A DNA stretch of 46,983 nucleotides from the NCBI GenBank assembly GCA_018818885.1, contig JAHIRB010000027.1:1-46983 (forward strand), given 5' to 3'. Numbering within the stretch: position 1 is the stretch's first letter; each line of letters opens with the position of its first letter. This DNA is from Patescibacteria group bacterium (GTDB taxonomy: Bacteria > Patescibacteriota > Patescibacteriia > Buchananbacterales > SURF-54). The notes below the pieces were generated by a model. That model saw nothing but the letters and a program-made list of their open reading frames with translations. It was not told where the DNA came from and searched no databases. Positions 1 through 46,983 of the stretch are shown one piece after another. The position numbers and the translations under genes were made by a program.

Positions 1-1
1 G

Positions 2-115
2 TTTGCTACAATAACCCAAGAACAGATTAACCAAGCAGTCAGGTTAATTAACAACCGCCCAAGAAAAAGGCTTAACTACTTAACTCCTTATGAAGTATTT
101 AATCAAAAAGACTAA
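2..115 (+). pseudogene. C-terminal fragment of an IS30-like transposase (truncated by window edge)
   Basis: Frame 2 reads FATITQEQINQAVRLINNRPRKRLNYLTPYEVFNQKD*, the typical IS30 C-terminus (LNNRPRKRLNYxTPxEVF). The N-terminus lies outside the window, so this may be an intact gene. Confidence 0.75.
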
Positions 116-203
116 TGTTGCACTTTGGAATAGAATTCAAAATTTTCATAGATAATTTATTATGATATAATATAATGGCGTTTAATTATTAAATACTAAT
201 TTT

Positions 204-734
204 ATGGATATAAAAGTGCTACGATGTAAAATATGTGGTGAAGTCTTTATTGGAAAAGCATTACCATCAAACTGCCCTTATTGCGGTGTTGAAAATAAGT
301 TTTTAATTGATGGATCTGCCTACAAAGATGAAAATGATGTGGAATTGACAGACATATCAAAAAAGAATTTAGAAAAAGCTTTATCAATAGAACTATCTAA
401 TACTGCCTTTTACAAATGCATAGCAAATACTTCAACCGAACCTTTAATTGCAGCTATGTTTAAGGGTCTATCCAAAATTGAAAAAGAACATGCTGATGTT
501 TTTAGAAAAATTCTTAAACCAGAATCCGATCCAGAAATTAACGAAACATGCTCTGACGATAGCTTAGCTTCTCTGAACTCTTCCAAAGAACGAGAAACTC
601 GTGCTACTGTGTTCTACTCCCAAGCGTTAAAGGAAGCTACTGAAAATCGACTAAAGGAAGTATTCACTGCAATTATGAAAACTGAACATGATCATCTGGC
701 GTTAGATAACGAAATGATAAAGAAATATAAATAA
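204..734 (+). CDS. Rubrerythrin/ferritin-like protein with N-terminal rubredoxin-like CxxC...CPYC zinc ribbon
   Basis: CKICGEVF...CPYCG motif followed by a helical domain with spaced E/H residues (IEKEHADVF, KTEHDHLALD). Confidence 0.7.
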   Translation: MDIKVLRCKICGEVFIGKALPSNCPYCGVENKFLIDGSAYKDENDVELTDISKKNLEKALSIELSNTAFYKCIANTSTEPLIAAMFKGLSKIEKEHADVFRKILKPESDPEINETCSDDSLASLNSSKERETRATVFYSQALKEATENRLKEVFTAIMKTEHDHLALDNEMIKKYK

Positions 735-803
735 ATTACCAGCGATAAAGTTGATTACTCCATAGCTCATATTGGTCTATCATTTTATTAACTAAAAAAT
801 ATT

Positions 804-926
804 ATGACCGAAGTTGGACAAATATATAACTGTGTAGTCTGTAAGAATATTGTGGAAGTAAAAAATGCAGGTGTAGGTGAACTAGTCTGTTGCGGACAAC
901 CAATGAAATTGCAAGAAGAAGCATAA
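804..926 (+). CDS. 40-aa desulforedoxin-like / desulfoferrodoxin N-terminal-domain protein
   Basis: [40 protein letters not shown]; CxxC...CC iron-binding spacing. Too short for the supplied ORF track. Confidence 0.75.
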
Positions 927-944
927 ATCACAACATTTTAAAAA

Positions 945-985
945 TACCCCATAAGGAACCGCTATGTTTTTTGTGGGGTTTATTA
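945..985 (+). terminator. Rho-independent-like hairpin
   Basis: ACCCCAtaaggaaccgctatgttttttGTGGGGTttatt: stem plus T-rich tail after the desulforedoxin ORF. Confidence 0.5.
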
Positions 986-1052
986 TTGCAATTATTGATA
1001 TATCCACAGCCATATGGTGCCAAACTAGTGAATAAGCTGTTAAATTCATTCC

Positions 1053-1081
1053 TTGAAACTACTACTTAAATAGTGTAAGAT
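1053..1081 (+). promoter_or_regulatory. Sigma70-like promoter for dnaB
   Basis: TTGAAA - 17 bp - TAAGAT, only 9 nt upstream of the dnaB ATG. Confidence 0.5.
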
Positions 1082-1090
1082 ATATAAGCT

Positions 1091-2452
1091 ATGGCGCAAA
1101 ATAATATAGAACTTATACCACCACAAAACCTAGAAGCTGAAAGTTCACTTATAGGTTCTTTACTAATAGATAAAGACGGAATTGTCAAAATTGCTGATAT
1201 TGTTAATGTTGATGATTTTTATAAAGACGCACATCGATTAATTTTTGAAGCAATTAAAGAATTATACGAAAAACGTGAACCAATTGATTTATTAAGTTTA
1301 GGCAATCGCTTAGAAAGCAAAAAACAACTAAAGAGTATTGGTGGAAAAACTTATCTCACCAGTTTAGCAAACATGGTTCCTACCTCTAGCCATGTTATTA
1401 ATTATGCTCAAATTGTACAAAAGAAAGCTACTTTGCGTCGTTTGATTAATGCAGCATCACAAATCACAGAATACGGCTACAAGGAAACAGAAGATGTAGA
1501 AATTATTTTAGACAAATCTGAACAAATCTTATTTAAAGTATCTCAAAAATACCTCAAACGCGCATTTGTACCTATTAAAGATGTTTTAGTAGAAGCTTTT
1601 GATAGAATTGATGAACTACATAAAGAAGGTGGAAAGTTGCGAGGCATTCCAACTTATTATATTGATTTAGATAATATTTTAGCAGGCTTTCAAAAATCAG
1701 ATCTTATTATATTAGCTGCTCGGCCTTCCATGGGTAAAACTACTTTAGCTTTAGATATTGCTAGAAACATTGCCACTAAAGCAAAAGTTCCAATTGGCAT
1801 TTTTTCTTTAGAAATGAGTAAAGAACAACTAGTAGATAGATTACTTTGTGCTGAAGCAGGTGTTGATTTATGGAAAATGAGAACTGGGAAACTTTCAGAT
1901 CAGGGAGAAAATGATGATTTTTCAAAAATCGGTCATGCTATGGGAACACTTTCTGAAGCTTCGATTTATATTGACGATTCTGCTAACGCTAATATTATGG
2001 AAATTAGAACTAAAGCAAGAAGGTTGCAATCAGAACACGGCCTTGGTTTAATTGTTATAGACTACTTACAGCTAATGGAAGGACGAAGTGGAACAGAAAA
2101 CCGTGTACAAGAAGTTTCTGAAATTTCTAGAAACTTAAAAGCTATAGCCAGAGAATTAGATTTGCCAGTATTAGCTTTATCTCAACTTTCTCGTGGAGTG
2201 GAACAACGCGAATCACATATTCCTAGGTTAGCAGATTTACGTGAATCAGGATCCATAGAACAAGATGCAGATGTTGTTATGTTTATTTATCGCGAAGCTA
2301 TGTATCAAAAAGATCTAGACCCAGATAAACAACATTTAGCAGAAGTACATATTTCTAAACATCGAAATGGTCCAACCGGAAAGATACAGTTATATTTTGA
2401 TGAAAACAAAGTTACTTTTAAAAGTCTCGAAAGAGGAGCTGCGAGTGAGTAA
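1091..2452 (+). CDS. dnaB: Replicative DNA helicase DnaB
   Basis: NLEAESSLIGSLL N-domain, Walker A AARPSMGKTTLAL, LIVIDYLQLM, KHRNGPTG. Confidence 0.95.
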   Translation: MAQNNIELIPPQNLEAESSLIGSLLIDKDGIVKIADIVNVDDFYKDAHRLIFEAIKELYEKREPIDLLSLGNRLESKKQLKSIGGKTYLTSLANMVPTSSHVINYAQIVQKKATLRRLINAASQITEYGYKETEDVEIILDKSEQILFKVSQKYLKRAFVPIKDVLVEAFDRIDELHKEGGKLRGIPTYYIDLDNILAGFQKSDLIILAARPSMGKTTLALDIARNIATKAKVPIGIFSLEMSKEQLVDRLLCAEAGVDLWKMRTGKLSDQGENDDFSKIGHAMGTLSEASIYIDDSANANIMEIRTKARRLQSEHGLGLIVIDYLQLMEGRSGTENRVQEVSEISRNLKAIARELDLPVLALSQLSRGVEQRESHIPRLADLRESGSIEQDADVVMFIYREAMYQKDLDPDKQHLAEVHISKHRNGPTGKIQLYFDENKVTFKSLERGAASE

Positions 2453-2460
2453 TTAATTTA

Positions 2461-2547
2461 AATTACGAATTACAAATCAATACAAATATAATAAGGAAGA
2501 AATAAACCTGTATATTTGTAGATTTGTATAAATTAATAATTTGTAAC
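2461..2547. repeat. Intergenic inverted repeat (TACAAAT / TTCGTAATT family)
   Basis: TACAAATCAATACAAATATA ... TATATTTGTAGATTTGTA imperfect inverted repeat; resembles 23044-23173. Confidence 0.5.
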
Positions 2548-2549
2548 AT

Positions 2550-2804
2550 ATGTTTGATAAAATTAAACAATTCAAAGAATTAAAAAATCAACTAGACGAA
2601 GTTTCTATTGAAGTAGAAAAAGATGGCATAAAACTTATTATGTCTGGCAATCAATCAATTGAATCTATTCAAATTGATCAAAACTTAACTGCACCTGAAA
2701 TTGAAAGAATAATCCCAGATTTATTTGACCAAGCATTAAAAAAAGTACAAAAAGTAATGGTAGAGAAATTTCAAACTGGAAACTTAAACTTACCTAACGT
2801 ATAA
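2550..2804 (+). CDS. YbaB/EbfC family nucleoid-associated protein
   Basis: 84 aa, position between dnaB and recR, IKLIMSGNQSIESIQID core. Confidence 0.8.
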   Translation: MFDKIKQFKELKNQLDEVSIEVEKDGIKLIMSGNQSIESIQIDQNLTAPEIERIIPDLFDQALKKVQKVMVEKFQTGNLNLPNV

Positions 2805-3407
2805 ATGCGACAACACTATTCAGAAAGCATATCAAAACTAATAAGCTACTTTTCTGATCTACCTGGCATCGGGCCCAAAACAGCAGAAAAGTTTGTTTTT
2901 TATTTGGTAAAACAAAATAAAGAATATCTGCAAGGATTTTCTCAAACAATATCTGATCTGATAGATAGAATCAAAATATGCAGCATTTGTCATAATTATT
3001 CAGAAAAATCAACGTGTTCTATCTGTGATAATTCAAAACGAAATAAAACTGTAATTTGTGTGGTAGCTAGACCGCAAGATATAGCTGCTTTAGAAAAAAC
3101 ACATGAATATCAAGGTGTGTATCATATGCTTGGCGGTGTACTAAATCCACTAGAAGAAGTAACACCAGATAAACTAAATATTACTCAACTACTTGAAAGA
3201 ATAAAAAAAGATAAATCTAAAGAAATTATTCTAGCACTTAACCCAGATATCGAAGGTGAAACAACAAGTTTATACTTAAAGAAAACACTTCAACCTCTAA
3301 ATGTCAAAATTACCCGCCTTGCCAGAGGTTTACCAATGGGTTCAGATCTTGAGTACGCTGACGAAGTTACACTCACAAATGCTTTAAAAGGCAGACGAGA
3401 AATTTAA
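2805..3407 (+). CDS. recR: Recombination protein RecR
   Basis: LPGIGPKTAEKFVFYL HhH, CSICHNYSEKSTCSICDN zinc finger, Toprim region ending in GLPMGSDLEYADEVTLTNALKGR. Confidence 0.93.
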   Translation: MRQHYSESISKLISYFSDLPGIGPKTAEKFVFYLVKQNKEYLQGFSQTISDLIDRIKICSICHNYSEKSTCSICDNSKRNKTVICVVARPQDIAALEKTHEYQGVYHMLGGVLNPLEEVTPDKLNITQLLERIKKDKSKEIILALNPDIEGETTSLYLKKTLQPLNVKITRLARGLPMGSDLEYADEVTLTNALKGRREI

Positions 3408-3430
3408 GCACAATCAATTCAAAAAAAACT

Positions 3431-3457
3431 GTAGGTCGGAGCCAGACCCCGACCTAC
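3431..3457. repeat. GTAGGTCGG...CCGACCTAC palindrome (possible bidirectional terminator)
   Basis: Near-perfect palindrome between convergent recR and rplU; related sequence at 37632-37656. Confidence 0.55.
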
Positions 3458-3526
3458 GATGATGATGTTTATTAGTAGACTACATTAGTCAATGTCGCCT
3501 ACTTTTTTTATTTAAGCTGATTAAAT

Positions 3527-3835
3527 TTATATCTTACCAATCTCTACTTGAGTATAAAGTTTAGTAAAACCTTGTTTCCTACGATACCGTACCTTGCGTT
3601 TATATTTTACTATAGTTAGCTTTTTATCTTTACCCTGTTTGATTATTTTAGCCTCTATTTTTTTAGCTAATTTTGGTTTTCCTGTCTCTACTTTTGTGGC
3701 TTTATCATCAGAAATAAGTAGAGTTTCAAAACTTACTTTGTCACCTTCTTTTCCTTCTATTTTATCAATTTTAAGCTTATCCCCTGTTTTTACCTTATAT
3801 TGTTTACCACCTGTTTTTATTACTGCTAAGTTCAT
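3527..3835 (-). CDS. rplU: 50S ribosomal protein bL21
   Basis: MNLAVIKTGGKQYKVKTGDKLKIDKIEGKEGD... typical bL21. Confidence 0.93.
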   Translation of the reverse strand: MNLAVIKTGGKQYKVKTGDKLKIDKIEGKEGDKVSFETLLISDDKATKVETGKPKLAKKIEAKIIKQGKDKKLTIVKYKRKVRYRRKQGFTKLYTQVEIGKI

Positions 3836-3916
3836 AATTATTTTAAGTTTTAGTTTAGATTAATTGAGTTTATATGAAATTACTATAAATGTCAAGAATT
3901 ATAAAAATTTTGATAT

Positions 3917-5395
3917 TTAATAATCTACTGGTGCAAAATCGTCAGTTAATATCTCAGTTTGACTAAGATCAATTGATTCTTGATATAAATTTTTTATTAA
4001 AGATTTTTCTTGCTCCGATCTTGCTAAATTATATAGTTGATCTAAAGTGTAAGTATTACTACTTTTAGTTAATATTACAATAATATTTTGAATACTATCG
4101 ATTTTCTTTGTATAGACAGGAAAAATGTAATAATTCGAAAAATATTTTGAGAATGTTTTTAGTTCAGATTTAAAAAAATAAGATTTTTCTCCATCTAAAC
4201 TTGAAATTAAATTTGCAATTACAATTCCGTCATCTTCTAGTGAATTATAAATTTTTTCGATAGTTTCAACAGTGGTTAATTGAAAAGGTATTGCATACCA
4301 TGATATAAATGCATCTAAATATATAACATCGTATTTATTTTTGTTATTGTTTAAAAAAATTCTGCCATCTTCATGGAATATGTTGAATTTATCATTTGGT
4401 ACAAAATTAAAATAATCCATTGCCATTTTTGTAACCATTGGATCAATTTCTACCACATCAATTTGTGCATTGGGAAACCGATTATTAATATCTTTAGGTT
4501 GACTGTATGCTCCTCCACCAATTACTAAAACTTTTTTTATATCAGTATTAAAAATTCTATCCAAGATCATGTATCTAGAATACTCCGTTGCCATTTCGCC
4601 TGTATCTAAAAAAATTGACGAATGAGTTTCTGCACCAATTTGCAATACTCGTTTCATACGGTGAGTACGTTTATCTACGGTGTCATAAACTCTGATATGA
4701 TTGTAGCTACTATCAAAATCAACTAGGTAGCCCTTATTTAAAATTTGATATTGTGCATACCCTGTTAGTATAAATAAAATCATCAATATACCAATTCGTG
4801 TTTTGATTAGTTTTGATGGCATTCCTAAAAACGAAGTTACTATCAAAATAGTTCCTAAGCCAAATAGTATATTTAAGCTACCAAAGGTTGGTATTAAATA
4901 AAAACCTGCTAAAAATGTTCCAACAATACTACCTATGGTTGAAATCGCATATAGATTGCCTGCTGCTGAGCCAGAGGTTTCTACATCTTTAATTTTTAAA
5001 CGTACACTATATGGAGAAACCATGCCAAGCAATATACTTGGAATTACAAAAAGTAAGGTGGTGGCAAATATTGAGCCAATCTTTATGCCATACGACATTG
5101 CCATATTGAGTATTGGTTCTTTTATGGCTGTGATCAGTACTATAAATATACCTGCAATTACTAAAGTTAAAGATAAAAACTTAAAGCTAGGGTTATTCTT
5201 AGAAAAATTTCCACCTAAATAATATCCTAGGCTTAATGCACCTAAAATTATACCTATTAAAGACGTCCAGACAAATATAGACCCGCCCAAATATGGAGCT
5301 AAAATTCTAGAACCAATTAATTCTAAAATCATTACCGTAGCACCAGATATAAAAACAATAATTTCTAATCTACCAATAAACTTTATATTCTTCAT
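3917..5395 (-). CDS. Membrane protein with C-terminal spermidine synthase-like domain (fused MFS/spermidine synthase type)
   Basis: N-terminal multi-TM region, C-terminal VLVIGGGAYSQPKDI..VDVVEIDPMVTKMA..HEDGRIFL..YDVIYLDAF SAM/aminopropyl transferase fold. Confidence 0.8.
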   Translation of the reverse strand: MKNIKFIGRLEIIVFISGATVMILELIGSRILAPYLGGSIFVWTSLIGIILGALSLGYYLGGNFSKNNPSFKFLSLTLVIAGIFIVLITAIKEPILNMAMSYGIKIGSIFATTLLFVIPSILLGMVSPYSVRLKIKDVETSGSAAGNLYAISTIGSIVGTFLAGFYLIPTFGSLNILFGLGTILIVTSFLGMPSKLIKTRIGILMILFILTGYAQYQILNKGYLVDFDSSYNHIRVYDTVDKRTHRMKRVLQIGAETHSSIFLDTGEMATEYSRYMILDRIFNTDIKKVLVIGGGAYSQPKDINNRFPNAQIDVVEIDPMVTKMAMDYFNFVPNDKFNIFHEDGRIFLNNNKNKYDVIYLDAFISWYAIPFQLTTVETIEKIYNSLEDDGIVIANLISSLDGEKSYFFKSELKTFSKYFSNYYIFPVYTKKIDSIQNIIVILTKSSNTYTLDQLYNLARSEQEKSLIKNLYQESIDLSQTEILTDDFAPVDY

Positions 5396-6432
5396 GATGA
5401 TACTTCCTTTCTTTTATATAAATTAACTATAACTATAGCAATAATTATCATTAAAGCACCCAAAATACTTAAAGCAACAATCTTTCCCTTGGTGTGTAAA
5501 AATAACGACGTTACACCAAATAGAATTGAAGAAAAATATAGTAACAGGACTGCTTTTTTCTGACTAAATCCAATATCTAGCAATCTAAAATGTAGATGTT
5601 TTCTATCTGCCTTAAAAGGCATTTTTTTCTCCCAAAATGTGCGTCGAATAATTACCCACAAAACATCAAGAATTGGGATACCCATTACAAGCAAAGTAGT
5701 TGCAATTTTTGAACCAGATATAATGGCAAGTACTCCTAACAAAAAACCTGTTAAGACACTGCCACCTTCACCTAAAAATATTTTTGCTGGATGCCAATTA
5801 TATATTAAAAAACCTAAGCATGTACCAATAAGTGCTAGTGACAATACTGAGACCGCTGAATATGGTGAATTCCAATAAAGACTGACAATAAATATTATTA
5901 TTGCTCCAATAGTGGTTATACCAGTTGTTAGACCGTCCAAACCATCTAAAAATTTTGTTGTATACATCATTCCCATCAGCCACAAAAAAGTTAAAGGGAT
6001 ACTCAAAATCGGAATTATGGCTAGCGTACCACCACCAGGATTAGTAATATTAGTAATTCTAATGCCCGCGATGATTATTATGGTAGCTGCAACAATAGGG
6101 AATATAATTTGATACAAAGGTTTGAAATTATATTTATCATCAAAAAATCCACCGATCATCAAAATTGCTGATGATACAATAAATGCCCTAATAATATCAA
6201 GGTTGATTTGGCTATCTACAAACCATCCTGTTGGCAGTAAAAAATAGATTGTTAAAAAAAAGCTAAAAAAGATTGCCATACCACCAAGCTGAGGAATTTT
6301 CCTAGTATGAATTTTTCGTTTTTCAACAAAAGGAATATCAAAAATATTTTGAATTTCTGCAAATTTTTTTATTAGTGGTGTAAATCCAACTGCTAATAAA
6401 AAAGATAAGATGAGTGGTATTAAATAAAACAT
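5392..6432 (-). CDS. MraY/WecA/TagO-like undecaprenyl-phosphate glycosyl-1-phosphate transferase
   Basis: HTRKIPQLGGMAIF, KFLDGLDGLTTG, IFLGEGGSVLTGFLLG, KADRKHLHFRLLDIG motifs. Confidence 0.85.
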   Translation of the reverse strand: MFYLIPLILSFLLAVGFTPLIKKFAEIQNIFDIPFVEKRKIHTRKIPQLGGMAIFFSFFLTIYFLLPTGWFVDSQINLDIIRAFIVSSAILMIGGFFDDKYNFKPLYQIIFPIVAATIIIIAGIRITNITNPGGGTLAIIPILSIPLTFLWLMGMMYTTKFLDGLDGLTTGITTIGAIIIFIVSLYWNSPYSAVSVLSLALIGTCLGFLIYNWHPAKIFLGEGGSVLTGFLLGVLAIISGSKIATTLLVMGIPILDVLWVIIRRTFWEKKMPFKADRKHLHFRLLDIGFSQKKAVLLLYFSSILFGVTSLFLHTKGKIVALSILGALMIIIAIVIVNLYKRKEVSS

Positions 6433-6440
6433 CTTAAAAA

Positions 6441-9191
6441 TTATGTGTCAGCTTTCTTAATTTTAATATTTCCTCCGATATCGTATGTTACAACATCTCT
6501 TCTACCAAGTTTTTCCTCTAAAAGTAAATTAGTAAGGCTATCTGTAACTTTTTCTTGAATAACTCTTTTCAGCGGTCTTGCTCCAAATTTTGGATCATAC
6601 CCCTGTTTGGAAAGTTCTGCGACAGCCGCAGGAGTTACTTCTAAAAATACTCCTTTCAGTTCTAAGCTGGCAGCCACTTTTTTTAATTGTAAATTTGCTA
6701 TTGCTTCAACGTCTTCTAACGAAAGTGGTTTAAAAACAATAATACCATCTAGTCGATTTAAAAATTCCGGCTTGAAATGTTTTACTAGTTCACCCTGTTC
6801 CATCAATTCGTTTTTGATTTCTACTGCTCCTGCACCTTGCTTAACTCGATTTTGGATATATATTGAATTAGCATTTGATGTAGCGATAATTACAGTGCTG
6901 GTAAAATCAATAGTACGGCCAGAAGCATCAGTTAAGCGGCCGTCATCCATAACTTGTAAAAATATATTTATCAGATCTGGATGGGCTTTTTCTATTTCAT
7001 CAAGCAAAACTAACGCAAACGATCTTTTTCTTACTTCTTCTGTTAAAAATCCAGCTTGCTTGGTTCTAGTATCGCCAATTAGTCGGTAAATGCTTGATTG
7101 GTCTTGATACTCTGTCATATCCAGTCTTATCATGTTGTCTTCCGAACCAAAATAAACTTCTGCCACTGTTTTAGCAAGTTCTGTTTTACCTACACCAGTT
7201 GGGCCTAAAAATAATAAATTGGCAATTGGTTTTTTACCTTCACGTAGTCCGGCCCGAGCCCTTCTAAGTGATGCGGAAATCATGTTAACTGCTTCTTGCT
7301 GATCTACCATGCGCTGGTGAATAATTTGTTCTAAATTTAGTAATTTGTCACTTTCTGATTCTGTAATTTTAGTAAGAGGTATTTTTGTTTTTTCGGTAAT
7401 AATTTGTGCAATATCTTCTCCCTTAATTATGCTATCTTTGCCTCTTTCTCTATGTACCCTGATGGCAGTTTCTTCTAATAGCTCAATTGCTTTTTCTGGC
7501 AAAAATCTATCATGTAAATATCGATCTGAAAGAGTTGCAGCTTTTTCAACTGCATCATAAGAAAACCAAACATTATTTTTATTTTCAATCGCGCCTGTTT
7601 TTGCTTCTAAAATTTGTATTGCCTCATTGCCGTGTGGTTCAGAAACTTCTAACTTATCAAAAACATTACCCAACGCACTGTTTTCTACGTATTTTGTGTA
7701 ATCTTGAAAGGTGGTAGTAGCCAGCACCGTTAATCTTGAACGTGACATGATAGAAGCTAGTGTAGCAGCTAAATCTAAACTTCCCTCTTCTGAACCAGAA
7801 GTTATGCCTATCATGTTATGAATATCAGAAATAAATAAAACAATATTACCTGATCTAATTACTTCGTTAAGTGTAATTAATAATCGTTTACCTGCTACGC
7901 TTGGTTCTACGCCACCGATTAATTTTGCCAAGCTTATACTTACTAATCTTTTGTCTTGAAAAGCTTCTGGCACTTGTTCTTCTGCCATAAGCTGGGCAAT
8001 ACCTTCTATTATGGTTCTTCTGCCTGTGCCAGGATTTCCAACCAATACTGTAGCTTTTCTAGGCCCACCCTCTACCATTCGAAATATTGATGCTATTTCA
8101 TCTTTTCTGCCTACACAAGGAGCTAAATAGCCATATTTTGCCAGCACCGTTAAGTCTTGTGAGAATGTATCAAGCATAGGAGTAGCAACAGCTGTCATAG
8201 CCCGATTAACATTTCCTTTTGGTTTAAGTGATGCTCTTTTTCTGAATCTTTGCAAGCGAAGATACATCAATTTTCTTACTCTTATCCAGCTGGCAATATT
8301 AGACATTTTATCCAGATCAATTTCTACGTCATAAAAAATTTCTTTAACTGGATTTTCGATCTTTATTAATGCCACTAAGATATCTACAATTTCTACTTTC
8401 TTGCCATGTTCTTCGTAAGCGATTAGATAACCTTCATACAATACTTTTAATAAATCTTTAGAAAAAATTGTATTGGTTGCTGGTGGTAGCTTTATATTAC
8501 TAAAATTTGTTCTAATTTTTTCTTTTAATTTTTTGTTATCAATGCCCAATCTACCAAATACAATTCTGGTTTGTTGGTACTGAAATAAACTAATTAGCAA
8601 ATGTAAGGGTAAAATTTCGGAGTGCTTATATTTAACTGCGTACTTCCAGCTTTTGGTAATTGCATCAAGTGCTTCTTTAGAAAAAGTTTTCGATACATTT
8701 CTTTTGTAATTTTTACCTAGATCTCTAGCTAAAGTCCAATCTATGGCATGATGCATCATGGATTGGTTGTTTGGATGTTGATATATTCGGATTTTAAATC
8801 TTTCATAGTCTTGTTCTAATCGATAAAAAAGATAACCATCAAATAATAATGAAACCCAAAATATTAATAGCGACCAACTTGGATATTTATAAAACTGCCA
8901 CAATGGGATAAAACCTTGTTGTAACACTAAAAAATGTCTAAAACCAAATATCAATCCTGCTGTTGCGATAAAAAGTAAAATTGAATCAATAAAAAACTTA
9001 AAGGCTGATTTTAAATTATCTTGATATATTGTTGCTTTGTCAATTCTTTTTCCCCAATAAAGTAAAACCTTTCCTGTCCACGCCATTAATGGTTGTCCAA
9101 AACATTTGTTGCATCTTTTATCATCTAAAACACCCGCACCACTACATGTAGGGCATTCAATATATTTTATTTGTAATTCTTGATTTTCCAT
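6441..9191 (-). CDS. Membrane-anchored ClpC/ClpB-like AAA+ protein with N-terminal CxxC zinc motif; D1 degenerate, D2 intact
   Basis: N-term CPTCSGAGVLDDKRCNKC plus TM helices; Clp-N-like repeats; D1 GNPGTGRRT / LFISDIH; D2 GPTGVGKTELAK / LVLLDEIEKAH; C-terminal D2-small domain. Confidence 0.88.
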   Translation of the reverse strand: MENQELQIKYIECPTCSGAGVLDDKRCNKCFGQPLMAWTGKVLLYWGKRIDKATIYQDNLKSAFKFFIDSILLFIATAGLIFGFRHFLVLQQGFIPLWQFYKYPSWSLLIFWVSLLFDGYLFYRLEQDYERFKIRIYQHPNNQSMMHHAIDWTLARDLGKNYKRNVSKTFSKEALDAITKSWKYAVKYKHSEILPLHLLISLFQYQQTRIVFGRLGIDNKKLKEKIRTNFSNIKLPPATNTIFSKDLLKVLYEGYLIAYEEHGKKVEIVDILVALIKIENPVKEIFYDVEIDLDKMSNIASWIRVRKLMYLRLQRFRKRASLKPKGNVNRAMTAVATPMLDTFSQDLTVLAKYGYLAPCVGRKDEIASIFRMVEGGPRKATVLVGNPGTGRRTIIEGIAQLMAEEQVPEAFQDKRLVSISLAKLIGGVEPSVAGKRLLITLNEVIRSGNIVLFISDIHNMIGITSGSEEGSLDLAATLASIMSRSRLTVLATTTFQDYTKYVENSALGNVFDKLEVSEPHGNEAIQILEAKTGAIENKNNVWFSYDAVEKAATLSDRYLHDRFLPEKAIELLEETAIRVHRERGKDSIIKGEDIAQIITEKTKIPLTKITESESDKLLNLEQIIHQRMVDQQEAVNMISASLRRARAGLREGKKPIANLLFLGPTGVGKTELAKTVAEVYFGSEDNMIRLDMTEYQDQSSIYRLIGDTRTKQAGFLTEEVRKRSFALVLLDEIEKAHPDLINIFLQVMDDGRLTDASGRTIDFTSTVIIATSNANSIYIQNRVKQGAGAVEIKNELMEQGELVKHFKPEFLNRLDGIIVFKPLSLEDVEAIANLQLKKVAASLELKGVFLEVTPAAVAELSKQGYDPKFGARPLKRVIQEKVTDSLTNLLLEEKLGRRDVVTYDIGGNIKIKKADT

Positions 9192-9590
9192 TTAGCTTTT
9201 GATTGATATTAAGTGATTAAGATTAATCCAAATTTGATAAATAACAAATAGCGGCAAAATAAACCATAATAAAAATAAAGCAATTACAAATATTGCATAA
9301 AAAATAAAGGCAATTGTTTTAAATACTAAGACAATTAATCTAATAAAAAAACTAATCATTCTACCCTGCCAATCGTATTGAGCAAACATTGGTGTAGTAA
9401 GATTAAAAAACCAAATCCTCAAACCTAGACGATTTTCTGCATCTTTAAGTTTTTGTAAACAAAAAAAACCCCATTTTTTGGCGCCAAAGCTAAACCACCA
9501 AACTGGCCAATACACAAAGTCTCCTACAAGATCAATACTTAAATATTTTAGGGTAGATAAAGCTAAATTTTGTTCCCATTTCTTTTGCAT
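9192..9590 (-). CDS. Small multi-TM membrane protein upstream of and adjacent to the Clp-like gene
   Basis: 132 aa with long hydrophobic segments; stop codon (TAA) directly abuts the ATG of the Clp-like gene. Confidence 0.65.
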   Translation of the reverse strand: MQKKWEQNLALSTLKYLSIDLVGDFVYWPVWWFSFGAKKWGFFCLQKLKDAENRLGLRIWFFNLTTPMFAQYDWQGRMISFFIRLIVLVFKTIAFIFYAIFVIALFLLWFILPLFVIYQIWINLNHLISIKS

Positions 9591-9636
9591 AAGTATCTAA
9601 AGTATACCATAATCACTTGTTTTCTTATACCTTCAT

Positions 9637-10767
9637 CTAGATATCCCCTACTCTGATTAATTCTCGTATTTTAGACATTAACATCAAATAGAAATTAAGA
9701 TTATTAAGTGTTGCTAATCTCATGCCCAGCGGTTCGTTAGTGCGAAACAAATGATGAAGATATGCTTTTGAATATGGTTTAAGGTTAGTTTGATTTATAG
9801 GTGTGAGATCATTTACAAATTTAGCATTGGTGATATTTATGGTTTTGTAAAAATTCCAAGCTCGCTGGGTAAGTCGAAGCCTCTGCTTCGACTCTGACGT
9901 AAGCTGTGGTTCACTTCTACCCGTCCAAACATATAATCTACCATGCCTTGCCTCGCGTGTTGGGATTACGCAATCAAACATATCAACTCCATTTTTGACA
10001 GCTTGAATAATTTCTTCTGGCTTACCTACTCCCATTAAATATCTGGCTTTTTTTTGCGGTAATTCAGGTATTGTCCATTTTAATATCTGCTCCATATATT
10101 TACGTGGCTCCCCTACTGCTATTCCGCCAATTGCATAGCCATCAAATCCGATTTTGGCTAATTGTTTAGCTGATTCAATCCGTAGATCTTTATAAATACT
10201 ACCCTGTACTATTCCAAAAAGTAATTGTTTATTTTTAGATTTTAGTTTTTGATCTTTACAAAGTTGTGCCCACTTTGTTGTCAACTCTAAAGATTCCTTC
10301 GCATATTTTTTTGTACATGGATATTTTGGACACTCATCAAACGCCATCATTATATCGGATCCAATCGTTTGCTGAATTTGAATGGCTTTCTTAGGTGTTA
10401 TAAAATATTTTTCTCCAGATTGAGGGTCAGAAAAATGTACTCCATTTTTTGTAATTTTTCTATGTTTAGCAAGTGAAAAAACTTGAAAGCCTCCAGAATC
10501 AGTTAAAATTGGTTTTGACCAGTTCATAAATTTATGCAAACCACCTACTTTTTTCATTATTTTCATACCAGGCCTTATTAACAAATGATAAGTGTTAGAA
10601 AGTACAATTTGTGATCCAAGGTCATTAAGTTCATCAACTGTTAAATTTTTTACTGCTCCTCTGGTTGCAATGGGCATAAAAAAAGGACTCCTTATTTTTC
10701 CATGCGGAGTCGAAATTTCGCACAAGCGAGCTTGGTTTTTTTTTGAAGTTTTGATTACTTTAAACAT
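9637..10767 (-). CDS. tgt: tRNA-guanine (queuine) transglycosylase
   Basis: LSNTYHLLIRPG, DSGGFQVFSL, AFDECPKYP, MFDCVIPTREARHG, AYLHHLFRTNE. Start trimmed to MFKVIKTSKK. Confidence 0.9.
   Translation of the reverse strand: MFKVIKTSKKNQARLCEISTPHGKIRSPFFMPIATRGAVKNLTVDELNDLGSQIVLSNTYHLLIRPGMKIMKKVGGLHKFMNWSKPILTDSGGFQVFSLAKHRKITKNGVHFSDPQSGEKYFITPKKAIQIQQTIGSDIMMAFDECPKYPCTKKYAKESLELTTKWAQLCKDQKLKSKNKQLLFGIVQGSIYKDLRIESAKQLAKIGFDGYAIGGIAVGEPRKYMEQILKWTIPELPQKKARYLMGVGKPEEIIQAVKNGVDMFDCVIPTREARHGRLYVWTGRSEPQLTSESKQRLRLTQRAWNFYKTINITNAKFVNDLTPINQTNLKPYSKAYLHHLFRTNEPLGMRLATLNNLNFYLMLMSKIRELIRVGDI
9871..9892. repeat. Perfect coding-region palindrome inside tgt
   Basis: AGTCGAAGCctctGCTTCGACT. 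Confidence 0.6.
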
Positions 10768-10768
10768 T

Positions 10769-12679
10769 TTATTCAATTCCAACCACAATTCCTTTACCAT
10801 TAGCAATTGGATCATCATCTAAGTTTGACGTAATAGCTGTGGCAGTTTTGGTAATATTATCTTCTGTTTCTACGTCTGTAGCAGTTAGCTGTGTAGAAGT
10901 AGTTACAACAATAATTTTTCCTTTTTGTCCGCTGGATGGTATTATTTCTACGTCAAACCAAATATTGGCATCATCAAAGGAAGTGTTGCTAGAAATCTTA
11001 CTTAAACTCCATGTCACCTCTTTACTAGTATTTTCATAGTTTAACTTACCTGCATTTACTAAATATTTATTAGCAAAATCTACGCCTTGCGGCAGGCTTG
11101 TTTTAACCTCAGCATTCTCTACTTCGTTAAGACTATTATTGATTGACCAATAAATCCTGAGTGTTGTTTTTTGTCCAACTACAAGTGGTAGTGGTCCTGT
11201 TCCTACAGCAATATTATCATCATTAAAATATCTACCCATTACATTAAGTGTTAGTTCAGTATTAATGATATTTAGGATTTCGTTACTTAAAACTTCAAAC
11301 CCTGATTCGATTTCTTGTATTTTTGTAATATTTGCTTTGGCTAAACTTTTTGTCTCAAATATGGTTTCTTCTTCATCAATCTCATCAAAATTCATCAATT
11401 TTAAACTCAATTCAATTTGTCCAGAATCACCTGGCTCAAGTTTTTTTAGTTTAGAAATACTATCTTTATCCCAAATTATTGTTTGTTTTTTAACATTTAC
11501 ATCTGGTGTATCAGAACTGATTATAGTATCCCAATCAATAATTTTTGATTCTAAAACTAATTGCAAGCTAACATCTTCTAAGATATTATCGCCATCGTTT
11601 TTATAAGCGATTAAATAAGTTAGAGTTTCTCCAAAGCTTATTGGTTGATCAGTATTTGATCCGTTGATAATAAGATCAAGCTCTAAGTTAGGTTTTACTA
11701 TTTGAGTTGTTAATTTTTCTTCTTGTTGCAAAGAAAATGTTTTTTCCTCATCTAAAAAACCAATCTGCACAATAAAATCTTTTTGGTCTTCTTCGTCCGA
11801 AACATAACCGCCCATAATTTTTATTTCGCCTTCTGCTTCTTTTTCTAGTTTTTCAAAACGCCAGATATTATTTAACTTTCTTGCAACCTCCTCCTCTTCA
11901 CCTTGATATGGTTCTGGCTCGGCAGTTTGGTAGACAAAATTAGTGGGATACAAAATTTGCAATTGAACATTTTCTAAATTTTGCTGCGAAGTATTTTTAT
12001 ACTTAATAATGTATTCAATCTTTTTTTCTGGTAAAATTTGTTCCGGTCCCAAAATTTCTAATTCCAAAATTGAAGAAGTAATCTGCTGTGTAAATGAAGA
12101 AGTTTCCTTAAAGCTAGATGAAAAATTTTCTGGTTCAAAAGAAAATGTCATTTCTGTTTTATGAAGTGACCCTACTTCTCCTATCATATTTCCTGAAACT
12201 TCAATTTCTCCATATTTGTCTTTTGCTAAATCTTCTAAATTCCAAATACTGCCAGACCCATTCGTGGGTGTTGGTGTAGCATTATTAAACTTAAAAGATT
12301 CAGGAAACATAATAAATAATACGATATCGTTTAATGAACCTTTGGTTTTATTTTCGTATTTGATTTTATAATTAACTAAATCACCAGAAGCCACATTGGT
12401 TTGTTTTTCTACATTTATATCTAAATACCCACCACGGTAGGCTTTTGGTGTACCAAAAATTAAAAAACCCAACCACGAAACACCTGCAAGTAACACCAAA
12501 ATAACTGTTGTTAAAATAATAATTGGCCTGAAATAATTTCTCTTTTTCACATCAAGCTTAGAGATATCCGGCATTTTGCCATTTTTATCTTTGTATATTT
12601 TAAATAGATCTCTCTGAATAGTTGATGTTTTTTTAATTTGATCTAGACTTTTTTCTTTTTTCTTAAAAAGTGAACTCAT
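10769..12679 (-). CDS. Single-TM surface protein with DUF11-like repeat domains
   Basis: N-terminal cytoplasmic segment, TM (IIILTTVILVLLAGVSWLGFLIFG), then repeated modules like VNYKIKYENKTKGSLNDIVL, IEYIIKYKNTSQQNLENVQL, LTYLIAYKNDGDNILEDVSL. Confidence 0.7.
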   Translation of the reverse strand: MSSLFKKKEKSLDQIKKTSTIQRDLFKIYKDKNGKMPDISKLDVKKRNYFRPIIILTTVILVLLAGVSWLGFLIFGTPKAYRGGYLDINVEKQTNVASGDLVNYKIKYENKTKGSLNDIVLFIMFPESFKFNNATPTPTNGSGSIWNLEDLAKDKYGEIEVSGNMIGEVGSLHKTEMTFSFEPENFSSSFKETSSFTQQITSSILELEILGPEQILPEKKIEYIIKYKNTSQQNLENVQLQILYPTNFVYQTAEPEPYQGEEEEVARKLNNIWRFEKLEKEAEGEIKIMGGYVSDEEDQKDFIVQIGFLDEEKTFSLQQEEKLTTQIVKPNLELDLIINGSNTDQPISFGETLTYLIAYKNDGDNILEDVSLQLVLESKIIDWDTIISSDTPDVNVKKQTIIWDKDSISKLKKLEPGDSGQIELSLKLMNFDEIDEEETIFETKSLAKANITKIQEIESGFEVLSNEILNIINTELTLNVMGRYFNDDNIAVGTGPLPLVVGQKTTLRIYWSINNSLNEVENAEVKTSLPQGVDFANKYLVNAGKLNYENTSKEVTWSLSKISSNTSFDDANIWFDVEIIPSSGQKGKIIVVTTSTQLTATDVETEDNITKTATAITSNLDDDPIANGKGIVVGIE

Positions 12680-12682
12680 ATT

Positions 12683-15169
12683 TTATTTTTGTAAGTTAAA
12701 ACCGTAAAATAAATCTTTATTTAATATATTGAAATAATGAAAATTATTTCCATCGCGTTCTAGATTTAGTGGATAAATATTTTGGACTGCAAGATTTTGT
12801 TGAGCTATCACTTGGCTAGAAAAATCAATTTCATCTTTTCCTCCTTGTTTTTGCATAAGTAAACTATAACCTTCGTCTAGTGTAAAAGGTAGTTTGTATT
12901 TTAAGTATACTGATTTTTCTTCTCCTGGTTTTATCTGGAACCAATTGGCAAAGACTGTTTTATCTGCTTCGTTATAAATTTGAGTCTTAGAGATTGGATC
13001 AACTTCTAAATTAGTTTGTATAGATGCTATATGAACATCTGGTATATAATCATCAGTGTTTTCGTAAAATTTTTCGTCTAAAGGTGTAAAACCATCCGTT
13101 TCTAGCAATTCTGATCCCATCGGAACATACACTCTTAGATAGTCATTATTTTGTACTCCAGTAAAAATATTTCCTTTTTCTCCATTATGTTTTTTAGTAA
13201 CAATTACTGTATCGATTATGTCACCGTTTTTTAAAATTTCTGCTTTATGCGAAATATCAGTTTCCACCACAGCATCTGTTTTTGCGCCTGCAATATTGGT
13301 GGAAATCACAGATAAATAATCATAATTAGTATCTAACATCTCTCCGCCCCAATTGAATGCCAAGACTAGTTCTTGCAATTGCTGATCTGAAAAATTAAAT
13401 TGTATATTTTTTTCTTGCAAGTTCTGATAAATAACTTCAATTAATTTTGGAAAATCTTTTTGATTAATTTCCCCAAGCTTTTCCAGTACTATTGGTGCTA
13501 AATCAGCTAAAAATTGTTTAGGTCTATTAACTTCTGGATCGTATTCTAATTCTACAATTTTTTGTGTTTCTTCTTCAAAGTTTTCATAGCTAATAATTCT
13601 GTTGTAATCATGTACTAATACTGGGCCTGTCACTTTTAATAAATCTTCCATAACAGATGAGGTGATTAGTATTACTCCGTCTACTGTGGGACCATCGGCA
13701 TTTTCGTAAAACCAAATTATTTTTTTTGCTGTGGTGGGAAAATCTGGCCACCAATTTGAATCGTGAAACTCCCATCGTGGGTTAATGACAGTTAAAGGTT
13801 TTGGCGAAGCAACTGCTACTTTAAGACTGCCCTGAAGATCATAAGTTCCTCCTGCTGGAATTTCCATATTTTTAATTCTACCTCTATCTATATCCATTAA
13901 GGCATAGCTACCCATAAAACCACCAGTTGCCCGGATCTCATTGTTGTTTTGAAAAACAAGCAAATATCTTTTCCATTGATCTTGTCCCAAAAATTTCATC
14001 ACAACTTCGCTTAACAACGAAAATTCCTCCAATTTTTGTTCTACTTTTGGTAATTCTTTTGAAGCTAAATCTAATGAATCAGCGTTTACACCTTCTAGCC
14101 CACTAATATCTAAATTAGTCAGATCTTGTTGTGCAGACACAATATCAACCATTGCTAAAGAAATGTCGTAATTAAGTAAAGTGAACTTTTGCGTTAGATC
14201 TAAACTTTTATCATTAAATAATGAATTAATGCCATCAAGTAAGTAGTATCCTGCATTTGAAAGATTATCTCCAATATCAAGTAAACTTAAACCAATGTCT
14301 AGTGATTGCTTTTTTTCTGGCATGGCATTAATTATTGCCAAAGTTAAAAAATTTAGATCATTAATTTCTGCTTTGGCTGAACTGAATTTATCTGAAGCAT
14401 TTTTAAATTCTGCTGAAGCGTTATCTAAATCAAAATCAGACAGATACCCCTGTCCGGCTTTTAAATGTTGATAAGCCTGATTACTTAATAACAATACATT
14501 GTCCTTAGCTTTGAATATACTGCCCAAGTAGAACATAGAGATGATAGGGATCACAAACAAAAATGCCACTACTATAAAAGTAACTAATGCTTTTTGCCAG
14601 CCATAAGGTAACATAATTCGCAAAAAAGTAACTTGTGGTGCAAAGATATCGTCCGTATCTAAAAAATTTTCTTGATTCTTGTGCTTTTTTATAATTTTAT
14701 GTTTAATCCAAGCTATCCTTAGAGTGTTATATATTGAATCTGAAATTTTTTGAAATGTCAAAACAAATAAACTAAAATGACTTTTTGATCGGATTTTTTC
14801 CTTATACTCCATCTGGATAGGACTGACTTGAGTTTTAAATTTTAAATTTTGCTTAATTTTGTTTATTGCTTCAACATCTGCATTCTTGATATCACTTTTT
14901 GTTGGAGCTAAAAATTCGTCAACAGTATTAATTTTTGAAATATCTTTTTTTTCTTTAATCAAATCTTTCTCTCGTTGGTCTGATTCAAATGGATCATCAA
15001 CCTTTTCTACCTTTTCTGGTATTGTAACTGATTTAACAACTTTAACTTTCTTTTTTGAAATAACTTCGTTTCTAATTGGTTTTCTGTCAGAGACAGATTT
15101 TTTCTTAGCAGATTTGGTAGTAATTTTTTTTGTGACTATTTTTTTTGTTTTTTTAATTGACTTCTTCAT
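12683..15169 (-). CDS. DUF4012 domain-containing membrane protein
   Basis: Lys-rich N-terminus, TM, then YLLVFQNNNEIRATGGFMGSYALMDIDRGRI and TFDG/VDGVILI regions typical of DUF4012. Confidence 0.8.
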   Translation of the reverse strand: MKKSIKKTKKIVTKKITTKSAKKKSVSDRKPIRNEVISKKKVKVVKSVTIPEKVEKVDDPFESDQREKDLIKEKKDISKINTVDEFLAPTKSDIKNADVEAINKIKQNLKFKTQVSPIQMEYKEKIRSKSHFSLFVLTFQKISDSIYNTLRIAWIKHKIIKKHKNQENFLDTDDIFAPQVTFLRIMLPYGWQKALVTFIVVAFLFVIPIISMFYLGSIFKAKDNVLLLSNQAYQHLKAGQGYLSDFDLDNASAEFKNASDKFSSAKAEINDLNFLTLAIINAMPEKKQSLDIGLSLLDIGDNLSNAGYYLLDGINSLFNDKSLDLTQKFTLLNYDISLAMVDIVSAQQDLTNLDISGLEGVNADSLDLASKELPKVEQKLEEFSLLSEVVMKFLGQDQWKRYLLVFQNNNEIRATGGFMGSYALMDIDRGRIKNMEIPAGGTYDLQGSLKVAVASPKPLTVINPRWEFHDSNWWPDFPTTAKKIIWFYENADGPTVDGVILITSSVMEDLLKVTGPVLVHDYNRIISYENFEEETQKIVELEYDPEVNRPKQFLADLAPIVLEKLGEINQKDFPKLIEVIYQNLQEKNIQFNFSDQQLQELVLAFNWGGEMLDTNYDYLSVISTNIAGAKTDAVVETDISHKAEILKNGDIIDTVIVTKKHNGEKGNIFTGVQNNDYLRVYVPMGSELLETDGFTPLDEKFYENTDDYIPDVHIASIQTNLEVDPISKTQIYNEADKTVFANWFQIKPGEEKSVYLKYKLPFTLDEGYSLLMQKQGGKDEIDFSSQVIAQQNLAVQNIYPLNLERDGNNFHYFNILNKDLFYGFNLQK

Positions 15170-16271
15170 AAATCTTTAATGTTTGTTTTGCAGTTATTTC
15201 CCAATTATATTTTTTAATAACTTGCTTAGCTTTATTTACTAGTTGTTTTGATAACTCTTTACTACTTAATACTTGATTTATTTTTTCTGCAATGTCTTGT
15301 GGGCTATGTGGGTCGAAATATAATGCTCCACCCTTTAGCACCTCTGGTAAACTTGTGGTTTTTGAGGCAACAACAGGTGTGCCTAAGGATATTGATTCAA
15401 TTGCTACAAGACCGAACCCCTCGTTAAACGATGGTAAGACAAACACTTCTGCTTGGTTATAAAAAAATGTCAGTTTATCTTCTGAAATAAACCCAGGCAT
15501 GAATATTTTTTGCTCTAAATTTAATTCTTTTATTAAATTAAGAGTTTCTGGGTACTCTGGATCTGGCTTTCCGCCTATTACTAACGAAATATCTTGCTTA
15601 AATTTTTCCAATAAGACTTTATAAGCTTTGACTAAATTTGGCAGATTCTTATGCTCTCGCCAAACACCAACATAGAAAATAAAAGGTTTGTGGATATCAA
15701 ATTTATCCGAAAGTTTATCAATTATACCATAAAATGACTGGTTTTGTAAATTTTTATTTAATCCTTGATAGACAACCTCTATCTTTTGTTCTTTAATATT
15801 AAAATGTTTGATTAGATGTTGTTTTGTGTGATTTGAAACTGATATTACTTTTTGCGCTCTGGTTATACCTAATTTGAATACCAGCCAATAACCAATCCTT
15901 CTTAATGGATTTTGCTTAACCTTATGACCAGGAAAAAATTTTGGTGTGATGTCGTGAATGGTGACAACAAATTTCTTTGGATATAAGATTGGAACATTAA
16001 AATGTGGAAAATGCATTAGATCAATTTTTTCCTTTATTAACGCTATTGGTAATTTGATTTGTTCTGACCAACTGTACCAAGGAATATCAATTTTTACTTT
16101 TTTTACGTTTTTTGAATTAGTTTGAAATTTATCATAATTTTGCGGTAATAAAAAAATAGTATACTCATTCTTAAAATCAATTTTTAGTAATTCATCAATT
16201 AAATTTTTTGTGTAATTTCCAATACCTGTTACAGAATCACCATACATTCTGGCATCAATACCTATTTTCAT
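15153..16271 (-). CDS. Glycosyltransferase family 4-type (GT-B)
   Basis: MKIGIDARMYGDSVTGIGNYT..., FVLPSFNEGFGLVAIESISLGTPVVAS. Confidence 0.9.
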   Translation of the reverse strand: MKIGIDARMYGDSVTGIGNYTKNLIDELLKIDFKNEYTIFLLPQNYDKFQTNSKNVKKVKIDIPWYSWSEQIKLPIALIKEKIDLMHFPHFNVPILYPKKFVVTIHDITPKFFPGHKVKQNPLRRIGYWLVFKLGITRAQKVISVSNHTKQHLIKHFNIKEQKIEVVYQGLNKNLQNQSFYGIIDKLSDKFDIHKPFIFYVGVWREHKNLPNLVKAYKVLLEKFKQDISLVIGGKPDPEYPETLNLIKELNLEQKIFMPGFISEDKLTFFYNQAEVFVLPSFNEGFGLVAIESISLGTPVVASKTTSLPEVLKGGALYFDPHSPQDIAEKINQVLSSKELSKQLVNKAKQVIKKYNWEITAKQTLKIYEEVN

Positions 16272-17347
16272 ATACTTTTAAATAGTTTTATATGGTCTTC
16301 TGCGCATTTTTTCCAGCTAAAATTTTTAGCTTGCTTAAAACCATTATTTTTTAATTTTTGATATAAATTTGTATCAGACATTATGTTTTTTATTGCGAAT
16401 GTGAGTTCAACTGAATTGTAAGGATTAACCAAAATTCCTGCACTTTCGACAATCTCTGGCAAGGATGAAGACAAACTACAAATAACTGGTGTGCCACAAG
16501 CCATAGCCTCAAGAGGAGGAAAACCAAAACCCTCATAAAATGATGGATAAATTAAAATACTTGCAATCGTATACAAAACTGGCTTTTCTTCTTCTTTAAC
16601 ATATCCGATATACTTTACATGTGATACGCCTTTGTGAGCTGTGCCTTGGCCAGCAATGACTAAATTAATATTTAGTTTTTTGGTGGTAGAAATTACTGAT
16701 TCAATATTTTTCCTATTTTCAATATTACCTAAATACAAAACAAAATTTTCCGGTAGATTATATTTAGCTTTTACTTGCTCTAGTTTTTCGCTATTTTGTA
16801 TTTGATGATATTTTTTTGATACACCAGAATAGACTACTTTAACTTTATCTTGTTCAATTCCGTAGAGATCGACTATATCATTTTTTGTGTTTTGTGAAAC
16901 CGCAATAATAATATTTGCTGTTTGGCATAGCTTTTTTGGATTTACTAAATGATGCCATAGCCTTTCCTTAGCACTGTAAAATGCTGGGTATCTTTCAAAT
17001 GAAAGATCATGAATTGTTACTATTTTCTTAACTCGTTCACTTAGACTAGCAAATAATAAATTGGGCATAAAAAAAACATCTACTCCACCAATCATTTTAT
17101 CAATCTTGGGTGTTTGCAGAAATTTTTGCGATGCATTTAATAATTTATTCGGGTAATCAAATTTTATTTTCTTTACATTGGGGTAATTAAACTCTGGTAC
17201 ACTAACTTTTTTTGATGAATTGTAAAATAGTATATATTGATTGCTTTCATCAAGATCGAAAATATTTTCTAATAAATTATTAGTATATTGCGAAACTCCT
17301 GAATAGTTTTTCTCCATTAAACTTCTTATGTCGATCCCAATTCGCAT
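16268..17347 (-). CDS. Glycosyltransferase family 4-type (GT-B)
   Basis: MRIGIDIRSLMEKNYSGVSQYT..., LIYPSFYEGFGFPPLEAMACGTPVICS. Confidence 0.9.
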   Translation of the reverse strand: MRIGIDIRSLMEKNYSGVSQYTNNLLENIFDLDESNQYILFYNSSKKVSVPEFNYPNVKKIKFDYPNKLLNASQKFLQTPKIDKMIGGVDVFFMPNLLFASLSERVKKIVTIHDLSFERYPAFYSAKERLWHHLVNPKKLCQTANIIIAVSQNTKNDIVDLYGIEQDKVKVVYSGVSKKYHQIQNSEKLEQVKAKYNLPENFVLYLGNIENRKNIESVISTTKKLNINLVIAGQGTAHKGVSHVKYIGYVKEEEKPVLYTIASILIYPSFYEGFGFPPLEAMACGTPVICSLSSSLPEIVESAGILVNPYNSVELTFAIKNIMSDTNLYQKLKNNGFKQAKNFSWKKCAEDHIKLFKSI

Positions 17348-17460
17348 AGATATTAAAAATAGTGAATTATTATTTATTTATTACGACATTTACATACCAC
17401 CTCTCGCCCCGTACCGAACGACTGTAAGGAGTTCTGGTGCGGGGTCAATTCCAATCTTCA

Positions 17461-17593
17461 TACCCGGTAGTATAATTTCAAATAGTTAGAGAGTGTATTA
17501 ATCATATTGCACTGATTATAATCACAATTAATCTTATGTCCTCAGCAAATTAAATATTATAATAATGTTTTTTTGAAATTTCACTACCGGGTC
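17461..17593. repeat. Candidate inverted-repeat element, ACCCGGTAGT family, copy A
   Basis: tACCCGGTAGTATAATTTCAAA ... TTTGAAATTTCACTACCGGGTc; same ends at 30684-30809. Confidence 0.55.
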
Positions 17594-18710
17594 ATAATAT
17601 CCTAACTTGTCGTTTATCTATTTCAATTTTTTGATATTTTGTATTCACAAAATCAGTGATTTCTTTCTTGAATCGTTCTATTCTAAATTTTTCAGACGCT
17701 AATTTGATTTTTTCTGGATTATACTTTTCGTTTTGAAATCTGATTACTGCATCTGCCAATGATTCCCAAGTTTGTTCATCAAAAAATTTACCTGAAACTC
17801 CTTCTACGATTTGTTCTAATGCTCCGCCAGCTGCAAAAGCAATTACTGGACGTCCTGAAGCCATAGATTCCACAGCAGTTATGCCAAAATCTTCAATTTG
17901 TGGATTAATAAAAGCTTGGGCGTGACTATATAATTTTATTAATTCTTCATCACTTATTTTGCCTAAAAATTCAATATTAGATTTTGCAATCTTCTTTAAA
18001 TTGTGCAATTCTGGACCATCACCAAATATTTTTAGAGGGATTTTCAAATGATTAAAAGCCTCTACAGCTAAATCAAATCTCTTGTATGCAACCAAGCGCC
18101 CACCAGTTAAAAAATAATTTTCTATCTGTTCTGAAATTTTGAACTTGTTTGTTGCTACTGGAGGATATATAACTTTACTTTCTCGATTATAATATTTTTT
18201 GATTCTTTTTGAAACGTTACTTGAACTAGCTAAAAAATAATCAACTCTATCTGCTGCCAAACGATCCCATTGTCGCAAGCGTGTAAGAATTAATGGTATA
18301 AATTTTTTAATCAATATATTGTATCTTAATTCTTCAACATATTTATGTGTATCACTCCATAAGTATCGTGTGGGGGTATGACAATAACAAACATGTATTG
18401 TGTTTGAGCGAGTGATAATACCTTTTGAAAATGCAGAAGAAGAAGATATTACTACATCATAGTCCATTAGATTATAGCTTTCTGTAGCAGTGGGCATAAG
18501 CGGTAAGTACATTTGATAATGCTTTAACGCAAAAGGCATTTTTTGTAAAAATGACGTAATAATATTTTTGTTGTTAAAAGCTCTAACTTTTTTTTCGTTG
18601 TAAAACAAAGTATGGGTTGGAGCGTCTGGATAAATTTCTTGCAATACTTGCAATACTTTTTCTGCTCCACCTTCTTGTGTTAAGTGATCGTGCACTAATG
18701 CAATTTTCAT
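17592..18710 (-). CDS. Glycosyltransferase (GT-B, GT4 family)
   Basis: MKIALVHDHLTQEGGAEKVLQVLQEIYPDAPTHTL..., AFINPQIEDFGITAVESMASGRPVIAF. Confidence 0.9.
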   Translation of the reverse strand: MKIALVHDHLTQEGGAEKVLQVLQEIYPDAPTHTLFYNEKKVRAFNNKNIITSFLQKMPFALKHYQMYLPLMPTATESYNLMDYDVVISSSSAFSKGIITRSNTIHVCYCHTPTRYLWSDTHKYVEELRYNILIKKFIPLILTRLRQWDRLAADRVDYFLASSSNVSKRIKKYYNRESKVIYPPVATNKFKISEQIENYFLTGGRLVAYKRFDLAVEAFNHLKIPLKIFGDGPELHNLKKIAKSNIEFLGKISDEELIKLYSHAQAFINPQIEDFGITAVESMASGRPVIAFAAGGALEQIVEGVSGKFFDEQTWESLADAVIRFQNEKYNPEKIKLASEKFRIERFKKEITDFVNTKYQKIEIDKRQVRIL

Positions 18711-18839
18711 TTAATGATATTGATAATTATGAGTTAATAATATCAATATTTTAACTTATATATGATGAAAAATCAAGAAAATTGCCCCACATAACAATGT
18801 ATGCAGGGCATTATTAACTTAGCGACTATTGATGTGCAA

Positions 18840-19124
18840 TTATACGGCTAGACGGACACCCATATGGATAATAAGCACAAACCACATGCTGAGAAATGCT
18901 GAACCAATCAATCTGTACGATACATTGTTTTGTGCCAGCCCATCCAGATCCTTTTGTATTTCTGATGATAAGAAGTTGTCATCATCAGAAATTGCTCTTG
19001 AAAGTTCATCAATTTTTGGACCTCTCATTTTCCAACATAGTTTTGCATCATTAAACATCGTTAATGCAAAGTACATAATGCTAACACTTATCCAAAACTG
19101 TACTGAGCTAATAAACTCCAACAT
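18840..19124 (-). CDS. Small membrane protein (94 aa), unknown
   Basis: Preceded by strong SD (AAAGGAGGGTTCTAATG); two hydrophobic segments; hairpin at the 3' side near 18784-18810. Confidence 0.65.
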   Translation of the reverse strand: MLEFISSVQFWISVSIMYFALTMFNDAKLCWKMRGPKIDELSRAISDDDNFLSSEIQKDLDGLAQNNVSYRLIGSAFLSMWFVLIIHMGVRLAV

Positions 19125-19171
19125 TAGAACCCTCCTTTTTAAAATTACCGATGTTTTTTGATTGTCAGAAC

Positions 19172-20569
19172 TTAAACTGATTGCCTCCTTTTAACTACTG
19201 CCCACGGTGTTCGTGCCAAAATTGATAAATCTAATTTAAGTGACCAGTTTTCTATGTAAAATGTATCTAGACGAATTTCTTCTTCAAAATCTAGATCTGA
19301 TCTACCTGATATTTGTGCTAATCCAGTTATACCAGGCTTGATGGTAAAAACTCTTCTGTGATGTTTAGCATAATTATTTACTTCTTCGACTTCATGTGGT
19401 CGAGGACCAACTAAACTCATATTTCCATTAAGTACAGAAAATAATTGTGGTAACTCGTCAATACTCCAACGTCTGATAAATTTACCTACTACAGTGATTC
19501 GAGGATCTTCTTTAATCTTGATCATTGGAGAGCCAGCCCGTAAGTTTTGATAAGTTTGTTGAAATTCTTTGTCATATCTTAGTTCATGCGTACCTGCTTT
19601 CATTGAACGAAATTTAATAAAGCTAAATGGTTCACCTTTTTGGCCAACTCTTTGATATTTAAAAAGCACAGAACCTTTTGAATCTATCTTGATGGCTATA
19701 GCAGTCAAAAATAGTATCGGCGATAATAATACTACTAATATCAATGAAATTACAAAATCAAATATTCGTTTTAAAATTCTCCCCCAGCCATCAAGTGGCG
19801 TTTTTTTAATTTCAACAATCGGAACACCAGCAATGGCTTCTATCTGAAGATTAATAAGGCGTGCACCTAAAAGATCGGCCATATATTTAAAGCCAATATG
19901 GTTATCATTGGCAAAATCTACTAGTTTTAATATGTCTTGTCTGGAAGCATCTGTGTTGATATGAATTATTTCGTCAAGTTCTTCTTTTAGTTGCTCAAGT
20001 TCATCAAGTGTTTGATCATTTATTCGATTAATAGTTTTTAGAATTTGATAACCTAAGTTTGGTTTAAGTTGTAGTTCATCGATAACACTTTTTCCTGTTA
20101 TATCATCTCCTATAATTGCTACTTTATGTACACCAACGCCTCTTCTGTAAAGTCTACGTTGAATTAGCCTTACAACCAATCTTTCAAAACTAACAAAACT
20201 AATTGTCAAAAACCAGGTTGCCAGCACAATAAAACGTGAAGAAAATAGTTCGCGTGTAAAAAATAATCCTAAAATCACCGCTAACATTCCAGTTGAACAT
20301 GCTAAAAATACCTTGGAAGTTTCTGTCATTAAACTTCTTGATCCTCCTATTACATACAATCCAGCAATAGCAAAAAATATCAACCAAATTACTGCAATCA
20401 AAAGAGTCCAAATAAAATAATCCCTAAACGCCAGATTAAAAATTATTGGCCTAATTTCTTGAACTGAAGTTAAATAACGTATCCAATAAGCGGTGGTAGC
20501 GGCAAATACTAAAGTTAGATAATCAAGAGGTAATGTGATTGTAGATATGATTAATTCTGCTTTTTTCAT
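19172..20569 (-). CDS. Polyprenyl-phosphate sugar-1-phosphate transferase (exopolysaccharide initiation, WcaJ/WbaP type)
   Basis: N-terminal TM helices, then KRIFDFVISLILVVLLSPI..., KFRSMKAGTHE, RWSIDELPQLFSVLNGNMSLVGPRPH, KPGITGLAQISGRSDLDFEEEI. Confidence 0.92.
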   Translation of the reverse strand: MKKAELIISTITLPLDYLTLVFAATTAYWIRYLTSVQEIRPIIFNLAFRDYFIWTLLIAVIWLIFFAIAGLYVIGGSRSLMTETSKVFLACSTGMLAVILGLFFTRELFSSRFIVLATWFLTISFVSFERLVVRLIQRRLYRRGVGVHKVAIIGDDITGKSVIDELQLKPNLGYQILKTINRINDQTLDELEQLKEELDEIIHINTDASRQDILKLVDFANDNHIGFKYMADLLGARLINLQIEAIAGVPIVEIKKTPLDGWGRILKRIFDFVISLILVVLLSPILFLTAIAIKIDSKGSVLFKYQRVGQKGEPFSFIKFRSMKAGTHELRYDKEFQQTYQNLRAGSPMIKIKEDPRITVVGKFIRRWSIDELPQLFSVLNGNMSLVGPRPHEVEEVNNYAKHHRRVFTIKPGITGLAQISGRSDLDFEEEIRLDTFYIENWSLKLDLSILARTPWAVVKRRQSV

Positions 20570-20633
20570 GCTAAAATTTTACCCTAAAACTTCCTTCTTG
20601 ACAAGGTTTAAAATTTATGATAATATAGTATTT

Positions 20634-21037
20634 GTCTAAGTAAATTTAAATGGTCGCTCTGAATTTTTTCGGAGAGGAAAGTCCGAACACCACAAAAATG
20701 GTAGTGGGTAACGCCCACCCAAATACATGTAAGTGTATTTGAGGACAAGTGCCACAGAGACTATACTAGTTCCGCTTACTCAGGGACCAAACGTGAAAAG
20801 TGTTATGATGTTTTAGGCTGGGATATGGAATTCCATTCAGAATAAGGCTACATAACTCGGCTCGTAGTGATACGATGCTTGTGGTAAACTCTACTTGGTG
20901 CAATGCCAAATTGTTCCCACATATGTGGGGCGGTAGGCAGCATGAGTCTAGCGGCAACGTTAGACCTAGATAGATGACCATTACTCTAAATAAAATTAGA
21001 GAACAAAATTCGGCTTATTAATTTGCTTAGACAAATA
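20634..21037 (+). ncRNA. rnpB: RNase P RNA (bacterial class A-like)
   Basis: GAGGAAAGTCCGAACACC (P4 5' side), GGGTAACGCCCACC, TAGATAGATGACCATTACTCT..., ACAAAATTCGGCTTA (P4 3' side); TTTGTCTAAGTAAATTT pairs with AATTTGCTTAGACAAA as P1. Confidence 0.93.
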
Positions 21038-21255
21038 AAAATACCTTGGGTTATTCAAAGTATTTTTATTTTTTCTAATTATTCTTTTGGCTGTTCAAAT
21101 TCAAGAGTTTTACCAGATTCACTTTCAGTATTTAGAATAAAATCATCAAAACCATCAACCTTGTATCTTTTTAATATTTTTACTGCTCTTTCTCTGTCCT
21201 CTAACGGAGGTACAACAAGTTCTTTATCGCGTTCTGCTCTAGCAGTTGCATGGGA

Positions 21256-21264
21256 GATTGCTTT
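21256..21264. repeat. Target site duplication, left copy
   Basis: GATTGCTTT, identical to 22552-22560. Confidence 0.9.
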
Positions 21265-22551
21265 CACTACTGTCCGATTAAATTTTACCAAAAGCACATT
21301 TGAGGACTATTTTGCCTTTTAATTCTAAATAAAGTCTTGGTTTCTAAGGATAATAAATCAATAATACTTCTTCTAAATAATAAGGTTTCTCTAATCATTC
21401 TAGTAAGCTCTAAGAGTGATTTTTTAAATTTAGTTTGAAATTTAATATAAGCTAATAATAAGTAATAAATCATAGCCACCCAGATTTGGGTTAAGACAGC
21501 ATTCTTGGAAGTTCCTAAGAATGTTTTAATTTTAAGGTTTTGTTTAATCCATTTAAAAAAGAGCTCTATTTGCCATCTTTCTTTGTAGATACTGGCTATC
21601 TGTAATCCAGTTAAGTCAAAATTGTTTGTTAAATAGGAATATTCTTTTTTAGTTTTTTTATCAAAATATCTAACCCCCCTTAATTTATTGGGGTATTTTT
21701 TCTTGGCTTTTCTATCTCCAAACTCAACTATCTCATCAGCAAGAATATTAGGCTCTAAAGTAGTTTTATGCTGTCCGAGAACAACAATATTCTGGTCTTT
21801 TCTTACTCTACTGACAAAGTAAATATTTCTGTCATTAAGTTTTTTCCACCATAGATAATCAATATATGCCCTGTCAAACACTAATATACTGCCTTTTTCA
21901 ATGCTTTCTAAGTTAATTTGCTTAAAAGCAGTAAGATCAGCTACTTTGCCTTCTGTAATATTGATAACTTCAGGAATTGCTGTCCGATTATTCATCAATA
22001 AATGAATTTTCAAAGCACCTTTAAGCTTAGAATATTTAGCCCAATCAAAGACAGTCAAACATAGGCTGATAATAGATGCGTCAAAAGTATAAAGAGGGTT
22101 GTCAAAGCTAAAATTTCTTTCTGGGGTTATCTCTTCGCATTGTTGCAGTAATGAATAAAACAATTTTTCAAATATTTGATAGCTTCTGCGATTATTGGCG
22201 TCAGAGATACTTGATCTGGCTGCTGTGTTCGCCCCTAAATGATACCAAGTTTGACTGTGAAGATTGAATCCTGTTTCAATTTCTCGCAGGCTGTCCTTGC
22301 CCGTAGCTTGAGCGTAAAGTAGAATGATGAATTGATTCCAGGAAGTCATTTTCTTAATATACTTATCTGCTTCATGTTGAACGACAAACTGATTAAATTT
22401 AGCTCTTGGTACAAACTGTAATAATTGATTGAAAATTGTGTTAGAATAACTCATAGGCCCCTAGTCAAGTTAATAGTTAGAGAGTCATTCTAATTATAGC
22501 TTAACTTAGGGGTTTTTTGTTATTTTGTAAAAATTTAATCGGACACTAGTG
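21265..22551 (-). mobile_element. Complete IS4-family-like insertion sequence (1287 bp)
   Basis: Terminal inverted repeats CACTACTGTCCGATTAAATTTT / CACTAGTGTCCGATTAAATTTT and a 9-bp TSD. Confidence 0.92.
21285..22454 (-). CDS. IS4-family-like transposase (DDE, DUF4372-type N-terminus)
   Basis: YTFDASIISL, LVFDRAYIDY, and YKERWQIELFFKWIK matching Y-x2-R-x3-E-x6-K. Confidence 0.92.
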   Translation of the reverse strand: MSYSNTIFNQLLQFVPRAKFNQFVVQHEADKYIKKMTSWNQFIILLYAQATGKDSLREIETGFNLHSQTWYHLGANTAARSSISDANNRRSYQIFEKLFYSLLQQCEEITPERNFSFDNPLYTFDASIISLCLTVFDWAKYSKLKGALKIHLLMNNRTAIPEVINITEGKVADLTAFKQINLESIEKGSILVFDRAYIDYLWWKKLNDRNIYFVSRVRKDQNIVVLGQHKTTLEPNILADEIVEFGDRKAKKKYPNKLRGVRYFDKKTKKEYSYLTNNFDLTGLQIASIYKERWQIELFFKWIKQNLKIKTFLGTSKNAVLTQIWVAMIYYLLLAYIKFQTKFKKSLLELTRMIRETLLFRRSIIDLLSLETKTLFRIKRQNSPQMCFW

Positions 22552-22560
22552 GATTGCTTT
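22552..22560. repeat. Target site duplication, right copy
   Basis: GATTGCTTT. Confidence 0.9.
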
Positions 22561-22629
22561 AGACCATTCTACTTGTGCATGCTCACGTTCATATTTTTTT
22601 ACTTGTGGTGATTCGCGTGTTGACATAAT

Positions 22630-23034
22630 TTAAATTGATTTATTATTTTCGTCAATTGCTTTATTAACTAAGCCATCTGCAATTTTATTATCATGACGTC
22701 TTAAATGAAAGTATCTAACTTTTTTGAAGCCAAGTGACAAGTTCCAAACTTGAACAAATAACGGCCCTAGTGCTTCATTTTTGATTTTGAATTTTTGGTT
22801 AAGTTGACTTTCTACGAGTTCTGAATCCATAAATATATCTACTTCAGTTGCTCCTAATGCTTTTGCACGTTCTAGAGCATAAATAACTGCTTGGTATTCA
22901 GCTTGGTTATTGGTTGCATGCCCTATAAATTTTTCGTATTTATGTTGTTTACCTTCAATTTCGATTACTACCCCAATCCCAGCTGGTCCTGGATTACCAC
23001 GCGCTCCGCCATCAGTAAAGATTTTTGCATACAT
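22630..23034 (-). CDS. Ribonuclease HI family protein
   Basis: IFTDGGARGNPGPAGIG, NNQAEYQAVIYALE, IFMDSELV, RRHDNKIADGLVNKA. Confidence 0.9.
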   Translation of the reverse strand: MYAKIFTDGGARGNPGPAGIGVVIEIEGKQHKYEKFIGHATNNQAEYQAVIYALERAKALGATEVDIFMDSELVESQLNQKFKIKNEALGPLFVQVWNLSLGFKKVRYFHLRRHDNKIADGLVNKAIDENNKSI

Positions 23035-23043
23035 ATGAATACT

Positions 23044-23173
23044 AATTACGAATAAGTACGAATATACAAATCCAACTTGAACATGTATTCATTAAAACTA
23101 GCTTTTTCATATTCGTATATTTGCCCACCTTGACGAGCAAGGCGAGGCAGGTATGGATTTGTAATTCGTAATT
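23044..23173. repeat. Intergenic inverted repeat (TTCGTAATT/TACAAAT family)
   Basis: AATTACGAATAAGTACGAATATACAAATCC ... GGATTTGTAATTCGTAATT. Confidence 0.55.
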
Positions 23174-23174
23174 T

Positions 23175-24893
23175 TTATTTAGATAACTTCAAGTCAATAA
23201 TTTTTAGCTGTAATTCCTGTGAATGATTCCAGACATTTTTGTCTACTTCAAAAACCATATCAATTTTATCTCCAGCTTTTAGTTTATCACACCAATCTCC
23301 AAAAGAAAAACCTATTGTCTTTCTTAAATTATTTGAATTATGGCTTACCATGGCTTTTAAATGATTGCCATTTTTACCGACAGTTCCCACGTCCACAATA
23401 TTTACTTTACGTGCTAAAAATATAGGTTTAGGATTTCCTTCTCCAAATGGTTCAAATTTTGCAAGTTCATTATAAAGATCCCAGGAGATATCTTCTAGAT
23501 CTACTTCCATATCAATACTTAGAACTGGCTGCAAGTCTTTTTTTGTTAATTGCTTGGTAGCTAGTTTTGTAATTTCTTTGATAAACTCGTCTAGATTTTT
23601 TTTGTTAGCAATAGTAAAACCACAAGCCTGTTTATGACCGCCGTATCTTTCTAAATATTTTTTACATTGATCCAAGGCTTCGATAATATTAAATTGTTCG
23701 ATGCTTCTTCCAGAACCAACAAACTCATCTGTGTGATCAGCTATGATTAAAACAGGTCTGTTATATTGATCAGATAAACGACCTGCTACCAACCCAACCA
23801 AACCAGTTGGCCAACCCTTGCCCACTGCAATAATAATTTTTTGTTCTCCAACAGCACCAATTATATTCTTTGCTTCTTCTAAAATCTTTAAAGTCATTTT
23901 TTGACGTTCTTGATTTTTTTGATTAAGTTCAAGTGCAATTTTTTCTGCTTCTTTGGATGATTTTGTGGTTAAGAGCTCGTAGGCAGTACTTGCATGGTCC
24001 ATTCTACCTGCAGCATTAATACGTGGACCAATTTGAAAACCAATAGTATAAGTATCTGCATCATTAATTTGAACTTTTGATACTTCGACTAATTTTTTTA
24101 ACCCGATATTTTGTGTCTTTTTTAATACTACCAGTCCGTATTTTACTAAAGTTCTATTTTCGCCAAGAAGTGGCACCACATCAGTTACAGTTCCTATTGA
24201 AACTAAATCTAAAAGCCATTTTTCAAAACCTTCGTTTAATTTTTCATTTTTTAAATATTTTTTTTGACTTATGACGATTGCCTGTACTAGTTTAAAAGCA
24301 ACACCCACTCCAGAAAGTGATTTAAATGGATACTTTTCAGTTTCAATTTGATGATTAATTACTGCATGCGCTTTTGGAGTTTCTGGAGGTTCGTGATGAT
24401 GATCGGTAATTACTACATCAACACCTCCGTCTTGCAAAATTTTAACTTCCTCTACATTTGATATGCCACAATCTACTGTTATAACTAATTTATTATCAGC
24501 TTTTATGATTTCTTTGGCTGCTTCTATATTTAAGCCATAGCCTTCTGTCTCACGGTATGGTATATATACATCTATTTTGGCTCCCAACTCATCTAGCGTT
24601 TTGTAGAGTACTACTGTAGCAGTCACTCCATCCGCATCGTAATCTCCATAAATTACTATTTTTTGTTTTTTTTCTATTGCTTCAAAAATTCTTTTTACTG
24701 CTTTTTCCATATCGGAAAATAAAAAAGGATCATGTTGATCCTCTCCATAATCTGGAGTTAAAAATTGGTCAATTTCTTTTTGTGTTTTGATGTCTCTATC
24801 TGAGAGTAATTGCAATACAAGTGGATTAATTTCAGGAAATTTACCTATAAGTTGCGCCGAAATTCCAGGTTTTACTAGCCATTTTTTTTCCAT
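23175..24893 (-). CDS. recJ: Single-stranded-DNA-specific exonuclease RecJ
   Basis: IYGDYDADGVTATVVL, VDCGISN, VVITDHHHEPPE, GRINAAGRMDHAST, FVGSGRSIEQFN. Confidence 0.93.
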   Translation of the reverse strand: MEKKWLVKPGISAQLIGKFPEINPLVLQLLSDRDIKTQKEIDQFLTPDYGEDQHDPFLFSDMEKAVKRIFEAIEKKQKIVIYGDYDADGVTATVVLYKTLDELGAKIDVYIPYRETEGYGLNIEAAKEIIKADNKLVITVDCGISNVEEVKILQDGGVDVVITDHHHEPPETPKAHAVINHQIETEKYPFKSLSGVGVAFKLVQAIVISQKKYLKNEKLNEGFEKWLLDLVSIGTVTDVVPLLGENRTLVKYGLVVLKKTQNIGLKKLVEVSKVQINDADTYTIGFQIGPRINAAGRMDHASTAYELLTTKSSKEAEKIALELNQKNQERQKMTLKILEEAKNIIGAVGEQKIIIAVGKGWPTGLVGLVAGRLSDQYNRPVLIIADHTDEFVGSGRSIEQFNIIEALDQCKKYLERYGGHKQACGFTIANKKNLDEFIKEITKLATKQLTKKDLQPVLSIDMEVDLEDISWDLYNELAKFEPFGEGNPKPIFLARKVNIVDVGTVGKNGNHLKAMVSHNSNNLRKTIGFSFGDWCDKLKAGDKIDMVFEVDKNVWNHSQELQLKIIDLKLSK

Positions 24894-24952
24894 AATGAAT
24901 GCATTTTACCACATTTTTTTACAAATTGTAAATTATAGTATAAAATTAGTAT

Positions 24953-25048
24953 ATGAAAATGCGAAGATCTCACAAAGTAGTTTGGACAATTTTAGCAATT
25001 ATGGTGATAATGTCCATGCTTTTATGGACAGTGGCTTTTGCTTTGTAA
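24953..25048 (+). CDS. 31-aa single-TM micropeptide candidate
   Basis: MKMRRSHKVVWTILAIMVIMSMLLWTVAFAL*; basic N-terminus plus hydrophobic helix, opposite strand to its neighbours. Confidence 0.5.
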   Translation: MKMRRSHKVVWTILAIMVIMSMLLWTVAFAL

Positions 25049-25049
25049 A

Positions 25050-26819
25050 TTACTTTTTTAACACTTTCAAATACGCTTCTGTTGGAATATCAACAGAACC
25101 ATGGGATTGCATTTTTTTCTTGCCCTTTTTTTGTTTGCTTAATAACTTTTGCTTACGTGAATAATCTCCACCATATAATTTAGCTGTAACATCTTTTCTT
25201 AATGCACTTATACGTTCAGCAGCTATTACCTTACCACCTATGGCAGCTTGTAGCTTAATAATAAACATCTGTTTAGGAATTGATTCTTTTAATCGTTGTA
25301 CAATTTTTTTACCATCTTTAAATGCTGAATCTTTATAGACTAAAGTGGAGAATGCCTCAACCTTTTCTTCTGCAACTAAAATATCAAGCCTAATGATATC
25401 AGCAGAACGATATTCTAAAAATTCATAATTAAGCGATGCATAGCCAGAACTTACGCTTTTGAGTTGGTCGTAAAAATCAATAATAATACTAGTTAAGGGT
25501 AAATGATAGTGTAAAATACACATCCTATCATCAATATATTCAGTATTTAAATACTCACCTCTTTTTTCTGCTGCCAGCTTCATAATTCCTCCTAGATATT
25601 CTTTTGGAGCAAAAATATCAACTTTCATTGTTGGCTCTAACACTTTATCAATTTGAGATGGATCTGGTAAATCTAAGGGACTATGAATTGTTATTTCTTC
25701 TTTTGTATTTTGTCTAATCACTTTATAAGCAACGCTAGGTACAGTTACAACTAAATCTAAATTATATTCACGCTTTAATCGCTGCTGAATAATTTCTAGA
25801 TGAAGTAGTCCTAAAAATCCACACCGAAAACCAAACCCTAATGCCTTTGAGTTTTCTGGTTCAAAAACTAATGCAGCATCATTTAATTTTAATTTTGACA
25901 TTGCTTCGCGTAATTGAGGATATTCGTTGCCCTCTTTACAAAAGAATCCTGCGAAAACAAATGGAGTTGCTTCTTTAAAACCTGGTAAAGCTTCTTTAAC
26001 ATCTTTACTACATATTGTGTCGCCTACCTTACATTCTGATACTTCCTTTAGCCCCGTTACAATATATCCAATCTCTCCTGATTTTAGAATAGAAGATTTA
26101 TTAAGACTTGGAATAAAATAGCCAACTTCTAAAACTTCTGTTAATTTATTTGTTGAAAACAGTTTAACTTTATCTCCTGGCTTAACAGTTCCTGATTTAA
26201 CTCTAATATATGCAATTACTCCTTTGTATTCATCAAAAACTGAATCAAATATTAAAGATGTAAATATTTCGTCTTTAATCTGTGGTGATGGCACGACTTT
26301 AATAACTCTATCCAAAACTTTTTCTATGTTTTCACCGGTTTTGGCAGAAATTGCGATAATATCTTCTTCTTTACAATCTAAGATATTACAAATTTCTTCT
26401 TTAGTTTTTTTTATATCTGCATTTGGTAAATCAATCTTATTAATGACTGGAATAATTTCTAAATTTTGGTCGATAGCTAAATATAGATTAGCTAGAGTTT
26501 GTGCTTGTACCCCTTGAGTTGCATCTACTAAAAGTACTGCTCCTTCTACCGCAGAAAGTGAACGTGATACTTCGTAAGTAAAATCTACGTGACCTGGGGT
26601 ATCAATTAAATTTAAGGTGTAACTATTGTATTGCATTCTGACTGGCTGCAATTTTATGGTGATGCCTCTTTCTCTTTCTAGATCCATTTGATCCAATAGT
26701 TGATCTTTCATTTTTCTTTGATCAATAGTTTTAGTTAATTCCAAAAAACGGTCAGCCAACGTAGACTTGCCGTGATCTATGTGTGCAATAATGCAAAAAT
26801 TTTTAAGATTATTTTTCAT
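25050..26819 (-). CDS. lepA: Elongation factor 4 (LepA)
   Basis: NFCIIAHIDHGKSTLADR, DTPGHVDFTYEVSRSL, NKIDLPNAD, C-terminal KLYGGDYSRKQKLLSKQKKGKKKM. Start trimmed to MKNNLKNFC. Confidence 0.95.
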   Translation of the reverse strand: MKNNLKNFCIIAHIDHGKSTLADRFLELTKTIDQRKMKDQLLDQMDLERERGITIKLQPVRMQYNSYTLNLIDTPGHVDFTYEVSRSLSAVEGAVLLVDATQGVQAQTLANLYLAIDQNLEIIPVINKIDLPNADIKKTKEEICNILDCKEEDIIAISAKTGENIEKVLDRVIKVVPSPQIKDEIFTSLIFDSVFDEYKGVIAYIRVKSGTVKPGDKVKLFSTNKLTEVLEVGYFIPSLNKSSILKSGEIGYIVTGLKEVSECKVGDTICSKDVKEALPGFKEATPFVFAGFFCKEGNEYPQLREAMSKLKLNDAALVFEPENSKALGFGFRCGFLGLLHLEIIQQRLKREYNLDLVVTVPSVAYKVIRQNTKEEITIHSPLDLPDPSQIDKVLEPTMKVDIFAPKEYLGGIMKLAAEKRGEYLNTEYIDDRMCILHYHLPLTSIIIDFYDQLKSVSSGYASLNYEFLEYRSADIIRLDILVAEEKVEAFSTLVYKDSAFKDGKKIVQRLKESIPKQMFIIKLQAAIGGKVIAAERISALRKDVTAKLYGGDYSRKQKLLSKQKKGKKKMQSHGSVDIPTEAYLKVLKK

Positions 26820-26862
26820 ACTATATTCTAATACTCCGATATTGTACCAAATATTTCTAAAT

Positions 26863-26917
26863 AAAAAAAGGGCCACGCGGTAATGTGGGTTAAGCCCAAT
26901 TGTCATCGCCGCGTGGC
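26863..26917 (-). terminator. Intrinsic terminator/attenuator before lepA
   Basis: GCCACGCGG/CCGCGTGGC stem with T7 tract on the minus strand. Confidence 0.7.
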
Positions 26918-27092
26918 AAGCCGTGTTGGTCCGCTATTTTACTTTTTTCACGTATGATCAAACGTGACAGCAGGTAACCGGATAGTAATCCGGTCTTTGC
27001 GGCTGAAGAAGCCAAAGTGATGAGTCACATGACACCTCTATCTACTTTTGTCAGTACCGCGGCCGCGGAGACTAACACTTCTCAGACCTGTC
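26863..27092 (-). ncRNA. Structured leader/small RNA candidate upstream of lepA
   Basis: Sigma70-like promoter upstream, at least four stable hairpins, and a terminator-like hairpin GCCACGCGG...CCGCGTGGC followed by CTTTTTTTA. Confidence 0.6.
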
Positions 27093-27098
27093 TTAAAT

Positions 27099-27127
27099 AT
27101 CTTACTGGAATCAATGATAGTTGTCAA
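27099..27127 (-). promoter_or_regulatory. Sigma70-like promoter of the lepA leader
   Basis: TTGACA - 17 bp - TAAGAT on the minus strand. Confidence 0.75.
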
Positions 27128-27159
27128 GATTAAAAAATTGTCTAAATTTAGCTAAAAAA

Positions 27160-27219
27160 TCAACGTGCTTCAGAAGCATCGATTGGAGTTTTTATTTTGA
27201 TAAATTTTCTTTTTAGCAT
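27160..27219 (-). pseudogene. Duplicated remnant of the murJ 3' end
   Basis: MLKRKFIKIKTPIDASEAR* versus murJ terminus MFKKKFFKIKTPVDASEAR*; nucleotide similarity also evident. Confidence 0.75.
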
Positions 27220-27284
27220 TTTTATCAATTTTTTTTTGCATTTTGGCAATACGTATGATACTATATTTTAAAGGAGGTGGGGGT

Positions 27285-27461
27285 ATGGAATTTCGAAAAA
27301 TAACAGAAGAACGACTTGAGAAAATGGGATTGACCAATCTACGCCAGACGCTACCAACCATAATGGAAGAAATGATCAAAGATGATTTAATAGAAGCTAA
27401 TGGATTTCCAACCGAAAAAGGAAAAGAACTACTCAAACAATTGGGTGCCAAATTCGATTAA
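27285..27461 (+). CDS. 58-aa uncharacterised protein
   Basis: AAAGGAGGTGGGGGTATG strong SD; MEFRKITEERLEKMGLTNLRQTLPTIMEEMIKDDLIEANGFPTEKGKELLKQLGAKFD*; followed by a hairpin terminator. Confidence 0.75.
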   Translation: MEFRKITEERLEKMGLTNLRQTLPTIMEEMIKDDLIEANGFPTEKGKELLKQLGAKFD

Positions 27462-27488
27462 CAAACTCCAACGCAAATAGGGAATCAC

Positions 27489-27526
27489 ATGAGCCAATAA
27501 AATAATCAATTGGCTCATTCTTTTTC
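27489..27526 (+). terminator. Intrinsic terminator between convergent genes
   Basis: TGAGCCAAT...ATTGGCTCA followed by TTCTTTTTCTTT. Confidence 0.75.
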
Positions 27527-27530
27527 TTTA

Positions 27531-29171
27531 TTACCTTGCTTCACTAGCATCAACTGGAGTTTTTATTTTGAAAAATTTCTTTTTAAACATTTTAGTAAAA
27601 TATGATAGCTCATCAGACTTCAACCACCAAAGTATAAATACATAGCCTGCCAAACCTACAACGCACGCTAGAAATCCTTGGGTAGCAATTCCTAAAAATG
27701 TTTGCGTACCAGTAATTGGCTCGACTGCATATTTTACTGATTGCGTTAATATTGCTAAAAATCCACTGGCTAGTAATACTTTTCCTAAAGTTAAGGAAAT
27801 ATTAATACCATCTAGTTTTTTAGTCTGAAATCTCAAAAAGATAATTAACAACACAAAATTAAGTATGCTAGAAATTGAAAAAGCTAAAGCTAAACCCGCA
27901 ACATCGTATCGTTTAATAAATAACAAGCTCAATATGATATTTACCACTGCAGAAAACAAACCAGTTAGAAAAGGGGTTTTGCTATCATGAAAAGAATAAA
28001 ATGCACGGGCAAGCAAAGGAATTAAACTTTGTGCAAAAAGACTCAAGGCAAAAAATCCTAGTGTGTTTAAAGTCATTACTGTGTCTTCCCAATCAAATCT
28101 ACCTGTACCTAAAACTATTCTAACAATTTGTGCTCTTAATATTAATAACAAAACCGAACTTGGGATAACTAAAAAAAGAATTTGTCGAAAAGTTGACGAA
28201 AATGATTCAATAAATTTATCAAGATTCTTTTTACTTGCTAGTTCTGCTAGAGTTGGGAATGCGGCAATAGCAAAAGATATACCAAAGATTCCTAAAGGGA
28301 AACTCTGCAAGTTATTAGCAAAATTAAATACAGTGATACTACCTACTGCCAGCGTAGATGCAATGATTGTTATAACAAGTAAGTTGATTTGCGTAATTCC
28401 TAAAGACAGTGTTCTTGGAACCATCATCTTAATTATTCTTCTTAAACCTTTGTCTTTAAAATCCAAAATCCATGTGTATCGATAACCAAGATTATACGTA
28501 GCTGGTACTTGTATCGCTAAGTGTAAAAACGCACCCAAAACTACTCCCCAAGCCAATCCATAGATTCCAAAATAATCAACTAGGTATAATGCGCCGATGA
28601 TAATACCAATGTTATAAAAAATTGGTGCTAAGGAATATACAAAAAATCTTTTGAATGATTGCAAAATTCCACCAATTATTGCAGAAATTCCAAGCAGAAT
28701 TGGACTTAAAAACATTATCCTTGTAAGATTGGCTGTCAGATCTAATTGTTCGTCAGTAAAACCTGGTGCAATTAAACGTACTAAAATGGGAGCAAATATT
28801 ATTAAAATAATTGTTGCAACTATCATGCAAACAATTAAAGAATTTAAAACTAGATTGGCTACTTGCCAAGCTTTTTTTTGTGACTTAAACCCTAGTATTT
28901 CTTTAACTTTACCACGCTTTAAGTAACTGACAAAAATAGGAATAAAGCCAGCTGAAATTGCACCTAGTACCAAAAGATTAAAAATTAAATCTGGTATTCT
29001 AAAAGAAGCATAGTAAATATCAAGTTCATAGCCTGCACCAAACTCACCTGCTAAAACTCTATCTCGTAAAATACCTAATATTCTGGATATTAAGGAAGCA
29101 GCACCCACTATTATGGCTGCTGAGGTAATAGATTTTGTTTTTGTGTTAAGTAATTTCTTAAGCATTGACAA
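27531..29171 (-). CDS. murJ: Lipid II flippase MurJ
   Basis: AASLISRILGILRDRVLAGEFGAG, multi-TM, QSLIPLLARAFYSFHDSKTPF. Confidence 0.93.
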   Translation of the reverse strand: MSMLKKLLNTKTKSITSAAIIVGAASLISRILGILRDRVLAGEFGAGYELDIYYASFRIPDLIFNLLVLGAISAGFIPIFVSYLKRGKVKEILGFKSQKKAWQVANLVLNSLIVCMIVATIILIIFAPILVRLIAPGFTDEQLDLTANLTRIMFLSPILLGISAIIGGILQSFKRFFVYSLAPIFYNIGIIIGALYLVDYFGIYGLAWGVVLGAFLHLAIQVPATYNLGYRYTWILDFKDKGLRRIIKMMVPRTLSLGITQINLLVITIIASTLAVGSITVFNFANNLQSFPLGIFGISFAIAAFPTLAELASKKNLDKFIESFSSTFRQILFLVIPSSVLLLILRAQIVRIVLGTGRFDWEDTVMTLNTLGFFALSLFAQSLIPLLARAFYSFHDSKTPFLTGLFSAVVNIILSLLFIKRYDVAGLALAFSISSILNFVLLIIFLRFQTKKLDGINISLTLGKVLLASGFLAILTQSVKYAVEPITGTQTFLGIATQGFLACVVGLAGYVFILWWLKSDELSYFTKMFKKKFFKIKTPVDASEAR

Positions 29172-29237
29172 TTTAATTATTATTTGCTAGGATAAAAAAA
29201 ATGAAATAATCAACCAACTAAATCGGAGGTGAAAATA

Positions 29238-29354
29238 ATGTTTTTCGATACTGGATTAATGCTTCAGAGATTCGGTCTGGGTATAGGAATTGGACTGGTT
29301 CTTATCGTAGTCATTATTTTAATAGTCGACAAGATCAAACCAAAAGGAGACTAA
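29238..29354 (+). CDS. 38-aa single-TM micropeptide
   Basis: GGAGGTGAAAATAATG SD; MFFDTGLMLQRFGLGIGIGLVLIVVIILIVDKIKPKGD*. Confidence 0.65.
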   Translation: MFFDTGLMLQRFGLGIGIGLVLIVVIILIVDKIKPKGD

Positions 29355-29355
29355 C

Positions 29356-29460
29356 ATGTTCGCACCTGATTTTTCAATAATCATTGGTTGGTTACCCTAT
29401 GCAGGCATTGCAGCCATCATATTTTCGATAGTTGTATTGCTTATTTGCAGAGGCAAATAA
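29356..29460 (+). CDS. 34-aa TM micropeptide, second gene of a mini-operon
   Basis: AAAGGAGACTAACATG; MFAPDFSIIIGWLPYAGIAAIIFSIVVLLICRGK*. Confidence 0.62.
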   Translation: MFAPDFSIIIGWLPYAGIAAIIFSIVVLLICRGK

Positions 29461-29480
29461 AACGGCGCAAGATATTCTTT

Positions 29481-29514
29481 TTGCCCGGTTTTTTTAATTA
29501 AAAATCGGGCAATT
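29481..29514. terminator. Hairpin terminator
   Basis: TTGCCCGGTTTTTTTAATTAAAAATCGGGCAA. Confidence 0.7.
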
Positions 29515-29515
29515 T

Positions 29516-30685
29516 TCATATAACCTTAATAGCTTCTTTTGCTATCATTAGTTCTTCATTTGTCGGTATTACTATAGTTTTAAACTTTTGATTTAATTTT
29601 AAATTTCTAGTAATCATACCTCTGATAATTGCATTGCGCTCCCCTATCCCTGCAGTAAATACAATTACATCAACCCCGCCCATAATTGCTGCAAAACTTC
29701 CAATATAGCGTTTAATATCGTATACAAACATCTCTAATGCAAGCTTGGCTCTAGCTTGTTCTGATTTATTGAACTGCTTAGGAGCTTTGTACCCGGGTAT
29801 TTTATAGCCAGATGCAACCATTACGTCTCTCATATCATTAGAATATCCAAAGATTCCTAAAAGACCTGATTTTTTATTTAATATATTTTCCATTTCTGTT
29901 GGCCTGATATTTAATTTTTTCATTAAATAAAGTGCAACTGCTGGATCAACATCTCCTGATCTTGTCCCCATTGTTAGACCCTCAAGCGGTGTAAAACCCA
30001 TGGATGTTTCTATTGCTTTACCAAATTTAGTCGCTGTAATTGATGATCCTGAACCTAAATGACAAGTAATAATATGTATCTTTTTTAATGGCTTCTTGAG
30101 CTTTTCAGCAGCTTGTTCTGCTACATATTGGTGAGAAATACCATGGAATCCATACCGGCGTATGCCATAGTCTGTATAATATTGATATGGTAAAGCATAC
30201 ATGTAGGCATAGTCTGGTATTGATTGATAAAAAGAAGTATCAAACACTGCAATATTTTTTATATTTTTAGAAAACTTATCTAAACAAACATTAATACATG
30301 CAAGATTGATAGGGTTATGTAGTGGCGCAAGTTGTGAATATTTTTTGAGTTTATGAAGTACGTTTTGATTTAATTTTGTAGCCTGTTTGAATTCTTCCCC
30401 ACCATGAACAACTCTATGGCCAACTATTTTAATTTTTCTTTGCCAATGAGAAATTTTATCCAAAACAATTTCTAAAGCTTCTTTGTGAGTTTCTACACCT
30501 TGTGGAAAATTTCTAGCAACAATTCTGTTAGAAGTTTGTTCTTTTATACTATAAAAAGAATTAGAAGACCCAATTCTTTCAAATATGCCTTTTAATGCTA
30601 CCTCAAAACTATCTTCATGCAATATCTGAAATTTAATGGTTGCAGAACCAGCATTAATTATCAATATATATTGTTTTTGTTTCAT
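29516..30685 (-). CDS. ackA: Acetate kinase
   Basis: ILIINAGSATIKFQI, GHRVVHGGEEF, YGFHGISHQYV, HLGSGSSITA, MGFTPLEGLTMGTRSGDVDP, FTAGIGERN. Confidence 0.95.
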   Translation of the reverse strand: MKQKQYILIINAGSATIKFQILHEDSFEVALKGIFERIGSSNSFYSIKEQTSNRIVARNFPQGVETHKEALEIVLDKISHWQRKIKIVGHRVVHGGEEFKQATKLNQNVLHKLKKYSQLAPLHNPINLACINVCLDKFSKNIKNIAVFDTSFYQSIPDYAYMYALPYQYYTDYGIRRYGFHGISHQYVAEQAAEKLKKPLKKIHIITCHLGSGSSITATKFGKAIETSMGFTPLEGLTMGTRSGDVDPAVALYLMKKLNIRPTEMENILNKKSGLLGIFGYSNDMRDVMVASGYKIPGYKAPKQFNKSEQARAKLALEMFVYDIKRYIGSFAAIMGGVDVIVFTAGIGERNAIIRGMITRNLKLNQKFKTIVIPTNEELMIAKEAIKVI

Positions 30686-30809
30686 ATCGGATAGTACAAA
30701 TTCAAATTCTTAAAAATTTACTATAATAAAATTCTTTGATTAATTCTCTTTTATTTGTATTTATAATTTTTAAAAGTAAAAAGTTTTTTGAATTTTCACT
30801 ACCCGATAT
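30684..30809. repeat. Candidate inverted-repeat element, ACCCGGTAGT family, copy B
   Basis: ATATCGGATAGTACAAATTCAAA ... TTTGAATTTTCACTACCCGATAT. Confidence 0.55.
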
Positions 30810-30926
30810 ACTCAATAGTAGCTCCGTAAACAGGATTTATTAATTATTAAAATCTTATACATTTGTCTACTTATAATAACCCGATTGTGACATATGCACA
30901 TTCACAGGGTCACTAACGGTATTATT

Positions 30927-31010
30927 TTAAAGTCGCTGTATCTTAGAAACCAAAATTGCTGCTACTAATATAGCGATAATTATGATTCCAATTGTAACAT
31001 ACAATCCCAT
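30927..31010 (-). CDS. 27-aa TM micropeptide candidate between pduL and ackA
   Basis: MGLYVTIGIIIIAILVAAILVSKIQRL*. Confidence 0.4.
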   Translation of the reverse strand: MGLYVTIGIIIIAILVAAILVSKIQRL

Positions 31011-31019
31011 ATTTTCTAA

Positions 31020-31637
31020 TTATATTATTTGACCAAAATCTCCTTGTTTTATTCCTGCTGCATTAGCCTCGTCTGTATCTAAATGCATGCGGCAAACAAA
31101 ATCTTTACGTGTTCTAACTAAGATATTATGAAAAGTAATTGATCGTTTGCCATTAGTTTTAACTGAAACTAATTGCTTATTCTTTAATCCCATTTTTTTT
31201 GCACTACTTGGATCGCAGTGAATATGTCTGTGAGCTAAAATTGCTGCGCATCTTTTGACTTTTCCTTTGGGACCCACAATTTCTACTTGGGCACAACCAC
31301 CTTTTTTATCTGGGCAAGTGCATTCTAGCACTGGTGGATCTATTTTTAGTTCAAAGCACTCAGTACGTGAAAGCTCAACCTGTGTATTAGGCCTTGTAGG
31401 ACCTAATATTCTAACATCATCAATTTGTCCATCCTTGGTTTTTATTTTAATTGTTTCTTTGCTGGCGAATTGACCTGTTTGGGAAAGTGCTTTTATAGGT
31501 TTAAGTTGATAATTTTTACCAAATAAAATATCTAAATCTTTTCTAGAAAGATGAGCATGATGAGCAGAAACTTCTATTTTAATTTTTTTTACGCCAGAGA
31601 CGTATCCGCCACTGGCGGACATCTTTTTATTTATCAT
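31020..31637 (-). CDS. pduL: Phosphate propanoyltransferase-type phosphotransacetylase (PduL-like)
   Basis: IEVSAHHAHLSRKDLDILFG, ILGPTRPNTQVELSRTE, AHRHIHCDPSSAKKMGLKN, MHLDTDEANAAG. Confidence 0.92.
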   Translation of the reverse strand: MINKKMSASGGYVSGVKKIKIEVSAHHAHLSRKDLDILFGKNYQLKPIKALSQTGQFASKETIKIKTKDGQIDDVRILGPTRPNTQVELSRTECFELKIDPPVLECTCPDKKGGCAQVEIVGPKGKVKRCAAILAHRHIHCDPSSAKKMGLKNKQLVSVKTNGKRSITFHNILVRTRKDFVCRMHLDTDEANAAGIKQGDFGQII

Positions 31638-31639
31638 AT

Positions 31640-32677
31640 TTAGCGTAATATTATTTTTGTTTTTTTAAGTAAAGTATGCATCTGATTTTTGGTAAGAATT
31701 CCTCCTTGTGCTCCAGGCTGAGTTACAACTGTATTGCTATTTAAATTTGCCCAGCGTAAAGCTTCTTTAATATCACCAGGTTTATAAATTAGCGAGGTAA
31801 TAAATCCAGAACCAAAAGCATCACCAACTCCAGTAGTATCTACAACTTTTCGATTCAAAGGTAAAACTTTGATTATTTTTTTACCCTCGTAAGCATAAGC
31901 TCCTTTTTTGCCATCGGTAATTACCACTATTTTTGGTCCCCAGTCTTTCAAAATATTTAACAGATACAGTGGCTTGTTAAGATGTGTTGGGGTTTTGCGT
32001 CCAAAACTTAAACCAGATAATGCTAGTTCGATTGCTTCGTCTTTATTAAGAATTAATACTTCAGTTTGTTTAATTAATTTTTCTAAAACTTTTTTACCAG
32101 CCTGCAATTGTGTTGATCCAGGATTCCAAGCAATTTTAATTCTTTTTTCTCTGGCAATACTAAAAGCATTAGTTAACAATTTTTTCCAACCCTCACCACG
32201 CAGGGAGGTTATATAAAACCATTGACTGCTAATTCCTTTTAAAGTATTGTGATCTATTTCTATATTTTCGCTTGCTCCTCTGAATGCAAAGACCACATGA
32301 TCTCTTTCTTTTTTGTCAGTAGATAAAATAAAAGAAAAACCAGAAGGTTTTTGCTTGTCTTTTTGAACAAGGCTTGTATTGACTTTGTTTTGGCTTAAAT
32401 TGTCAATTATGCTTTCTCCGTCAGTATCATCCCCAACTCGTGTGAGTACAGCTGTTTTAAGGCCTAATTTGGCGAATGTAGTAGCAGAATTTGATGCTCC
32501 CCCACCAAAAGTTATGAATGCTTCATCTATACCTACTTTTGCACCATATTCAAAGGCTAGATATTTTTGAGCTGTTAAATCTTGAGGGGTATTAAAAAAC
32601 CGCCCAGCTTTACTCCAAAAGCTTAAATCTCTAACTACTCCTCCAATTGTTATAACGTCAAATGATTTTTTAAACAT
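31640..32677 (-). CDS. PfkB-family carbohydrate kinase
   Basis: TFGGGASNSATTFAKLGLKTAVLTRVGDD, VVDTTGVGDAFGSGFIT. Confidence 0.9.
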   Translation of the reverse strand: MFKKSFDVITIGGVVRDLSFWSKAGRFFNTPQDLTAQKYLAFEYGAKVGIDEAFITFGGGASNSATTFAKLGLKTAVLTRVGDDTDGESIIDNLSQNKVNTSLVQKDKQKPSGFSFILSTDKKERDHVVFAFRGASENIEIDHNTLKGISSQWFYITSLRGEGWKKLLTNAFSIAREKRIKIAWNPGSTQLQAGKKVLEKLIKQTEVLILNKDEAIELALSGLSFGRKTPTHLNKPLYLLNILKDWGPKIVVITDGKKGAYAYEGKKIIKVLPLNRKVVDTTGVGDAFGSGFITSLIYKPGDIKEALRWANLNSNTVVTQPGAQGGILTKNQMHTLLKKTKIILR

Positions 32678-32766
32678 ACTATTGATAATATTATACCACA
32701 AAAATTAAAATTGAAAAATCTAAAAAGCCACCTACTTGCACAGGTCAGCTTTTTACAAAATTCTAT

Positions 32767-33141
32767 TTATTTTTTTAACAATTTTTTAACTTTTTCGACA
32801 ACTTCGTCAATTGTAAAATCTGCTTTTACCATATAATCTTCTGCTCCCATAGAAAGCCCGGTTTTAATTTCTCTGTCTTGGCCTAAATTAGAAAGAATCA
32901 TAACTGGTGTATCTTTTGTTTCTTCGTCTTTTTTTATATTATCCAGCACCTCAAATCCGCTTTCACCTGGCAGTAAAATATCCAATATAACTAAGTCTGG
33001 TTTAGCACTTTTAACTTTTTCTAAACCGACTTTTGCATCTACTGCTAATATAATTTCAAACTCTTTTGAATCAAAGGCTTGCTTTAAAATATTAACAAGG
33101 GATTTGTCGTCTTCGATTACTAAAATTTTAGTTTTTGCCAT
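32767..33141 (-). CDS. Response regulator (receiver domain only)
   Basis: KILVIEDDKSLVNIL, PDLVILDILLPGESGFEVL, VMILSNLG, GAEDYMVKADF. Confidence 0.92.
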   Translation of the reverse strand: MAKTKILVIEDDKSLVNILKQAFDSKEFEIILAVDAKVGLEKVKSAKPDLVILDILLPGESGFEVLDNIKKDEETKDTPVMILSNLGQDREIKTGLSMGAEDYMVKADFTIDEVVEKVKKLLKK

Positions 33142-33159
33142 ATTATTTTAATTAATTAT

Positions 33160-35040
33160 TTAATTGATTGGTAAGCTAAAATAAAATATGGAACCTTCTT
33201 TTGGTGTACTTTCAAACCAAATATCACCCTTATGTAGCATAACAATAGATTTAGTAATATACAAACCTAAGCCCGTGCCTTCTGTTTTAGATTTTAATAC
33301 ATCTTTTGATCTAAAGAACTTGCCAAAGAGTCGTTTTTGATCATCTAAGCTAATACCAATGCCAGTATCTTTGACAGAGAAAACTAGATAGCCTTTCTTG
33401 TTACTAAAATTGGTAAGTTTGGCATATTTTAATTTTTTATTCATCTCCTTTAATTCTTTACCACTAAATTTTTTTATATCAACTGTTACCTTGCCATTTG
33501 TCTTTGTATATTTAATGGCATTAGAAATTAAGTTTTGAGCAACTTGAGCAACTCTATTTTTATCTGCTAGTACCTTTGGTAATTTTGGTGGGGACCAAAC
33601 TAAAATAACTTTTTTTTTCTTAGCGCTTGATTTAAAACCTTTAACAATATCTGAAACAACTTCTTGAAAGTAGCACGGTTGGGCTTCTACTTCGAATTTT
33701 CCTTCTTGCAATTTTGATAAATTTAGTAAATCTCTTACCAAGACAAGTAATCTTTCATTACCTCGATATATTTGACTGATTAATTCTCTTTGATCCTTAT
33801 TGAGCTTTCCCGCATTTTCTGATTGAAGCATCTCCAAACTCCACTTTGTTATTCCCAGTGGACTTTTTAGCTCATGTACTGTAATAGCAACAAATTCTCT
33901 TTCCTTTTTTATTTCTTCGGAAGCTCCTTCGGAAAATGTATTTTTTGATTGATCGTACAAAATGATTATCCACCCATCAATAATATTTTGTGATTTTATG
34001 GGAAATATAATTACTCGATAGTTTTGGTGTTTCTTAGAAATTGTAAAAGGCTTACCAATACTTTCTTTGCTCATGGCTTTTATAATTTTTGAATTTAATA
34101 TAATATCAGAAACATCTTTTCCTAATACATCTTTTTCAGAAATATCAAAAAAGCTTTCTGCAACGTGATTTATTCTTTGGATTTGTTGTTTGTTATCGAC
34201 AATAATTAAACCATCTGTAATGTGACGATACAAATATTCTAACTCGTCTTCATCAATCTTAATTTTTGGTTTTTCAACTACTTTTTTTACTTTTAACTTA
34301 GGTAGTAGGGGTAAAGTAAAAAAGAAAATACTGCCATCGTTTTCTTCACTTTCAAACCACATTTTTCCACCTAATGCTTCTACAATATTTTTAGAGATAT
34401 AGAGTTGTAAGCCCATACCTTCTGTTTGAGACCTCATGGCATTATTTGCTCTAAAAAATTTGGTAAAAACTAATTGTTGTTGATCCTTAGGAACACCAAT
34501 ACCTGAATCTTCAATACGAAATTCAATATTTTCTTTTATTTTTTTTACAGAAATTACTACCCTTGAGGCTCTGCGAGAATATCTAATGGCATTATCTAGC
34601 AATGCATTTAAGACAGTTTTTATTTGTATAGCGTCTGTGGTGAAGTTAGGTACATTTTTAGCGATATGAACATTGAGAGTGCAATTATTTGCTTTGGCGT
34701 ATGGTATAAATTTATCTATAATTTCATTTAATATAGTGCCAAAATCTACTTTGGTTAAATCAATACTAACACCTTTATCTTCCATTCTAGTTACTGTCAA
34801 AAGGCCGGAGACAACTCTGGCCAAAAAATCTGTATTATAATACGCCTGATTAATGTATTCTTTTTGTTTGGCAGAAATTTTTCCAGCACGATTAGACAGC
34901 AGCATATCAAGCGACCACCTAATTGCTGAAATTGGTGTACGTAGTTGATGCGAGGCAATAGTAATAAAATCTGCTTTCAATTTATCTTGTCTAGCAGATT
35001 CTTTATCTTGATGTTTATTTTGATTTTTTCGATTTGTCAT
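33160..35040 (-). CDS. Tandem double histidine kinase: HisKA-HATPase-PAS-HisKA-HATPase
   Basis: H-boxes IASHQLRTPISAIRWSLDML and TVHELKSPLGITKWSLEML; ATPase boxes FRIEDSGIGVPKD...EGMGLQLYI and FSVKDTGIGISLDDQ...TGLGLYI. Confidence 0.9.
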   Translation of the reverse strand: MTNRKNQNKHQDKESARQDKLKADFITIASHQLRTPISAIRWSLDMLLSNRAGKISAKQKEYINQAYYNTDFLARVVSGLLTVTRMEDKGVSIDLTKVDFGTILNEIIDKFIPYAKANNCTLNVHIAKNVPNFTTDAIQIKTVLNALLDNAIRYSRRASRVVISVKKIKENIEFRIEDSGIGVPKDQQQLVFTKFFRANNAMRSQTEGMGLQLYISKNIVEALGGKMWFESEENDGSIFFFTLPLLPKLKVKKVVEKPKIKIDEDELEYLYRHITDGLIIVDNKQQIQRINHVAESFFDISEKDVLGKDVSDIILNSKIIKAMSKESIGKPFTISKKHQNYRVIIFPIKSQNIIDGWIIILYDQSKNTFSEGASEEIKKEREFVAITVHELKSPLGITKWSLEMLQSENAGKLNKDQRELISQIYRGNERLLVLVRDLLNLSKLQEGKFEVEAQPCYFQEVVSDIVKGFKSSAKKKKVILVWSPPKLPKVLADKNRVAQVAQNLISNAIKYTKTNGKVTVDIKKFSGKELKEMNKKLKYAKLTNFSNKKGYLVFSVKDTGIGISLDDQKRLFGKFFRSKDVLKSKTEGTGLGLYITKSIVMLHKGDIWFESTPKEGSIFYFSLPIN

Positions 35041-35118
35041 ATGTGTATAAATTATACCAAATTTTTACAAATTTAAAAACCCTTAAACTATGAAAATTTA
35101 AGAGTTTTTGATGTATAT

Positions 35119-36270
35119 TTATAAAATCAATAATTGCTCTCCAATATGTTCAACGAAGTGGAATTTGACTAAAATAAGCGCGGTAACCAATGCGATAACA
35201 GCTAATGACTGCAAAATTACTTTTGGTTGCTGTATTCTTACTTTAATTATTACATTTAGAATCAAAGCAACAGATATAAATATTAAAAATGCGATAAAGA
35301 AAATGTTTGTATATTCAATCATTGCATCGGTTATGCTCTTTCTAGCAGATGTATTGGCAGATACTACAATAATACCTGGGGAATCTACAGCAAATTCAGC
35401 TGATTCACCAGCAACAACTTCATTTCCGGTAGCTTCGCCGACAACTTTTGTTTCTACTTGATTTGTAGGCTGAATATTTGTTGGTTGAGACACCTTAACG
35501 ACTTCTTCTCTTTGTAAACGTTGTGTGCCAAAAAACTGAACCAAAACATCAGTTTGCCTACCATTAATTTCACCGGAAACTACTGCAACTCCGATATCTT
35601 TATAATTTGGGTTTAAAATGTTTTTTTGATGTGTTGGACTTTTCATAAAGGCTTGATGGATCAACTCTGCAGACGAAAAATCCATAGCTAAATTTTCTCC
35701 TGCATAGATATAATCGTATTCTACTCTATCAATCCAAAGCCAAGGTTTTCTGCCATCTGGAGAATCATGCGAAAAATAATCCTTATCTATCATGTCTTGG
35801 GCTTTAGCCATGGCATATTTCGTTAAGTTAACGTTGAGATTAAGTGGTTCTACTCCGTTTTCAATTCTATCTTGATTTGCCATTTCAACTATTTTGGATG
35901 TAACAATATTAGCTAGTTCTGCAGGTGTTGGGTAATAAAAAAATAAAAAACCAGTTACGGCTATTTTAATACATATTAAAAGTAATGCGTATCCTACTAA
36001 TTTTTTTGGCCTTAAAGATAATGGATGATTATTATTTGCTTCGTGTGGAATAAAGTAGCATTTTAATTTACGTCTTAATCGTAGATAAAAATGCCCGCAT
36101 TCTTGTTCTTCTTTTTTTACAGCTTCAACTAAATCAGTGGCTTTTTCGTCAATATGATCCAATATATCCTGTTTTCTTTGGTAAATAAAAAGCCCAACCA
36201 AACTAGCAAGGCTTATAATTTTGAATATTTTTTTTGCTTTTTTAGTCCAATTTTTCTTCATATTATTCAT
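35119..36270 (-). CDS. Membrane-anchored CAP/SCP-domain (YkwD-like) protein
   Basis: IVEMANQDRIENGVEPLNLN, KAQDMIDKDYFSHDSPDGRKPW, YAGENLAMDF, HQKNILNPNYKDIGVAV; TM segments at both ends. Confidence 0.85.
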   Translation of the reverse strand: MNNMKKNWTKKAKKIFKIISLASLVGLFIYQRKQDILDHIDEKATDLVEAVKKEEQECGHFYLRLRRKLKCYFIPHEANNNHPLSLRPKKLVGYALLLICIKIAVTGFLFFYYPTPAELANIVTSKIVEMANQDRIENGVEPLNLNVNLTKYAMAKAQDMIDKDYFSHDSPDGRKPWLWIDRVEYDYIYAGENLAMDFSSAELIHQAFMKSPTHQKNILNPNYKDIGVAVVSGEINGRQTDVLVQFFGTQRLQREEVVKVSQPTNIQPTNQVETKVVGEATGNEVVAGESAEFAVDSPGIIVVSANTSARKSITDAMIEYTNIFFIAFLIFISVALILNVIIKVRIQQPKVILQSLAVIALVTALILVKFHFVEHIGEQLLIL

Positions 36271-36338
36271 CTTTTGTATTGTAACAGAAAAAGCAATTTT
36301 TGTCAAATAACAATAGAAAAACTTAATCCATAACCTAT

Positions 36339-36733
36339 TTGTCATTCCGAGCTTGCCGAGTCATGCCATAGGCAGATCCGCCTCTGGCGGAGAATCTCAC
36401 AACTCCCAATCTAGAGATAAATCATCAAAATTTGGATTGACAGACTTAATTAAATCGACTTTCTTCTTTCTTGTCCAACGTTTTAACTGTTTCTCTCGAT
36501 CAATAGCATCATAAATATATTCATACTCTTCGTAATAGACAAGCTTATTTATATTATACTTTGCCGTAAATCCATCGTTAGTTTTATCTTTATGATCTTT
36601 TATCCTGTTTTCCAAAGGACCACTAACTCCCACATAATTAACTGTATTATGTTTATTCATCATTATGTATGTATAGTATTGGTATTTCATTATTGTTTGA
36701 TGTGAGATCCCTCCACTCCGGTCGGGATGACAG
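36339..36733 (-). mobile_element. Inverted-repeat element containing a GIY-YIG gene
   Basis: Ends TTGTCATTCCGAGC... and ...GGTCGGGATGACAG; internal arms GGCGGAGAATCTCAC / GTGAGATCCCTCC; arms shared with 43594-43744 and 46881-46983. Confidence 0.7.
36397..36690 (-). CDS. GIY-YIG domain nuclease (97 aa)
   Basis: YYTYIMMNKHNTVNYVGVSGPLENRIKDHK..., LVYYEEYEYIYDAIDREKQLKRWTRKKKVDLI. Confidence 0.92.
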   Translation of the reverse strand: MKYQYYTYIMMNKHNTVNYVGVSGPLENRIKDHKDKTNDGFTAKYNINKLVYYEEYEYIYDAIDREKQLKRWTRKKKVDLIKSVNPNFDDLSLDWEL

Positions 36734-36796
36734 AAAGATTTTGAATATTACAAAACGGCGCTTTGAAGCGCCGTTGAAAAGTATTATATTTTAAAT

Positions 36797-37612
36797 TTAT
36801 TTGTTTGCTTTATCTTTTCTTTCAGGCAGAGAATAAACAATTATTCCTACTACAATTGCTAAAATTATCCACCAAAATAATTCCTTAAACCATGCACTCA
36901 TTGTTCTTGGACTATCGGTTTTTTTAGTATCTTTTTCGTCTTGTTCTGCTGGTAAAGAAATTTCTTCTTCAAATAATTCTTCTTGTCCTAAATCTGTAGA
37001 AGAATCAGCTATTTCTTGTCCATCAATATCTTCTCCGAGCACAACTCCACTACTTCCCTTCTCCGACGTTTTTGGTACATATGGCGGTTTAACTATAACA
37101 TTATCATTCTCTTCTGGGCCACCGGTTCCATCGTTGATTTCTTCTGATTGTTTATTTGTGGTAAAAGTTAATTCCCCACTAAACACTGCTGCTGCGCCTG
37201 GCCATTGCTCAACATCTGGCAACGAGACAACTCTTAAATAATATGTTGTATTTGAATCTAAGTTATCCAAAATCATTTTATGATATGTTACGCCATTGAT
37301 ATCAACTTCTGTTGCTTTCTGATAGCCATACTTTTGATTGTTTTGTAATTGATTATCAGCAACTGGTAAAGTTCCATAGACGATTTGAGAAGTAGCTTTA
37401 TTGCCAGTAAACCAGATAATTTCTGCTGTATCTGATGATACTTGACCAATAGTTTCGGTATGAAAATCCATAAAAGGTATTGGCCCCATGTTATAAGATT
37501 CTTTAGCATTAGAAATTTTTGGAGTTAAAATTAATAGCAAAAAAACAGCTGTAATGAACAGTATTTGAAAATATCTATTTTTAAATACCCTCCACCTAGG
37601 CTGTTTTATCAT
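36797..37612 (-). CDS. Secreted, C-terminally anchored Fn3-like (purple acid phosphatase N-like) protein
   Basis: Signal peptide-like N-terminus, SSDTAEIIWFTGNKATSQIVYGT...YHKMILDNLDSNTTYYLRVVS, C-terminal TM WWIILAIVVGIIVYSLPERKDK. Confidence 0.75.
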   Translation of the reverse strand: MIKQPRWRVFKNRYFQILFITAVFLLLILTPKISNAKESYNMGPIPFMDFHTETIGQVSSDTAEIIWFTGNKATSQIVYGTLPVADNQLQNNQKYGYQKATEVDINGVTYHKMILDNLDSNTTYYLRVVSLPDVEQWPGAAAVFSGELTFTTNKQSEEINDGTGGPEENDNVIVKPPYVPKTSEKGSSGVVLGEDIDGQEIADSSTDLGQEELFEEEISLPAEQDEKDTKKTDSPRTMSAWFKELFWWIILAIVVGIIVYSLPERKDKANK

Positions 37613-37631
37613 ATTTATTTTTAGACTAATT

Positions 37632-37656
37632 GGTCGAGGCGAAATCCGCCCCGACC
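37632..37656. repeat. GGTCG..CCGACC palindrome, relative of 3431-3457
   Basis: GGTCGAGGCGaaatcCGCCCCGACC. Confidence 0.5.
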
Positions 37657-37687
37657 TATGTGAGTATATTAATTTATTATTAATTAA

Positions 37688-40654
37688 TTAGTTTTCGTCT
37701 TTTTTCTTTCTTCTTCTCCACAAAAACCAAATGATTATCAAGAGTATTAGTAACAGAAGCCACCATAAGAAGCTTATTTGTGTATCTTCTGCAGTTTCGT
37801 CTTCTTCGGCAAGTAGATTTTCTAATACTACTGGTTCTCCGCCATCTTCATCCAGAGCTTCACCTAAAACTTGACCTTCGTATTCGCAATTGCCGTCGTC
37901 TTCTGTAGCTTCTGAATTATAATTGAGTGCTTCTTCATCCATACAGCCTAATATTGATTCTGGACCTGGTGTAGGGCCTGGACCTGGTGTAGGTGCAGGG
38001 GGTGTAGGTGGAGGTGTGGTTGGAGGTTCTTCTACAGGTGGTTCTTCTACAGGTGGTTCTTCACCTAAGAAAATTGTAAATTCCTCTCCATACACTGCTG
38101 GTGATGCAGCTGAAACCGGTCTGAAATAATATGGTGTACCAGGCAAAAGACCTGTGACTGTTACGATATGATATGTTACTTTTGGACTTGAATCAAAAGT
38201 TCCGGTAGAAAAACTGTAACCGTAATTTGGCGGATCTGTTGGATCTGGATGTGAAGCAGTGTCAAATACTACTCGACTATCTGAATTTCTATTTGTAAAC
38301 CAGCTTATATCTACTGATCCCGGAGTTGAACCCACTGCTAAACTGACATGATGAATATATAATGGCAATGCAGAACCTCCGCCGCCTCCGCCGCCTCCGC
38401 CTGGAGGTGGTGGGCAGCTACCACAGTCGTTTGAACAACTTTCGCAGGTTTCACCGCCATTACATGAGTTATCACCACAGTATGGACCATTAGGTACTTC
38501 ACAATCTGAATCATCACCATCTGTAAAGCCATCACAGTCGTTATCTATTCCATCGTCACAATCTTCGCCTACGCCGGGGTTTACGTCATATTCAGCATCA
38601 TCACAATCAACATCTCCACATTCTTCTCCTTCTGGTGAATATCCATCACCATCTAAGTCACTACATTCTGGTCCAACAACTTCTAGTAGACATTCTGATG
38701 TACAGGTGTATCCTTCTGTGACACCATCTGTACCGTCACATTCTTCATGTTGTGCTTGTTGTATTCCATCTCCACACCAAGTACCTGCTACAAAGTATAA
38801 CGAACATTGTGTTGAACAATACCATCTATCTCCTTGGCTTTCGATAGGATCATAAACTGGATCCATGTTATCACGGTTCCCTTCACCATTGTCACATTCT
38901 TCATTATTATTTGGTTCATAAATATTATTACCGCATTCTTCAACTGGTGGTTCGTCACAAACATCACCTTCATCAGTTTCACCATCGCAATCATCATCTA
39001 AGCCATTACAGCTTTCTTCAGTTGAGTATTGATCTGGAACACATATTCCCCAATCGCCTAAATCGCAATATTGAGTACCTTGTGCGCATACACCAAGCTG
39101 ACCTGTTTCGCAAGGTTGATCCTCACCTTCTTGGCATGTCTGACAATCTGTATCCTGACGATCTGGCAATCCATCGCAATCATCATCTTGGCTGTTTTCA
39201 CAAACTTCTTCAGTTGGGTATTGATGTTGTTCACATGCTCCCCATAAACCTTCATCGCAAGTTTGCGTTCCTTCTGAACAAATACCTAAGTTACCAGTAT
39301 CACATCGTTGTATTTCTTCATCTTCACATTCACGACAATCTGGATCTTCTCCATCTGTTAAACCATCGCAATCATCATCAACACCATTTGTACAGTATTC
39401 TTGATTACCTGATTCTGGTTCACAATTGCCCCAATTGCCATTTTGATCACATAATTTTGTTCCGTCTGAACAGCTACCTGGTAGATCAGTATCGCAGAAT
39501 GATTGCTGTCCAGGAGTACATTGACCAATTGGTATGCATGTAACACTTACATTATCAACAAATGTTCCATTTGAATTTGATGTACCTGCGTCGGCGAACT
39601 GCAATCTAGTAATCCAATCTGTAGCTGTAAATGTATATTCATGAGCTGACCAGTCTGTATTAGAACTTCCAGCTCTATTTATTGTATCTTTAAGTATTCC
39701 ATCCCAGCTAAATTCTAAACTATTATCTGCTAATAGTGTATCTGGACGTGGAGAGAAATTAAACTTAATTTTATATTCGTATCCTGGATTGGTATAAATA
39801 TCTTGATAAATTTTTGATGATGCTGGTTCTCCGCTTAAAGTACCAACATGTCCGTTCCAATCAGAATCTAGTTCTGCATATTGTTCACCACCATTTGGTG
39901 CTGGAACCCAATCATCTATTCCGTTGTGTAGCTCAATATAAGCTTCTAGAGGTTGATCTTCTCCACCATATGGAGGTTCAATTTGTACCCAATCTGCATC
40001 CCAACCATTTACTACTGATGGATCAAAAATATCCCAGCCTGTATCGCTTTCTACACTTGGTTGTTCAAAACTACCGTTAACTACGATGTTTTCATCTTCT
40101 ATACAAGGATGGATAAATTGAATATTTAAATCACAACCAAATTCACCAGGGCCGTCAACTGGAGTTCCAATGAAACCTTGGTCTACAAAACCCTCTATGG
40201 TTGGTACATCAAATTTTAATAACCAATAATCTAGATTGTCTGGACCTAAACCGCGTGGATCTACTGATGCCATTTGCATTGTATCTGGTTCTACTGGAAT
40301 ATCTTCGTTAACTGCTTCTAAATAAGGACAAAGATTTCTGTAGTATCCTGGTTTATCTGGATCTTCACCATTGCCTTCGTAACCATCTGGTAGAGGTTTT
40401 CTTTCTAAAGTTATTCCATAATATATAGTTTCGTGCCAATTTTTACCAACAACGATAAATTCTGCTGTGCGTTCTTCTTGAGGAAAGGATAAACCAAATT
40501 CAAGTCCGGTTTCTGGCGAAACAAACATTATTGGATGCAAAGCTGCAGTAACATTAGTAACAGCAGATTGAATACCGACCAGTGACATTGTCAAAGCCGC
40601 TACTATTGCTAGCGCTGTCAGTAATCTTTTTGGTTTTTTAATTATGTATAACAT
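37688..40654 (-). CDS. Giant Cys/Asp-rich surface protein: N-terminal subunit-like domain, MopE-like metal-binding motifs, Fn3-like domain, C-terminal TM anchor
   Basis: N-term TGLEFGLSFPQE...GEFGCDLNIQFIHP; repeats such as CTNGVDDDCDGLTDGEDPDC; poly-Gly and Pro-rich linkers; GCMDEEALNYNSEATEDDGNCEY; C-term FLWWLLLLILLIIIWFLWRRRKKKDEN. Confidence 0.82.
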   Translation of the reverse strand: MLYIIKKPKRLLTALAIVAALTMSLVGIQSAVTNVTAALHPIMFVSPETGLEFGLSFPQEERTAEFIVVGKNWHETIYYGITLERKPLPDGYEGNGEDPDKPGYYRNLCPYLEAVNEDIPVEPDTMQMASVDPRGLGPDNLDYWLLKFDVPTIEGFVDQGFIGTPVDGPGEFGCDLNIQFIHPCIEDENIVVNGSFEQPSVESDTGWDIFDPSVVNGWDADWVQIEPPYGGEDQPLEAYIELHNGIDDWVPAPNGGEQYAELDSDWNGHVGTLSGEPASSKIYQDIYTNPGYEYKIKFNFSPRPDTLLADNSLEFSWDGILKDTINRAGSSNTDWSAHEYTFTATDWITRLQFADAGTSNSNGTFVDNVSVTCIPIGQCTPGQQSFCDTDLPGSCSDGTKLCDQNGNWGNCEPESGNQEYCTNGVDDDCDGLTDGEDPDCRECEDEEIQRCDTGNLGICSEGTQTCDEGLWGACEQHQYPTEEVCENSQDDDCDGLPDRQDTDCQTCQEGEDQPCETGQLGVCAQGTQYCDLGDWGICVPDQYSTEESCNGLDDDCDGETDEGDVCDEPPVEECGNNIYEPNNNEECDNGEGNRDNMDPVYDPIESQGDRWYCSTQCSLYFVAGTWCGDGIQQAQHEECDGTDGVTEGYTCTSECLLEVVGPECSDLDGDGYSPEGEECGDVDCDDAEYDVNPGVGEDCDDGIDNDCDGFTDGDDSDCEVPNGPYCGDNSCNGGETCESCSNDCGSCPPPPGGGGGGGGGSALPLYIHHVSLAVGSTPGSVDISWFTNRNSDSRVVFDTASHPDPTDPPNYGYSFSTGTFDSSPKVTYHIVTVTGLLPGTPYYFRPVSAASPAVYGEEFTIFLGEEPPVEEPPVEEPPTTPPPTPPAPTPGPGPTPGPESILGCMDEEALNYNSEATEDDGNCEYEGQVLGEALDEDGGEPVVLENLLAEEDETAEDTQISFLWWLLLLILLIIIWFLWRRRKKKDEN

Positions 40655-40766
40655 TTTTTTACTTTTGATATCAGATATTAGGGATCAGGGATTAGTGGCT
40701 AAATTATGTTTGTTCTACTTCGCCACTGATTACTAATTACTAATTTACTAATTACTTAATAATAAG

Positions 40767-43592
40767 CTAAACTCCTGGATCTGGGTCAGTATCTGGTGAA
40801 TCACAAAATCCATCATCTACAGTGGCATTAGGATCAAAATTCAATGCAGCAGGATCAGTACATCCAAAAAAGATATACTCACAAGAACCATTATCTTCGG
40901 TTGCTAATGGATCAAAGTTTGAAGCTAAATCATCCATGCATCCTGGCACTGCATATTCGCATAAACCATCATCTTCTGTGGCTAATGGGTCGTAATTAAT
41001 AGCTCCAGCATTCATGCATCCTGGCACTATGTATTCGCATAAACCGTCGTCTTCTGTTGCATCAGGATTAAAATTTGATGCAAGTGAATCCATGCAACCT
41101 AAAATTATATCTACTATTACTTGTAATATTGTATGTGGATTTGTGCCTGGGTTTGGTGTTTCTAAATCTTCCCAATCAGAAGCAGCATCAGTATCATAAC
41201 CAGCTGGATTTCTAGCTATTGAATGTCCTTGTGCAACATCAGTTACTGATGGTGTAAAGGCAGAGGTATCTGTTCCCCAGCTGACAGCATCTAATTCATG
41301 TCCTTCATCGTCGTACATGAAAATTCTATCACCATCATTATTTAAACCGTTAAATAATTGTGTTCCGCCTAAAGCAATCTTAAAGACATTAGTAGGAACA
41401 TTTGGCCAATAACTCCAGGTAGAAGCATTTGCCGCTATCACTACAAACCTATCGCCAGGTCCGATTGGATATGACTGATGTATTGTTTCAGTTGCAAAGT
41501 TATCTTTAAAATAGAAATTTTGTAAATTAAGTGTATATTCACAGCCATTATATAGTTCAAACCATTCGTCATTAGCATCACCATGATCTCCGTCTGGATC
41601 ATAATAGACTTCGTTAATCTTTAAACATACAGGAATATCAGTCAACGTACATTCATTACTACATGCATCTTCGTTATTTTGATTTCCATCATCACATTCC
41701 TCGCCATCTTCTACAAAATTATTTCCGCAGAAAGGAAGTAATGAAGTTTCTTCTGTGATACATTGCCAGTCGTTATATTCATTTGAAATAAAACATGCTT
41801 CGTTGGTAATGACATCGCTAGTATTTAGTTGATCTGAAACACTAACTATAATTGTAACATCTCCAAAATCACCTGGCGCCATTTCACCAAAATTCCAGAT
41901 TTTACCAATGGTTGGAGCAGGATCTGATGAAACAAATGTGGTATTTGCATCAAAGAATTCTTCTACATTAACACCGCTGCCTGTACACATTGCTGTGCCA
42001 ATATTTTCTATATGTAAAGTATATGTAAGTTCACCACCTGGCAAAACTGGATCTGGATCGTCGGTTTTTGTAAGTTCTAAGATACATACTTCTTCTTCAC
42101 AAAATTCATTACAGCCATCAAGGTTATCTAAATTGCCGTCATCACATGTTTCACCTTCTTCTACAATACCATTACCACACTCTGGCAATTGGCATCTAGC
42201 ACTGACGTTATCAATAAATGTACCAAGTGAATCCTGCAAGCCTAAGTCTGCAAACTGGACAACTGTTGTTTCGCCAGTAGCAACAAATGAGTAATCATAA
42301 GACACCCAGCTGGTTTGGCTTCCTGCATTTGCTCCGCTAACAGTTTTTACAGAAGTTCCATCAATTAGTAAATCTAATATATTATTATCTGATCCCGTAC
42401 CTGGTCTTGGTGAAAAATCATAAGTTATTTTATAGGTTTCACCTGGTATGGTATCAATTTCTTGATTTATCTTAACTGAAGCAGGCTCACCACTTAAGGT
42501 TCCTTCATGATCGTTCCAATCTGTATCTAGTTCTGCATATTGTTCAAGATCTGATGCAGGTCCTAAAACATTTCTGTGTAGTTCTAAATAAGTTTCAACT
42601 GGGCGAGGGTAACCTAAATATTCTGCTGGTATTAATGATACCCATTCTGCAATCCAACCAGGAACATTAGTGCTTAAGAATATATCCCAATTTAATGGAG
42701 CTTCTACTATTGGATCTTCGAAACTGCCGTTTTCTATTAATTCTAGTTCTGGGTTACAAACATCTTCTGTAGTACAATTGGCAGAACAGCCGTCTCCATC
42801 CTCATTATTGCCATCATCACATTCTTCATTTTCATCTTGATAGCCATCGCCACAATATGGATACATACATTGAGAATTACAGCCATCACCATCTTCTGTG
42901 TTGCCATCATCACATTCTTCTCCTGGATCAACGATTCCATCACCGCAAGTTGGGCCATCGCCGAGTTTGTTTCCAAAATTCACTATATTTTCTCCGCAAG
43001 TTAAAGTTAGATCTACATCAACAGGTGTGGTTGCAGACCAACCATCTTGTACAACTTCGTTAATGTGATATTTACCCGACTCTAAATTGCCAAAATCATA
43101 AAAACCATCAAAATCAGTTAATTGATTTCCAAAGCTTTGAGGATATGTTGGGTATGCAGCTACATCCATATGGTCTACCCAACCGTCGTTTCCACCTATA
43201 TTACATAATTTTGCGGCTGGACATTCTATCAAATCATCAGCGACATCTTGCAAAATTGCAATATCTAAACCATCGTTTACTCCGTCGTCGTTATAATCTA
43301 AATATTTATCGTATATTTTTTCTAATTCAATAATCCAGCCAGAAAGACCTTCTTCGCCATCATCACGTTCGCCATTTGCATTTCTATCATAATATTTAAA
43401 ACCATCAATCCAAAAACCTTCTTCACAAGGTTGAACAATTTTTGCAATAACATTTATAACATGAGCCTCAAAAGCACTAAAAACTTGTACTTGAGATGCA
43501 AGTAAAAGCATAACTAAAAGCACAGTGCTTGTTGTTTTAAGCCCTTGCCATGTTACTCGTTTAATTTTGAACTTTGATTTCATTATTTTCAC
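40767..43592 (-). CDS. Giant secreted Cys/Asp-rich protein with dockerin/EF-hand-like segment, DUF4215-like CGDGxxDxxEECDDGN repeats, DUF11-like and lamin-tail-like domains, and four GCMD...DDGxCEY repeats
   Basis: N-term [85 protein letters not shown]-terminal tandem repeats. Confidence 0.82.
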
Positions 43593-43593
43593 T

Positions 43594-43744
43594 TTGTCAT
43601 CTCGACCGATGTTATTTTATGTTTTGTGAGCGGAGACCTGCCTGCCACAGGCAGGGATCTCACCCCATACTTATTGGAAGGTGTGGGATTCTCCGCCAGA
43701 GGCGGATCTGCCTATGGCATGACTCGACAAGCTCGGAATGACAA
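43594..43744. mobile_element. Non-coding MITE-like inverted-repeat element, copy 2
   Basis: TTGTCATCTCGACCG...GGGATCTCACC...GTGGGATTCTCCGCCAGAGGCGGATCTGCCTATGGCATGACTCGACAAGCTCGGAATGACAA; the last ~60 nt nearly match the complement of 36339-36400. Confidence 0.75.
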
Positions 43745-43760
43745 ACAGAATTATTTTAAT

Positions 43761-44246
43761 TTATTCTCTATATTTTGAAACTGTAGTTGATATGAATCCT
43801 AGCTTAGGAATGCGCGCGTTCCAATCTCCGATTGTATATAACTTTCCTATTACATCATCATATGATATTGCTGGATCTGCGACATTGTTTGCGTCTCCCT
43901 TAGTTATTAAGGTAGCTTCGTTTTTTTCCATAACTCTGTGAATAGTGAAAGCATTCTTTTTGTTAACAAACACTACGATATCACCTACCTCAACTTGCTC
44001 TTCTGCTTTGGTTACTCCTTGAATAAAGACTAAATCACTTGTATGTAGTGCTGGCCACATTGAGCCAGAGGTGATAGCAGCCATTGGATAAGGAGTTTTT
44101 AGATACCAGCTTAGTGCTCTAGGTAATCCCCAGATTAAGCCAGCAACTAATGCTATCCATAGTATGGTTCCGATTGCTGTTCTGATAACACGTTTTAGTG
44201 TGCTTTTTTTTGTTTTTGGTTTGTCTTGTTCGTTGTTTTGATTCAT
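43761..44246 (-). CDS. sipW: Signal peptidase I, SipW/ER-archaeal type (Ser-His)
   Basis: TM, then MAAITSGSMWPALHTSDLVFIQG, VGDIVVFVNKKNAFTIHRVMEKN, LITKGDANNVADPAIS. Start trimmed to MNQNNEQDK. Confidence 0.88.
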   Translation of the reverse strand: MNQNNEQDKPKTKKSTLKRVIRTAIGTILWIALVAGLIWGLPRALSWYLKTPYPMAAITSGSMWPALHTSDLVFIQGVTKAEEQVEVGDIVVFVNKKNAFTIHRVMEKNEATLITKGDANNVADPAISYDDVIGKLYTIGDWNARIPKLGFISTTVSKYRE

Positions 44247-44255
44247 ATTGTCTTT

Positions 44256-44320
44256 CTTGTAACTCGTAACTTGGAACGTCTCGTGACCATCGTGAAGCGT
44301 TACAAGTTTCAAGTTACAAG
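44256..44320. repeat. GTTACAAG-type repeat cluster, left of the four-helix-bundle gene
   Basis: CTTGTAACTCGTAACTTGG ... GCGTTACAAGTTTCAAGTTACAAG. Confidence 0.7.
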
Positions 44321-44328
44321 ATGTATAC

Positions 44329-44682
44329 TTACAACTTCGTGATAATGCCCCATAACATCGCGCCAATCTTATCTGCTATTTCCCTTAACTCATCTTGCTG
44401 TTCTTTGTTTATGTAATTTCTCTTTAAGCTGAAATAAATTAGATATTTACTTTCTTTCAATGATGCATACGAAATCTCTAAATAATTTTTATAAACCTTA
44501 TCTCGCCTTCTAGCGAATCCTTCAATATAATTCAGTATTACTGAAAGTGACGAACGTCGCAATTGCGATGTCACACCATACAGTTCTTCTTTAGGAAAGT
44601 CTTGCGTATAATCATATACTTTGCTGACATATTCATCCATCAACCTTTTTAGCTCCTTATGAAATTGATTTGTATAGTCCAT
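44329..44682 (-). CDS. Four-helix-bundle protein (23S rRNA intervening-sequence protein-like)
   Basis: LYGVTSQLRRSSLSVILNYIEGFARRRDKVYKNYLEISYASLKESKYLIYFS. Confidence 0.9.
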   Translation of the reverse strand: MDYTNQFHKELKRLMDEYVSKVYDYTQDFPKEELYGVTSQLRRSSLSVILNYIEGFARRRDKVYKNYLEISYASLKESKYLIYFSLKRNYINKEQQDELREIADKIGAMLWGIITKL

Positions 44683-44689
44683 TTTCGCG

Positions 44690-44713
44690 GCGTTACAAGT
44701 TATAAGTTACAAG
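44690..44713. repeat. GTTACAAG-type repeat, right of the four-helix-bundle gene
   Basis: GCGTTACAAGTTATAAGTTACAAG, direct repeat of 44297-44320 with two mismatches. Confidence 0.75.
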
Positions 44714-44787
44714 TATCATTCTAAATGTAACGCGCCGTACTTATTATATTTTTAATAAACTTAATATCTTCTCAGCTAAGTTCTGCT

Positions 44788-45285
44788 TCACCAAAACTTC
44801 GGCCACATGAATACTGTTGCTTTGCCTTTATACTGTTTTGGTTCTGCTGATGGTGGAACTAATAACTTAAATTCTAATTTTGTTTCTTCGTTCGGTACTA
44901 ATGTGAAATTACTTTTATCTAAATCCACCATACCTTTAATTTCACCACGCATCCAAACTATAATATTTCTATCTTTTTCACTTGAATTTTTTAATGCTAC
45001 GTAACGCGTTGCACCTAAACCTTGTGATAAATCTCCAAAATCTAGTGCAATATCTAATGGATTAATACCCATTATGTTTTCTTCTGCTTTAACGTTAACT
45101 ACCATGTTATATGTTTCAGCTGCCATAATTTGTACTCCTATAAACCAAATTATAATGATTACTATCGCTAATATAACAATATTTAGCTTTGACATTTTCT
45201 TCTTAGTCCTGTCCGCAGAAGATTCAGCGGCGGCGGATTTTGATGTACCTTTTGACTCCTTTGCATCAGTTTGAACATTTTCCAT
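44788..45285 (-). CDS. Single-TM exported beta-sandwich-like protein of the fibre locus
   Basis: TM (LNIVILAIVIIIIWFIGVQIMA) then MVVNVKAEENIMGINPLDIALDFGDLSQGLGATRYVALKNSSEKDRNIIVWM. Confidence 0.65.
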   Translation of the reverse strand: MENVQTDAKESKGTSKSAAAESSADRTKKKMSKLNIVILAIVIIIIWFIGVQIMAAETYNMVVNVKAEENIMGINPLDIALDFGDLSQGLGATRYVALKNSSEKDRNIIVWMRGEIKGMVDLDKSNFTLVPNEETKLEFKLLVPPSAEPKQYKGKATVFMWPKFW

Positions 45286-45359
45286 AGGATATTTCCCTCC
45301 AATAATTATTAATTCTTAATCTCCCCAGCCCTTCGTGAAGAGCTGGGATGCAATAAAAA

Positions 45360-46076
45360 TTAATCTACTAAATCGTCAGGATGATAAATGCCTGTAACCT
45401 CTATCCATAAGTCACAACCAAAAGTAAAACTTTCTAATGCAGGATCTAATATATAGTCGTTTGCATTCACATTTGGATTAATGCCTGCAACCCAATCTGC
45501 ATAACCTTGATCGCAATGTCCTTCAAAGCATGGAACTGCTAGATCGATTATCCATTCATCTGACTTGTCATCATCTTTGTTTATGGTTCCAGTTGCTACA
45601 TTAGCTGGATCTGTTGGGTCATGGAAAGCTAAAACACCATAGTCAGTATTTGGCTGTGGGTCTTCATATGCTGGGGTCTTCGATAAATATGCACATAACA
45701 GTGGCAATTCTGTATAACCTGCTGGGCATTGATCATCCCAGTAATTTACTTTTGCGTATAGACCTTCTGGGCATTGTGCACCAGTTGGGTCATCACAAGC
45801 ACATTTAGGTTTTTGTACTATCTTGTAATCAATACTAGTAACTCTTCTTTGATCGAGTTCGCAGAATGAATCACTTGTGGTAATCCAGATAGATTTTTCT
45901 AGATATTCTTGAGGAAATACTGTGCCAAACTCAAGTTCACCAGTTAGTGGTGTTACTCTCAAGGCATTTTCGATGTGAGCAGTCACGTTAATTACGTGTG
46001 CTTCGAAAGCAGCAAACATTGGAACTGTAGCAATAGCTACTGCCAATGCGACTACTATTAATAATGATTTTTTCAT
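45360..46076 (-). CDS. Secreted fibre-subunit-like protein with SipW-type signal peptide (TasA/CalY-like by motif)
   Basis: [65 protein letters not shown]...FGCDLWIEVTGIYHPDD. Confidence 0.72.
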   Translation of the reverse strand: MKKSLLIVVALAVAIATVPMFAAFEAHVINVTAHIENALRVTPLTGELEFGTVFPQEYLEKSIWITTSDSFCELDQRRVTSIDYKIVQKPKCACDDPTGAQCPEGLYAKVNYWDDQCPAGYTELPLLCAYLSKTPAYEDPQPNTDYGVLAFHDPTDPANVATGTINKDDDKSDEWIIDLAVPCFEGHCDQGYADWVAGINPNVNANDYILDPALESFTFGCDLWIEVTGIYHPDDLVD

Positions 46077-46176
46077 AGTTTTTTTGTTCCTTCCCCTCCG
46101 AAAAATAATTTTTATAATAATTTAATTAATTTCCAATCCCCCCCGTCGTTCGAGAACGACGGGGATACAACGAAAA

Positions 46177-46860
46177 TTAAGTTTGATCACCGTAAATACC
46201 TGTAACTTCAATCCATAGATCACAACCGTAATCTTGTGAATCTTCTGCTACAGTTGGGCAACCTTCTGGCCAATCTTGTGCTTCATTACCTTTAACTGGA
46301 GGTACTTTTAAGTCAACAATCCAACTATCAGTTGGGTCATCATGTTGAATAAGAACACCAGAGGCATCAGGCAATTGTGAAACATCTCGGCATGAATCTG
46401 GATCACCAGCTACAAAATAACTTGGATGGCTAGTATCATTTCCTTCATCATCCCATGGTGCATCTGTTTTAGACAAGAATTCGCATAGATCTAGCATTTC
46501 TTCAAATCCTGCTGGACATTCGTCATTCCAGTAGTTGACTGCAGCATGTTCACCTTCTACACAAAGTTTGTCTAGAATACCTGCTTCAGTACAAATACAT
46601 TTTGGTTTCTGCTTAATTACATACTCTACAACACCTACTCTATCTTGCCCTTGGAATGAATCACTTAGATCAATGTCGAAATTCAATTCTAAGTATTCTT
46701 GTGGGAATACAGTACCGAAAGCTAATTCTTCTGTATGTACTCTCAAGGCATTTTCGATGTGAGCAGTCACGTTAATTACGTGTGCTTCGAAAGCTGCAAA
46801 CATTGGAACAGTTGCAACAGCAATTGCTAATGCAAATGTTATTAATAATGCTTTTTTCAT
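46177..46860 (-). CDS. Paralogous secreted fibre-subunit-like protein with SipW-type signal peptide
   Basis: [63 protein letters not shown]...YGCDLWIEVTGIYGDQT; start trimmed to the Met preceded by GGAG. Confidence 0.72.
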   Translation of the reverse strand: MKKALLITFALAIAVATVPMFAAFEAHVINVTAHIENALRVHTEELAFGTVFPQEYLELNFDIDLSDSFQGQDRVGVVEYVIKQKPKCICTEAGILDKLCVEGEHAAVNYWNDECPAGFEEMLDLCEFLSKTDAPWDDEGNDTSHPSYFVAGDPDSCRDVSQLPDASGVLIQHDDPTDSWIVDLKVPPVKGNEAQDWPEGCPTVAEDSQDYGCDLWIEVTGIYGDQT

Positions 46861-46880
46861 AATTTTATTCTCCATTCCTG

Positions 46881-46983
46881 TTGTCATCTCGACCGATATT
46901 TTAGTAATTTTACGCAAGTGGAGAGATCTCATACCTTACTTTATTGTTTGATGTGAGATTCCTCGACAAGCTCGGAATGACAA
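46881..46983. mobile_element. Non-coding MITE-like inverted-repeat element, copy 3 (reaches window edge)
   Basis: TTGTCATCTCGACCGATATTTT...GAGAGATCTCAT...TATTGTTTGATGTGAGATTCCTCGACAAGCTCGGAATGACAA. Confidence 0.72.

What the first reader, a model, noticed from the sequence alone, without database searches (positions are those of the whole stretch)
36339..36733. GIY-YIG nuclease gene sitting exactly inside an inverted-repeat element with empty copies nearby
The GIY-YIG ORF (36397-36690) is bounded by arms TTGTCATTCCGAGCTTGCCGAGTCATGCC...GGCGGAGAATCTCAC and TGTGAGATCCCTCCACTCCGGTCGGGATGACA. Its stop codon TGA lies inside the arm's GTGAGAT. Gene-free elements with the same arms occur at 43594-43744 and 46881-46983. 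Sequence TATTGTTTGATGTGAGAT is identical at 36691-36708 and 46942-46959. The hypothesis is a nuclease-driven (non-DDE) mobile element with MITE-like derivatives.
Basis: partly seen in the sequence, partly recalled or inferred. Interest (0 to 1): 0.8.

Follow-up and report, generated by a model that had tools for sequence, protein, structure and literature searches.

The report
Nuclease gene nested inside its repeat
A tiny DNA-cutting enzyme gene sits between two mirror-image repeats that it appears to recognise; the same arrangement recurs across many bacterial phyla, which makes the enzyme the best candidate yet for what spreads a widespread class of bacterial repeats with no known mobiliser.

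Summary
The window's GIY-YIG gene (36397-36690, minus strand) lies exactly between two outward-facing TGTCAT-tagged palindromic arms. The arms occur about 28 times in the genome, mostly as gene-free pairs. In 236 usable relatives from several phyla, 66% have the outward tag on both sides and 86% on at least one. Controls: same-locus windows 2.3% (both sides), a sister GIY-YIG subfamily 0/41, Y1 transposases 0/20. The arms are the CGTC-tagged REPs of Di Nocera et al. 2013, who stated that these "apparently lack a dedicated transposase".

A short C-terminal protein motif predicts the arm sequence: 93/109 in loci fetched later, 52/58 with arms shuffled only within genomes (0/20000), and independent tree contrasts (p=5e-10). 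Four relatives keep the neighbouring genes but lack both gene and arms. In Sinorhizobium a ~570-bp repeat-gene-repeat unit occurs at two unrelated sites. dN/dS between measurable copies is mostly 0.01-0.07.

Best reading: a two-part selfish system, a cognate GIY-YIG nuclease plus CGTC-REPs, analogous to REP/RAYT but using an unrelated enzyme. Cleavage and mobility are inferred, not shown.

The parts
36340..36400 (.). Left REP arm (3' side of the gene): TGTCATTCCGAGCTTGCCGAG, an embedded small palindrome (GCCATAGGCAGATCCGCCTCTGGCGGA), then GAATCTCAC; overlaps the stop codon
36397..36690 (-). 97-aa single-domain GIY-YIG nuclease; specificity motif REKQLKRWTRKK (WxRxK class)
36691..36732 (.). Right REP arm (5' side of the gene): TATTGTTTGATGTGAGATCCCTCCACTCCGGTCGGGATGACA
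43595..43743 (.). Gene-free pair of outward-facing REPs with the same arms; folds better than all 200 shuffles
46882..46982 (.). Gene-free REP pair at the contig end; shares the 18-nt spacer edge with the nuclease copy; folds no better than shuffles

Best explanation
The feature is a selfish unit made of two CGTC/TGTC-tagged REPs facing outward with a small GIY-YIG nuclease gene between them. The nuclease reads the REP arm through a C-terminal motif (K-x-W/G-x-R-x-x) and probably the loop between its first two strands, and is inferred to nick or cut REP DNA. Repair or strand exchange would then copy the REP-nuclease-REP unit, and in trans the gene-free REP pairs, to other sites. Shown: specific nesting across phyla; motif-arm covariation; gain of arms and gene together; one unit at two loci; purifying selection. 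Inferred: cleavage, and whether spread is by homing into existing REPs or by transposition.
For: Nesting: 155/236 loci have outward tags on both sides, 204/236 on at least one, against 3/131 control windows (both), 0/41 sister GIY-YIG and 0/20 Y1 transposase genes. Up and down arms match within a locus (0.745) more than between loci (0.442). Recognition: covariation with arm bases peaks at protein columns 69-71 and 74, with a second patch at 12-15; motif predicts arm class in 93/109 later loci (shuffled mean 32, max 50) and 52/58 under within-genome shuffles (mean 25.9, 0/20000); 32 of 40 tree-independent arm switches go with a motif switch against 11 of 63 for unchanged arms, p=5e-10, tree built without those columns. 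Mobility: empty orthologous site for this very element in four relatives; A. lipoferum sufB-sufC insertion; Sphingobium and Sinorhizobium empty sites; 570-bp unit at two sites. dN/dS 0.01-0.07 in most measurable pairs. Own genome: two gene-bearing copies beside ~26 gene-free tag hits, nearly all pairs.
Against: No activity data. Several genomes rich in tags lack the nuclease (G021, G047), and Y1 transposase presence correlates with tag excess about as well as the nuclease does. About a third of loci lack tags on both sides. No target-site duplication or base-exact boundary could be defined. Arm and motif classes were defined after seeing the first 70 or so loci, although the later set confirms them. 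Strong purifying selection is unusual for a purely selfish homing gene and would also fit a host function.
Confidence: 0.68

Rival explanations
1. Homing only: the nuclease cuts REPs that lack the gene, and the break is repaired from a gene-bearing REP using the REP as homology. The gene colonises pre-existing REPs but does not spread the REPs themselves.
For: Two empty sites carry a solo palindrome where relatives carry REP-gene-REP: Sphingobium TomTYG64/74 and S. meliloti at the purQ site. Arms mostly match the motif class even when one genome holds several REP types.
Against: At the window locus and in Azospirillum relatives have no REP at all, and Sphingobium TomTYG72 has none. A solo palindrome could equally be a collapsed scar of a lost unit.
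Confidence: 0.3
2. A Y1/RAYT-type transposase spreads these REPs, and the GIY-YIG gene is a passenger that recognises them.
For: Y1 proteins occur in 34/55 relatives, including six matches in this genome, and their presence correlates with tag excess.
Against: 0/20 Y1 genes are flanked by these tags on both sides. Di Nocera et al. found no transposase gene flanked by CGTC repeats beyond a few fortuitous cases (PMC3733652). Seven genomes with the nuclease and no Y1 gene have a high median tag excess of 45.
Confidence: 0.15
3. A host repair or maintenance nuclease that processes REP cruciforms and is regulated by REPs flanking its own gene.
For: Low dN/dS; single or few copies in most genomes.
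Against: Patchy presence (76 of 240 and 64 of 148 genomes); absent from orthologous sites; duplicated as a REP-to-REP unit; up to eight copies in one genome.
Confidence: 0.12
4. Neutral association: small genes and REPs simply share intergenic space, and the arms are terminators.
For: REPs are intergenic and often next to gene ends (PMC3733652).
Against: Sister GIY-YIG genes in the same genomes show 0/41 both-side tags; the motif-arm code holds within genomes.
Confidence: 0.02

Closest known systems
REP/RAYT systems (REPtrons, REPINs)
   Same: A nuclease gene flanked by REPs in inverted pairs, many gene-free pairs in the genome, REP-specific enzyme variants.
   Different: Enzyme is GIY-YIG, not HUH/Y1; repeats carry a CGTC/TGTC tag, not GTAG.
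CGTC-tagged REPs (Neisseria dRS3, Rickettsia RPE-4/6)
   Same: Tag CGTC/TGTC/CCTC, palindromic stem starting AT, paired outward organisation; the Neisseria, Azospirillum, Sinorhizobium and Novosphingobium loci here are in taxa of that survey or their close kin.
   Different: Reported in 2013 as lacking a dedicated transposase; here a cognate nuclease gene is found inside them.
Free-standing GIY-YIG homing endonuclease genes
   Same: Small solitary nuclease gene, patchy distribution, occupied and empty sites.
   Different: Sits in a dispersed palindromic repeat rather than a conserved gene; single domain, no separate DNA-binding domain; carries repeat arms with it.
UPF0213 / YhbQ-type GIY-YIG proteins (1ZG2, 1YWL)
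   Same: Nearest solved structures: both by sequence, 1ZG2 also by fold.
   Different: The sister ~85-aa GIY-YIG subfamily of these genomes is not REP-flanked (0/41) and is instead often beside tRNA genes.

Membership tests
CGTC-tagged REP superfamily (arms) | CGTC or TGTC/CCTC tag at one end, stem beginning AT, outward paired dimers, many copies | tested here: met
   28 TGTCAT-type tags in the genome, nearly all in outward pairs; definition from PMC3733652. Stems here are longer and often imperfect; the CCA tail is not evident in this genome but is in the Azospirillum and Aeromonas loci.
GIY-YIG nuclease superfamily | GIY-YIG domain with conserved Tyr, Tyr, Arg, Glu, Asn | tested here: met
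   Pfam 56.9 bits; Y8, Y19, G21, R29, H33, E66, N85 invariant in three members from different phyla; best fold match 1ZG2.
RAYT / REPtron | HUH Y1 transposase flanked by GTAG REPs | tested here: not met
   Enzyme is GIY-YIG; tag is TGTC.
Homing endonuclease gene | Occupied and empty target sites | tested here: met
Homing endonuclease gene | Cleaves empty target site and converts it | not testable with these tools
   needs biochemistry
DDE insertion sequence / MITE | DDE transposase and target-site duplication | tested here: inconclusive
   No DDE gene between the arms; flanks too diverged to see a duplication. The IS4 gene at 21285-22454 was not tested for such arms.

The most novel reading that the evidence does not exclude
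A categorically new class of mobile element: an autonomous unit whose only protein is a ~95-aa GIY-YIG nuclease that recognises and mobilises CGTC-type REPs across bacteria, making these repeats the non-autonomous members of a GIY-YIG-driven transposon class with a readable protein-DNA specificity code.
Probability: 0.45. Interest if true: 0.95.

Novelty: new variant of a known kind. Interest (0 to 1): 0.87.

Why it matters
CGTC-type REPs are widespread short repeats of bacterial genomes, and the paper that defined them left their mobiliser open. A cognate nuclease encoded inside the repeats would make that question directly testable. It would show that REP-like systems arose at least twice with unrelated enzymes, and it offers very small nucleases with an apparent specificity code of a few residues against a few bases.

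Tried and rejected
First impression that S. meliloti and Sinorhizobium M103 form an occupied/empty pair at hflX-mazG was wrong: M103 carries the gene there too and differs only in the number of REP pairs. The correlation of tag excess with nuclease presence is real but weak and shared with Y1 transposases, so it is not used as main evidence. The repeat finder missed the arms because of mismatches and small insertions. The single-sequence genome-contig scan found only two loci. Rhizobium CIAT894 and R. tumorigenes loci gave no usable empty site. Literature searches for GIY-YIG with REP, RAYT, palindromic repeat, dRS3 or COG2827 found no prior link; preprints were not searchable. The whole genome was not available as a file, so arms were surveyed by pattern search.

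Full report
WHAT IS IN THE WINDOW. The ORF at 36397-36690 (-) encodes a 97-aa protein with a full GIY-YIG domain. On its 3' side lies TGTCATTCCGAGCTTGCCGAG...GAATCTCAC (from 36340) and on its 5' side ...GTGAGATCCCTCCACTCCGGTCGGGATGACA (to 36732). The stop codon lies in the arm and the ATG directly inside the other arm. Gene-free pairs with the same outer arms are at 43595-43743 and 46882-46982.

THE GENOME. The window is contig C3 of a 1.35-Mb, 51-contig genome. The tag TGTCATTCCGAGC occurs 28 times with at most one mismatch, against 0 for the reversed control. Two of these copies hold a GIY-YIG gene: this one, and one at C1:38541-38774 that runs off the contig end (85% identical protein). Nearly all the rest are compact outward-facing pairs of roughly 44-210 bp holding no gene. 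A third member of the subfamily, at C15:2829-3098, has a different palindromic repeat downstream.

GENERALITY. The subfamily occurs in 31 of 55 relatives, 76 of 240 genomes of the phylum and 64 of 148 genomes of the phylum reached through a Bacteroidetes locus. It also occurs in Neisseria, Azospirillum, Sinorhizobium, Rhizobium, Shinella, Sphingobium, Novosphingobium, Aeromonas, Photobacterium, Planktothrix, Spirosoma and an Acidobacteriales MAG. In 236 usable loci an outward GTCAT tag lies within 150 bp on both sides in 155 (66%) and on at least one side in 204 (86%). Windows elsewhere in the same loci give 3/131 for both (Fisher p=5e-38). An alignment-based test on the first 64 loci put 30 above the 99th percentile of control windows. 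The sister ~85-aa GIY-YIG subfamily in the same genomes gives 0/41, and Y1 transposase genes 0/20. Upstream and downstream arms agree within a locus (0.745 identity over eight bases) beyond agreement between loci (0.442).

WHAT THE ARMS ARE. Di Nocera et al. 2013 (PMC3733652) defined two REP superfamilies. GTAG REPs go with RAYT transposases. CGTC REPs (tag also TGTC or CCTC; Neisseria dRS3 is one) occur mainly as paired units and "apparently lack a dedicated transposase". The arms here fit that description, and the Neisseria, Azospirillum, Sinorhizobium and Novosphingobium loci lie in taxa of that survey or their close kin. No searchable paper links GIY-YIG proteins to these repeats; preprints and most subscription journals could not be searched.

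A RECOGNITION CODE. Mutual information between protein columns and arm bases peaks at columns 69, 70, 71 and 74 of the alignment (motif EKQ[IL]K-K-W-S-R-K-K), with a second patch at columns 12-15. In the model that second patch is the loop between the first two strands, and the first lies at the junction of two helices (mean pLDDT 79, three-sequence alignment). Four classes follow: IKxGSR with GTCATYGCGAG; WHRxW with GTCATnYTGAAC; other WxRxW with GTCATnCCCG and similar; WxRxK with GTCATnYYGAG. Classes were set on the first loci. In loci fetched later 93 of 109 classifiable ones are cognate, against a shuffled mean of 32 and maximum of 50 in 20000. Shuffling only within genomes that hold several classes, 52 of 58 are cognate against 25.9 (sd 4.3), never reached in 20000. 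On a tree built without the specificity columns, 40 independent pairs with different arms differ in motif class 32 times, against 11 of 63 pairs with the same arms (p=5e-10). This is hard to explain unless the protein reads the arm.

MOBILITY. The neighbours of the window element (FN3-domain and CAP-domain genes) remain together in G001, G002, G004 and G005, with neither gene nor arms between them. In Azospirillum lipoferum 4B the unit splits sufB from sufC, while A. ramasamyi, A. oryzae, B510 and A. thermophilum have short intergenic spacers there. In Sphingobium the fnrL neighbour site holds the unit in TomTYG46 and TomMM15, a solo palindrome in TomTYG64 and TomTYG74, and nothing similar in TomTYG72. 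Sinorhizobium K101 has the unit at purQ, where S. meliloti Ak57 has a solo palindrome. The purQ copy of K101 and the hflX copy of the closely related M103 (99% identical proteins) share about 570 bp running from REP pair to REP pair, with unrelated sequence outside. Boundaries are not base-exact and no target duplication could be seen. dN/dS is 0.01-0.07 for most measurable pairs (0.17 by the same counts for one Sphingobium pair; dS saturated for the two window-genome copies), so the protein is kept functional.

HOW IT PROBABLY WORKS. The nuclease binds cognate REP arms and is inferred to nick or cut there. Repair then copies the REP-gene-REP unit to another site, with gene-free pairs moved in trans. 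Solo palindromes at some empty sites favour homing into existing REPs; sites with no REP in relatives favour new insertion. I cannot decide between these. Y1 transposases are a live alternative for spreading the REPs, because their presence also tracks tag excess, but none of 20 is flanked by these tags on both sides.

MEMBERSHIP AND NOVELTY. The arms meet the definition of CGTC REPs and the protein that of GIY-YIG nucleases. The unit works like a REP/RAYT system but is not one: wrong enzyme, wrong tag. I file it as a new variant of a known kind, with a substantial chance that it is a new class of mobile element.

Noticed in passing
L030, L034, L038, L040, L041, L042 (own genome); L298-L326 (relatives): The sister ~85-aa GIY-YIG subfamily lies within 300 bp of a tRNA gene in about a third of 41 loci. 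In the own genome several copies have a partial copy of the 5' half of the adjacent tRNA just upstream (L030, 37-nt direct repeat), as if inserted at the anticodon region.
   Followed up: partly
L031 and L033 (own genome), L313: Further GIY-YIG genes of that sister subfamily sit inside other inverted repeats (ACCCAGCACCTTTT; CCCCGTTAGAAATTT).
   Followed up: no
L127, L129, L132: Sites that hold REP-nuclease-REP in one strain hold a single symmetric palindrome in a relative: excision scar or pre-insertion target.
   Followed up: partly
L116, L131: Number of direct REP-pair copies beside the nuclease differs (three against one) between Sinorhizobium strains, so REP pairs amplify locally.
   Followed up: no
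G021, G047: Genomes with very many tags but no nuclease of this subfamily; both have Y1 transposases.
   Followed up: no
46882-46983; G000:C1:38541-38774: Contigs end inside a REP pair and inside the second nuclease copy, so these repeats break the assembly and copy numbers are lower bounds.
   Followed up: no
35119-36345; 46177-46932: The called starts of two ORFs lie within or at the edge of REP arms; true starts are probably downstream.
   Followed up: no
21285-22454: Full-length IS4-family transposase gene (DDE_Tnp_1 with DUF4372).
   Followed up: no
45360-46076 and 46177-46932: Two adjacent paralogous secreted proteins (shared [21 protein letters not shown]) beside a probable signal peptidase (43761-44366).
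   Followed up: no
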